Part shown: one piece after another, positions 1 through 64,000 of the stretch | Layout of the letters: the number at the start of each line of letters is the position of its first letter | How positions within the stretch are numbered: position 1 is the first letter of the stretch | Assembly: GCA_037074765.1 (NCBI GenBank) | Contig: JBAMDO010000166.1 | Coordinates: 62,001 to 126,000 of the forward strand | DNA: 64,000 nucleotides | Origin: Mansonella perstans | Taxonomy: Eukaryota; Nematoda; Chromadorea; Rhabditida; Onchocercidae | Direction of reading: 5' to 3' | Translations under genes and position numbers: made by a program | The notes under the pieces: generated by a model | The model's input: only the letters and a program-made list of their open reading frames with translations | What the model was told of the DNA's origin: nothing | Database searches by the model: none

Positions 1-3000
1 TTGATACCGTAACACATAATGGTAAGTTACTTGTTTAATTCTTCATTATGATACTGATGTATTTTTATCAATTTAACACAGTTTCAACTATAATTATTGG
101 AAATTTCGGAACTGTTTTCATCAGCTACTCAGATTATGATATTTCTTCATGAAAAGAAAAGAAAAGCTTGAGAGCTTAAAAACTTAATTGTTAATTAAGC
201 TTTATTTGTTCAGTATCAACATTTATAAAATTTTGTAAAATTTCAGAATTGCTTGTGGCAATTCAGCGCTATCTCGCTCAAGGTCCCTGTCAGGAAGCAG
301 CCAGAACGTTAAAGGACGAAATAGAAAAAAACCAGGTTTTCAATTGTTTTCACTATTGCATAATTAATGTACTTGATAATCTTAACGAAAATGTTTGATA
401 TTCTTTTCTGTCAAAATGGTTGAAGCTCGTAGCATTTATTATAATCAAAATATGTGTCTATTCAAATATGCAAGTTGAAGTTCCCATTTCTTACTATAGA
501 CTTTACATTCGATATCATGGAAAGTAATCAGGTAGTTATTGCTTACTATCCATTATAGTCTAATGTATCGAACTTGTAAAAATAGTTGTTGAAGAAACAA
601 AATCATGCTGAAGAACTTATTCTATGAAAAGCAATATCAGCGTAACTTTCTGGAACACGTTTTTTTTTTTGGAGGGTCTTTTCACCATTCCTCTATCTTT
701 TTCTTACTTTCTCTGTTCTTTCTCTATTAAGAGCAGTACATTGAAGGTCAGAGCATTTTTTGTTTTTTCTTTTTTCATGAAATACAAGAATTTTTACTGA
801 ACAACTTTTTTCATTTTTTTCTTTTGTTTTTGTTTCACTGATTCATGTTGCTACATTTCAGTTACTGCCTGTGCGGTATGATTATAAAGGCGAAGCTCAC
901 CAGCGTTCTTTTGAAGATTTTGTGAGTTTATTTATGAAACATCAAAGTTTGTTCTGATTTTTTATTTAATTCATTTGGGATAATTTGATATGTCGATAAC
1001 GATGAATTCAGAACAAATTGTTGTAGTACTTTAATTGTATGATAGAATGAATTTAAATCATATAATTATTTTAAATTATTTTTTCTTTGATTTCTTGCGT
1101 TCTTAGTAATCGCTTTGCTAGAATTAACCATATTTTTTTCTCAAGGAAAGATCTGTTATACCGTTAAATGTTTCACTGGTTTCCTTAATCGAACGTCTTG
1201 GTTCTCTAATTGCTGTCGCTGTTCCGATTCCTTTACGAAATCTACCTCTAAGAATATACATGAATAAATCACACGCTTTAGACCGGAAACCAGGTTTTCC
1301 TTTTTCCTATTTATTTCTATTATGTAACGATTACATGTTAACTGGTAGTTCTATTGATTGATGCTAACAACCAGTTTCTTTCATGCTTTAGAGGATTTGA
1401 TAAAGAAGCCAACACTACGGGTAGTCTTAGGACGTTCGAATATCAGTGTATTGAAAAAATTGAATCCAATACGATCGCGGACTGCACGTGAATTGGGTAG
1501 AACAGTAATACCGAAATATCTTTTGCATAAAGTATGTAACACTTTCTCCAATTTATTGTTTGAAATTTTCTCAAACTTCAAATCTTAATCATTAAATATC
1601 TTTTAAATCTCGATGAAGGATGCTTTTAAACACTATAGAGAAATATACCTTTATGTTATTTGAAAGAATGTGAGAGTTTTTTTCCGATGGATGTTCACTG
1701 TTTGTTTGTTCAAAGATAATGTTATTTGAAATGTCAAGCTTGACTTCGTAATTTTTTTAATATACATTTGTTACCCGGATTTCTGCAATTACAGATAGAA
1801 TTCCATGCACAACTTTTATGTACAATTAAATAAGTTAGCTAGTGAGGTAATTATCGAGATATAAAAGAATTTATGTGGGCAACTAATATGATGATAGAAG
1901 ATGTTGAGAAATAGTCGTTAAATGGAAAAAATCGTATAGGTATTACGAAATTTTTTTCAGAGTTCAATGAATAATTTTGAGTTACATTATCGCATTCTTG
2001 GTCATCTGTCATCGGTTTTTTGTGTTGCATTCGATAAATCGGGCTCTTATGTCATTACGGTCATTTTTTTAATTTTTGATTTGTTTGCTTTATTATTAAA
2101 TTCATTTATATGATATTCGACTGAAGTTAAATTTGTCAAGTACTGGATTTTGAAGTTAATTGCTGTAAATCATTTTTATGTATCTCGAAATCGGAATATG
2201 CTGAAGGACAGTAGAAGAATCATCTGTAGTTGGTCTACTAAAGCATAAAAGGCCGTTACATATGATGTTTTTCGTTAATGTTACAATGGATTAAAAGAAT
2301 TTTTTTTTTTAGCTCTAAAGGTTTAGCAAAAAAAGCATGAATTATGTTAATACTGAAAAATTAGTGTGATGATCGAAAGATCGATTCAACTGTCGCCAAA
2401 AATTTAGTTGTTTTCATGGCCACATCATTTTTTTTTTCAGGGTGCTGATGACAATCTAGTCAAGGTATGGAATATACAAACAGGTTTATTGCGTTTCACG
2501 TTGCGAGGGCATTCAGCGGAAATTTCAGATATGTCAGTCTCAGATGATAACACTTTGTTAGGTACTGGTTCCGTGGATAAAACAATTAGGTAATTTGTAT
2601 TTAATTATATTACTGTATTTAATTTGCATACTATTTTGTCATCTAACATTCTTCAATAATATAAGAGCAGTAATGTGATAATAACAATGTTGTTATGGTA
2701 ACGGTTATATAAACATAATGTCGATTGTTGTGGTAATAATAATGATGATAAAAATAATAAGTATTATTATTATTTCTAATAATAATAGGGATAACAGTAA
2801 ATAATAATATTATTTATCATTAATAGTTATTAAACAATAATAGCGAATAGTACTAGCGATTGAGAGTAATAATAGTGGTAAACGATAATCAATAATAGTG
2901 ATAATAATCTTGGTATGAAAAACACTAACAATAATAATAATGAGTGATAATGAAACAATAACAGTTCTTCTTAGCAGCATGTATGTTAGGTGAACCATTT

Positions 3001-6000
3001 AATTTCAGTCAAGCTTTTATGCATAATTGCTACTCCTTTTCTTCATTTAGTTTAGTTAGTCTAGGAACTAAATCTTTAAATTCTTTACCAAGTTTTGGTA
3101 AAGAATTTAAAGAATTTGTCAAGTTAGTGACACCGTCACCTTTTGTTTTCATTGCTATGCTATCTTTCTATGTTTTTTATTCCTTTGACTAATGGGAATC
3201 AATAGATGATAATCCATTGCAGCAGAACTTGATAAATTTAGAAAACACTTTTGGTAAGAAATACAAGAAAATATACTTAGCAGTAATGCAATTAATGGCT
3301 TGAAAAATGTTCTCCAGAAAATGTTTTCATGAGTGGGAATGGTATAAAATCAATAAACTGCAACAAAGACCTTGAAAAGATGAAGATAGTAATCGAAACA
3401 TATGAATTCTAGAAAAAATTTAAGAATTGGGAATATTGTTGAAAATTTTAAGCATTCGATCTGCATTTCTCGGCTGAGATTATTTTATGTGCTTGTCAAT
3501 TATTATTTCCTTTATTCTCTTTAAAACTAATTACATTAATTATTGGTGTGATTACTTGCACTCTCGAATATTTACACAGTCTTTTGGAATCGAAGGCTTC
3601 CTCTTTTACAGTGTAAGAATCCGTGAGATATTTTTTACAGAAACGAATAGAGCAGCAAACAAATGTAAATATACTATTGATATTAATTAAGAGTATTAAT
3701 CTTTTTCTTACATCGTCTATTAGATTTCCGGACTCCAGTTTTTAATAATTCATTGTTTAAATTCCACTATAAGATCTAGTTGTTGATGCTTCCTGTTTGA
3801 TCCAGAGTACATCAGTGTTGTTGCTGATTAAATTTTAAAAAATTTCAGAGTTTGGTGCTTACAAACAGCTGCACCGTTGGCTTTTTTTCGCAGTCATTCG
3901 GCGATGGTTACGTTGATTGCTTTTCTTCCATTTGTCGATGGTACCACACGTTATTTGGTTTCGGCTGGTGGTGACTGTCTTGTGAATTTTTATCGCTACA
4001 GCTCTTTGGATCATGAATTTGAGTATGTTTGTTACAGCTAATTAATTCTACCAGAGAACAGAAATTTATAAACTGTTTATAATGATAACTAATAGAAGAA
4101 GTTCCTGAAATGTTTTTTTCTTTCTTGTTAGGATTCAAAATTCGTTCTTTGCATTTTCAGAGAAATACCGACACGTTTTTATGAACGTACATCATCAGGT
4201 GCTCGTATTGTAAGTTCATGTCATAGCCCTGGCGGTTGTTTGGTGGTTTTCGGTGACACACATCACAGTCTCAGGATTTACAAAGTCACTCGTGACAGTA
4301 TTATTAAAACTAGCGATATTGAGGCACATACGGTACATTAATTTCTTTTTTCTACATTCGAGATTTTACTTGACTTTTCTACGGTATGGAAAGGTAATGT
4401 TATTTCATATTTTACTTAGATTACGAATTCCTGAAAATTGCTGTCAGAGTTTGAATTTATATTGAAATATTTTTGAATAAAGAACATTTAGAACTGAAAT
4501 TTTCAAAGATTTAAATATTACGTCTTTCTTTCTTATGGTTTTTCTTAGCCGTGAAATACATTGGCAGCTATTTTTCAGGATCGCGTTGATAGTTTAGTAT
4601 GGGCTCATAGAGGTTTACGTTTTGCAAGTGGTAGTCGGGATGGTGTGGCTAAAATATGGAAATTTGAATTTAACGATTGGATTCCATTGGTCTTGCATCT
4701 TAAACTGAGGTTCTTAATATATTCCTACCCTTAAAACAGAAAATCATGTAAATTGGTGGCTAATCATTTTTTGAGTTGTTCGCCCAAGTTTTCGATTAGA
4801 CAAAAAGAAAAGTGTTGGTTTTTAACCGTTTTTTTTTCTTTTTTTTTAAATATTGTGAGGTTAACTTAGATTTTATGCGATGGAGGTGAAATTTCAGAGA
4901 AAAGTGCTTTAAAATCGATGACTAGTACATGACATTCCAATCCCACACTTTTTTTCTACTTCTTGAAAAAAAATTTGCTTTTCGTTGTCAGTAATTTTTT
5001 TCTATTTTTGTCGTTTAATAAAATTATTAAAAAAATATTTCAGGGATGAAAAGAGTTCTAATTCCCGTAATACATACAAAGTAACAATGTTATGTTGGTC
5101 CCTTAGAGACGATTTTATTGTTACTGCTGGCTCTGACTTTGTTTTACGGGTATGGTCTTCAATATCCGGCAGCGAATTACGTCATTTGATAGGGCACAAG
5201 GAGGATGCCTATGTGCTGCATTCTCATCCGATATTTGAAGATTATATTTTGAGCGGTGGTCATGATGGCTTTCTGATGGTACGATTTATTTCAGTTAATG
5301 TTCATTTAAGAAATTGTAAAATCTCAATATTGCATATCGGTTCGCTTAATACTTGGCAGCGAATTACGTCAGAACGATTTGTAAAGGTAGTTTATAAAAA
5401 AATTGAGAGAATTTCTAAAAATTTGAAGTTTGGATTGTATAGGTTTGGAATGTTTATACGGGCACTTTGGTTAAACGACATCAGAATCTCATCGAAGGAT
5501 CTGGATATGGAGCTGTTTTCGATTTCGCAATTTCACCCGATGGTACATTGGTTGCAACTGTCGATTCGCATGGACATCTTTCCATTCTCGGTGTTGGAAC
5601 AAATCAAATGGCTAAAACCACTCCAAAAGAGCAATTTTTCCATACCGATTACATGTAAGTTTTTTTTTTTGGAAAGTCTAGAAAGCAAGTTTTAAGTTTA
5701 TATATCACATGTAAAGTTTTCGGCAGGGAGTGCGGTTTCATTTCTTAAATGATACTAACTAAATCAACGCTCGATATGAAACCTGAAAGTTCGATTTGAT
5801 AATAGCGAGATGTGATTTGTATGATATAATGAGTTCTTTTTTCTGACAACAAGTAATATCAAATAGAAATTTTTTTAAATTAAATAAATTAAGGCCTCTT
5901 ATATTGGACGATAATAATTATTTCGTGGATGAAGAAACGGAAATCGCACCTCATCTTATGGGCCCACCAAGAATGGTTGATGCAGATGGCGTAGATTATG

Positions 6001-9000
6001 ATGATAATATACAGGCTATGGTACCTGGACGTGATCTGTTGTTACGAGTAATACTTCATTTTTGCGTATTTTGTAGTAAGCGAAATTTTGCATGAGATTC
6101 AAGTAACTGAATAGTTAGTTGACTTCGTCCATTTTTTCCTTTCGTTCCATCTTTGTGATAGTTTCATTTTTATCTTTGTTTAATTAGTTATTAGTAGTTT
6201 TTCATTGTTCTTTTCACACATGAATAAGTCAGTCAACCATTCAATTTTCTTATAAAATGCATTAGATGATTTGTCAATTAACTCGCTTTTATGTCTTAGG
6301 ATGATAGCTTAATTCCACAAAACCCACCGTGGCTATCACGGCAAATGATTTGCACATTGCCGAAATCAACAGTTGAAATAAAAAACATGTATCTGACTGA
6401 ATTAAGAGAACAGGAAGAGGATATATTGTTACATGAAATGAACCGGACGCGACCACGTGCTTTAGTCACTGAACGAGTAACTTTTTTATACTTTTTTGTT
6501 GCCTGGGCGTATTTTTATCATTTCTTGCTTTTTTTTTTTTTATTCTACAGATCAAAAAAGGAAACATTGAGATATTCTGCTTACGTAGATTCATAATGAA
6601 GTTTTGTTTTAGAAAATTAATGTAACAAATGCAGTTTCTCGACGGAAGCGAGCGGGTAAGTTTTAAGATTTTTTTCGATCTGATAAAATTGTTTTAATTC
6701 AATATATCAATTATATTTCAAATAAAAGAAAGAAATGGCTATACTTTCCGGTATTGCCTACAAAAGAATTGAATTCCGAGAGTTGTTCAGTGTAGAGAAA
6801 CATGCAACTCAAAAGAAGAGACCATGGCAGGACTTGTGTACTATTTTTTGGTACTGTACCTGTTGCTACAGTATTATTTACGCAAATAAAGAAACAGGAA
6901 TTTGCAGGGGTTCGTTGGTCAGAATGTTTTCCACAACGACAGCGAAGACTTCGAAATCAGCAACTAGCAGATGAAACTGAAATTGATGATGATGATGTAA
7001 CGGAAATATCTACAGCTGATTCATCATTTATCTCTACTTCGGCAACCGATGACGAAATTTCAAGCGAAGATTCTACGAGTTCTGATGATTCCAGTGATAG
7101 TGACTACGTTATTAGTACGCGGAGAAGTACTGTAAGTCTTATAGAATATCATCAGTGTGAAGACTAATATGAATTTAAATCGTTTGTCAAATGTATGATC
7201 CATTGGTGAAAAAACACGCAAAAGGAGGAGAGCATGAAAGTGGTCTTTGAACTCATGTAGCATGAAATTCAATATTCTCAATGTCGGAAGAGAATTATCT
7301 GCAAGTAAATGATTAACTTGTGAAATATTATCGTCTTTTATTTTATGCAACTGCAAGTGAATCTTTTTTTCATACATGTTCTTTATGAGTTATATTGCAT
7401 CCTAGTTAACAGAATAACAGTCCCTAAAGGGAATAACGTTTTACAGTTTGAATTAAATAAAATCAGGTCCAAGGTTATGGTTAATCATTTTTCGCTTTTT
7501 CTTTTGCAGAATCAACGCCGACGAAGAGTTGAGGTGGAGCAGGACGATAGTATTACTACTTCAGATACTACTGTACCCATAAGAATTTCAACCCGACGAA
7601 GACGTCGACGGGTCATATTATCAGGTTTATCTTTTATCCACATCGTTGATGATTTTGTTTGTAGTTATATTACTAAAAACTGAATAATTCAATGCCTAGA
7701 TGATTGCTATTTCGTTTTTTCTTTTTCTTTTGATTGTATAGGCTTGATTTCAGATGAAGCTGAAGATGGTGATAATTCAATTGATAAAAAGTATGAACCA
7801 TCCTCTTCAGTTTCACAATCGAATTGCATAGATGCTGAACCGGGACCATCAAATGTCAAATCATCACTGTCTACAGCTTTACATTCTTCGGTTGAAAGTA
7901 TGTCGGGGAATTCCACTCCACATTCACCTTCTGAACAAGATGCATCGCTTGCCTCTTCAGAAAATTATGATGCTGATGCAGATTTCCCACGATGGATGCG
8001 TCTGACACAGCCACTTCGCTTTCCATATATTGCACAAATCGGCGATGAGGTGGTTTACTTCAGACAAGGTTGGTTTACATATCAGCTGAATGAATGAACG
8101 AAGTTTTATGAGTTTGTTAAATTATTTCAAAATGAGAATGAGCGACTCTAACGTCCACATAGAAAGAAAAACCTGCATTCACCGCTAAATTCTTTTTTGC
8201 CATTTCATAATCATCCGCTTGACTTTTCATTTTGCATTCATGCTTGCTGCATGATCAGCCTAGTTCTTCCCGTCAATTTTTTTGATGGAATTTTTATCTT
8301 AATCGCAAACCTGCGTTTATATGACATATTGCTGACTTTTAATTAATATCTTGCAATCCATATGTTTAGTTGGTGTTAACCAAGAGCTACTGAAATTTGA
8401 ATCCACCGAGAATCTGTGTTTTGATATATAACATAGCAAAACATCTGTTCTTAGCATTAAACAGAGAAAAGCATTAGCTTTCAAGGGTAGTTCTATACAA
8501 TACTAATTGTCTCTCTTATTTAAGTTAGAAATATAAGTTATTGTAAATCTTTCAGGACACGAATTTTACTTGCATGCAGTAGAAACAAGAGGTTTGTATC
8601 ACGTTACTCACAGGCTTAAACCGTTGGCTCAACTAAATGCCGAAGAATTTTGCATCGTTGAGGAGGTTAGATATTTTTCTTTATGGACTCAAATCCAGAT
8701 TTTGTGCAGTTTTCATGTACTTGAGACTTTTTTATTTTATATAGTGATTCATATTATTTGGAGTTGCCTGTCAGATATCGATAGTGACAGTCATATGGTT
8801 CAATAATGGCTACATATTTTTTTGAGTTACGTTTCTTACTAATACAGAATAATACAGAATTGTGGTATATTTCAGATTAGTTATGTTAGAAAACCATATA
8901 GGCTAACAGCAGTGAAGCTTGCACAGACAAATGCGACCGGTGTACGGACTGGACTTATATTCTCAGTGAAGTAAGTAAAATTCGTTTTATTTTTTATTTG

Positions 9001-12000
9001 AAGCAACGTCTAACAATGAATGGAAATATTTTTGTTTCGAATTTCACATTGTTAATGTAAGTGTGGTGATGAAAATGCATTGTTTTTGTAATAGACGGGA
9101 AGCAATAGTTCAAAATGCGAATATGAAAAACCAAAACTCGCATAAAACATTTTAGTCTATTTAACTGATTAAAAATTTACTGAAGTTTGAGCCTTCTTTT
9201 TGTTGGGATAAATTTGATTTTTTAAACACCTTATTATAGATTTCATGATATGGAAAACGTTCCGGACTTCATTATATTACGACATCTTTATGATGAATCA
9301 GTGTCACGTCGTTATCAACCAGGAACACGAATCGAAATTATTTTGGATAATCATTGGTGGACAGGTACCATTGATAAGAAAGAAGTACATGATGAAGAAA
9401 ATTATCCAAGGTTTGTCATCTGATGATTCGTTTTCAAAAACATATTTTTTTAAAAAGGTTTGGTAGTACATTATGATAAAATTGGTTTAAAAAACTTGTA
9501 AAAACTACAAATTGTTCCAGATCGAATTGGTATTGTCTTACAGTCAGATGGGATACTGGGGAAGACGAAAAAATGAGTCCGTGGGATGTACAACCTCAAC
9601 AACCAAATCGGCGTTCAGGTACAATTTCGAACTTCCTAATTTGTTGAAATGAATTGAATTGTTTCTGAGAAGCTTAGTACCATACATAGCAAAGAACCAT
9701 GAGTGAACATGATCAATTTCGTTAAATGAATTGGAATGTCAGTTGTTCTTAATCGGCGAACAAACAATAAAAAAGCAGAAATTATCGTAATTATTTATTT
9801 ATCATCTTCCATTACTTTTATTATTATTATTATTAGGATCTTATTTTAAATTGATTTGAAGGCATTGCAAGTGAAGAAGACCAAATACTGTTTTCCCAAT
9901 ATCCAGTCAATGAAAGAGATTGGATGGGTGCAGTGGAGGGTATCAGTGCATGTTCGGAACGTTTTGTTGATGCCGTCAGAAGTATAGAAGATGATCCTCA
10001 CATAAAACCGTTCGCAGCACCTGTCAATTTGATTGCATATCCGGATTATGTGTGGGATGTGGATTATCCGATTGATTTGAGTACGATTGTTGAACGGGTG
10101 AAAAATCGATTTTACAGGTTCACTGATTACTTATCAACATCGGGCATTTGAGATTTAGGATCCGAAAACTTGGCAGTTCTTAATTTAATCTTAATTAACT
10201 TATTCGATTCTTACCATTGATTTTTCAATTTTTGGGGAGCAGTATGGAAATATTCATGGCACCTCGGTTGTGATGTTAATATACACAACATCCATGATGC
10301 ATGCGGCATCGAATAATCGATTTATATTTTGAAATTTTCAGACGATTGGCGAGTTTACAGCAGGATATTCGGTATATTGCAATCAATGCGCGACTTTTTA
10401 ATCAACCAAACAGTGAAATTGTTCGAAATTCAAGAGTCCTAGTGGAAACACTCATTCGTTATCTCAAGTAACCTTTTTTTCTGGTTATTCAGCTCCTTCA
10501 TTATGCCACGGAATAATTATTCAGTTCCATTCCGTGCTCCACAAGCAAATTCAATTGGATAAATGAACAAAAAGAGTGTAATATTTAAAATGCAACTTTA
10601 CAGCAGAAGTATCTTCTCATTACATTACATTACAACCATTTTAATAGAGCTCAGTATTTTCCAGCTCGACTCTGTTTTGCAACTCCTGCAGTTTTTGCAG
10701 TTTCTCAGATTTAATTTCAGCGATGCTCAATACACCGATCCGTTGCAATTATTTCGAATCTTAAAAGCTGGACATGATAGTGAATTAAAAGAATACAATA
10801 ATTTGAAGCAGTGTACCAAAGCTGCGATTGAAGAAGTGAAAGAAGAACCATCCACTACTGCAAAGAAGGCAAAACATCGGTCGCGTAGTAGCGCCATGTC
10901 ACCGAATTCTTCCGCAGATCTTCCCTTTGAATGGTATATCGAATGTGTAGATGTATTACAAGAAGTAATGTCGGAGCGAACTTCAACTCATTTTATCAGT
11001 TCTGGTGATGAGGTTAGTATCCTTTGTTCCATAAAATAAGTAGATCTTAGATGGATCTCAATATTAGATATTTTACGATCGCTCGGTATCCATCCCATTT
11101 TTATTCCTTTACTGTTTGGGCGATTAAGAATTTTTGGAATACATAAAAGAAAAGAAAATGAATGAATGCCATGATTGAAATGCTACAAATTCTAAAATTC
11201 GTCTGGTTAAAAAAGAAAAATCTGCGAAGGCGGTATAATGGCGGTTACCATTCCAATTCGAGATTTTAATTGCACTATTTAACCATATTATGGTAGAAAT
11301 TACCATTATTTTTCGTATTTTTTGAGTGAAAGAAATTTCATAGTTCAGTCGCTTGCGGATGTTTTTTCGTCATATGATGACTTGCTAACTGTGAAAGAGA
11401 AGGTTATGAATCGAGCTTACAGTAGTCCCTTGGAAGTTGTTAATGCAGTGAAAACTTTGATGCAGGCATGTCGAAATGCCATCGATAATAAACGGTCACC
11501 GGTAAGAATTTTCTTTGTATATTTTTTCAGTTATAGTTCAAGTATTTTCAATTCAAATTTTAGTGGTGCCACATTTTAGGCATTTTAGGCTGGTGCCACA
11601 TTTTAGCAAATGAAACTATTATTCCATTCTCTGTTCCGAATTTATAATCATTCTCAATTTTTTTTTTTACTCTATGACTACTATATCTCAAGTATAGCAC
11701 TATTAAGAACTTTGTGCTGATCTAGCTTAATATACATGATTTACTATTTGTGTAAATACCGTAAATACGGGAAAACATTACCGATTAGTGATACTACTCT
11801 TTGATTTTGTTAGCAGATATAACACTATAAATTCACCTTTATTTGCAATCATTATGGAATAACCCGTTTGAAATAAATATTTTCATGAAGTAATCTCACA
11901 TCAGGATTTAATGAAAATCACTTTCTGATACACATTAGCAAAGAATTAATTAAAAATTATTGAACTGTTATTGCCATCACGAGGAAATGGCAGTCTAATT

Positions 12001-14313
12001 TCTTAATATATATCCTTCAGATTTTTCGTGACAGCTTAGCATTTGCTGCGTCATTTGACAGCAAGATGGCACCTGTTGTAGCAAAATGGCAACGTATGAG
12101 GCAGTCTGAAACACCTTTAGCTGCAAATGAGGCTGAAGGCCACCATTTACGAGATCGTCCAAAGAATGCTCATGTGTATAATACAAGAAGGTAGCGGTAA
12201 TGTCATATTTCCTAAAACTCATTTAAAATGTCTAACAGCATATTTTTCATAATTACTTTCGGAGGATTCCAAAATATTTCGTGTAGTTTTAAAATGTTTT
12301 TTTTTTCTTTTTTTCTGATTTCATAAAAAGGAGTGGTTGGAATTTCAGTCGTCACGAAGAAAAACAGCGCGGAGGAGATCAAAGAAGTGAGTCATCGGCG
12401 ATTACATTCATACCTAGTCGTTCCGGTCGGTCTGGGAGAATGCCAAGCGGATATTATCGAAATCTAAATAATGGAATATTTATTCCACCGGAGCAAGGTT
12501 ACTTGCATCTGTAATTTTTTGCTAATGTTTTTATTTCTTAATATGTAACGCAAAGTGTGCATTTTTTTATAGGTTCTTCAAATTTGGAGTCTTCTGTATG
12601 GTCTAATAATCAGGTAAGCTTTTTGTTTTTTTTTTGTGTATGTTACAAAATGTCACTTTTTATGATTTGGCTGTAGGTATTAGAGGTATAATAATATTTG
12701 CCGAATATTTTACTTTTCTCCTTTGTTGCTGACCTAACCTTCCGTATGGAGATGAGCATGCTCATTAGTTGATTATTCCAGGATTCTGGTAGTTCAAAAA
12801 GAAACATCACAGAATATAATTATGCAAGGTAGGTTTTATACTGCTAAAAAAATAGAAATTGTTATTCTTCCAAATATGTTTTATTTTTGTGGAAGCTGCT
12901 TTTGTGCATTTAATTCGTCAGTTTTTCCAGGAATCATCAAGCAAATAATAATGTACAATCGGATGACCAGCCAGGTTATTTTTTGGAAATATTACAGTAC
13001 AAATTTTCTTGGGATATTTTTTTAATGCGCAGCTTTTTTATTTGCTCAGTAAGATTATGGGGTCTTGCTTATGTGGCAGTAATATATTAGTTGAAATGAT
13101 AAATGTATTTATTGGCGTTGGAGTAAGATTAGAATTATGATTTCATGACAGTGATTTGTAGAAGCATTCTTATGAATACTTCACTTACATGTTGTGTATT
13201 ATTTGAAGGTCCGTCTGGACTACAAAGCAAAAATGGTCTGATGAATCTAAGAAGAAGCTCGAGAAAAAAAGAAAAGCGTTACAACTTGTTAGTTTTTTTT
13301 TTACTCTTTTTTTATCCTAGACAGTTCTCACTTACAATTCTTAAGAAAGAAATGTTTTTGTTCAATTGGTAAACTGTTATTACTCAGGATACGTGCTTAA
13401 TTGTTTTCTGTATTATCTTCACAATTGAATATAAGATCAATAATCTTATTACTGTTTCATATTAATTACTTACTTAATCAAATAATGTTTTTATTCAGTA
13501 GGAAGGTTGTAATTTTAGCGGTACTGTGACAGCAGCGGATGAAAGTGGTGAAGATGCAGTGAAAGATGATGATGTATCATGTGATGGAAAAAGCACGGCT
13601 GAAATAGATGATGAATCGTTAAGTGATTGTAGTTGGAATATGCGAACAAATAATGCGAAGAAAAATAAAAAGTGCTTTTTGTTTTTTTTTTTTTTTTGTT
13701 TTTTTTTACTGAAACGAGAACGGATTAATAAGTTTTAGAAATTTTTGATTTAATTTAAAATGATGCATGTGTGAAGTTCCATAAATTCGAGGATAAGCTT
13801 TCTCCAGAAAAGGTTTTTAATTTTTTCTTTAGGTGACGTGTTTTGTTAATTTATGATGAAAAAACCCATAAAATACATATAAAATAATGTTTTCATCACA
13901 ATATGTTCATTTTATTAGTCCATGATCAAAGTTTTGTTGTTCTGTTCAGGATTTAAATTTTCAGCCATCGAAAACGGGCATGCGGAAGTCAAGAAAATGG
14001 GGAAATTAACAAGAAGCGACGTCGACAAACCACACTGAAAAAATTCAGGAGCGATACAAGTTCTACGTCGTACTCCATGAATGGGCAGGATTCACCAATG
14101 ACAAGAACATATGCAACTAGAAATCGACAAGGACTTTTGAATCACTCAGGTGCACAAACAAATGGTGACAGTCATACTCGGATTCGATTAAGACGATCCG
14201 CTCAACGAAATGTCAATTATAATGAGAATAAAATTAGTGATGGCGATAATGACGACGATGAGGCATCAAATAGTAGCGCAAAACGGAAAAAAACTCGTAA
14301 GCATGATAAATAG
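1..14313 (+). CDS. BRWD/PHIP-type WD40-repeat and bromodomain protein (5' partial)
   Basis: The gene enters the window mid-coding and ends at TAG 14311-14313. About 34 exons give roughly 1,700 residues. Order seen: an N-terminal helical exon (247-335, containing [11 protein letters not shown], like the PHIP N-terminus), a WD40 propeller (exons 1392-5654, with [25 protein letters not shown] and [10 protein letters not shown]), a conserved post-propeller block ([17 protein letters not shown]), an acidic Ser-rich linker, a cryptic-Tudor region, a canonical bromodomain, a degenerate second bromodomain and a basic tail. Family knowledge: PHIP (DCAF14) and the BRWD proteins are CUL4-DDB1 substrate receptors that read H3K4 methylation and acetyl-lysine in the nucleus. 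Exon phases agree throughout except at the start of the exon ending at 7131, where the acceptor is uncertain (6821, 6872 or 6908). The start codon lies upstream of base 1. Identification is firm; which of BRWD1, BRWD3 or PHIP it corresponds to is not meaningful in nematodes. Confidence 0.95.
2690..2960. repeat. Degenerate AAT/GATAAT microsatellite in an intron
   Basis: A run of interrupted ATA/AAT/GAT triplets within the intron 2590-3848 of the BRWD/PHIP gene. It creates a spurious open frame on the minus strand and has no coding look. Confidence 0.8.
3073..3113. repeat. Perfect 19-bp inverted repeat with 3-nt loop
   Basis: The left arm TCTTTAAATTCTTTACCAA (3073-3091) and its exact reverse complement (3095-3113) are separated by GTT. 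It lies inside a large intron of the BRWD/PHIP gene. The pairing stops abruptly at both ends and the loop is too short for a typical microRNA precursor. Confidence 0.9.
7742..9618 (+). other. Cryptic-Tudor-like region of the BRWD/PHIP protein
   Basis: Exons 7742-8068, 8556-8665, 8876-8970, 9240-9410 and 9521-9618 encode [16 protein letters not shown], then [25 protein letters not shown] and [13 protein letters not shown]. This is the order of blocks in PHIP between the acidic linker and the first bromodomain, where a methyl-H3K4-binding Tudor fold has been described. The GDEVYYFRQG-type and W-D-x-G-[DE] signatures are preserved. Confidence 0.85.
9862..10467 (+). other. First bromodomain of the BRWD/PHIP protein (canonical)
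   Basis: Two exons encode [30 protein letters not shown] and [14 protein letters not shown], followed by [14 protein letters not shown]. The ZA-loop Pro-Val and Tyr-Pro-Asp-Tyr and the acetyl-lysine-contacting Asn of the FN-x-P motif are all present, so this domain looks competent to bind acetyl-lysine. Confidence 0.9.
10721..12190 (+). other. Degenerate second bromodomain of the BRWD/PHIP protein
   Basis: Exons 10721-11012, 11349-11501 and 12021-12190 align in position and helix pattern with PHIP bromodomain 2: [13 protein letters not shown], then [20 protein letters not shown], then [20 protein letters not shown]. The Pro-Val-Asp and Tyr-Pro-Asp-Tyr ZA-loop motifs are absent. At the position of the acetyl-lysine-contacting Asn (Thr in human PHIP) the best alignment puts Ile. 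Phase 0 is kept across the exon joins. Confidence 0.7.
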
Positions 14314-17300
14314 CGTAATTATAATTTCCAAATTTTCATGGAATCAAATGTATCTATTGTCTTGTCTAAAAATTTGTTATGTACATCGGCGAATTATTTT
14401 AACTCGGATATAGAGTGAATTTAAATGAGTGAGTTGAAGTGGCCACAAGATTTAATCAAATTCGAAGTGTTCTATACTCTGCGAATTTATAATAACGAAA
14501 CCTTACTATGCATTTTAATTTTGCTAAAGATTTCACAATATTTTATGGCATATATTTCAACTTTCCATCAACTTAATTTTTCATTTTATTTAAGTTCCAA
14601 ATTGTTATGCTTACATATGCTTACCATATTGAGGCTTCCTTTAGGTATTTGTGTGATATGTTTATATCTTTTTCAACATTTACGGTAAATGTTGAACATC
14701 AGTTATGCTTGTTATAGACAAGAATGAGCATCAAGAGTAGACATGAAGATATTTGTTTTGCAAATTATATATATATGCATATAATATGTATGTTGTATTA
14801 TAAAACTTCTTAATATCGAATAGTTTCTTTATTGAAATCAAAAATTTAAATTTATTCAAATTTTCAGTTTTTTTGTTGTTGCAAATATTTTTATTATTTG
14901 CTAATATTTCTGTCTAATTTGACAGAAATATTTTTTTCTTTTTTTTTAATTAAGACAGTCATTTCGGCTTTGTTAATATATGTCGGAAATGATTTGAATT
15001 TTAAATGGGTCAGTATGATAGCTCGTAACTTTTTTTGCTGATTTGTTAATGCTTATATACTGAAAGCAAATATGTCCTGAAACACGGGAGTGACATGCTG
15101 AAACACGAAAGAGAAGGCGAAAGTGACGGGAAATGTGTGCTGAGATATGAGAGAGAAAGAATGAGAATTCAGGCAATGTTTTCGGTCTTGCAGGTCAATT
15201 TAAATTAGGAATCGAATCATTTGGATTGAGAATGAGCAATTGTATTTTTGATGATCATGATTCATTTATAGAGCTTCAAATTGTAAAATTCATTTGTTCC
15301 ATTGTTTATCTGCCGTTCTATTTTTTTTTTTTTTTTTTTTTTTGTAAATTTTTGCGTCTGTTATATTGGAATTTAACAAAAAGTGAAATTTTGCTTTTTA
15401 AATTATGATTATCATTTACTGAAGAAGACTGGAGAAATTTTTGCTTTTATATTTTTCTCAAATTAATGGTTTCTTCTTTTTATTTCTTATTTATTGATCT
15501 ATGATCAATTCAACAGATGTTATGGTTGGAATGTAAATCTAAAGCGGTCATTTCCGAATCTTGACAGGATCATTTATGATTCTTTTCTGTACGATAAAAA
15601 TGAATAAAATTTATTCGCTTCATGAAAATAACACAGATTTTATATTTCCATGTTAAATTACAAAATTAATCAAAATTGGTGATCGGTGCTAAAAGCCATC
15701 TTTTATGGATCGGTTTGATTCATGGATCACTTAATTCCATCTATTGCAATTCAACATTCAGTTTCGAATCTTAATTATTTATTTGAACTGATAAATTTCC
15801 GGATCTTGGTGGGATTATTTATGATTGTTTTCGGATGTGGTTAGAATGGCTAAAAGATTTTGAAATCGTAATTGTAATTTTTTAAAGTTTCTAGATCGAA
15901 ATTTTAAATTACTCAAAAAATTGCATTTAGCTATAAAAGTACATTAAATTGATAATTTGTGATACTGAGATTGAATAAATAGCATAATATGTATTTATTT
16001 TTATGTGTACTAATTAAAATAATATACGAATTGAAAGTATAATACTCCATCCAAGCATAAAATTCCCCTTCATATATAAAAATAAATAAATTAAGCTTGA
16101 ATATTTTCAGTTATTGTTTACAAAATTATTTACTAATTAGTAAGTCAGTTAAAGCAAATTTTGTTGTTCGAAAAGTTAGTGGAATTTAAACCAACATGTT
16201 TTTGTTGCTTAATGCGGACAGAAATGGAAAATTTTAATAAAAATTTTTGTTCGATTTCGGTATAGTTCAGCGAATGGGAAATTAATGATTCGTTCACGAA
16301 TAAAAATTTTTATAGTTATACTTTTTATATACTGAAATGTCCACTAATCATTGTTAAACAATCGAATCAAAACAAGTCACACAGGTTAGCGGTCAGTAAA
16401 AGTCACTAACGGCCGCAAAAACTGCAAAGTGAATAATTGCAAGCTGAGTAATTCTAAGAAGCTAATAAAGAAGCAATTTTTAATTCATTAAATGAATAAA
16501 TATTTAATATTATATATCACGGCCTAGAGGTCATGGCCAGAAGTCGTAGTTTCTCTTAAAAAATTAACTTTTTAATTGTTATCTTTCTAAAATTAAAAAT
16601 GTTTTTTCTTTTTTTTTTGTTTCAATGAATGATTGCATAATTTAAATCGATGATACAATTGCAATAATCAATGACAATGACTTGAAGATGAATAAGAAGA
16701 ACCTTTTGGAATAACATCTTTTTTTTTTTTTTTTAATTTTAAACTATATTTCATTTTTTTTGATTTAAAAAAATGTTCAACGAGAGTTTAAATTCAGTGA
16801 ACACGATATGGTCGATCATCTCTGATGATAACAATGGATCATCACTAATTCATGACAATGACGGATCTCTCTAACTAATGATAATGATGGATCAAGTTAT
16901 CTCTAGCTGATAATAATGATGATTTTTTTAATTAACTTTTAAAGTTTTCCTGAAAAAAAACTACCGATCTAATTAACTACTTCTTCTCTTTTTATTATTT
17001 TCTTTAAAATTTTGCTTGGAAAAATCAGTCGTATCATTGTTCATTTTCAGATGATGATAAATCATTATTATTTATAGTGTCTATTCGTAGTTGAAATTCG
17101 AAATTAAATACTAATAGGAGAAGCTACCACAGAGATGGAAATGATGACGCTGTGTTGTCCATAGCAACGGATGAATATGTATGTATATGATAAGCATGTA
17201 GCAAACGATTAATCTTGTCATTTATCATCATTTCTGGAATATTTATTATTTCCTCATTCCACAAATCTTCATGTATTCCGGTAAAGATTGTGTCTAGAAA

Positions 17301-17352
17301 GTGAAATGTATGATAAGATGAAATTCCAGGAACACAAAACGATTATCAAACA
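14314..17352. other. Intergenic region between the BRWD/PHIP gene and BBIP1
   Basis: No gene with supported codons or splice pattern is seen. It holds a 12-bp-arm inverted repeat at 14903-14932 (AATATTTCTGTC and its complement), T-runs near 15321-15343 and 16724, degenerate tandem GGATCA/GATAATGATG repeats at 16800-16925, and the X-box upstream of BBIP1. The 3' UTR of the BRWD/PHIP gene must lie at the left; no clear AATAAA follows within several hundred bases. Confidence 0.6.
17154..17168 (+). promoter_or_regulatory. RFX/DAF-19-type X-box upstream of BBIP1
   Basis: GTTGTCCATAGCAAC fits the general RFX half-site pattern RYYNYY, 1-3 nt spacer, RRNRAC. Its last 14 bases match the C. elegans ciliary X-box consensus (GTNNCCATRGNAAC) at every fixed position but the first. 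It sits 185 bp before the BBIP1 start codon, inside the range usual for worm X-boxes. BBSome genes are classic DAF-19 targets, so position, pattern and gene agree. Binding is inferred. Confidence 0.7.
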
Positions 17353-17900
17353 ATGGACAGTAGTGAGTTGAAGGAGATATTGGACGCCAAAAACGGTCTT
17401 CTTTTTAACGAAGAAGAACTTAGCCCAGTTTTCTGTAAACCGAAACTTATCCCACTCAAATCCGTAACTCTTGAAAAGTTGGAAAAAATGCAAAGCGAAG
17501 CAATGGAATTAATGAAAAATATGGATGAGAGCAATAATGAAAAACTAACAGCGGTAAAATTTTCATTGTCAAAATTAAATTAGTTAAGAAATAAATCGCT
17601 GTTAGTACTATTTGATTTAGAACTTACAAGATGAGATAACGTGTAAAGTTGAGTCTGCTCAGTAATTTCAGAATATGTCATATGCGAATCAGCCCTACAT
17701 ACCGTTAGTAACTAATTTATCACCCGTATTTATTTTGGTTTTCAATATGATGAATTTATATTTCATGAAATTAGAAATACAAATTATAAAATAAATTTCA
17801 GGAAAATACGGAATATAATCCAAACGAATCTGAAAAAAGCACCACTGATATTTGGACTGCCGAAGGAAATCAGGAAATAACGACAAAAACCGCAACCTAA
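17353..17900 (+). CDS. BBIP1: BBSome-interacting protein 1 (BBIP1/BBIP10)
   Basis: Exons are 17353-17553 and 17802-17900, joined in phase 0, giving 99 residues. The core FCKPKLIPLKSVTLEKLEKM (residues about 28-47) matches the diagnostic CKPKLLPLKSLTLEKLEKM of vertebrate BBIP1. The family is a tiny helical subunit of the BBSome, which moves membrane proteins in cilia; in nematodes cilia exist only on sensory neurons. An ATTCCAG acceptor ending at 17329, 23 nt before the ATG, is a likely trans-splice site. An X-box lies upstream at 17154-17168. The C-terminal acidic extension (second exon) is longer than in vertebrates. TAA is only 50 bp from the stop of the convergent S6 gene. Confidence 0.9.
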
Positions 17901-17950
17901 TTGTAAAATTATAAAGTATGCTTCATGCAAATCACTCAAATCTATTTAGG

Positions 17951-18832
17951 TTATTCATATTTTCGTGGTTTGGGTCTACCAATAACTTCTGCTTCTGCTA
18001 TCGGATAAGATTTTGGAATAGCCTTCCATTCTTTTTCTGTTCGCTTATAAATCATCTGTCGTGTATAATGCCCCAATTTTTGATTGTCTCGTAGAGCTTC
18101 TACCGATGGTCTGGAAGAAAAAAAAGACGTAAAAAGTTAATAAAAAAAAGTAAAAAATTAACAAAAAGTTCTGCGTACACTAACCAATATTCATTGCTAT
18201 CTTCGTCGCAAAAAAAGAAAGTAGGAATTAACTAAATTTGAAAATTCAATCTAACAATGAATCAATGAGAAATTAAAGTAAGTGATCACCTTTGTGCTGG
18301 TGGCTTTAATAATTCCTCTAGATTACAATGAATAGGCTTTTGTGGTTTTTCGTGCACATAGACAACATGAACTAAGTCAAGATCGTTCCGCAATATTGTA
18401 TTTGTTGTGTCGCGCACTTCCCGCGGCATGAATGCTTTAATTAGGAAGTAGCTGAAATATAAGATTGAATTTTAAGTGCTTTTCTTTTTTGCAATCAATA
18501 TTACTTTCATCTCATTTACTGATACAATAAAATTAATAAGTAAAGCTACTTTGATGTGTATACATATTCTGTTGTTTGCTTTTTTATACGCCTAAATGGC
18601 AGGTCACGATGTCCAAGGCTCTCCAATTTCTCGATGATAGCACCATTATCAAGTAGAACTTTTGCGGCACGACGTATTGTGGTATATAATTCTGACTGTA
18701 AAATTTTATGTCAAATTTGAACTGATTTCAAAATAATGATAATAAAAGATTTTGGCAGAAAAAAAAGAAACTAAAAAAGATGCTAACCTTAGCCAGAGAT
18801 CGAGTAATTAAAGTAATTTCATATGCTGGCAT
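17951..18832 (-). CDS. mrps-6: Mitochondrial small-subunit ribosomal protein bS6m (MRPS6)
   Basis: Minus-strand exons are 18788-18832, 18550-18695, about 18291-18451 and 17951-18110, giving about 170 residues. It begins MPAYEITLITRSL, as in bacterial and mitochondrial S6 (MPRYELALI). The second exon carries LLDNGAIIEKLESLGHRDLP, matching the G-A-I-x-x-L-E-x-L-G-x-R-x-L-P block, and the third has YFLIKAFMP and LDLVHVVYV, the two inner strands of the ferredoxin-like fold. The C-terminal extension (PSVEALRDNQKLGHYTRQ onward, ending GRPKPRKYE) goes beyond the bacterial length. The role is 18S-side assembly of the mitochondrial small ribosomal subunit. It is convergent with BBIP1, and the two 3' UTRs must overlap or abut. 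Confidence 0.93.
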
Positions 18833-20217
18833 TTCAAAAAATCATCAATATAAGCAACCAAGCAATCAAAGAGTAATTACAGGTAACCTTCGAGAATAAT
18901 TCTAAAAAGAAGTGATTGAATTAAAAAAAAAAAGTTCCTGCTATTCCAAGGTATAAAGTTTAGGTTTGCTAAATGATAATAGTAATCGTGAAAATTCATC
19001 GCATCACATTGTCAACACATATGTCAGCAAGCAGAACTTCTTCGAAACCTAGAAGGTTGGCACAATTTTTCTGACTGATGCCAACATTTACTGTTTTTTT
19101 TTCTTGGCTAAACCGAGTGAAAAAAAGAATTGATATTTCTAATAAACATACATATATAAATATAATCAACGTGGAAATCGGAATATGTCAAATATTTTAC
19201 ATCCGTCCAACAATCTCTGGACTATTTGAAAATCTACAATATCACCTAAGTGTTTTAAATAAGCATCAAAACCCACTCAAAAAGTCATATTTCATGCAGC
19301 GCTCAGAATAATTCTAATGCAACTTGCACTTTAAGTATACAAAATTATCAAATCAATCTAGAAGATTTGAAGATATTCATAATTCTTGAAGCTATCTTTA
19401 TGTAATTCCAAACGCAATAAATACACAACTTCTAAAATAATTATTCAATATCAGATTAAATACATATTCCACTGGAATAAATATTATGTAAACGCTGATG
19501 GAATTGATCCCATAAAAAAAAAAAAAAAAAAAAAAACTTGCTCAATTTGAAAACTTCAATGTAAATTTTTAAATCTAACAAATAAACTAAACTATTTAAA
19601 CATTTTGCAAATGAAGGAAGAGAAATACTTGCCGGAAGACAATAGCACAAGAAAACATATTTCCCGAATCGAAAATGCAAATGACAGTGAAACTCCTAAA
19701 ATCCTATCAAATTTATCATAACTCGAATGCCATTTAGACAATTACAAGTGCAAAAAAAATTACAACTACAATTGAATTAAATTAATTTACAAAAGAAAAA
19801 AAATGGATGTCATGAAAATGAATCGAATGAATTGACAATTGTGAAAATCACATTATATAGATTATTTCAAACATTCCCAATATTATTTATATTTACAACA
19901 AAAGTGACTTCAAATTTAATTGCTCAATTTTGTAATAATTCAAGATAAGCAAATACTAACCAAATGAAGCTTCTATTGATTTGCTACTTCATCAAACTTA
20001 TAGCAATTGATGACAAGTAACACAGAAAAAGAAGGAAAAAGAATGAGTAAGATCTACAGAAGGCAAAAATTTATTAAATTCGACAAAAATATATTATAAT
20101 CAATTATCTCGTACTATTGTAATTAAATTTTACATTTGTGTTATTACACATAAAACACATGTGCCCATTATATACAAGAATTGATTCACATTAAGTCAAT
20201 GATAAATGCTGGTGCTT
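18833..20217. other. Intergenic, no gene seen
   Basis: AT-rich sequence upstream of the S6 gene and downstream of the EGF-like membrane protein gene. It contains an A-run of about 22 at 19515-19536. The short open frames here have no splice-consistent continuation or recognisable domain. Confidence 0.6.
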
Positions 20218-22481
20218 CTAAGTGTTTCGAGGAATATTGGGAGACTGGATACGTAATACCGGTAAACGTTGACAAGATGTGTATTCAGGTGGAAGAACTG
20301 CTCCACCGGTCATAGTTCTATTAGCAGGTTGTTGTGATGCTGAAAATGTTGCAACTGCCTGAAATATAGCAAGAATTGATTGAAATGATTGAGATGAATT
20401 GAACATTCAGAAGGATTTGGGCAGTAAAACATTGCAGAACTTGCATAACCATTATAAGATAAATGCTCCAACCGATATGATATTTAAAATGAAACTTTCT
20501 TTAATAAACTTCTAGATGGATCAGCAATTTCTATATTTTAATAAACTTCTAGATAGATCAACTTCTTTGATAAAAAAGAAAAAAGGAAAAAAAAGCATAG
20601 AAAAAAATTAAAAAAACAAAAAATACAGCTCTTCTCCGTCAATACAACAACATACTTCGTCATAAGATGGCGGCGCATCGAATGGCTTCGAAAAATTTGC
20701 ATTCGTTGCTATATTTGGATTCAAAGCCGGTATTGTATCAAGCTGAATTATATACGATGACAAAAAATAATTGTAAGGCCTTAACACCAGTGGGTCACCA
20801 CTATTATCACTTAATAAGTTTTCCTGAAATATGAGACTTGTAATAACTGCGGCTGTCAGGTACATTTTGCTAAATAATTTAATACAGAACCTCACTAACA
20901 TAGAATACATCGAAAGTACTACTAATCTGTGACGGAATGCCAAATATATCATAATAGAACACAGTGAAACTTTAATGAATTTCAGTGATTTTAAAATAAA
21001 AAATGTTCGGTAAAATTGCCTGCATTCGTAGATAAAGTTCATTGCCTGTCCTATTATTGCCTCTTCGCATTTCTAATCCACGACGTCGATGACTGACACT
21101 CTCATCCCACAATTCACTTAGCGATGCTCTTCGACGTCCTGAATAAAAAGAGTTCAATGTTGTGTGCAAAACAACAGCCCTGAATCAATCCAAATATTCC
21201 GCTCCTTAAATGCTACTTTTCTTTTAAACAATAAAAAAATAGAATACTCCGTGAATGTGCAGGTTTCCTTGGAAATAAATCCAAACGACAAACAATACAA
21301 CAGACAATTACAATCGCAATGCATAATAAAGGTAAACCAAGCACAAAACCCCATGATGCCGCGTATTCCTGAATAAAAATTTACTTATTAACGTAATTTA
21401 ACACTGAAAATATTTATCATTTTTTATTAAACTAAACATAGCATAGAAATCTGTGAAAAGATGCTAAACTTGAAAGGAAATTTCTAAAGGCTAATTCTCT
21501 GCTGCCGAAAAAAAAGCACCTGACAAAACTGCCCAGTATACCAATATTCTAAGCATTTACAGTGTCCATTGTCCATCGGACGACCACCATTCAGGCATTT
21601 AACATGTTCACAGTGCTGACCATGTATGTATTCTGGATAGGGACATCTGGAAATTTATACTTTATCACGGCAATCGAAATAAACATTTCTATTCCAATTC
21701 GACTCCAATTATTACCTTGATCTTTCGCAATTTCATCTTCAACCAGTTTAATAATTGTTGCTACTCAATACTAACTCATCAAATTATTTGTCTAGATCGA
21801 TTTCGTTTCCGTAAATTCAACTTTATTCGAAAATTCCCACTATACTGCTCATACAAAGTACACTATTTTCCCATATGAAAAGTAATTACAAACCTGCATG
21901 CGTATTGTACTGGACCAAGCTTGGGTATTTGTTCTAAAGTGCCATTATTGACACAAACTAATTCATCGCATAAATCACCCCGATAGAATTTCGGACAAAT
22001 ACATTCCCCTGGAATTTGAAGTAAAACTGCTGAAACGCCTCAGTCGAAAATTTGAAAGTTCGAGATATGGCTACATGGAAATGCCGAGCACTAATAAGTT
22101 TAGCAAATAATACCTATTAGTATATTAATTCGTTCCAGCCGCTGCTTAAACTTAAGTTATGGAAAATTATAAAAACAATCGCTGAAAGCAATTTCTTCAT
22201 AAAGTTTCCGGTTATCATAACTGTTTTCCGCAATGATAAAACATGTACTCCTCACCTCTTAACGTCTTCATGCCCCCATTGAGGCAAGGTGGTGTTAAAC
22301 CAAGCATTTTCTTCAGATATTCCAGTGTATCTGACATTATATTACTGAAATGAATGCTATCGTTCTTGATGTCGATATTTCCAGCATAACTAATTTTTGT
22401 AGTGTTTTGTAAATCTGCTTTCAAAGATACGGGAGGATTTTCCACAGTATTTGTCACCATTGTCGTTTGTAATGTTGTAGA
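20218..22481 (-). CDS. Single-pass membrane protein with three EGF-like units and PPxY tail (5' end unresolved)
   Basis: Minus-strand exons are 22256-22481, 21894-22008, 21520-21646, 21248-21368, 21020-21138, 20656-20823 and 20218-20358, giving 338 residues from the first exon found. Three short C-x-NGG...C-x-C...G-x-x-C units follow one another: CLNGGMKTLRGGECICP, CVNNG...CRCPYPEYIHGQHC and CLNGGRPMDNGHCKC. Next comes one membrane span (WGFVLGLPLLCIAIVIVCCI, about residues 160-185), a basic cytoplasmic segment (RRRASL, HRRRGLEMRRG) and two PPxY motifs (APPSYDE and LPPEYTS) that would bind WW domains such as those of Nedd4 ligases. One intron needs a GC donor at 21018-21019. The first exon opens in phase 0 after TTTTTTTTCAG with Met at 22458-22460, but no signal peptide precedes the EGF units, so an upstream exon is probably missing. 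No named orthologue is recognised. Confidence 0.8.
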
Positions 22482-23774
22482 CTGAAAAAAAATTCTATGT
22501 TACTGCTAAACATTCATGTAAAGTCAATTAAAATAATTGAAGCTATCAAGCTGAGAAAGCGGATGAAATCGAGCCTATTTGGATAATTTTTTAAAATAAT
22601 TTTCTAAAAAAAAAAAAAAGTAATTAGATTTGACGATATGTAGCTTGAAACAGAAGTAAATGATAAATGAAAAATGATACAGTTAACGCTATTATCCTCC
22701 ACTGAAAATCCAGCAATAACCGTGGCTATTTTACAACGGTCCGTATAAAGAAAAAAAACCACTATTTAAAAAAACTTCCAAAAAATTATAGGCATATTTT
22801 AGAGAAAAATGAAACTTACACTTAGTGATAAAAAGTGAATGAAAATTTTTGTAAGAAATTAAAAAGAAAAAAATCCCTATCGATAATAATGTCACTAAAG
22901 TAAATATCTTAATTAAATGAGTATTTCACTAAGAGATACTTTAGATACTTATGAGAAATACAAACATACTCAGTGTATTACAGATGGATATAAATAAATA
23001 TTAGATATATATGCCTACTAAGCTCTACGCATGTACAAGCAAGCACAAAATACAAACACATTACAGGCTTATCATCAGGGATTTCTACTCAATTTGTAAA
23101 TCATAATTTTTGCAAGAATAATAAAGATTATAGTACCACATAATTATTGTTTTCCTCCGAATCAAAATTGGTTTGATTTGGCCTTAAAATCGTCATCATT
23201 AGCAATTAAAGTACACCAAATTGCATATTTTCGAAACCAAATTCTGTAAACAATTAATGTTTATATTAAAATGAGCAAAAAAAAAAAAAAAAAAAAAAGA
23301 AAAAATGAAATAGAAACGAACGATGAAGTAATGAATTTTAATGCAAAAGTAGTTGTAAAATCTTAATTAAGCACAACTTAAACACATCTTAATTGAATAA
23401 AAAATAGAAAGCGAAATAATAAGTAAAGTTTTATAAAGTTTATTGAAACAACAGATAATCCTAAATCTTTACGTGTTTTCAGTCATTTAACGTACGTGAT
23501 TGATGATGAGATTTAAGTACATCCATTACTACAAAGGATATTTCTTTGTTATTTATAAAATGGATAGATGGATAAAATATTTGTTATTATCTAAACACGT
23601 CTTTAAAGTAAACTCGTAAATTTCCACTAATTTACACTGTGTCACAAAATAAACTAAAACTTCACCACAATACAACAACAAATGCTTCTTATCTTTATAA
23701 ATGATCTGCTAATGCTAAACCATAGATTACCTATTACAATGCATTACTTACGTATGTTTATTAATGCTTGTCAA

Positions 23775-24110
23775 TCTGTGTCTGTGTGTATGTCTGTGTA
23801 TAAGCGTCTGTGTACATGTGTCTGTGTTGTATTCGTGTATGTCTGTATGTACGTCTAGTACGTATGCGTACATAATGTATGCACGTCTGTGTATGCATGC
23901 GTACGTAATGTATGTATGTATGTGTATGTATGCGTACATAATGTATGTATGTCTGTGTATGTATGCGTACATAATGTATGTATGTCTGTGTATGTATGCG
24001 TACGTAATGTAAGTATGTCTGTGTATGTATGCGTACGTAATGTATGTATGTATGTGTATGAGTGTCTATGTGTGTGTCTATGTATGTGAATCTGTGTATG
24101 TGTGTCTATG
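23775..24110. repeat. 33-bp minisatellite in a TGTATG-rich tract
   Basis: The marker GCGTAC recurs at 23899, 23932, 23965, 23998 and 24031, exactly 33 bp apart. Each unit is a variant of GCGTACRTAATGTATG plus GTATGTCTGTGTATGTAT-type sequence. Flanks are degenerate TGTG/TCTG repeats. Because 33 is a multiple of three the array stays open in several frames on both strands, which explains the Tyr/His/Cys-rich spurious frames. Confidence 0.95.
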
Positions 24111-24486
24111 TTAGCACGTAAATTTGTTAACGTAGGAAAGCAAATATCTGTCGTCAACTATGATAGTTATACAGTATCAATGTTTGGAAGATATACCGTG
24201 CCACCGATATATAGTAATCGTTATATCAAGCAAAACTTTAATATTTAAAACAATTTCCTTAAATACCATTCCGAAATGTTTCTATCAGAACAGTTGGAAT
24301 ATCGAATATTACCAACTTTATCCGGCATATCAGGATTAATTCAGGAATGAAAAAGTGTTAAATAAATAACACTCGTAATGCTTCTATTTGAGACAATAGT
24401 TCTCAAGTTATAATATTCTATATAATATCCTCCTATCCGTAATATTCTATTCATCGGATACTACTAAATTTTAGTAGAAATATATA

Positions 24487-24760
24487 GGAATAGAGCTAAC
24501 TAACATATACAAACCGGGATCCGATAATCAGTCATATCAAATTCATATATATTATTACGCAATCTCCGCAATGTGTTCCTTATATTTGCTCAAATGAAAG
24601 TCGAATTCCGGTTTGTTTATGTTAGCTAGCTCTATTCCGATAATCAGTCATATCAAATTCATATACATTATAATACAACGCAATCTCCGGAATATGTTGT
24701 TTATATTTGCATAAATGAATATAGGAATAGAGCTAGCTAACACATATGTGTATGACCGGA
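24487..24760. repeat. MITE-like element with about 31-bp inverted termini and a partial third copy
   Basis: 24487-24517 (GGAATAGAGCTAACTAACAT onward, ending AAACCGG) and 24608-24638 are reverse complements at 29 of 31 positions, bounding about 152 bp. A third terminus copy (GGAATAGAGCTAGCTAACA) occurs near 24725. The internal motif GATAATCAGTCATATCAAAT occurs both inside (24522) and just right of (24639) the element, so direct and inverted repetition are combined. No coding capacity is present. Confidence 0.8.
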
Positions 24761-26478
24761 ATTTATAAACCAGAAAGTCGAATTCATATATTTTACCACA
24801 CTGTGCAATATCCGGAATATTTGCACAAATAAATGCATCATGACTTTTATATGATCCTCCTATTCATCCCTTAAATGGGTCAAATATTAGCTGGATTATT
24901 CCGGATATTTGATAATAAATTAACTCAATTTCATCCATTTTGAAACGGATCTTCCAAATCAATGAATCAAAAGACCTCGGTAGGATCTATGAGAATTGTC
25001 GATCATAAGTACTTCAGTAGCAGAACTGACTTCATTTATCATCATCGGTCTTTTCATCACTGCAAATTCGAACATTTCACATACAACATTCAACCCTTTT
25101 GCGCCTCTATGCACTTCACCACACATTTCAAACTAACTGACGCCATATATCAACTTTTATGTGTGACATACTAAAAGAATACATTATAAAGAATCCTACA
25201 GCAATGCCTATCAAAATATAAAAAATAAAAGCCTATCAAAATATGAAAAATAATAAGTGCAAGTTTTTTTTCCTTTCAAATTTTTCTTAGAGAAAATTTT
25301 ATTTTAAAACATTATACAATCCAATAACCCGTTGTAATATTAAGGAGAGAGAGAGAGGGAGAGAGAAAAGAGAGGAAACAAAAAATAAAAGCAAAATATA
25401 AATGATATTAAAAAAATTTTGCCAAATTTAAAAAAACCTAACAAATTAATTGACAAAAATAAAAGCACAAATTATAAAATGAGAGTATAGCTCAGATCTA
25501 GAAAGTGAAAAGTTAGCAGTTGAGACGATTACAATGAAATAAAGCAATATTTGTCTAAATATTCTAATTAGATATTTCAGTTCAATTTCATTCTTTTATT
25601 CTTCATCATTTCTCTTACTAATTGTTCAATTTTTTTCCTTTTTTTCTTTCCATACAATACAATAGAAAACAGCAGACTTCTCATTATTAATGATGAAATG
25701 TAACAATACTTATAGAGAACTGAAATGTGAATTATGATTAGTAATAATATTAACAATGTCTCGTCTAATTAACAGAAGTAATACGAATGAAAATATTACT
25801 GATTTGATTGAAATTTAAAAAATTTTACATCAAATTTTAATTTAAGAAATATTAAAGTAAGCAAGCTAATTAACTGTTTTCTTTAGGAATATTAATAATG
25901 CAAATATACTACCCAATCATAAATAATGGTACTAAAAAACAGTATAAGTGTGTGTATGTGTGTGTATGAATATATTACAGATTTTTGAAAAAGATTTAGC
26001 AAAAGATTTGTTCTTGCATCAAGAAGTTCTTAATTTGTTGGATTTTTAAACTCTCAAAAAACTTTGGAACAATTCAATCAAAAGTGCAATTCAACAAAAC
26101 AGTAAAAATGTGAATGTACAGGAAATCTAAACTAAATTCTATGACTGGCAAAAGTACTAAAATAGCAAAAGCAGCTGAAACATTTCATCAGGATTATTTG
26201 CTGATTCAGTTCAATTTACAACAAATGAAAGTAGAACAGCAGCCTCATTTAACGAACAGAACAATGCCGATAAAACAATAAACAGAATACTCTCCTTGAT
26301 AAATTCAAAATTCTGAAAATTCCCGAAAACAAAAGATATTTCAAATATACCTTTAGAGTTTCTATTAAAATTTTAAAATAAGAACCAAAAGCATAATTGA
26401 TTAAATTACAAATAACCAAAGCAGTTGGAATGTATAGAGCATATATACAAAATCGATAGCTGTTGTTCAAAATCACGA

Positions 26479-29400
26479 CTATGTATAACGATGTAAATAT
26501 GATATAGCTCGAGCAGTTGATAAACGTACACCGATATCGTGATCTTTCAGTAGTAACATCAATCCTGAAAAAATCTTATGTAAAGTCAATATAAAAAATC
26601 GTCCCAATCGCTTTCACGGAAAGCTGAATTCAAAATTCCATGTACTTGATCCGAATAAGCTTAATAAATTAATTAAGTAAGACATAAAACATTGAATATC
26701 ATCTCCTCGTTATTGAATAACCATATAGGAATTGAAGATTTCAATAATCGATATATCCTTCTGCTTTTCCGATAAGCTTAATGTTATAATATTATTATAA
26801 CATTAAACTTATCAAACTCAAAAAACTAAAAACCTCTAAATCATTCAATATTTTACAAAATCAAAGTTCGTTCCATCTGTGCTCTAACTAAGCAAAAAGA
26901 AAAAAAACTTCGAATATGGTATTTCGAATTAATCATAACTAAGGCTCAAAATAACAATCTTCAAATTCATCACTAGAAATAGCATTTTCTTCACTTTAAT
27001 AAAAACTTTACAAAGCATTATAAAAAATAAAATTCAAATCTAAAAGTAATCATTTTTATTGCTTAAAATGTACGGCGATAAAAATCACCTGCAAATATTA
27101 ATTCTTTTGAAACAGTACTCCGTAATTCTGGTGTTAATTCACCCAACAAATAGCCGGTCATGTGAGCTGCATTGGAACGGATGCGAGATGATGTACTTTT
27201 GAAATAATTATTACAGTTCAAAGCAAAATAGTTAATACGATCAGGAAATGAGAAAGCCTGAAAATGGAATGCTCAATATATTTGTCAATCTATAAAAAAT
27301 TTAAGCATAAAAAAGATTTCTATTTAATCACCAGAAAAATATTCCATATTCCAAATTATATTTGATTCAATAAAAGTAACTAATCGGACCAGAATAATCG
27401 AAGAAAGATTACCAACGTCCTTTATTACCCTATACATATGGATAAAAGATATGGTTTATCTGAAAAAAAAAGCAATATAAGTAATAACAAAAATAACTTA
27501 CTAATATTACACTGAATTCTTCTAAAAATTGACGATAATTATGGCACTGCTCATCGATTTTCAAGTGGCTTTCAATCAACTGTGTCAAAGGATCGGAATT
27601 CAATAACGAACTTACTGATATGAGACATCGTGCACACATCTGAAACAAACACTTCTTGAAAGCACAGAAAAAATTTTAAATTAAAATATAAATCAAATTT
27701 GACCGTATTATGATGCAAATTTGCACAATAATTTGTTTGTACATCACTCGGAAAAATATTTTGATAAATACTAGCTAGTAAAGACCAAAGGACTCAAGAT
27801 GATGCCAATCTACCAATCAAATAAGAATGAACTGTCATGATTCTTTTGAAGAACTATACGATCAACATGTTCTAAAACTAGATATGATGAATTTCCTTTG
27901 GTGAATCTTATCATAATAAAAACACTAGGAAAGAACCTCAAATCTCACAAAGAAAATATTTTAACTTTTCTCACTAACAATTTTTTTTCATCCATCAATC
28001 AATGAATTTAAAAAAACTGTTACCTGCTTCACTTGATCCTCTTCATCATTCAAATGCAAAACAATTGAAACAATATTTATAAGTAACTGCCCACGATATG
28101 CATCGCAGTTACCTACACGTTGACCTAATTCACCAAATAAACTAAATGATACAGCACGCAATGCACCGCTCTCCTAAAAAAAAATTGACCCAAGTAATTA
28201 TTAAGTAGATAATGAATGATAAAAACCCAGTCATGAGGGAGAAACTTCATAACTGATAAAAAATTTCGAAATTTAGCTCATCAAACAGCAATATCAAGCA
28301 TTACATGAAGCATAAGATACCAAAGGGATTTGGCGAATCTTCACCTACTCATCAATTATTGAATTTAAAAAATTAAATAGTAACAATTGTTGAAATGTCA
28401 ATAATTATAATACTTTTTCAAAACAGGGTCGTAATTTCAATAATACATTTGACAGTATATTCTCCAAATGTGTATTCGATACACGAGTAGAAAGTTTATT
28501 TAGTGCGTTAACTGCTTCCATTGCAATCTAAAACAGTAAAATTCCGATAAAAGCATAGTAAAATTGAGAAATATATATGTATATATATATATATTCTTTT
28601 AATAGTAAACGTGTAACCATTAAAAAACAATTTAAGAATTTACAAAATGAATAAAAAAGAACCAGAAAAAATAAAGGAAATAAGAAAAAGCATAAAGCAA
28701 AACAATTAATAAACAAAACGGTAACAAACCTCATCTCGACGATCATCACTATCATCTAATCCGGCCATTGCTGCTTGTATTGCATCCGACGAATATTTGT
28801 TCAAAATTGAATCACTACAGCACGCCAAATCACCAAGACCCCGTAAAGCTAACTTAAAATCAAAAAGTATTCAGATGATATTTGCAAAAAAATAAGTTTT
28901 TTTCGTCCATTAATTCTACAACAATTTGTATAACTTACTTTTCGAATTTTTAAATTACGATCTTCCAATGTTTTCATTAAACTTGTAATTAATGCCTCAA
29001 GAAGCTTATTATCATCTTCTCCTTCTTCATTTGGACATCTGAAAAAGAAAGTAAATTATACCTCAGGAATATTATAGGTCTGCCTAAAATTTATATATAT
29101 AGGCTTACCTAAAATTATTATAGGCTTACCTAAAAAAATATACTACCAGCACAATAACTTACAAATCCGCAGAGAAAAAAATTACATGATATTGATACGC
29201 ACCTTTTAGTTAATGCAGATAAAACTGCTGCAGCAGCAATACGACATGCATTACTGGAAGACTGCATACGAGGTATCATCAATGTTACAAGTGGTCGTAT
29301 CCATTCAGGGCGATGTTCACTTAATGAACGAGTTAGAACTGCTATCTGTAAAAGGTATTCAAAATGCAGCGACTAAGATATTAAAACAAAACAAAACAAA

Positions 29401-32400
29401 ATGACATAATTGATTACTATTATTAAACTAGACACCATACTCTATTAGAGTAAAAGATTATCTTAATGAAAAGAATAACAATAAATAAAGATGAAGAAAA
29501 GAAACAAATTTAACCTGTAATCTACTGGTAATGTTGGTGTATATTAAATATATACTAAAAATTATCGAATCAATCTTGAAAACTAACACCATTCGTAAAA
29601 TGCAATGTATCAACACAATCACTCCATGCTCGTTCTGAATTCATCTTTTCAACGATAGCGTCATCCAACGTTCGAAGAAATAAACTTCGCAAAGCATGGG
29701 AAGCCAGAGCAGCTGGCGTGGATGATAGCCGACGCAATTCCGGAGTAATGATCAACGATTTTACGCCTACACTTGCATAGTAAAATTCAAAGAAAAAAAA
29801 AAGAAGCAATGCGAAGAAAACAAATGCAATTAATGGAAGGAATATATATTAGGATGGTGAAGTAATTAATAAACTATGCAGGGAACGATTGAAGACAACA
29901 TACTAATGAAATTATTTATTTAGAAATCTTACCATCTTTTTCCTTCACTAATACTGGATATTGTGTATCAATGACAGCTGCAAGGAATTGCAATAATGCT
30001 GCTAAAATATTTGGAATACGCTTGGACAATTCCACTTCTGGTTCACCAGCCTGAAATATATGAACAAGAACTTGTTCATTTTTTTACCAATTTCCCCTTG
30101 CTGCTGAAAAAAAAAAAAAGATTTGTGATAAACAAAAAATTGGAAATTTGACTAGCCAAATTTATCTATCTCTATTGCACAGACCAAAAAAAAATTCCAT
30201 CACTCATAGGAAAATATACATATATTATCAAAAATAAAATGTAGAATAAAACTTGTTAAGGTAAATCAATCGAGTCTTTCGTCAAACATTATCTAGAACA
30301 CGAGATTTTGAAAATAGAAATATAATGACAGTAATACCTTAATAATTTCTGCAATAGCAGCTGCTAATGTACAAACTTCAGGTTTTACAGTTTTTATCGA
30401 TGACCCACCACCGGTATCTAGAACATCGAATGGCATTTCAGATGTTTCCGATGAACCACAACTAACTGTTATCAATTCCAATAAATAATCAGCAATTAAT
30501 GGGAAAAGAGAATGATCATGTGACATTGTATGCCATGCATCAATCATTGATCTAAATAATCAAATGAAATTAAAATAAATGAATAAAAAGTTTTTCGTTT
30601 AAAAACATCAAAAATGTTCCGACAGATTATGACAAAGAAAAAATGTTCAAATTTTTTTTAACTGTAGCCATTTACTTTACATTGCATATTTGCTAGTTGT
30701 TGTTGACATACATATATATTACATACTATAATATATTGTTATGCCATAATACTTACTTATGGTATGCATAACCTATTTTACTTGACCACTATCCTTCTCA
30801 CTTTACATCTATCTATCCGTCCTTTCCACTTACCTACCATTAGCTTATTATTATAATAAAGCTTTATTTTAAACTTTTAAAAAAGATATTATATCGAGAT
30901 TTAAAGTTTTAAAAACCTACACAGAATAGGGTAACGGTCTAGCCAACATAACATCGATACATGCATATAGCTGATGATGCGCAAACGCTATTAAAGCAGC
31001 CAATAGATCGGTATATGTTTGAACGCACGCATGTATATCCGGTAATTTATTTAATAACGTTGTGACCAGCGTATCAGCCTATAAAGTAACACTCGTGCTC
31101 TTGCTTAACAATTGAATTTCAAAAATTGCTAGAAATTCCTCAAAATATTTGAAAGTTTCGGAAAGAAAAAAAACAGATTTAAATGTAGTAAATAAGTTAC
31201 CTCAGCAGAAAGTGTATCGCCTCGATGTGTAAGCATACTGGTAAGTAATTGAGCGGCTGCTGAACTGACCTGACTTTGGCGATCACACAGCATGCCAAAC
31301 AAACCCGAAAGGTATGTTTGTATTTGGGATTGTGGTAAACGACTGTCAGTAATCTGCAAGAAAAACATGAAAAATATTCTCAATAAAAATTGTGAAACTA
31401 ATTAAAAAGTTTTAAATAAATCAGTATTGTGTCAGAAATACTCAACTCATTTGCCAGAATTTGAAAATATAAGTTTCATTTTATATTTTCAAACATTACT
31501 GGACATTTTTACATCTATATATGTTAAAAAGCGCTTAACAGAGAATTAACAGATAACTTACATCAGCCATAACTTTAACACCCTTTCGTGAAAGCATTCC
31601 TTCCAGTTTGCCCTCGTCACCAAGGTATTCATTGATAAATACAATTGGATCAAATAAGGTGTTATCAACGCTGTCTCGAGCAAGACCTGAAAGAATTATC
31701 ACACAAACTTGGAAGATGCTTTATAATTAATATACATGTTAAATTAAGATAATCACTTCCTTCATATAACTTTTTTGAATTGAAAAATTGCTAAAAGAAG
31801 TTTAAAAAACCTTTATAAACGTGAGCTAATCGAAATGTCCAATAAACAGCACGCAATGCAGCATGACGAACAGCATATAATGAATCAGCAATTCGTGGTA
31901 CCAGACGAGCTAACAATGATGACATTGGGCCAAATTCACTTGCACGCTAAATAAAAAATCAAAATAAATCAACAAAAATTTGGAAACGATTCAATTTTTG
32001 ATATCATTTATCAACTTCACTAATGATGCGTCATAATGCAATGGAAATGAGATGACATAGAACTATCCCAAACTCATTAATATAATCATTAATAATCTAT
32101 AAGCATTAATACCCCATAATCATTAATAATCCTATAATCATTAATAATGACATATCCAACGAAATAGTTGTATTTTTGCCATTTTGTTATATTATAACAT
32201 TTCTTATGAATGATTTTAATGGGAAAAAAATTGAACCAGAATCTAGCGGTATGTATAAAGTTGTACTTACACCTAATGAAAAATCTGTAGCATATTCGAA
32301 ATAAACTGTCAGTACACGTAATGTAGCATCGACAGCTCGTAAGCGTTCATGATCAGCAGCAGAAGCATAATACGGTTGAAAAAGCTGCAAAAACATAAAA

Positions 32401-35400
32401 TTATTCAAATTTTTGAGCACTCAAATATTTTCATCTAAATGACAAAAATGAAATTTTATATGACTTTCATTTCCACTTGTAGCATTTGGATTTGCTACAA
32501 TTTTTCCTAAAGTTCTCTCTAAGACTTTCGTTTATTTTCACTATAAAAGAATAAAAATTTCTAAATTATAATTCAAATCAATTAATTTCTTTTATCACTC
32601 ACTCATCCTTTGTATTTATTTCATTATTTCATCACTCATCTATCCCGTACTCCAACACAAAAAACTATATGACCACTTGATTTCAGTATGGTTCTTCATT
32701 GCATATCTCTCTCATCATTATGAATTACCACTCTCATCATAATTAATTTTTTGCATAGTATTACATAATTACTCAATTAGAAAATTTTATTTTTGTATTC
32801 AATTAGTTAATAATTTAGTTTATAACCACTGAAACAATGAATTATTATTCAACTTTAATTGCTATGATAAATCATTAAACTTAATGATTCGAACATAAAA
32901 TGACATCAAACATACTTTTAGCAAATGTTTAACGGTTCCAACGGTAGGCTTTTTCTTGATTATTTGCTCAACTGTAGCATGATATTGATTTACTGTAGCC
33001 TCCATCATTGTTGAACTTTCATCATCGTCAATCTACAAGTCAACTCATTTTATGCAAGCAAACACTTTTCACATTGCAATTTAATGTTTTTCGTTTCCTT
33101 GGGAAAGTCAAAAAAAAAAATTATTGGTGGAAAATTTGCAGCACAAAAATTTACACTTGAGAATTAGAAAAAAAAAATGCTTAATATTCATATCTAAATT
33201 ATAAAAAATTCTGATAATCAAATCCTTGGAGAAATCCTATACAAGGTTTCTTCGGCTCTGATTGATGATTTAATTTCGTTATTATAATAGCCTTATTATT
33301 ACGATTTACTGGGTACATCGAAACACAATTCTATAACATGAAGGCACCATTTTATTCGGCTAAATAAAAGGACGAAACAGTAAACACCAAGGTACAAAAA
33401 ATGAACAATATTTCAGCAAAATATACACTCAATCTTCTAATAAAATTCTAATATTAAAAAAGCTAACAGTTTTTAAGCCACTTCGTTCACGGCATAGTGG
33501 AAAAGTATGATTTGTTATGACAAAACCAATTTGCCAGATATCGTCATCAGATATGGTTGGTTCCAACGCACTGAAATAACATTCAGAAAAACATCATTCT
33601 TCAGATCTTATAAGAAAAGAACTTACAAAAAATCTTTATCAAATTTTCGACAACAATCATTATAATCTTTATTGTTGAAGTTTATGATTTTTTTTTTACA
33701 AGAGCTTAATGAAATGCAACAGCAGCAAGAATTGAACTTTTTCCTGAGAATAAAACCATCGCTAATTAATAAAGTGTGGAAACTACAATTATTAATCAGA
33801 TACAAGACTGCAACTAACATTAAAGCAGCAACTGCTTTACCAGCAAGTAACCTTACGGAATCTGATAAGGTTTCTGGTGATTCGAATTCAATATAGTCCT
33901 GGAAGAAACAAGTTATGCAAAGAAAAAATTGTGACTCCAGGAAAAGGACTTTCCGGAATAGAAAAAGAAATTATCCTGGAATAAGTTTAACCGGACTGAT
34001 GTAAAATATTTTCATGTATTTCATTCATCTACGGATGAACAGCTATGTGTAAAATAAAAGATGAAAAGAAATAAGTGGAAATCGCTAACTTTAATATGAT
34101 TTAAAAGTTCTGAGCGACATTCCAAATGATATTCAGTTACGAGATGTGGTGGACTCACTGAGACCGCAATCAAATATATTGTTTCCAATAAAGCTTCCCG
34201 AACAACTACTTCTTGCTAAAAGTTATTTTGCGGAAAATTTAATGGACTAGTAAATCGGAAATTTTAAGGAAAATCTAATGGACTAGTAAATCGGATAATC
34301 AACAGTGGTGGTAGATGCTTAACTCTCATTAATCACCGTTTAAAAACTAAACTTGTTTCACGAAAAAATACTGCTAACTTCAACTATAAAGAAGAATTCG
34401 TTCCTAATTAAAGCTGCAATGAACAATGTAAAACCTTTACCTTTGGGTTTTCCAAATATCGTCGTAAAAATACTAGTATGGTCTGCTCTAGTCGTTGGGT
34501 GACTACATCCGTTGGACAGTAGTAAACTACATGACCTGAGAAATTTTAAATATTTTCACGGCAAAAAACACACTACCACATAATTTTTGTTTTGTTAAAA
34601 AAATTTTCCAGGTAGAATATTTTAACGAAATTCATACCGTAACTAAGCATAATAGTAGCACGTAAATTAACCATTTCCTGATCACTGTACTGCTTATACG
34701 GCATAGCATCCTTAATTTAAGCAAATTTTTAAAATTCAATCTCCAAATCAAAAAAAAAATTTAATATTTTAATGGAGAAGAAATGCATGTCAACGCGAAA
34801 CAGTAGTTTCTAAAAAAAAAAAAAAAAATTTAAAAGATGAATATCAACTGATCATTTTTCTTACCAGTATATATAAAAAAAACCTGAGAAAAAATTTATT
34901 ACCTTGATAAATCCAAATAATCCGGAACTTTTCTTTAGATTTTCCCATTTGGCAATATTTTCCAGTTCTGTTAGCACCAAATCAGTATGCGTACTTGCAC
35001 AATAACCAATAGCTTGAGCACAACCTGTACGTTCAGCTTGCTGTGCATGCTGTGTTGAACGAAACAGCAAAACAAGATGATCAACAACAAAACCTGTATT
35101 TGTTGATAATGCCAAAGCACCACCGAGACATCGCATTAAAAATGCCTAAGAATTATAAATTACTTCAGAAAAATTAAAAATTTTGAGTCTTCAACTTCAT
35201 CATTTATTGATTTATTTTACTAGCCCAAGCAGTAAGTTTAGAAAAGTGCTTTTACTGCAATGATGATTACTTCGATCATAAATAATTTACAACTAAATTA
35301 AATAAAACCAATGCAATTTATATAATTTCCATGAAGAAGAAATGATTATTCAATATATGAAATGTAAAACAGAGATAAAAATGTATGTATAATAAGGATG

Positions 35401-38400
35401 AGAATTTAATCTTTTTTTAAAATGATTTCCTAAGGCACTCAAACTTTTGCTTTGACCCTACTTCATATTTACAAAAGTGGAAATATTAACTTTTTCTTCA
35501 GGTGCATCACCATATAAATTAAATTGTTTTCCCATAGCAGCTGCAAGTGCACATCGCCACTCACCATCGTTCACATTTCTCATACATAAATCTAATAAGT
35601 CCAGAACATGTGCATGCCATCGTGCAATACGTGCAAGCCGAAGCTCACAAACTGCACTATTACCTTCTTTTATTATATTGTTAAGTGTATTTGGTGGTGA
35701 TAAACCTAAAATTAACAAAGTAAAATTGGAAATCAAATAAAGTAAAACAAATCTGAATTTAATAATTTGCAAAGTTTCAACAAACAATCCACAAGTTTCT
35801 TGTTTCACCATTGTAAAACAATTTTATTATTTTTTACTTGGAACTGGTTAATTCTTTTCGTTAAACACAAAACGAGATTGAAAATTGAAATAAAGAACCC
35901 ACTTTTCAATACAACAAGCAATTCATTGCAACGTTTTGGTAAAACATCTCGCAGTGAATGATGAAACCATGATGCGAGAACAATTAATAATCGTAATGCT
36001 TCTATGGCTCGTTTTGAAAGTGCCAAATTAAGTGGTGCATTATTCGTGCATGTTATAAGTCGCGCGAACACTTGGAGATTTCCGGCAACGTGTGCTAAAG
36101 TAGTGTTAGCTATTACAACGATATTGCTCATTACATTGAAACGAATTCCTATTTGTAAAATATTTCTCCAATCTAATTCTTTTTAATTCCCAGATGATCT
36201 TTTTTTTGTAATAGAAAATAAAACATATTACTGATTACTTACGGCTATCAAAACCCTTCTCAAAATCCGGTTTTTCTCCTGTTTCAATCGTTCGTTCAGC
36301 AAGGATCCTAATACATTTGAAAATATCCGTCAATGCTATGTTGTATTCTTGGACGCAAATGAATTCGAATAAATATGGCCAAAGTAACTACAATAAAATA
36401 TCTATCAAGTAATTTTCGAAAATAGCATTTTTAATATCAAAAAGTGAATAAGACAAAAAAAAAAAAAAAAAAATTTAAAAGGATAAGACGAAATATGAAA
36501 GATAGGGTTGTAAGACGAAAAATAAAAGATATGGTTATTTCAATATTTAATATAGAAAAAGTATATGGAATTTTCAAATGTCGAATGACCATTATCTGAA
36601 ACATAATTTAATTGCATCTCAAAGTCTACGATTACTTACTCGCCATTATTATCATCATAATCTCCAGACAATATTTTAATCCAGTAAACTAACACTGTGA
36701 GCTGTTGAAGATGTTTTTGCTATTGTTTGCAACGCTTGTCCACATTGTGCTCGTAAATGTACCGCACTATCTGTTGCTTCTATTTCTGACGAAAAGAATG
36801 CCTTCTTAACCTTGAAAATTATTATTAATTATTAATCCATTATTGTTTGGACCGAAAAAAAAATGGTTCAAATTTCAAAAATATCATTCCTATTATTTAC
36901 TAAAATCTTTTTCATGTATATAATAATGAGAATACCCTAATATATCGAATCGTTCACTTTTTACCTCACTTATTTTCTCTCTTCTCTGATATTCCACACA
37001 TAACACTTTCTTCTTCATGGCTTCTTATTTCTATCAATAAAATAACCTTAGAAAAATTTTTAAAAAAAATTTATGCATTGCAATCTACATTACTTTATCT
37101 ATACATAAGTTAACTTAAACTTACAAGAATTGCACAGCAACTAAGACTATTAGTTTTGTGGAGGAAATAATGGATTCCTTAATTGGAAGTTTAAATCAGT
37201 TCTAACAACACTAAAGACTAAAACTACCGGATAAATCAACTTTGCAATATTTGAATATCAGAAAATTTTCAATTTTCTTTTTTGTCCTTATATACTTTCT
37301 AAACTTCAAAAAATTGCTTCGAAAAATCAGTTTTATTTTTCTAATGATAAAAGAACTAAAGCTAAATGAAATTGTTACAGTAAATTTGATATGAAAAATA
37401 TCAAATAGAAAATTTACCGTTTCACCTTCTTGAACGATAAGATTTTTTACCAAGAATACAATCACATTATTACCACCTTCCACATCTATATATTCATGAT
37501 CAGCTAATGCTACACATAATTGACACATTGCCTTTTTGACACGAATACTTAGCAATCCTTCACTACAAGCAAGTAACATTGGTTTCAAGCCAAGAATTAC
37601 CAATGAACGTTTGTCTTCCACATATGGACCTAAAATCAATTTCAATTTCGTTGTAAACACTGCACTGCAATTCTGTATATATGGTGTTATAAAATACTTG
37701 GAAGAAAAAACAAAAATATACAAGATTATTTTGTAAATAAAATATTATAAAATAATAAATGAAATTAATTTCAACAATACTTTTACCTAATTTTTTTTCG
37801 CCATACATTTAACAGAATAAGTATTTATTACTTGATCAAAAAACTATTTCATATCTTTAAGCCAATAGTTTTTTAAAGTAAATATAAAATCGAGAAAGTA
37901 AATGAAATAAATAAATTAATCATCATTCAACTATGTATTGTAAAAAAGACGCTTAAAAGCAATTAATTTTCTAATTATTTGACCCTATAAGAAAGATTTA
38001 TTTAGCAATAAATTAGTTGCATTTAGCTAAGTAAAATTTTGCTTAGATAATTTCAATATCACAAAGATAAAAACATGAAGCACTGTAATATCTTAAATCA
38101 TGTCACTGTATTAAATACTAGTAAGTTGAGGTAATCTAAAAACATATCGATAAATAATGACTACACTTACCAGCTGAATTAAGAAGATGCCTGAGTACAT
38201 TGATAGCACCCAATTTTGAACTATCCTGCACATTTTGCATCTTGTGCAATAAATAATACACTATTTTGTCAGCAAAACGTGTTGCTAAAATATACAAAAC
38301 AAATATATGGAAATTCAGAATATACATAAGTAAGCCATGTAAAAGATGCACATAGAATTTGGATAAAAAAAACTGCTAAGCATTTTAGATAGAAATTTTT

Positions 38401-41400
38401 GTCTCCCTAATACTAATTTAATCTATATTTTGCATTTGCAAATAAAGAATTTAAATGAGTTGAAGATTCTGGATACAAACTCTTCTCGAATTTCATTCTT
38501 CCAATCAAATGACAACTGTTCGGAATGAAAAATTAAAATAATGGAAAGGATATAAGATGCATAAAAGAAATGTCTCATTCATATTATGAAGATAATCTAT
38601 CAAAGCAGCTATTAGTTATATGATATATTAACAAATTGGAAAATTAAAAGTAATAACAAATAATTGCTGTTAATTTCATGAATTTCATCTATGGCAAATT
38701 ACTAGTGCTATATCTTTTTACTATTCCAATTTCGATAGTTCCTACTGTTTCAGAGATGGTTCTCGGTGTAAATTATTTGTTACTTTATTTTATCTGAATG
38801 AAAGTTTCACCTCATGTAAACTTTGTCCAATTCACATTAAAATTAAGATGAAAGATTAGATAGTAGACAAAGAGTTAAACAATCAAATTAAACTTTGGTA
38901 TAGTTTACCAAAAGGAGTTTATTAGAACTCCCACTTAAGATGTTTCAAAATTATACGCAATTTCCATCAATAAGAAGTCTGTTGCTCTAGATTTTAAAAA
39001 TATGATTAGATAGATTGGATGCTATACATCATGAAAATCAAAAAAAAAGAGTTTAAAAAGTAAACTACTTACAAGGAATGCTTAATGACAAATTCTTAAA
39101 ACCAAACAAAATAAAAAATTCCCTCTGAAAAAAGGAATCTGAAAAAAGCCATTAAATTAGAATTAAATTTAACAAGATTTGCTATAAATGTTTTACTGTA
39201 AGAAATGGATACAGCAATTTCTAACCAGCAACGTGGAAGCAACGAAATGCTTCGCTTTGATTACGCATTGAAATGTTTGAAGCGACAGTTTGTTCAGCAA
39301 CGGAATATACCAACGGGAACAATGCATTCAAAATATCTTCCAAATATGCATCTAAGGGACAATTTTCATCGGCACATGCTGATTCCAAAAAACGACATAA
39401 ACCCTGTAGCGAGATCCAAATAAGAATATGGTTAAGCAAAACAGATATATCGTAAATAAGGAAAAAGTAGGAGAAGGTAAAGGTAAGGAATGAAAATTTG
39501 GAAGACCATATTATCAGTTTCAATTTTCAAAAATGTGAACAATTTCATGATGTAAAATTATTCGATCATATTCTCAAGAAAAATGAATTGCAAGTTATAT
39601 ACTGAAGCAAACGTGAAACTCGAAAAAATAATTGAAGAAACAATAATGCTTCGTATTTGAATCACAGGAAATTGTATTATTTGATTAAAAGGCAACATTT
39701 AGTTTACCAGAAAAATGCGAATAAATAAATTCAAAAACCTGTGTTACAAGATGTTGATCAGTAGTAATCTTTCGATGTAGGTTCAAAAACATTGGTATCA
39801 GCCTTCTCATTTCTTCTATTAAGCGTTTTGGCGAAATCATAAGGCATAATTCTCCTATACAATTAGCAGCCTCAGCTCGGATCTAAGTTTGAAATTTTGT
39901 GAAAAATGGCAAAGTGTAATAATAGTTTTTTTTGAAATACTGCAAAAATTTCACAGAATGCGATAAGTTGCTATTATTAATAAGTTATTTAATAACTTAT
40001 TATTTAGTAATCGAACATTTGCATGGCAAGTACCATACTAAATGTGCTAAGCATGAAGTACAAGAATTATATCACCCTTGATAAGCTTTTTTTTCAGTAA
40101 AAAAACCCTCCAAAAGTGAAAAAGGAAAATACCTTTACGTCTTTAGCACTTAACCAGCTAAATACTGGTTCATAAGCTAATTCCATTTGATCGGTATAAT
40201 TCCTTTGTACAATTTTTGGTTCACCACATGCCTGCCTTCCAGATTCCTTGAAAACAAAACAATGAAAATAAACACAACTCAATATATCATTTGATACATG
40301 ACATTTATATTCTTTTGAAGCAATTCAATAAAATCGATGAACGCCTACCTTAACACTTTAAAATATCAGAATGAGATCGGACACGATTTGATTTACATGT
40401 ATCTTTATTCCTCGAAAACAACCACAGATTTTTCCACGTATACATTTTAAAAATACTTGTAAGACAAAGTTACCTCCTCAGCTTTAATATAACCATTAGT
40501 ACTGCTATGATCGCCATATTCGATTTTTGTTGAGGCTGAAACATATTCACGAACTGATTCACAAAATGCTCGTAAGGCATGAGCCCAAGCGTATCGATAG
40601 ATATCCGTTTTGACGTGAGGCAAAACCGAAATCACACGTGATAGGATATCTGTTAGAAATGGTACGAATCCGATTGCTGTAAAAGTTTTCCAAATCAATT
40701 ACTAATATATAATTTAATTCGCTAAAATGCTGAGAAAAATCTTCTGCGAGAATGAAAAAGTTTGAAATTTGCAGTAGGTAAAGAAAAATAAAAAACTGAA
40801 TTGCTCTTATTTCCCTATGTACTATTACCGTTATGTTCAGCAATATTTGCTAGTGTCAAAATAATGTATCGATGAGGCGAAGAAGTTTGGCCCGGTGGAA
40901 ATTTCTGAAGTAATGCTTCCATCACATGTCCAACGAATCGATTTCTTTTTGCTAGAGTAACCAAAACACTGCAGGCAGCTTGTGGCCAATCATCGCTTTC
41001 CTGAATAATTAAAAGTAGCAAAAAAAGAATTAATGAGAGAAAAGAGAAAGAAAAAGAACTATAAAACCACGCAGTATGAAATATCGGAAAAGGTATTTAA
41101 CAACTAGTAGAATGCACAAGAATTTGACTTAAAATTTTACTACACTTTTCAAAATGCCATGATACTTGCATACTAACTAAGGACAAACTACTCATAAACA
41201 AACTTATCATTGCAGAAATCACATAATTGAAGTATACAACAATATGTTAATTATATTTAATCATCTTGCTCTAATAGCATTGCGCTGCTACACGAATAAA
41301 AGCTTCATTCATAGTGTGAGAAAATTAAAAATTAGATCATGATTTTGATGTTTATACGTTAGAGAAAAATTAAATTAACAATTTTACTAATTTTGAAAAT

Positions 41401-42688
41401 CGTGATAACTTTCCAGATAATTAACAATCATTTTTCAGAAAATAATTGTAAAATATACCTTAGAGAGTGTCATTTCTTGTGTAGCAAGATTTATTATTAA
41501 TAATGCTTGCTGCTCATCTAAATCATGTAGTGCTTGATTGTGCTCAAGCACTCGATTTACTGTTGACAGTACGAATGCACGATTTTGCCCTATGAGCTGA
41601 AAATTGAGAAATGGAATAAAATGTAAGCTTTGATTCCAACAATGAATTAAAAAACAATTCAACGAGAGATTAAATCCGCTAAAGAGACAGATGTTGACAC
41701 ACAGTAATTTTTTACACTGATAATTTGAAAAAGCCGTAGATATTGATATTAAATACATTTGTAAGCAAAATAAAATGGATCAAAACACTGAAATATTTTC
41801 AAAAGAAATTAATTTAGGCATGAGAAAGTTAGCAAATGTAATAGAGTAAAATCGTAAAACGCATGGAAGTGAACTCAAATTTGAAATAAAATTCTATATA
41901 CCTTACTATGCTGCATCAAAAAAGTGTAAGCAGCGGAAAGAAAAATTGTAGATTGTTCGATTCCAATTTTACTTAGAGATTCAGCAACATCTTCCCGAGC
42001 TCCTTCTCCGCTGCTCAGTGTCATTGCACAATCAAACATCGCCATAACCAAATCTATAAAGATGTATTCAGTTAAATTCCTTACTTATTACACCGCTTAT
42101 GAATTTCAAACGGTGGAAATTAATTAACAAATTAAAGAGTGTATTAAAAAAAATAAGCCAGTGGTTTAGTAAATAACAATAAAGAACATATGAAAATATG
42201 ATTAATTATTTACAAGTCATAAGGAACAAATACTAATAAATGATTAATAAGTGAATAATAAATATATACACCAACGATTAAAGATTCTTAATCTACAATG
42301 AACAAGTAAAAAATAAAGAAATACACGAGATATGTAAAAGTGATCAAATGAGGAGCAAAGCTACATAATGGTCAGTGACAAATAGATGACAGAGTTAAAA
42401 ACAAGCAATAATATTCAATACATAACTAGAAATTAATTTATATAAAAAAAAAAAAAAATAATGATAAATGAAGGAATGTTTTTGTAATATATTTACCATT
42501 AGTAATAAATTATAAGTAAATGAATAAATATACAAAAGAATTTGTAATTTTCTTTTCAAAAACTCATTCATTTACTTATAATTTACTTTTGGGCAGAATA
42601 AAAAAATACATTTGATAGATTGGACAAAATTTTCACTAATATTATTATGAAATATTTTTGAAAAATTACCTTCCAAATTTTGACCCAT
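26479..42688 (-). CDS. mroh-1: MROH1-type maestro HEAT-like repeat protein (complete)
   Basis: Thirty-seven phase-consistent exons run from ATG 42686-42688 to TAG 26479-26481, giving 1,741 residues, close to the 1,641 of human MROH1. Diagnostic blocks include MEALLQKFPPGQTSSPHRYI with ILTLANIAEHNG (MROH1: MEELLRRLHPG, HTLASLSV), KIVSYLL-type helix YYLLHKMQNVQDSSKLGAIN with VLRHLLNSA, YLFEFICVQEYNIALTDIFK, GCAQAIGYCASTHTDLVL, and LALRGLGDLACCSDSI (MROH1: LVLRGLANLASG). The protein is an all-helical HEAT solenoid. MROH1 proteins are described as cytoplasmic, with links to lysosomes; molecular function is poorly known. A TTTCAG acceptor ending at 42732, about 43 nt before the ATG, is a likely trans-splice site. 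No frameshift or internal stop is seen. Confidence 0.95.
26479..42688 (-). other. mroh-1: Exon map of the MROH1-type gene
   Basis: Exons 5' to 3' on the minus strand: 42670-42688, 41902-42053, 41459-41596, 40829-41000, 40474-40676, 40133-40246, 39739-39882, 39226-39403, 38171-38284, 37418-37629, 36694-36810, 36243-36387, 35903-36148, 35491-35705, 34903-35145, 34638-34710, 34441-34535, 34090-34215, 33819-33898, 33468-33570, 32916-33032, 32271-32384, 31811-31946, 31562-31686, 31201-31353, 30921-31078, 30338-30551, 29933-30050, 29588-29766, 29203-29345, 28939-29038, 28730-28852, 28414-28527, 28024-28173, 27502-27639, 27089-27257, 26479-26564. The summed length of 5,226 is a multiple of three and every junction is in phase. 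The first intron, between a 19-base exon and 42053, is the least well anchored by homology. Confidence 0.88.
26771..26813. repeat. Near-perfect 43-bp palindrome in the last MROH1 intron
   Basis: GATAAGCTTAATGTTATAAT A (26771-26791) pairs with 26793-26813 at 20 of 21 positions around a single central base. It lies in the intron between exons 26479-26564 and 27089-27257. A smaller perfect one, 11-bp arms around one base, is at 39979-40001 in another intron of the same gene. Confidence 0.88.
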
Positions 42689-45340
42689 TTTATATTTTCG
42701 CCAATTATTTGCTTCCGTTAAAAAAAAAAACCTGAAATGTTTTCTTCACTTTTTTCTTTTTAAATTCATTAAACAATTCATAATATTACTAATACAGTAT
42801 ACTAAAGTACTAAAATTCATCTCTAAAAATTTGTTTTTCTTCTTTCAACGATTATCTACCTATACAGAGCTAATTTCTTCTTTAGGAAATTTTTCTATTT
42901 TTCATTTTTCTCATAAATATCCAATATTTACATAAGCTGATTGCACTTTCAAAAAAAAAAATCTCGAAAACTGAATCATTTTTCATCACACTTTTGATGA
43001 GCTGAAAATAATAATTACAGTTAATTTATTTCAAATCTAATATTTCACTACCGCATTCCAATACGTTAACTGCACTGAAATAAATATGTTAATTGTATCG
43101 GAATAAGTCATCCATATTAATGAAATATTAGTGCAGTAAAATTATAATTATTACCAATATTCAAAATATGTCTCTAATTTTGTTTAGTAAAAGTTGTAAT
43201 CTTTACTTGAATTATATGTTACATTTAATTTTGCTAATAGTAAATAAGTTACAAAGATTCTAAATATTAAATTTTGCAAAATTCAAATCAAAAATTCTAT
43301 TTGTTTAAATTCATTCTATTTATTCTTTAAATAATATATTAAAATAATACATAAATTTGAAATTTGATTTATAATTTTTTGATTTTTTTACTGTCACTGT
43401 CATTTTTATCACTATTAGTCTTTGTCTTTCAATAACAAAAAATTTCCATTATTTTATCATTTTTTTAGTTCCTTTCTCATTTCTCTATTCGTCTTTTCTT
43501 CAATACAACTCTGAATCATATACCTTACAAGTTTTCTCAAATCTCTTATAAATCAATACACTTTTGCTATTTCAATCAATCCCTTTTATTTCTTTAATTT
43601 TAAAGTAATTTCGTATTATCTTAAACGTCTAATTGTTTACTCTTTTCAATCCTTCAACAGTTTCTAATCCTACAAAAGAAAGAAAAAAAAAGCATCACAT
43701 CTCTTCAATGCTCGTCAACCTGTTACTTTTAAAACCAGCACCACTACTCGACAATCAAAGAGACATACAGTTAACGAGCGAGCAATTTATGAAAACATTC
43801 ATTTGAGTATTTTGAAACGAAATAACAACAAGAAACTTTTCTGCTACGTGATTCACGTAAAGTCATATGTTATCCATTTGTTGTCATAAATAACTACAAT
43901 TAATTAACGTATCAAAATAGAGAAGTGTACATATAAGTCAATGCAATTTTGTGTTTGAGGTGCATAATGTACATTATGTTATTTAAGTGTTATGATAATT
44001 ACACGTAAGAAATTTGAGTAAAATTTATGAACAAATTCATGCTAGCTGTTTTATATTGAAATTGCATAATAAAATTCAAATTTTTTTCGATAACAGAAAA
44101 CAACATATAAGTCATCAAGTTTCCTTGTAGAATTTTTTCTCCCTTTGTTTTTTACAAATTTGCAAAAATGTACGATAAATTCAGCAAACAAAAAAAAAAG
44201 TGCCATAATAATTCGTTTTATAAATGCATTGTACCTTTGAAATATTTCGTAATTTTCATTGTAAACTCAAATTTACTGGTGATAAGTTAAATATAGTAAT
44301 AACAGATGTCAAATTTAGTGGTGACATAAGTTAATTATAACAGAAGTCAGTGTAATTTGCTTTTCCAATTTTTCTATTTCATTTTTCATCATTTCCTTTA
44401 CTTGTCATTTTTGCTAAATATTCCTTTAATTTTCATAAATCATATGCTTCAATAAATTATCCAAATGATTACTTTTGAAAAAATCACATTTCTCTGTTGA
44501 TTTCAATCAATGACTTCTTTTTATTACCATAAAAATTTCTTTTTGGAAAAAAGAGTGGAAACAAATCGAATCAAAAACTATGCAAAAATTTACTGAATCA
44601 AAAAAAAAAATTGCAAGTTATCGTCATATAATTTATTTTCCTTTTTTTTTTTACAAAATAACAGAAAAAAAAAGCACGCAAATTTTCGGCTTTAAATTTT
44701 CACATCGGAAAAAATTTTTTTTGCTTGAAAGAAAGAAAGAAAAAAAGAAGAAGATGAAATAGCACTTTTTTTTTTGTTTCCAGCAGCACAATGATTGGTT
44801 TTGCAATACTTTTGCAAATTCATTTTTATTCATCCTTCTATCATCGAATACTTTCACTTTAAAAACTTTATTGAATTTATTTATTTATTTTTTTGTTTGT
44901 TCATTTTTATTATGAATGAAGAGACAGAAAATTGTCATTTGTCAACTGAAAAAAATGGAAAAATTGCAAATAAAAAAAGAAAATGAAAAATTGTCAACCT
45001 GTTATATATTTTAAGTTAATTTATTGCAATACAAACAAGTTTAAATTACTGATTGCATGGATCTGTTATAATTATACACATATACATAAAATACATATTA
45101 TACACATATTTTTTGCACAATAATATTTTTTTATGTAAAAGAAGAAATAAAAAAATTTTGCTTGAAATGATATATTTTCTCGATGATTCTTTGAGTTATC
45201 ATCACAATTCAGATCAAAATTTTAAATCCAAAATTGAAGAGATCAACCAATTAGAACAGTTGAAATTGCAATTCAAAATTTTTCAGTTCTTGAAATTTGA
45301 GTGATTTCCTCGATGTTATTTAATGTTTTTCTTTTGTTTT

Positions 45341-45373
<33 letters not shown>

Positions 45374-46419
45374 ATGAAAATTACTTTTAGCCCAAACATT
45401 GCTGTTGACATTGTTCTAGCTTTTCCATTTAAAATTTCCGACCTTTTTTTTCAGGTATGTGCCATTTTATCAAAATTGGCTGACATTCCTTTGTAGCAGC
45501 AGAAATATATTTGCATTGATCAAGAATTAAATTTTGGCAAAATAATTCCTCCAGCATTGTTTTTTGCAACTATTTATTTTAACAATTAATTACAAGTATT
45601 GATAATTAATTATTCGCAATTATTTTAGTAATTGATTATTCACAATTGTTTTAATAATTAATTATTCATAATTATTTCATTTCGTATCAAATGAAATTTT
45701 GATTGTTTTGAAACTCAAATATTTAGAAACGAACAATGGATTTACTGTGCATTTTTAATTAATTAAGCTAAATGAGAAATGAAATTTTGGATACAATTAA
45801 TCGATTGATTGAAAGATTAATTGGAAGATTGATTGATTGATTTATTTCCGTATTTTTTTATGATTCGTCATTAATCACTGTCGAATGATTTGTATCAAAT
45901 AAATAGATTTAGCAAGTCGAAATAGAAAAGTGTTAAAGACGAAATGAGAAGATGTAAAAAGAAGAAAGATAATGATGAAATTCAACTGTTGGCACTTATT
46001 AACTTACGGATCGAATAAATCAATTAAATCAATGATCAGAACTGATTTTCATATTTTGCTGTAAACAATCAAATAATCGATAATTCGATCATTCATTGTG
46101 TTTCAATAAAATTATTTTTAAACTTATATGTCAATAAAATTATTCGGTCTTAGCAATTATTTAAAATTAAATACATTGCAATTAAATTGTTATTCATTTT
46201 TTGTTGATTTGATAAAATAAAAATCTGCTTATTTTCTTTTTAAATGAATTTCTTGCTGAGCATAAACAATGAACTTTCAAGTGACTATTTAAAATTCTTC
46301 ATTTGGTCAATAATTTTGAAAAAAAAAAGAAATTTCATATGTAAAAAAATTTTTTCACCTAAAACATACAACGGAATTTTTTTTTAATTTTCTACAGATA
46401 AAATAAAGGTGCTAAAAAA
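42689..46419. other. Intergenic, divergent promoter region, no gene seen
   Basis: Lies between the divergent MROH1-type gene and the first three-finger protein gene. AT-rich, with many A and T runs, including a run of 30 T at 45343-45372 and short Lys/Phe-rich chance frames around 44580-45300. The right end carries TTCTACAG at 46390-46397, a likely trans-splice acceptor 22 nt before the next start codon. No RNA gene was recognised. Confidence 0.6.
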
Positions 46420-47403
46420 ATGATTAGCGTAATTTTGGTGACACTTCTGTTATCATACATGTTGGGCATTGAAATGATTCGCGCGACAACTTGTCATTTC
46501 TCTCGAGCCGATCAGTTTAGCCCATCCGGTTGGTTTGATGTAATCGATGAATGTAAAGGTAATCCAAACGATACGATTTGCTTTTCTGCTGTAAGTTAAG
46601 CTTATTTAATTTAAAATACTTCTTGAAATACATTTGAAAAAAAAGAAATTAAAAAATATAAAAGTAAAAATATTGTTAATTTTTATTTCACTCTTTCTTT
46701 TTACTGAAGAAATGCGAGAATAACGCCAATTGTTTTAAAACAAATAAATTTTGAAAAAATGCAAAAAAAAATTCATTTCTTAAAATTTAGATTTTCAATT
46801 CATTTAATTTAAATTTATCATTTCTTTAAATTTTCCTTCATTTAATTTAAATTTTTTAGTTTTCCATTCATTACACAATCTATTCTATTAAATTTGATTA
46901 AATATTTCAATTCCGTTTTTTTTTTCTTTATCTTTTCAAAGTATAATCCACGAAAGACATATCATCATGTGAACGTTGGTTGGTGGAGTGTATTGCATAC
47001 TGAAGATGAATGTTTAACCAAACAATATGTCAGTTTTCTTTTTTGTTTTTAATTCTTAATTTTTTAATTTAAAAGCTAGTACAATTATTGTACATGCCTT
47101 CTGATTAATTGATTTTGAAAAGTTTTATTACTTTCACTATTTATTTTTCCCAGTTAATTTAGCAGTTAGATCATGTTATAAGTTGACTCATTTGATTTTC
47201 AGTTACGTGAAAGATTGGGTTGTAATGATGAACAAGAAACACCGGCAGAAGGTTGCTATCGCGACAAAAAGTATTACAAGAATTTTTTCCTTTGCTGGTG
47301 CACTGGGTCAAAGTGCAATACAAGAAAAACGATAACAGAAATTTATAGAAAACCTAATACGATATTTGTTGTTGATGGCAATTGCATACCATTGAAAATT
47401 TGA
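46420..47403 (+). CDS. Secreted three-finger (Ly6-like) protein
   Basis: Exons are 46420-46590, 46942-47028 and 47203-47403, all phase 0, giving 152 residues. The N-terminus MISVILVTLLLSYMLGIEMI is a signal peptide with cleavage likely just before ATTCHF. The mature part has about ten cysteines ending FLCWCTGSKCN (residues 116-125), the C-x-C-x4-C-N close typical of Ly6/uPAR and nematode activin-receptor-like extracellular domains. One more Cys follows 23 residues later, near the C-terminus. There is no transmembrane segment or GPI-type tail, so it is probably secreted. Intron positions match those of the gene at 50211, indicating tandem duplication. Target or function is unknown; three-finger folds often bind receptors. 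Confidence 0.85.
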
Positions 47404-48434
47404 AATTTAAATCTGAAACCAAATGTATAAAAATTATTTTTATCTGAAACACAATGTAATATCTCAAAATGACTATTTAATTAAGAATTACCATAAAACA
47501 TTTACTGTAGATTGAATTAATCAGGTGAAATGTGAAATATGAAAGTTGAAAAATTTTGCTATGATACAATATTTTGATACATGTATGACGTGATAGATGA
47601 TACATGATATGTGATATAATATCTGATATGATGCATCATATAAATACAGCATGATACAATATAAATTTTGTTTCTATAGTGCAATTCTGATTTGAATCAA
47701 CAGAAAAAAAACAAATGGACAAATTTTTTCAACTGACCAGTTTTTTTTTTTGCCTAAGTAAACTTTTAAAACACAACAAAAAATTTTCAACTTTCTTTTT
47801 TTTCAAATTTTAATAATTACAAATAAAATAAATTAATATTTTAATCAATTTCCAATTTGTTAATGAATATTTTTGTGGTCCTTTGCACTTTTCACATCTT
47901 TCTTTCCTATACATTTTTGATTTTTACTTGAATGAATTCATAGTGGAAATTAAATTAATAAAATTTTGTTAACTGAAAAATTGCATTAGTAATTTTAGAT
48001 AAATTAATCCAATTATTTTTTCAATTTGTATTTGAATAATGTTTAGAAATATTTTTATTGTAATTTGTAAATAATAACATTAATAAATGGGCATTGATTA
48101 GGTGGAAAATTGCCATTATCATTATTATCATTTAAAATAAAATCTGAACTTGTTTTTTTTAAATAGTTATATTACTTTAGTATACAATGATCTTTGAACA
48201 AATTAACTATTGTGTCCTAATTAGTATATTTCTGCTATCATCTAATTAAATTACTTCATAAATTAATTCAATATTTTAATTTACCTTTTTTTCTTTCTGT
48301 TTTCGATGCTGTTCTTTGCTAAATGACAAATCATATTATTGTAATATTTTAAACAGATTAAAAAAAAAATAGGAAATTAAAATAATACGCAAATTAATTA
48401 TTGCTTCATTAAAATTACAATAGTTTCTATATCG

Positions 48435-48522
<88 letters not shown>

Positions 48523-50210
48523 ATACACACACTTCCACATACATACACACACATGTGAATCACTTAACCAATTCAAAATCTTAATTTATTAATTTGATTA
48601 ATTCAGAAATGAGTGTCATTACTGATGTAAATTAAAAATTAAATTAGAAAAGAATATATATTTCAGTATAAGTATAATTTTTCATCTTCTACGAAAACAA
48701 AACAAAATGTTGAAAATGATGAAAAAAAAGAAAGAAAAAAATATAAGACAGAAGTACTTCAAATAAAATCGAAATGATTCATCGATTAAATTTTGCAATT
48801 TTTTTTCGCCATGTAATATTTTTTATTTTGAATATTTAAGAAAAAAAAATGTTTTATGCATTTTATGATATGTTAATCATTCTCAGTCATCAATGCGAAA
48901 CAAAAGAAAAAAAATCAAAAAAAAGTGAAAACGAAAAAAATTAAAAGTTTAAAAGAATGAATTTAAAAAAATGAATGAAATGATTAGAAGTTTTTTTATT
49001 GATTTTGGTGTTATTATTATTGTACGAGAAAACATCTCATTTTTTACATTCATCCATTTTGTTTTTTGTTTCTTTGTTGTTTTTGGCATTAAATTCGTCT
49101 ATCGTTATTTCCGTTTAAACTTTTACTTCCAAAAACTTTGCCCCTTCAACAAACGGAGAAACAAATGTTCAAGCATTCATTTAGCTGTCAATGATTTGTC
49201 ACAAATTTATTATTTTTTTTAATGAAAAAGAATTTGAAAAAAAGATGCAATTAGAAAGTTATTTGCTCATTTTTCAATTTTGAAACGAAATATTTATCTT
49301 ATTTCGCATCTCCTTAGTATTTTAAATGAAGTTAATTGAAACTATTTAGGTGTTGGTAGAGAATTAGATGAGATTAGTGATGTTTAATTAATTACTCATG
49401 AATTTTGTAAGTAAGAAATATTTTTGTTAATTATTGTTTTTTCTCTCTGCAATTTGTAATTATTAAGTAAATATTTGATTGAAATTACTGTGTTTATTCT
49501 ATTGTATAAATAATTTTATATGATAATGAAATATTGCATAAATAGGAAATAGAAATCGATAGATATGCATGATTGCTTTCTTTTACTAATTAATTTAAAC
49601 TTTTCACTGAATAAGTTGATGGCCAAATTAAAATAAGAAATTATTGGCTAAAATTGAAACGATCCAATAGTTTACTCTACGATTTTCCTTTTTATGAATT
49701 TTTTTCAAAAAGGTATTTATATTGATATTTACAATAATGTTTAGTAGAGAAGAATATATTTTTGGTATATTATAGTAAGCGCTACCGTGAATAGCTTTAA
49801 AAATATGTAAAGCTTTTAGTCCATTAAATTCAAATTTTTGTTCGTTTTATTTTTAATGATGAAATAATATCCTGTTGGCTCGATTTATTCAGTTCTGATG
49901 AATATGCTGATTTATTGATACAACTTGTTCAATTTACTGAGTGCTCGAATAATTTGTTTCCGTACAGTAATTATAAAATTTTTTTGTGGCCACAGAATAT
50001 TTCAGTTTGAAAAACTTTATTTTATCCATTTGTGACTACTTAATTTCTTCGCTTATTTTATTACATCTTTCCATTTTGTTTTCTATTATTTTAAAAATAT
50101 ATCTATCGCTTTACCGTAATCAAATGAATAAGCGTTAAATTTATTACACTGCACAGTATTATCACATTTACATAATAATATTCAATTAAATATCTGAATT
50201 TAGGTGAGAT
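47404..50210. other. Intergenic between the two three-finger genes
   Basis: Contains the (AC)42 tract at 48438-48521 and ATGATAC-type degenerate repeats at 47570-47660. No third paralogue exon was found on either strand. The right end has TGAATTTAG at 50195-50203, a possible trans-splice acceptor 7 nt before the next ATG. Confidence 0.6.
48438..48521. repeat. (AC)42 dinucleotide microsatellite
   Basis: An uninterrupted AC run of 84 bases, followed by imperfect ACACAC blocks to about 48553. It produces a spurious Cys-Val frame on the minus strand. Confidence 0.98.
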
Positions 50211-53037
50211 ATGAGAGTAATATCTAATTCAATTATACACACAACACTAATCCTGTTTGTTGGTATCAATAATGCTATATCATTGTTGTGTTATACGGTA
50301 CATTGGGACACATATTCGAAATTTACGGAGGGTGTTGTTAAATGCAAAGATGATGAAGAATTTTGTGCATCTTTGGTACTTCGTTTTTTATTGCAAAATT
50401 TCTAATTATTAAGTAAATGTAACATTAAGTATGCGATAAAATTTACTGACGTTACTCTTAGCCTAAACGAATTAAATTCATAATTTGTGAAAATTGTGTT
50501 AACAAGTATATTTTTGAAAATTTGAAAAAAAAACACTAAAACTTTGAATGTGAAGTTTTTTTTGCTTCTTTTCTTTTTTACCATACTTATAAGTTTATTA
50601 TTTTTGCAGTATGATCGATGTGCTGAAAGATGGTATCTTCGAGCAATCCCATTGGATAAAAAATGTTATTCTACAAATGAGGTAAAATTGATCATAATAA
50701 TTTTTCAAATTTTGGATATTATCGAGTATTACAAGAATCAGAAAAATGAATCAACAAGTGATATTTTAATATCCAATATTTCATGTAGGTACAAAAAAGT
50801 ATCTTAAAATTTACACTTGAGACTTGAAATTGTTTTCTACAGTATGATCATCAGCTTTTTTATAAAGTTAAAAGTACAATTAATTTGCAATTAAGTTTAT
50901 GGTAATTATGTAATTTTAGTTGAGAAGTCGAACGAACTGCAGTATAGAAGTATTCAAACAGGGTTGTTTCATAGATCCGAGACACGATAATTATGTAAGA
51001 AGTAGGCGAAAGCTACCAGTTTGCATTTGCAAAGGCAATTACTGTAATACGCAACAAACAATTGAAAATATATGGTTGGAGCAAAATTTTTACGAATTTC
51101 ATGATCCTGTAGATTGTCATTCTAAATTGAACAAAGAAGATACAATTACGAAAACATCAATGCTCAGTACTGTAGCACTGCCTGAAACGAAAACCACAAT
51201 CGCAGTATCAGAATCAAATCAACAAACAACAACAAATGCTGCAGAAATGCTGAAATCAAGTACAGAAGCAAAAAATGACACAGAAGCCACAGAACTAAAT
51301 AAAGGAGCAACGAATGCTAAAGAAACAACGGAATCAAGTACCGAAACAATGATAAATGTTACGGGATTACTGGAATTTAGTCCGCGATTGGAAGAATTAA
51401 ATGCTAATTTAATGATGTATGTTACAGAATCGCCGGAACCAAGAACAGCAACAATAACAAGTGCTACGAATAGGGCAGAATCAAGTGGAGAGACAAATAC
51501 AAATGCTGAAGAAATCACGGAATTAAGTGTTAAAATAAAAAAACATGCTACAAAATTGCCGGAAGTAAGCACAGCAACAATAACAAATGCTGCGAAATGG
51601 CCAGAATCAGGTAAAGAAACAAATACAAACGCAAAAGAAACAGCGGAATCAAATGCTAAAACAACAATAAATGCTGCAGAATTGCCGGAAGTAAGCACAG
51701 CAACAATAACAAATACTGCGAAAAGGGCAGAATTAAGTGGAGAGACAACAACAAGTGCTAAAGAAACAGCGGAAGCAAATGCTAAAACAATAATACATGC
51801 TACTGAATTGCCGGAAGTAAGCACAGCAACAATAACAAATACTGCGAAAAGGGCAGAATCAAGTGGAGGGACAACAACAAGTGCGAGAGAAACAACGGAA
51901 TCAAGTACCGAAACAATGATAAATGTTACGGGATTGCTGGAAGTAAGTCCACGATTGGAAGTAATAATAACAAATGCTACGAAAAGGGCAGAATTAAGTG
52001 GAGAAACAACAACAAGGGCTAAAGAAACAACGGAATCAAGTGTTAAAACAATAATAAATGCTACAGAATTGCCGGAAGTAAGCACAGCAACAGTAACAAA
52101 TGCTACGAAAAGGGCAGAATTAAGTGGAGAAACAACAACAAGGGCTAAAGAAACAACGGAATCAAGTGCTAAAACAATAATAAATGCTACAGAATTGCCG
52201 GAAGTAAGCACAGCAACAGTAACAAATGCTATGAAAAGGGCAGAATTAAGTGGAAAGACAACAACAAGTGCTAAAGAAACAGCGGAATCAAATGCTAAAA
52301 CAATAATACATGCTACTGAATTGTCGGAAGTAAGCACAGCAACAATAACAAATACTGCGAAAAGGGCAGAATCAAGTGGAGAGACAACAACAAGTGCGAG
52401 AGAAACAACGGAATCAAGTACCGAAACAATGATAAATGTTACGGGATTGCTGGAAGTAAGTCCACGATTGGAAGTAATAATAACAAATGCTACGAAAAGG
52501 GCAGAATTAAGTGGAGAAACAACAACAAGGGCTAAAGAAACAACGGAATCAAGTGTTAAAACAATAATAAATGCTACAGAATTGCCGGAAGTAAGCACAG
52601 CAACAATAACAAATACTGCGAAAAGGGCAGAATCAAGTGGAGAGACAACAACAAGTGCGAGAGAAACAACGGAATCAAGTACCGAAACAATGATAAATGT
52701 TACGGGATTGCTGGAAGTAAGTCCGCGATTGGAAGTAATAATAACAAATGCTACGAAAAGGGCAAAATTAAGTGGAGAAACAACAACAAGGGCTAAAGAA
52801 ACAACGGAATCAAGTGTTAAAACAATAATATTTGCTACAGAATTGCCGGAAGTAAGCACAGCAGCAGCAACAAGTGCTACGAAAAGGGCAGAATCAAGTG
52901 GAGAGACAACAACAAGTGCGAGAGAAACAACGGAATCAAGTGTTAAAACAATAACTGCTAAGAACCTGGAAGTTATTCTATTAACGAAATCAAATAAAGA
53001 AACAATAAACGCAAATGATCGCCTGATGCGTGTTTGA
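50211..53037 (+). CDS. Secreted three-finger domain fused to a mucin-like repeat tail
   Basis: Exons are 50211-50375, 50610-50681 and 50920-53037, all phase 0, giving 784 residues. A signal peptide (TTLILFVGINNAIS) leads to a cysteine-rich domain through residue 145 that ends LPVCICKGNYCN, with a further Cys 24 residues later, parallel to the paralogue at 46420. From about residue 146 the protein has no Cys and is Thr/Ser/Glu/Ala/Lys-rich, built from 42- and 45-residue repeats with many N-x-T sequons (INATELP, INVTGLL, TNATKR) and Thr clusters suited to O-glycosylation. No membrane segment lies before TGA 53035-53037. An alternative 3' exon with one is possible at 53999-54175. Such domain-plus-stalk proteins are typical of surface or secreted glycoproteins; its role is unknown. 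The exon 1 donor (GTACTT) is weak but phase and the paralogue support it. Confidence 0.85.
51475..52954 (+). repeat. Coding tandem repeat array, 126/135-bp units with a 261-bp higher-order unit
   Basis: Eleven full units starting AESSGETTTS or AELSGETTTR occur in one frame: eight of 42 and three of 45 residues, then a truncated twelfth from 52888. The 45-residue type carries INVTGLLEVSPRLEVIITN. A 42+45 pair makes a 261-bp higher-order unit, with near-identical starts at 52381 and 52642. Central units are almost identical at DNA level while the first two are diverged, the usual sign of unequal exchange or conversion. The reverse strand is open for 546 codons as a by-product of repeated codons. 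Confidence 0.95.
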
Positions 53038-54548
53038 TTGTAAAAACCTGATATGTAAGATTTTTCCCCATTTATTTATAAGGTTGGAGGTGGAGTTTTT
53101 TAAACTCCGCTGAGTCAACATAAAGGGGTTAATCTGCTGTTAGCGTGGTCTCTGTGATTATGAAGCTTACTTCCTTATCTGTAACAGTACTTAAGGATCG
53201 AAATCTCTTTGCAATATGATCACAATTGTTAGCTTAAAACATTCTCATCGTCTTAATTTCCCTTATTTATTTTAATACAGTTTTAATCCTGTTACTCCGA
53301 AATTCCATTGTTTATTTTTGTGAACGAATATTTATCGTTAATTAATATTTCTAATTTTTTTTAAAGAAGCAATATAATTTTTAATGGAAAGATTAAAAAT
53401 TTTCAGCAAATTTTCCAAACTAACGCTATCGTTTTGATGAAGTTGCAAAATCGTAAACTTTATCAAAACAATGCTATGATAAATTAAGATACAGAAAGCA
53501 TTAATTTTAATAATATTGTTACTCGTAATTTTATTAATTCAATTAACAACAACAATAAAAATAACAAAAACAATTGGTTCGAATATTATGAATAAACCAG
53601 TAATCGACATTAATGCAACCGTACTTCTATACTTAGCAGTATTACAGTATTCCTTATTAAATTGATACAATATAACACCTTCAATTCAATCGATTAATTC
53701 ATTCATTTCTACAGGAATAAACAATAAATATAACAATTTAAAAGGTATAAAAAAATTTTGGTTGAATTTATCCTGCAACAAACTCAATTATTAATACTAT
53801 TAAAACAGATAAAAAAAATGCAGCTATCAAATTTTAGTTGCAAAATTTCAATCAATTAATATGAAACAAATTTTACTCGAATGATAATTTTTCGAATGTA
53901 AAATTGCGGAATATCAAAAAGGTATTTCATATTGACAGGAAAAAAAGCATTTGGTCATAAATTGTTTTCTTTGTAAGCTTTTTTTTTTTTATTTTAAGGC
54001 TTTTCCTAATTTTTTGAAAGGCATTTTAATTCGCACATTAACTTATAACGGTTTGAAAAAACCTTTGCTGCTGTTGTTAGTGTTATTCTTATTATTATTA
54101 CTAATATTATTTATCGTTGTTTTGAACACATTGAAGAAATTGTTTTTTAGACGAATGCATCAAAAGGAGGCATGAGGGAAAAGAAAGAAAAATAAATGAT
54201 TTGATTTTTTAAAAAGAAAATTGTAGCACTTAAATGTATAACAGTATCAGAAGAATTATTCATTTAAAATAATTTATGAATTTTTTATTGAAAATATTGT
54301 CGTGAAATTGGAAGCTAATCCTATTCAATAGTAACTAATTGAATATATCGAAAATATTAAAAAACTCAAATAAAACAATTCAAAAGCTTGAAAAATCCTA
54401 ACAGATTTATAACATTAACATCATTATGGATCATTGTCGTTATTATCGTCAATATCATCATCATTATAATCATCGTATATCATCATCATGATCTTAATAT
54501 TATCATGAGCTATGCTAGCTCGAAATATTCCAAAATTTTTTCAACCCA
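53038..54548. other. Interval between the mucin-like gene and the SLC19 gene
   Basis: Holds a small hairpin GGAGTTT/AAACTCC at about 53091-53107 just past the mucin-like stop, then AT-rich sequence, a possible membrane-anchor exon at 53999-54175, and ATC-rich sequence at 54420-54500. The SLC19 gene ends at 54549 on the other strand. No RNA gene was recognised. Confidence 0.55.
53999..54175 (+). other. Possible alternative 3' exon encoding a membrane anchor
   Basis: After ATTTTAAG an open segment encodes AFPNFLKGILIRTLTYNGLK, a 21-residue hydrophobic run (PLLLLLVLFLLLLLILFIVV) and a basic tail KKLFFRRMHQKEA ending at TGA 54173-54175. It is in phase with a donor GTTTGA at 53032, which would remove the stop codon of the mucin-like gene and add a membrane span. 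The Leu run comes from TTA/TTG triplets and could be a microsatellite accident. Confidence 0.35.
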
Positions 54549-57500
54549 TTAAATCGCTTTACTTTCAACGTTTCGATTGAAAGTACTGGAAGCTAAATCA
54601 ACAGAATTTTTGCCACTGCGTAGATGTCGCAGACGATTTGTTAAATTATAAACAATTGAAGAGAGAAAAATGAGAGCAATTACCGCATGATAGGTACCAT
54701 ATATCAAAAACTGAAATTTTTAAACATTTTAAGCAAGCTGGATGACAACTACAATTAGTTATCAGCAAAAATACGATTTAATAATTAAGCGAATTGATAA
54801 GTTCATTAAAAAAATTAACATTAAGTTGGAACAATAAATAAATTTCTTATTATACTTATTCTACTTATTTCACATGATTGTATGCAATAATACCGATGAA
54901 TTTAGCGTATATATATACATGTGTTTCTAACCATGACAAAAATGAAGGAGAGATTCTTCATAAAGAATCAATACGTGGAATAAATGAAGAAAATTAAGAA
55001 ACCTGTGACCTAGGTGCCATGCGAAAGCCACGTTTATCGACAACGATCATCGTCAAAATAGATTGCAAGATAAGTGCCGCAAATGAATTCAAACCAAACA
55101 TCAGTCCATAATTTTCACTGACCATCTTTTTAGCCAAATTCCATCTGTATTAATATCGAATGATTCGTATCTCATTACAATAAATAATCACAATTACCTA
55201 TATAAATCTTATTCATCAAGATTTTTCTCTACAAACTATACAATTTGTGTAGAAAAATTTTATTTCACAATTTGATGGTAATATTTGAGGAAAATCATGA
55301 TAAACATTGTGACACGTAATCGTCATTATAAAATATACTTGGCTTGATTACGATTGTTAGGAAAATAATGCAATTTTTGTGTCTATGCATTTAACTTAAT
55401 TTAAAACGTACTGTGCAATTGTTATCATTATTTGGTAGAGTGTACGATAGCAAATGTAGCACATATACATCACGTAGATTGTTTTAGCTTGGCTAAATAG
55501 TAATAACAAAGCACAATCGATACTTGAAATTAATACTAAAACCGCTTCGCCCCATTTATCCCAGTCGATCGATAACATATTGATCAACATTATCGCTATT
55601 GCAGCTGGAACAAAATAAATTAATACCGAAGCCTAACTGTTTAAGTGCTGCGATTTCATCGCAAACATACATTCGTTCGCCAGAGTCCGTCCTGGCTATT
55701 TTTGGAAGTATTGAGCTCATTAATTACTGAAACAACATGAAGAAACTGATGGAGAGTACAAATAATAAAGCCGCTGCTTCAAGCCTACAGATGGGCTAAG
55801 ATGAGCTGTAAGTATTCAACTGTCTAGTTTTCAAATGATTTTTTGAATCCAACGATATTTAAAAACGCTACCACAAGCCGTATAAATCGCTTCTGCTAAG
55901 CCATTAAGTGTCGTTTCTTCTTTTTGCACTTCGCCCCACAATGTTTGCGAATAGTTGCTTATCTAATTTTCAATATGAATTGATAAAGTAAACACTGAAC
56001 AAATTAATTAAAGAAATATGCAAATTTTGTTTGTTGTTCCGAAAAATTGCTCCAGTGTCAACTGCTGTTATATTAAGCTAATAAGCTGTAATGATAAGCA
56101 TTGCTAATTTATTTGCATAATGAATTGTTTGTTTGAACTCTGTATTTCTGTCGTGAATGGTAATGACCCTTTGCTATGAAGTCAGTTCGATAATGTCTTA
56201 GTTCTCACTCAGAGGTAAAAATGACACATCCCAATGAATATTACCTGCAGTGACATACATGTCGTCAATGCCCACCAAAGTGACCATTTCCGAATAAATC
56301 CAATCCGATAAATTTGATTCACATCGAATAAAATTTTTCTGATTCGATATCTCACGAACTGTGGGTATGTTGTAGGATCACTGAACTGTCCTGTATCTGG
56401 AAATTGCCTTTTTTACTTATTTTGAATGCGTTGAAATTAATTGTCAGACATTTTGATTCAAACAATTCAGAAGAAAAAAACACCATAATATATTTATGTA
56501 GCTAGCAATATATTGAACAATTGCTGACAATTAATAATCTAAAAATAATTAATGATTAAAAAAATTTGGCAAGAATTAAGTTGTTACTCAATTGGTCAAA
56601 CGAATCATTGGAAATTTTTGTTCGATCATGCAGTAATTTCCAATGTACCCGTGGAAGACGAATTCCAATAATGAATACAATTATAGGTGAAATAAGGGCA
56701 ATTTGATTTATGGTCAAATAAGTTCCAATATTGGTAGATATAATTGCTTGGCTCATCAAATAGCTAAATGTTCGTCCAGTCATCGATGCTGCTCGTGTCC
56801 ATGATGTTAATCTGTCAATAAAATTTGCAGTTAATAGCGATAATCATAACAATAATAATAATGATGATGATAATAAGGACGATAAAATGAAAATAAAAAA
56901 ATGACTGGAAATTGGAATATTGATAACAGTATTATAATAATAATAGTAATTATAAAATATAGCAATAATAATAGAAATACTAACAATAATAACTAATAAG
57001 ATTAATAATGACAGTGACTATAATAGCAATAACAGCAACAAAAACAATAAAAATTATTGCAATTGCAGCGCTGATAGTAATAAAAATAATTGTAATTCCA
57101 ATGCTAATAATAATCATTAATATTGACAAAGATAGCAATAATAATAACATCAGCCATAATGATAACAATAAAAGTGATAGTAATAATAGCATATCTGAGT
57201 GATAATGAATGGTAATAGTAAATGATAATCACAATGATTAATTTTAATGAAATAAATTTTTTTTAACAAAACAAACCGTCTATTTCATTGTGCTTTGTCA
57301 AAAATGATTCGAAAATACTTTTTTAATTTAGTGAATTCTTTCAGTTTATAGTAAACTGACCAAAATTTAGACCAAAAATAACACACCGTTGATATTCATC
57401 TTTTGTAACTTTTACATAAATGTAGGAATAAAACACAATTTCGGTTGCCGATGCAATACCATATGCTGCCATTCCAATTTGTTGCCAAAAAATTCCCGTA

Positions 57501-58347
57501 CCATATACTAATAAAATCCTGCATCAAAAAGTTGAAAATGGAACTAAACTTTTAAAGAAACATCCTATACCCTTCGATTCATTTCGTACACCAAATATTT
57601 TCAAGCGTAATTAGCATTAGGTAAGTTTCGATACAGAAGTTTGTCTTAAAATTTTTTCGAAGAAAATCGAATAATATTTTTAAAAGAAATTCACCTGAAT
57701 AAGAAACAAGCAACACTTTCTAAAATTAAAATAGGTTTGTAAAGTAGCAAATCGGTTAATAAAAATACTGGAATAAGACTGATCAGGTTGCTGTATGTCC
57801 AATACGGATTTATCTGAAATTGATTTTATATTATATTGCAAAATTTTTAATTGTGTTTAACCTGTAAGGGTGTATTAATTGATAAGTAATCAGCTCTGAT
57901 AGTTTCAGCCATTTTACGTGCTCAACAAACTAATTCAAATTTTCAAATTTAAATTCGAATTCAAAATAATTCAAATTTTTTTAATAGACAAGTTTAAGAT
58001 TAAACTTCTATACTGTTTATCTACTTTGCCACCGTTGCTGTTTTGCTTTTAATTTATACATCTAGTAGTTTAAAGATGAACTTAGAAAAAACTATTTCAT
58101 TTTATTCATAATCTTTGCGCAGTGAAACGTCTTATCAATGTAAATCAAGCAATTGTATGAATCCTTAGTTTTGGTTAAAAAGAAATTAATAATAACATAC
58201 TTCAGCATTGATTTGTTCTCTAGTAAAGTTTAGAAAATTAGTTTGGTATTTGAAAAGAAACGGTCCACCGGGTTTGAAATCTTTTAGTAATCCATAAAGT
58301 ACCAAAGATATGCAAAATACTGTCCATGATAAGGTTGTATTGCTCAT
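54549..58347 (-). CDS. SLC19-family vitamin transporter (reduced folate/thiamine carrier type)
   Basis: Exons 5' to 3' are 58201-58347, 57695-57813, 57387-57518, 56588-56811, 56245-56396, 55872-55962, 55412-55604, 55003-55144 and 54549-54710, giving 453 residues, all in phase. Family blocks are LYGLLKDFKPGGPFL, NFTREQINAE (RFC: NFTREQ), YWTYSNLISLIPVFLLTDLL, SATEIVFYSYIY with KDEYQR, WSLWWALTTCMS (SLC19: LWSLWWVF) and YGLMFGLNSFAALILQSILT with VVDKRGF and QFLIYGTYHAV. About twelve membrane spans are expected in the plasma membrane. Glu115 stands where human thiamine transporters have Glu and the folate carrier has Arg, hinting at a cationic substrate such as thiamine, but this is inference. 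Intron 3 carries an ATA/GAT microsatellite. Decayed copies of exon 1 lie at 61441-61760. Confidence 0.92.
56855..57235. repeat. Degenerate AAT/GATAAT microsatellite in an SLC19 intron
   Basis: Interrupted ATA, AAT and GAT triplets within the intron between exons 57387-57518 and 56588-56811. They yield spurious Ile/Asn- or Leu-rich frames on both strands. Confidence 0.85.
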
Positions 58348-58671
58348 ACTTTGAAAATTATTACACCGTTTGTAGAAAGCAATTGAAGAAATATGTGAAA
58401 TAAAGTATTTGAATTAATTTGATTTCAAATAAATTCAGAAACAAACAATATCAAAATATCAAAGTAAACTGAAAAACAAAATATTATTCATGACAATTAT
58501 CCAAAAACACTATATCGGGTAGATCGTATAAAATTTAATTCCATGTTTAGAGTATTTGACGTTAAACGTGAATAGAACACAAATATTTCAATGAGTCGCA
58601 TCACGGTTGATAATTTAATTATAATTGACAATTAATAATTTAATTACATCGAACTGTAAAATCATTGCTAT
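58348..58671. other. SLC19 5' flank up to the retroelement junction
   Basis: Upstream sequence of the transporter gene. TTTTCAAAG ends one base before its ATG on the minus strand and could serve as a trans-splice acceptor. The retroelement begins about 320 bp from this ATG in the opposite orientation, so little ancestral promoter DNA remains between them. Confidence 0.55.
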
Positions 58672-59944
58672 TTGTGCTTTACAGGTACGACCTGTAAACG
58701 GTGGAAAGCCAAACCGTTCAAACTACCGGCAGTGCCAAATTTGCTTGAAGCCCGAGTAAAAAGATCTAGACCATTCGAACAAGTAGGTCTAGATTACTTG
58801 GGATCAGTCTCAGTCAAATCTACTACCGGTAGGGTAGAGAGATGGATCGCTCTCTTCACATGTTTTACTACGACAGCTGTACATCTAGAAATAGCAGAGG
58901 ATTTATCCGCCGAAAATTTCTTGCATGTCCTAAGAGGATTTGTGGCTCGACGAGGATATCCAAAATCAGTCTTAAGTGACAACGCTAATCAATTTCAACT
59001 CGTCTTTAAGACAATAATGGAAGAAAGCTCCAACTTCCTAGCAGAACAAGGTATGTGTTGGAAAAATACTATACCAAAAGCACCTTGGGATGGTGGAATA
59101 TACGAACGAATCATTGGACTCACAAAACAAACTTTAAGACGGGCTGTTGGAAGAAAACTTCTAAAAGAAGGAGAACTGATAACCTTAATGGTAGAGACAG
59201 AGGGAATACTTAATATCCGTCCACTGACCTACGTTAACTTCGATGACTACAGAGTCATACGTCCAATTGACTTTATTTCACCTAAGTCTTCACTCGAAAT
59301 ACCAATCAATTTTGACAATGGGCAAGAAGAATACATTGCTTATCCATTAAAAATAAAGGATAAACTTATTAAATATTAGACCAATACTCTTAACACATTA
59401 GAGTTTTTTGGAAATTGTGGAAAGATACCTTATGAGTCTAAGAGAATGCACACAAAAGGAATTAGTTTCTCCCCGACAGACAGAAAAACGAAGACCACGT
59501 GAGAATGAAATCGTTTTATTAATGGAACCCGAAGTACCTCGCGGTATAGGAAAATTATCAAAAATAATTAAAATCAACAGAGGATGTGATGGAAGTATCA
59601 GGAGTGCCACAATCCAAATGCCTAATGGGAAATAACTTAATCGTTCAATTAACATGCTATGTCCCATGGAAATAGATGCTCCCAACGATATGGAAGAGAA
59701 AATAGATAAAAAATGGGATGAACCTGAACAACCTATCGCTAGTCGGACTAGAAGAGCTTCAAGACCAATAAATGTTTTGTGTCCACTGGAAGTTGATGAT
59801 GTATCCAACTCAAGAAGTCAATCACCAGTGTTAGAGATAACAGTGCATGAAAGCAAGGAAGAAAAATCCATTGCGCGACGAATTAGAAGTGCCACAAGAA
59901 ATCGTGCAATACAAGCAACAGCCGTATCAAACGATGGAATGTGA
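58672..59944 (+). mobile_element. BEL/Pao retrotransposon remnant: integrase and C-terminal end, 5' truncated and frameshifted
   Basis: 58672-59379 encodes an integrase core beginning CKRWKAKPFKLPAVPNLLEA, with catalytic-type Asp in VGLDYLGSV, Asp in LSDNANQF and Glu in GGIYERIIGL. These are the D,D,E positions of Pao integrases, whose usual second motif is DNGTNF. A stop at 59377-59379 and a shift to another frame at about 59408 precede a DUF5641-like segment (NEIVLLMEPEVPRGIGKLSK, then RGCDGSIRSA). A further frame from 59654 holds PMEIDAP and INVLCPLEVD, like the Pao tail NLLYPLEI. Gag, protease and reverse transcriptase are absent. The element is dead. Confidence 0.88.
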
Positions 59945-60036
59945 TAAAAGATCAACAACAGCAACACCGAGCGATAAAAAAGTTGGAACCACCCTCAATC
60001 CACACCCTAGCTTCTTCTCTCTCCTCCCTTTGGGAG

Positions 60037-60738
60037 TGTCGCGAATTTCATAACGCGAAACTTCCAATAGATCAATAAACCAAATTGTAAAATAAATGTT
60101 AATGTCTTTACGAGCCATCTAATTAATTTCATAATGTTTAGATTTATTTCCTATATCTTTGTTGTAGTCTAACCTCACATCCAATGCTGTCAAACCTCTT
60201 CCCTATCATAAACTGGCAAAGAAACAGCTGTAGCAATATCTTACTAAACAAAGCCATTGTGTAACTATGTCATAAAATTCTTTGTTTGATGATTATGCTT
60301 ACATGCAATGTATTGTGCTTTTTAAATCAAGCTTATCTTTACAAAGGATTTTGCTTTTTTATGAGCTTCAGTTTCTTTTAACTCAGCTCATTAAGACTAG
60401 CTTTTCTCCGCCTACAATACTCATTTACTATTATTTAAACTATCAATCATCACACCACTACCATTTTTGAGTCTACTCACATCAACGACTACTGGTTCTG
60501 TTCTCCTCATTATCACCATTTTTATTATATTAATTTTTCTATTAAATATGTGTTGTATATAATTATCACGTAACTCACGTTGTCCAATTCTTCTAATAAA
60601 AGTTTAATTACCCAAGTTTGAGGTGTTCCCGTAACTAAATCCAATCACACAAACTTAATCCAAAACACAATTAATTCAACCCAACACAACAATCCCTGAT
60701 CAAAACGTTGGGAAATATTGGCTAACAGTTGACCTCTT
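60037..60738 (+). mobile_element. LTR-like sequence downstream of the BEL/Pao remnant
   Basis: Begins TGTCGCGAATTTC and could end ...CTCTTACA, the TG...CA form of an LTR. Composition is richer in C than the flanks, CAATAAACC near 60072 could be a polyadenylation signal, and position directly after the Pao C-terminus fits a 3' LTR of about 700 bp. There is no second LTR in the window to confirm the borders, so the ends are provisional. Confidence 0.5.
60601..60622 (+). other. SL1 spliced-leader sequence (21 of 22 matches) within LTR-like DNA
   Basis: 60603-60622 is TTTAATTACCCAAGTTTGAG, the last 20 bases of the nematode SL1 leader. The preceding two bases are AG instead of GG. GT follows directly, as at the donor of SL RNA genes, but the downstream bases (GTGTTCCCG) do not resemble SL RNA and no AATTTTGG-type Sm site follows. 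It is therefore not an intact SL RNA gene. It may be a pseudogene, a retroposed trans-spliced transcript, or a leader captured by the retroelement. Confidence 0.85.
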
Positions 60739-63581
60739 ACAAGAAAATCACGATATGTGCTGTTTTCAATTTTATTCTCAATGAAATGATTTTTTGTTGC
60801 TTTCTTTGATTGCTAAAAAATAGAAATGAAAAATAAAATAATTGAAAAATTCAAATTTCGACAAATTTTATCAGAAGTATGCAAAATGTTTCAGTTAACT
60901 GATATTTTGTTCGATGCCATAAATTGATTGGAAATGCGAAATTTTTTTAAAAATCCACTGACTATTATATTATTGATATACATTGTTTTCAAAAATTTCG
61001 AAAAAAAATTAACGAAACTCTGACTATTATATTACTGACGTAGACAAGTTTAATAGGAATACATAAATTTAAAAATTACATATTTTTGATTACATATTTA
61101 TGGTGAATAAAATTGCATATTTCCGGTGATTAAAATAATAATTGAAAGCAAAATTTTATAAAAATTAATAAATGACAGTTAAAATTACTGTATGTGTAGG
61201 TTTCTATATATACAAAGTTTCAAACAAACATCAATATGACGCAGCATTAAAATTTATGTTAGACATAATAATAGAATTGGAATAAAGTATAAAATTTTTC
61301 AAATTATGAAATGAATATTTTTAATTGGTGTGCATTAGTTACTGCTATCCAACCGATCATCATTATGAATGTAACATTATTTGTTTTGGTTTTCGTATAA
61401 ACTGATGCCTACTGAGGGAAGTTATAAACAGAAAAAAAAAATGAAAAATCAAAAATACTTGTAAAGACAGGAGCATGCAAAATACGGAGAACCATTTAAC
61501 TATTTATAGGCAAGTGCAAAAATATGTTTAATTTTTGAAAAGAAGAGGTTCAATGGCTTGAAATTTTCGAGAAATCCATAAAATAGTAAAGACATGTAAA
61601 GTACGCATAGCCATTCAATTGTTTGCTTGCACATGCAAAAATTAGTTTATTTTTTGAAGAGAAATGGTTCACTGGCTTGGAGAAGTTTAACATTTGAAAA
61701 AAAAAATTTTATGGAGAAATCCATAAAATATAATGGCATTCAAAATGCGTACAATCAATTATTTGCACGCTATTTATGCTATTTGCTTTCATACAAATTA
61801 GTGTTTGTTGAATAAAGTAATGAACAAATAAAAATGAAATGAGTACAAAAGTCAAAAATCAATCAATAGTTTAGTTATCTTAAATAAATGCATCGACATA
61901 AAGATATCATTTAAGTATTCGCAGGAAATTCCTTATCAAATTCACAACAATTACAAAACAAAACAATTGATATCAAAACATCAGCAACATTTTATATCCT
62001 AAAAATAATTTAGCACTAAATTCTCTGTTATCATTCCTCATTTTGAATGAAAGAAACGAGGAGAGAAACAGGGCGAGAGTAAAAAGTAATGCTTCGCAAA
62101 AATATGCTGTCTATTAAATTTGAATTGAAAAAAATTATTAAACAAAGTTTACTAGTACGTTGAAAATTTACTTAATCAAAAGCTCCCATTTCATAGTTCT
62201 TACCGATACTTTAATTTCATTTAAGCATTTATGAATAGTTTTCTCTTCTTTTTTCGCATTTTTATTGTTAATAATTTTATTTACATAAATTAATTTTTTT
62301 TACTATAAAACTTTCATAATGTTTGAAATTTCATTTTAAATTGAAAATTGGTTATTTAGGAAATTAATTATAGTTTTTACTGTTTGTATAATTCATTCGG
62401 ATAAGAAATGATTTGTATTTTTCTTACTTTAACTTGCATAGCATTTTCATTTAATATTTAAATGGACGAAAATTTTTATTTTTTGATTAAAGTGAGAAGT
62501 AACATTAAAAGAACTTCAAATTCTAGAAAATTTTAACAGAAAAGTTCATAGCATAGCATTTATATCACCGATTTCTAGCAATGTTTATTTCCTTTATATA
62601 TCAGTGAAATGAGTTGAAATGATAATAAAATATAGTTGGATGCATAAGTAGAAAGCTTTAAAGCAACTGAAAAAAATTAGAAAAAAGACATGCACTTAAA
62701 ATACATGCAACAACAATAAACAACTGAAGAAAAGCGCAATACGCAAGAATAGTGAAGGAAAAAAGAAAGAAAGACTAAAATGCATTCCGAAAAATGTCTA
62801 AGTGAAGCTAATAAAAAGCATGCAATCAATAGAAAACAAAAGTCAAAAATACTTGTTAAAATTAATTATGCCAAAATTTCAAAGAACCGAAAACTAACAA
62901 TTGAAACCTCAAAAATGAAACAAAACATGCAAGCTAAAAAAATAAAAAGGAATTCAGTGGTTGAAATTATCCGAAATAGTTCATGATTTAGAAAATAGAG
63001 ACAAGAAATTTAAATTCTTAAGAAATTCATAAATTAAATTAAAAATAATGAAGATCGATGCAAAAGTTCAGGAAGATAAAAAAATCATTAAAAAAATAGC
63101 AGTTTAAAAAACAAAAATTTTAAAACTCAAAACGCTCAATGGTTTAAAAATTAGAAAACTGGAAGGAAAAGTTAAAAAAATAATAAATATTCAAAAATTT
63201 GACAACTTAAGAGATTCGCAAAAAAAAGAAGGCACAAGAATTTAAAAAGAAATTCTTGGCTCAAAACAACAAACTCAAAAAAAAATGAATTGGATGTGTT
63301 CAAACGCTTAAAAAATAAAAACGAAAGTGCAAATAACAAAAATTCTTCACCAAACACTATAACCAATTACACAAAAGTTAATAAAACTAAAAGGTAGTAA
63401 CAAAAAAAAAAAAACAAAAAACAACAAAACAGGCGAGAAAAAATCCCAAAATTAGTTTAAAAGATAAAAACCAGCTTATCTATAATATTTAATCCTTTAA
63501 TCGGGAATTAAAAATAATAAAAAATTACGCAAAAAAATATATGAAAAGAAAAAGTAAGAGGAATAATACAAAAAAACCTAC
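60739..63581. other. Intergenic with decayed transporter exons, otherwise no gene seen
   Basis: Apart from the SLC19 exon-1 copies at 61441-61760 this stretch is AT-rich. From about 62640 to 63560 the plus strand becomes strongly A-rich, yielding Lys-rich chance frames (for example 62780-62986) with no domain or splice support. Confidence 0.55.
61441..61760 (-). pseudogene. Decayed tandem copies of SLC19 exon 1
   Basis: On the minus strand 61511-61610 encodes WLCVLYMSLLFYGFLENFKP, recognisably the SLC19 exon 1 segment WTVFCISLVLYGLLKDFKP. A second copy at about 61650-61757 retains VRILNAIIFYGFL, and a third at about 61441-61500 only WFSVFCMLLSL. All lack the NFTREQ end, a clear donor and downstream exons. 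They represent past local duplications of the transporter's 5' part, now separated from it by the retroelement. Confidence 0.7.
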
Positions 63582-63708
63582 TCCTTCTTGAATACTTTAA
63601 ATTATCAAACAGACATTGAAACACCCCGGAATAGCAAACCTTATTAGGACCTACACTGAGAGCCACCCAAAAAATGACAGCTCCAACGATATGCAAAAAA
63701 GCAATTGC
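63582..63708 (-). CDS. Possible internal exon of a membrane protein gene extending beyond the window
   Basis: On the minus strand TTTTACAG is followed by an open segment coding AIAFLHIVGAVIFWVALSVG, then PNKVCYSGVFQCLFDNLKYS, with a GTAGGT donor after 63582 (127 bp). It has a hydrophobic helix and two Cys, and is less AT-biased than its surroundings. No family is recognised and no partner exon was found in the window, so this is tentative. Confidence 0.35.
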
Positions 63709-64000
63709 CTGTAAAATAAAAGCAATCATAATCAAAACACCTAGAAATTTAAGAGTTCAAAAAATACCTGAAAGTCCCAAATTTAAGGCTTAGAACGAAA
63801 TTTAAAGTTAAAATTTAAAGGTACGAAATGAAATGATTGAATTACAGTTAACATTGAATAAAGTTTTAACAAATATTAATTACACCACGAGCTGCTACTA
63901 ATTTACTAATAGAAAACAACTCCAATAAAGAAAACAATTAACCAAAACAACATATTATTCAGGACATTAAAAATTCAGTAGATGCATCTGTCCAAATTTG
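63709..64000. other. Window end, nothing recognised
   Basis: AT-rich sequence without a supported exon. It would be intron if the exon at 63582-63708 is real. Confidence 0.5.

Follow-up and report, generated by a model that had tools for sequence, protein, structure and literature searches.

Most nematode mRNAs receive the SL1 spliced leader, whereas the R sequence of a retroelement is normally private to that element. In retroviruses with a short R, first strand transfer uses that R, and the AATAAA poly(A) signal lies just upstream of it, in U3; the R is the virus's own, whereas the R-like SL1 proposed here is a leader of host mRNAs. Filarial BEL/Pao elements (Belpaoviridae) share with the elements discussed here Pao protease and integrase homology, LTRs, a PBS-like TGGTGCC and 5-bp target duplications, and the latter appear to differ from them in having a host leader as an R-like border sequence. 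To our knowledge, descriptions of the BEL/Pao family do not include such a border.

The one direct forerunner that we found is Foster et al. 2020 (PMC7181701), the available text of which reports 120 integral SL1s in Brugia malayi, 60 of them within 1 kb of PAO, and interprets them as leaders that became attached to PAO transcripts and were integrated together with these. The kind of element, the host group and the leader are the same as in the present case; in the text available, SL1 is described as 'flanking' PAO, whereas here it lies within the LTR behind a poly(A) signal and is associated with U3/U5 reassortment, with host-mRNA junctions and with a putative role in strand transfer. For another nematode LTR element with SL1 on its RNA, Cer1 of C. 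elegans (PMC3315495), the available sections report a spliced mRNA with and without trans-spliced SL1 and an 8-kb gag-pol mRNA that is apparently not SL1-spliced; they describe no SL1 in the LTR, whereas here SL1 is part of the LTR DNA. The accessible part of a paper on Echinococcus TRIM elements indicates that an LTR transcript seems to compete for a leader acceptor. Within the available text of the open-licence PMC literature, we found no report of SL1 as an LTR border or strand-transfer site, of U3/U5 exchange or of the host junctions.

The window, that is, the whole stretch of 64,000 nucleotides that was analysed, corresponds to C166:62001-126000 of the 75.7-Mb Mansonella perstans genome and carries SL1 on its forward strand at 60601..60622, with 21 of 22 positions identical and an A for the first G as the sole mismatch. 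This is the only match with three or fewer mismatches in the window, and none of 100 dinucleotide-preserving shuffles contained one, in agreement with the initial annotation, which had judged a chance match negligible. Upstream, at 58660..59397 (forward strand), lies a remnant of the end of pol, the catalytic part of a BEL/Pao integrase region, identified by homology to filarial proteins. Its closest relative is an integrase protein of Loa loa (about 75-76% identity over 58690-59397), followed by proteins of Onchocerca, Brugia, Acanthocheilonema, Wuchereria and Dirofilaria, and the named entries among its 62 homologues are mostly filarial. The filarial proteins that it matches have precomputed PF18701/PF17921/PF00665 annotations; a Pfam search of the fragment itself at 0.001 gave no match, and the Pao protease part (PF05380) is absent from the window. 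A frame-shifted pol end with a DUF5641-like region follows at 59420..59764 (forward strand), located by tblastn with two proteins that have a precomputed PF18701 annotation, P0001 and P0007.

The LTR itself (TGTCGCG...CACGATA) occupies 60037..60755 of the forward strand, the end being approximate, as judged from the sequence and from LTR copies; its first letters are TGTCGCGAA at 60037 and its last letters ATCACGATA at about 60755, and it ends in CACGATA where its relatives have CACGACA. The span of 60037-60738 proposed initially is therefore right at its start and slightly short at its end. Because the polypurine-tract-like TTTGGGAG (60029..60036, forward strand) adjoins the LTR start, we take this LTR to be the 3' one; TGGGAG stands directly before 8 of 44 LTR starts. 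A second LTR was not found within the window, making this a single-LTR copy. Inside the LTR, on the same strand, a TATA-box-like TATAWA (60556..60561) lies 45 nt upstream of SL1, an AATAAA poly(A) signal (60595..60600) adjoins SL1, and a U5 of type U5_0, which clustering places at 27 sites behind 6 U3 types, extends over 60623..60755. SL1, at 60601..60622, forms the U3/U5 joint and is our candidate strand-transfer sequence. By its Pao-type pol and by the LTR ends and target duplications of its family, the element is classified from sequence as a BEL/Pao LTR retrotransposon.

Elements of this kind can be followed throughout the genome. Their LTRs end in TGTCG...CGACA, that is, they are of the TG...CA type, the 3' end motif was located in 89 of 120 clusters, and the PBS-like TGGTGCC lies shortly 3' of several 5' LTRs. 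An exact 5-bp target duplication is present at 14 of the 35 sites at which both LTR ends were located, and where none is present, the site may in some cases be an LTR of a full element or its ends may have mutated. The PF05380 profile has 106 matches genome-wide, 62 of which (contigs C1-C429, with manual exclusion of small fragments of one place) were compared with 99 of the 149 exact AATAAA-SL1 sites described below. An exact site lies within 7 kb of the Pao protease on the same strand in 18 of the 62 and on the opposite strand in one, and some of these proximities may be due to a neighbouring element; among the 21 longest protease matches, 14 have a same-strand site within 7 kb.

The window LTR has at least 49 matches in the genome; of 288 candidates, 40 were scored to obtain this number. 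Selection by similarity to the window LTR, with SL1 disregarded, gave 30 LTR loci (L009-L038), and 29 of them have SL1 at the identical place with 0-2 mismatches; the early claim that SL1 lies inside a BEL/Pao LTR is right. The exception, L021, retains only the last 12 nt of SL1 (CCCAAGTTTGAG) at the site, after AATAAAA. In an alignment of U3 and SL1 from window-type LTRs (31 rows, the window sequence being included twice), the mean pairwise difference was 0.082 for SL1 and 0.103 for U3; extra conservation of SL1 was sought in this similarity-picked set and not found, with 137 of 542 windows of the alignment equally good. Divergence in this LTR family looks, from the alignment, like neutral decay after insertion, and SL1 conservation therefore neither supports nor refutes a function.

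Genome-wide, 482 sites match SL1 with at most two mismatches, and the reversed control matches none. At least 69 of these sites are SL RNA genes: contig C518 has at least 67 SL1-GTAATT sites, spaced mostly 307 bp apart, and the two others counted are on C181 and, linked to 5S, on C191. An exact AATAAA followed after 0-3 nt by SL1 occurs at 149 sites (control 0), with G as the next base in 89 and another base in 60. We read 126 distinct SL1 clusters and three further sites, entering sites with identical flanks once and leaving out one incomplete site; 40 of the 149 exact sites are outside this reading. With the SL RNA loci set aside, the clusters that were read look like LTRs of the BEL/Pao group. 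AATAAA ends 0-3 nt upstream of SL1 at 107 of 121 LTR sites, and at 26 of 30 sites from the loci picked by similarity.

These 121 sites, which are the 126 rows minus four SL RNA loci and one locus (L051) with too short a stretch after SL1, were clustered twice, once by the 86 bp upstream of the first SL1 and once by the 50 bp downstream of the last SL1. The result was 16 U3-side types and 25 U5-side types in 41 combinations, with a cycle rank of 4; the counts include U5_19 (an rpl-6 junction), U5_24 (the truncated L135) and U3_12 (L140, a spacer between SL1 units). Many of the clustered sites had been chosen for an exact SL1, so that the evidence lies in the switching and not in the identity of SL1. 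Where two sites have the same U3 and unlike U5s, they match at 0.73 immediately upstream of SL1 and at 0.37 immediately downstream, against a background of 0.32. Where the U5 is the same and the U3s are unlike, the match is 0.80 immediately downstream of SL1, and upstream it is at the background of unlike pairs, with 0.61 over the AATAAA stretch and 0.30 beyond -20. Because the clustering segments had been defined at SL1, switching was also compared at neighbouring segments elsewhere: in 118 sites, the fraction of alike pairs that switch is 0.72 across SL1, compared with 0.05 and 0.15 within U3; within U5 it is 0.34, a value that is affected by short U5s running into flanking DNA. U5_9 was found behind four U3 types, and at two of its loci (L034 and L071) it follows unlike U3s within an exact 5-bp duplication, which means that these mosaics were made before integration. 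Near the joint, unlike U3s have little in common except AATAAA and SL1. As judged from these comparisons, SL1 is the joint of U3 and U5 in these LTRs.

At two of the about 125 distinct LTR sites read, SL1 is followed by host sequence. At the first (L059, on the minus strand of C35), U3-SL1 continues into GTGCAAAACAATG... and a reading frame for ribosomal protein eL6 (PF03868, E 4.6e-10, with eL6 structures also matched). In the parental rpl-6 gene (L153, C539), TTTTTGTAG lies immediately upstream of the junction base, forming the trans-splice acceptor, and the best match to SL1 in the 3.2 kb searched there, 1.5 kb to each side, has seven mismatches; likewise, no LTR start TGTCGCGAA was found within 1.5 kb of the gene. 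The first parental intron (318 bp, GTATGG...TTTTAG) is absent from L059, which contains rpl-6 exon 1 (4 differences in 232) and 18 bases of exon 2 before passing into Pao pol; the last 36 bases queried at the pol joint occur at 11 further places in the genome, and we take the continuation, from its translation, to be reverse transcriptase. A full U3-SL1-U5 LTR (L058) forms the far end of the element, and the two U3-SL1 copies are identical at 374 of 383 positions in an alignment that stops where SL1 ends. An intact ACCAC target duplication flanks the whole rpl-6-bearing element. The simplest reading of this arrangement is that a processed, trans-spliced rpl-6 mRNA was joined via SL1 to a U3 during reverse transcription, and that the product was integrated as one unit.

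The second host junction lies at C535:691863, where U3-SL1 continues into AGAAAGGCG... from a nap-1-like gene. A genomic exon on C181 that is identical over the 88 bases compared has TTGCTTTCAG directly upstream, with a TTTCAG acceptor, and at L162 it is CTGCTTGCAG that precedes. Two further copies, L160 (C529) and L161 (C190), have coding sequence where the intron stands, at one boundary, and are possibly host retrocopies; L161 matches the NAP family (PF00956, E 3.1e-10). SL1 at C535 thus looks, in this comparison, as if it sits on the acceptor of an internal exon, which would be unusual for trans-splicing. About 100 bp past the junction, PBS-U5-SL1-U3 follows in inverted orientation, so that this is a palindromic product. 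The initial suggestion that a trans-spliced transcript was reverse transcribed into the window locus is thus right in part, in that RNAs tipped with SL1 do appear to have been reverse transcribed at the rpl-6 and nap-1-like junctions.

The fixed place of SL1 after AATAAA, the reassortment of U3 and U5 at SL1 and the fact that both host junctions fall on true splice acceptors lead us to propose that SL1 in these LTRs is probably an R-like sequence of host origin on the border between U3 and U5, laid down by reverse transcription of trans-spliced RNA and now serving as a docking site for minus-strand transfer. A cDNA that has reached the SL1 tip of its template, be this a host mRNA or an element RNA that was trans-spliced, would anneal to the SL1 of a U3-AATAAA-SL1 on an element RNA and then be extended into U3; the joining would thus occur by SL1-SL1 annealing at the 3' end of an RNA, during reverse transcription, and the element RNAs would themselves be trans-spliced, this being the source of their SL1 tip. 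With polyadenylation expected about 10-20 nt downstream of AATAAA, hence within or at the end of SL1, SL1 would come last on the element RNA in the manner of an R. Tandem SL1 arrays inside LTRs, with 10 units at L099 (C178:12555-13433), 9 at L106 (C215:93057-93905) and a period of about 60 bp, would fit slippage in R. The DNA suggests that, through the SL1 which they share, elements have swapped ends among themselves and become joined to copies of host mRNAs. If true, elements would have a direct route for the capture of host mRNAs, U5 and promoter halves could be swapped among unrelated families, and an element would survive trans-splicing, which otherwise removes a retroelement's own R.

How strictly the elements depend on SL1 is a separate matter. 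TATA-like boxes mostly stand 44-62 or 146-267 nt ahead of SL1, with none within 300 nt at some sites (up to 12 sites per type); judging by these positions, transcription from the LTR itself probably starts elsewhere than at SL1, and SL1 would fall within a conventional R, which extends from the start to the poly(A) site. Untrimmed transcripts would accordingly begin before SL1 and have a longer R; after trans-splicing, which would take that part away, SL1 would be the sole R. In addition, an element on C61 combines a 2452-aa Pao frame with inverted LTRs that are 99.8% identical (L154:3623-4163 and L155:993-1537), and its family has a decayed SL1 site, GGTTCTATTACCCAATTCAAC; near-identical LTRs and a large frame together with a decayed SL1 indicate that an exact SL1 is not indispensable. 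The TATA positions and this young family argue against strict dependence. We advance only tentatively, and consider rather doubtful, the stronger form of the proposal, in which the elements outsource their 5' R altogether: trans-splicing would add SL1, the 3' end of the LTR would stop at AATAAA-SL1 and R would be the spliced leader, making any SL1-tipped mRNA a legal donor for first-strand transfer and SL1 one exchange port for all families.

Three other explanations of the SL1 sites have to be weighed, and one of them, a decayed SL RNA gene into or beside which an element inserted, draws on the 22-nt identity alone. The Rfam model of SL1 RNA (RF00198) recovers true genes at four loci (L075, L141, L145 and L151; five genes, 86-122 bits) and at E 0.01 finds no match in the window LTR (L009) or in L059, L135 and L106, in line with the initial remark that SL1 in the window lacks the rest of an SL RNA. 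As SL1 also recurs at the same LTR position in copy after copy, a pseudogene is refuted and has a negligible probability. It is also highly improbable that SL1 acts as a cis splice donor to downstream acceptors and so provides SL1-like 5' leaders without trans-splicing. Cis-splicing from SL1 would yield the same junctions as trans-splicing, the nap-1-like junction falls at the acceptor of an apparent internal exon, and SL1 is followed by GT in the window and at 54 of the 121 LTR sites. Yet AT follows it at 56, a strong donor (GTRAG or GTAA) at one of the 121, the second LTR at each of the two host-junction loci reads SL1-ATTGAG, without a donor, and the region around rpl-6 lacks an LTR start, as described above. 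The GT noted initially is thus real and uninformative as a cue, and of the idea that the LTR acquired a leader, the retention of a leader by the LTRs stands, and a role as a donor is not supported.

A less remote, still unlikely explanation is a single capture of SL1 by an ancestral LTR, in which it has since been carried along as a passenger, the mosaics having arisen by ordinary copy-choice between co-packaged element RNAs where identity is high, namely at SL1. The lack of extra conservation in the window's LTR family and the decayed site in the C61 family both agree with a passenger, and a switch at SL1 would also be expected from copy-choice within a longer R. That account alone, however, fails to explain how two host sequences came to be joined to U3 via SL1, and, as unlike U3s share so little near the joint beyond AATAAA and SL1, SL1 would even then be the working homology. 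We therefore favour the docking site for strand transfer.

Several further candidates and loci deserve mention. At L135, SL1 adjoins a point within a U5; a splice at AG was considered there and set aside as weak, compatible with the data and no proof, the two bases before the point being AG in 6 of 12 relatives, AA or GA in the other 6, and AG also in L004. L020 and L053 were rejected as a third host capture and look like further U5 types: four partial matches to L020 elsewhere stop at the LTR end, and L053 has five more matches elsewhere. Opposite-strand AATAAA-SL1 pairs, 180-520 bp apart, occur at C505:8539/8722, C535:691863/692081 and C143:21731/22246; those on C535 and C505 look, from their arrangement, like head-to-head LTR palindromes, which perhaps come from hairpins or template switching. 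At L061 (C40:188509-189523), two LTR SL1s lie 986 bp apart with a tandem array of about 50 bp in between.

Among the SL RNA genes, the copies on C518:7301-28002 (L145, L151) form an SL1 RNA array of 307-bp units, and 5S was not found in the two stretches read there, unlike at the 5S-linked C191 copy (L075). The gene on C181 (L141, C181:393106-393527) is isolated, scores 86 bits, has AT after SL1 and is possibly decayed or solitary. In the window, a 705-aa open frame at 50920-53037 (forward strand) has threonine-rich repeats with spacings of 42 and 126 nt and perhaps encodes a repetitive secreted or surface protein.
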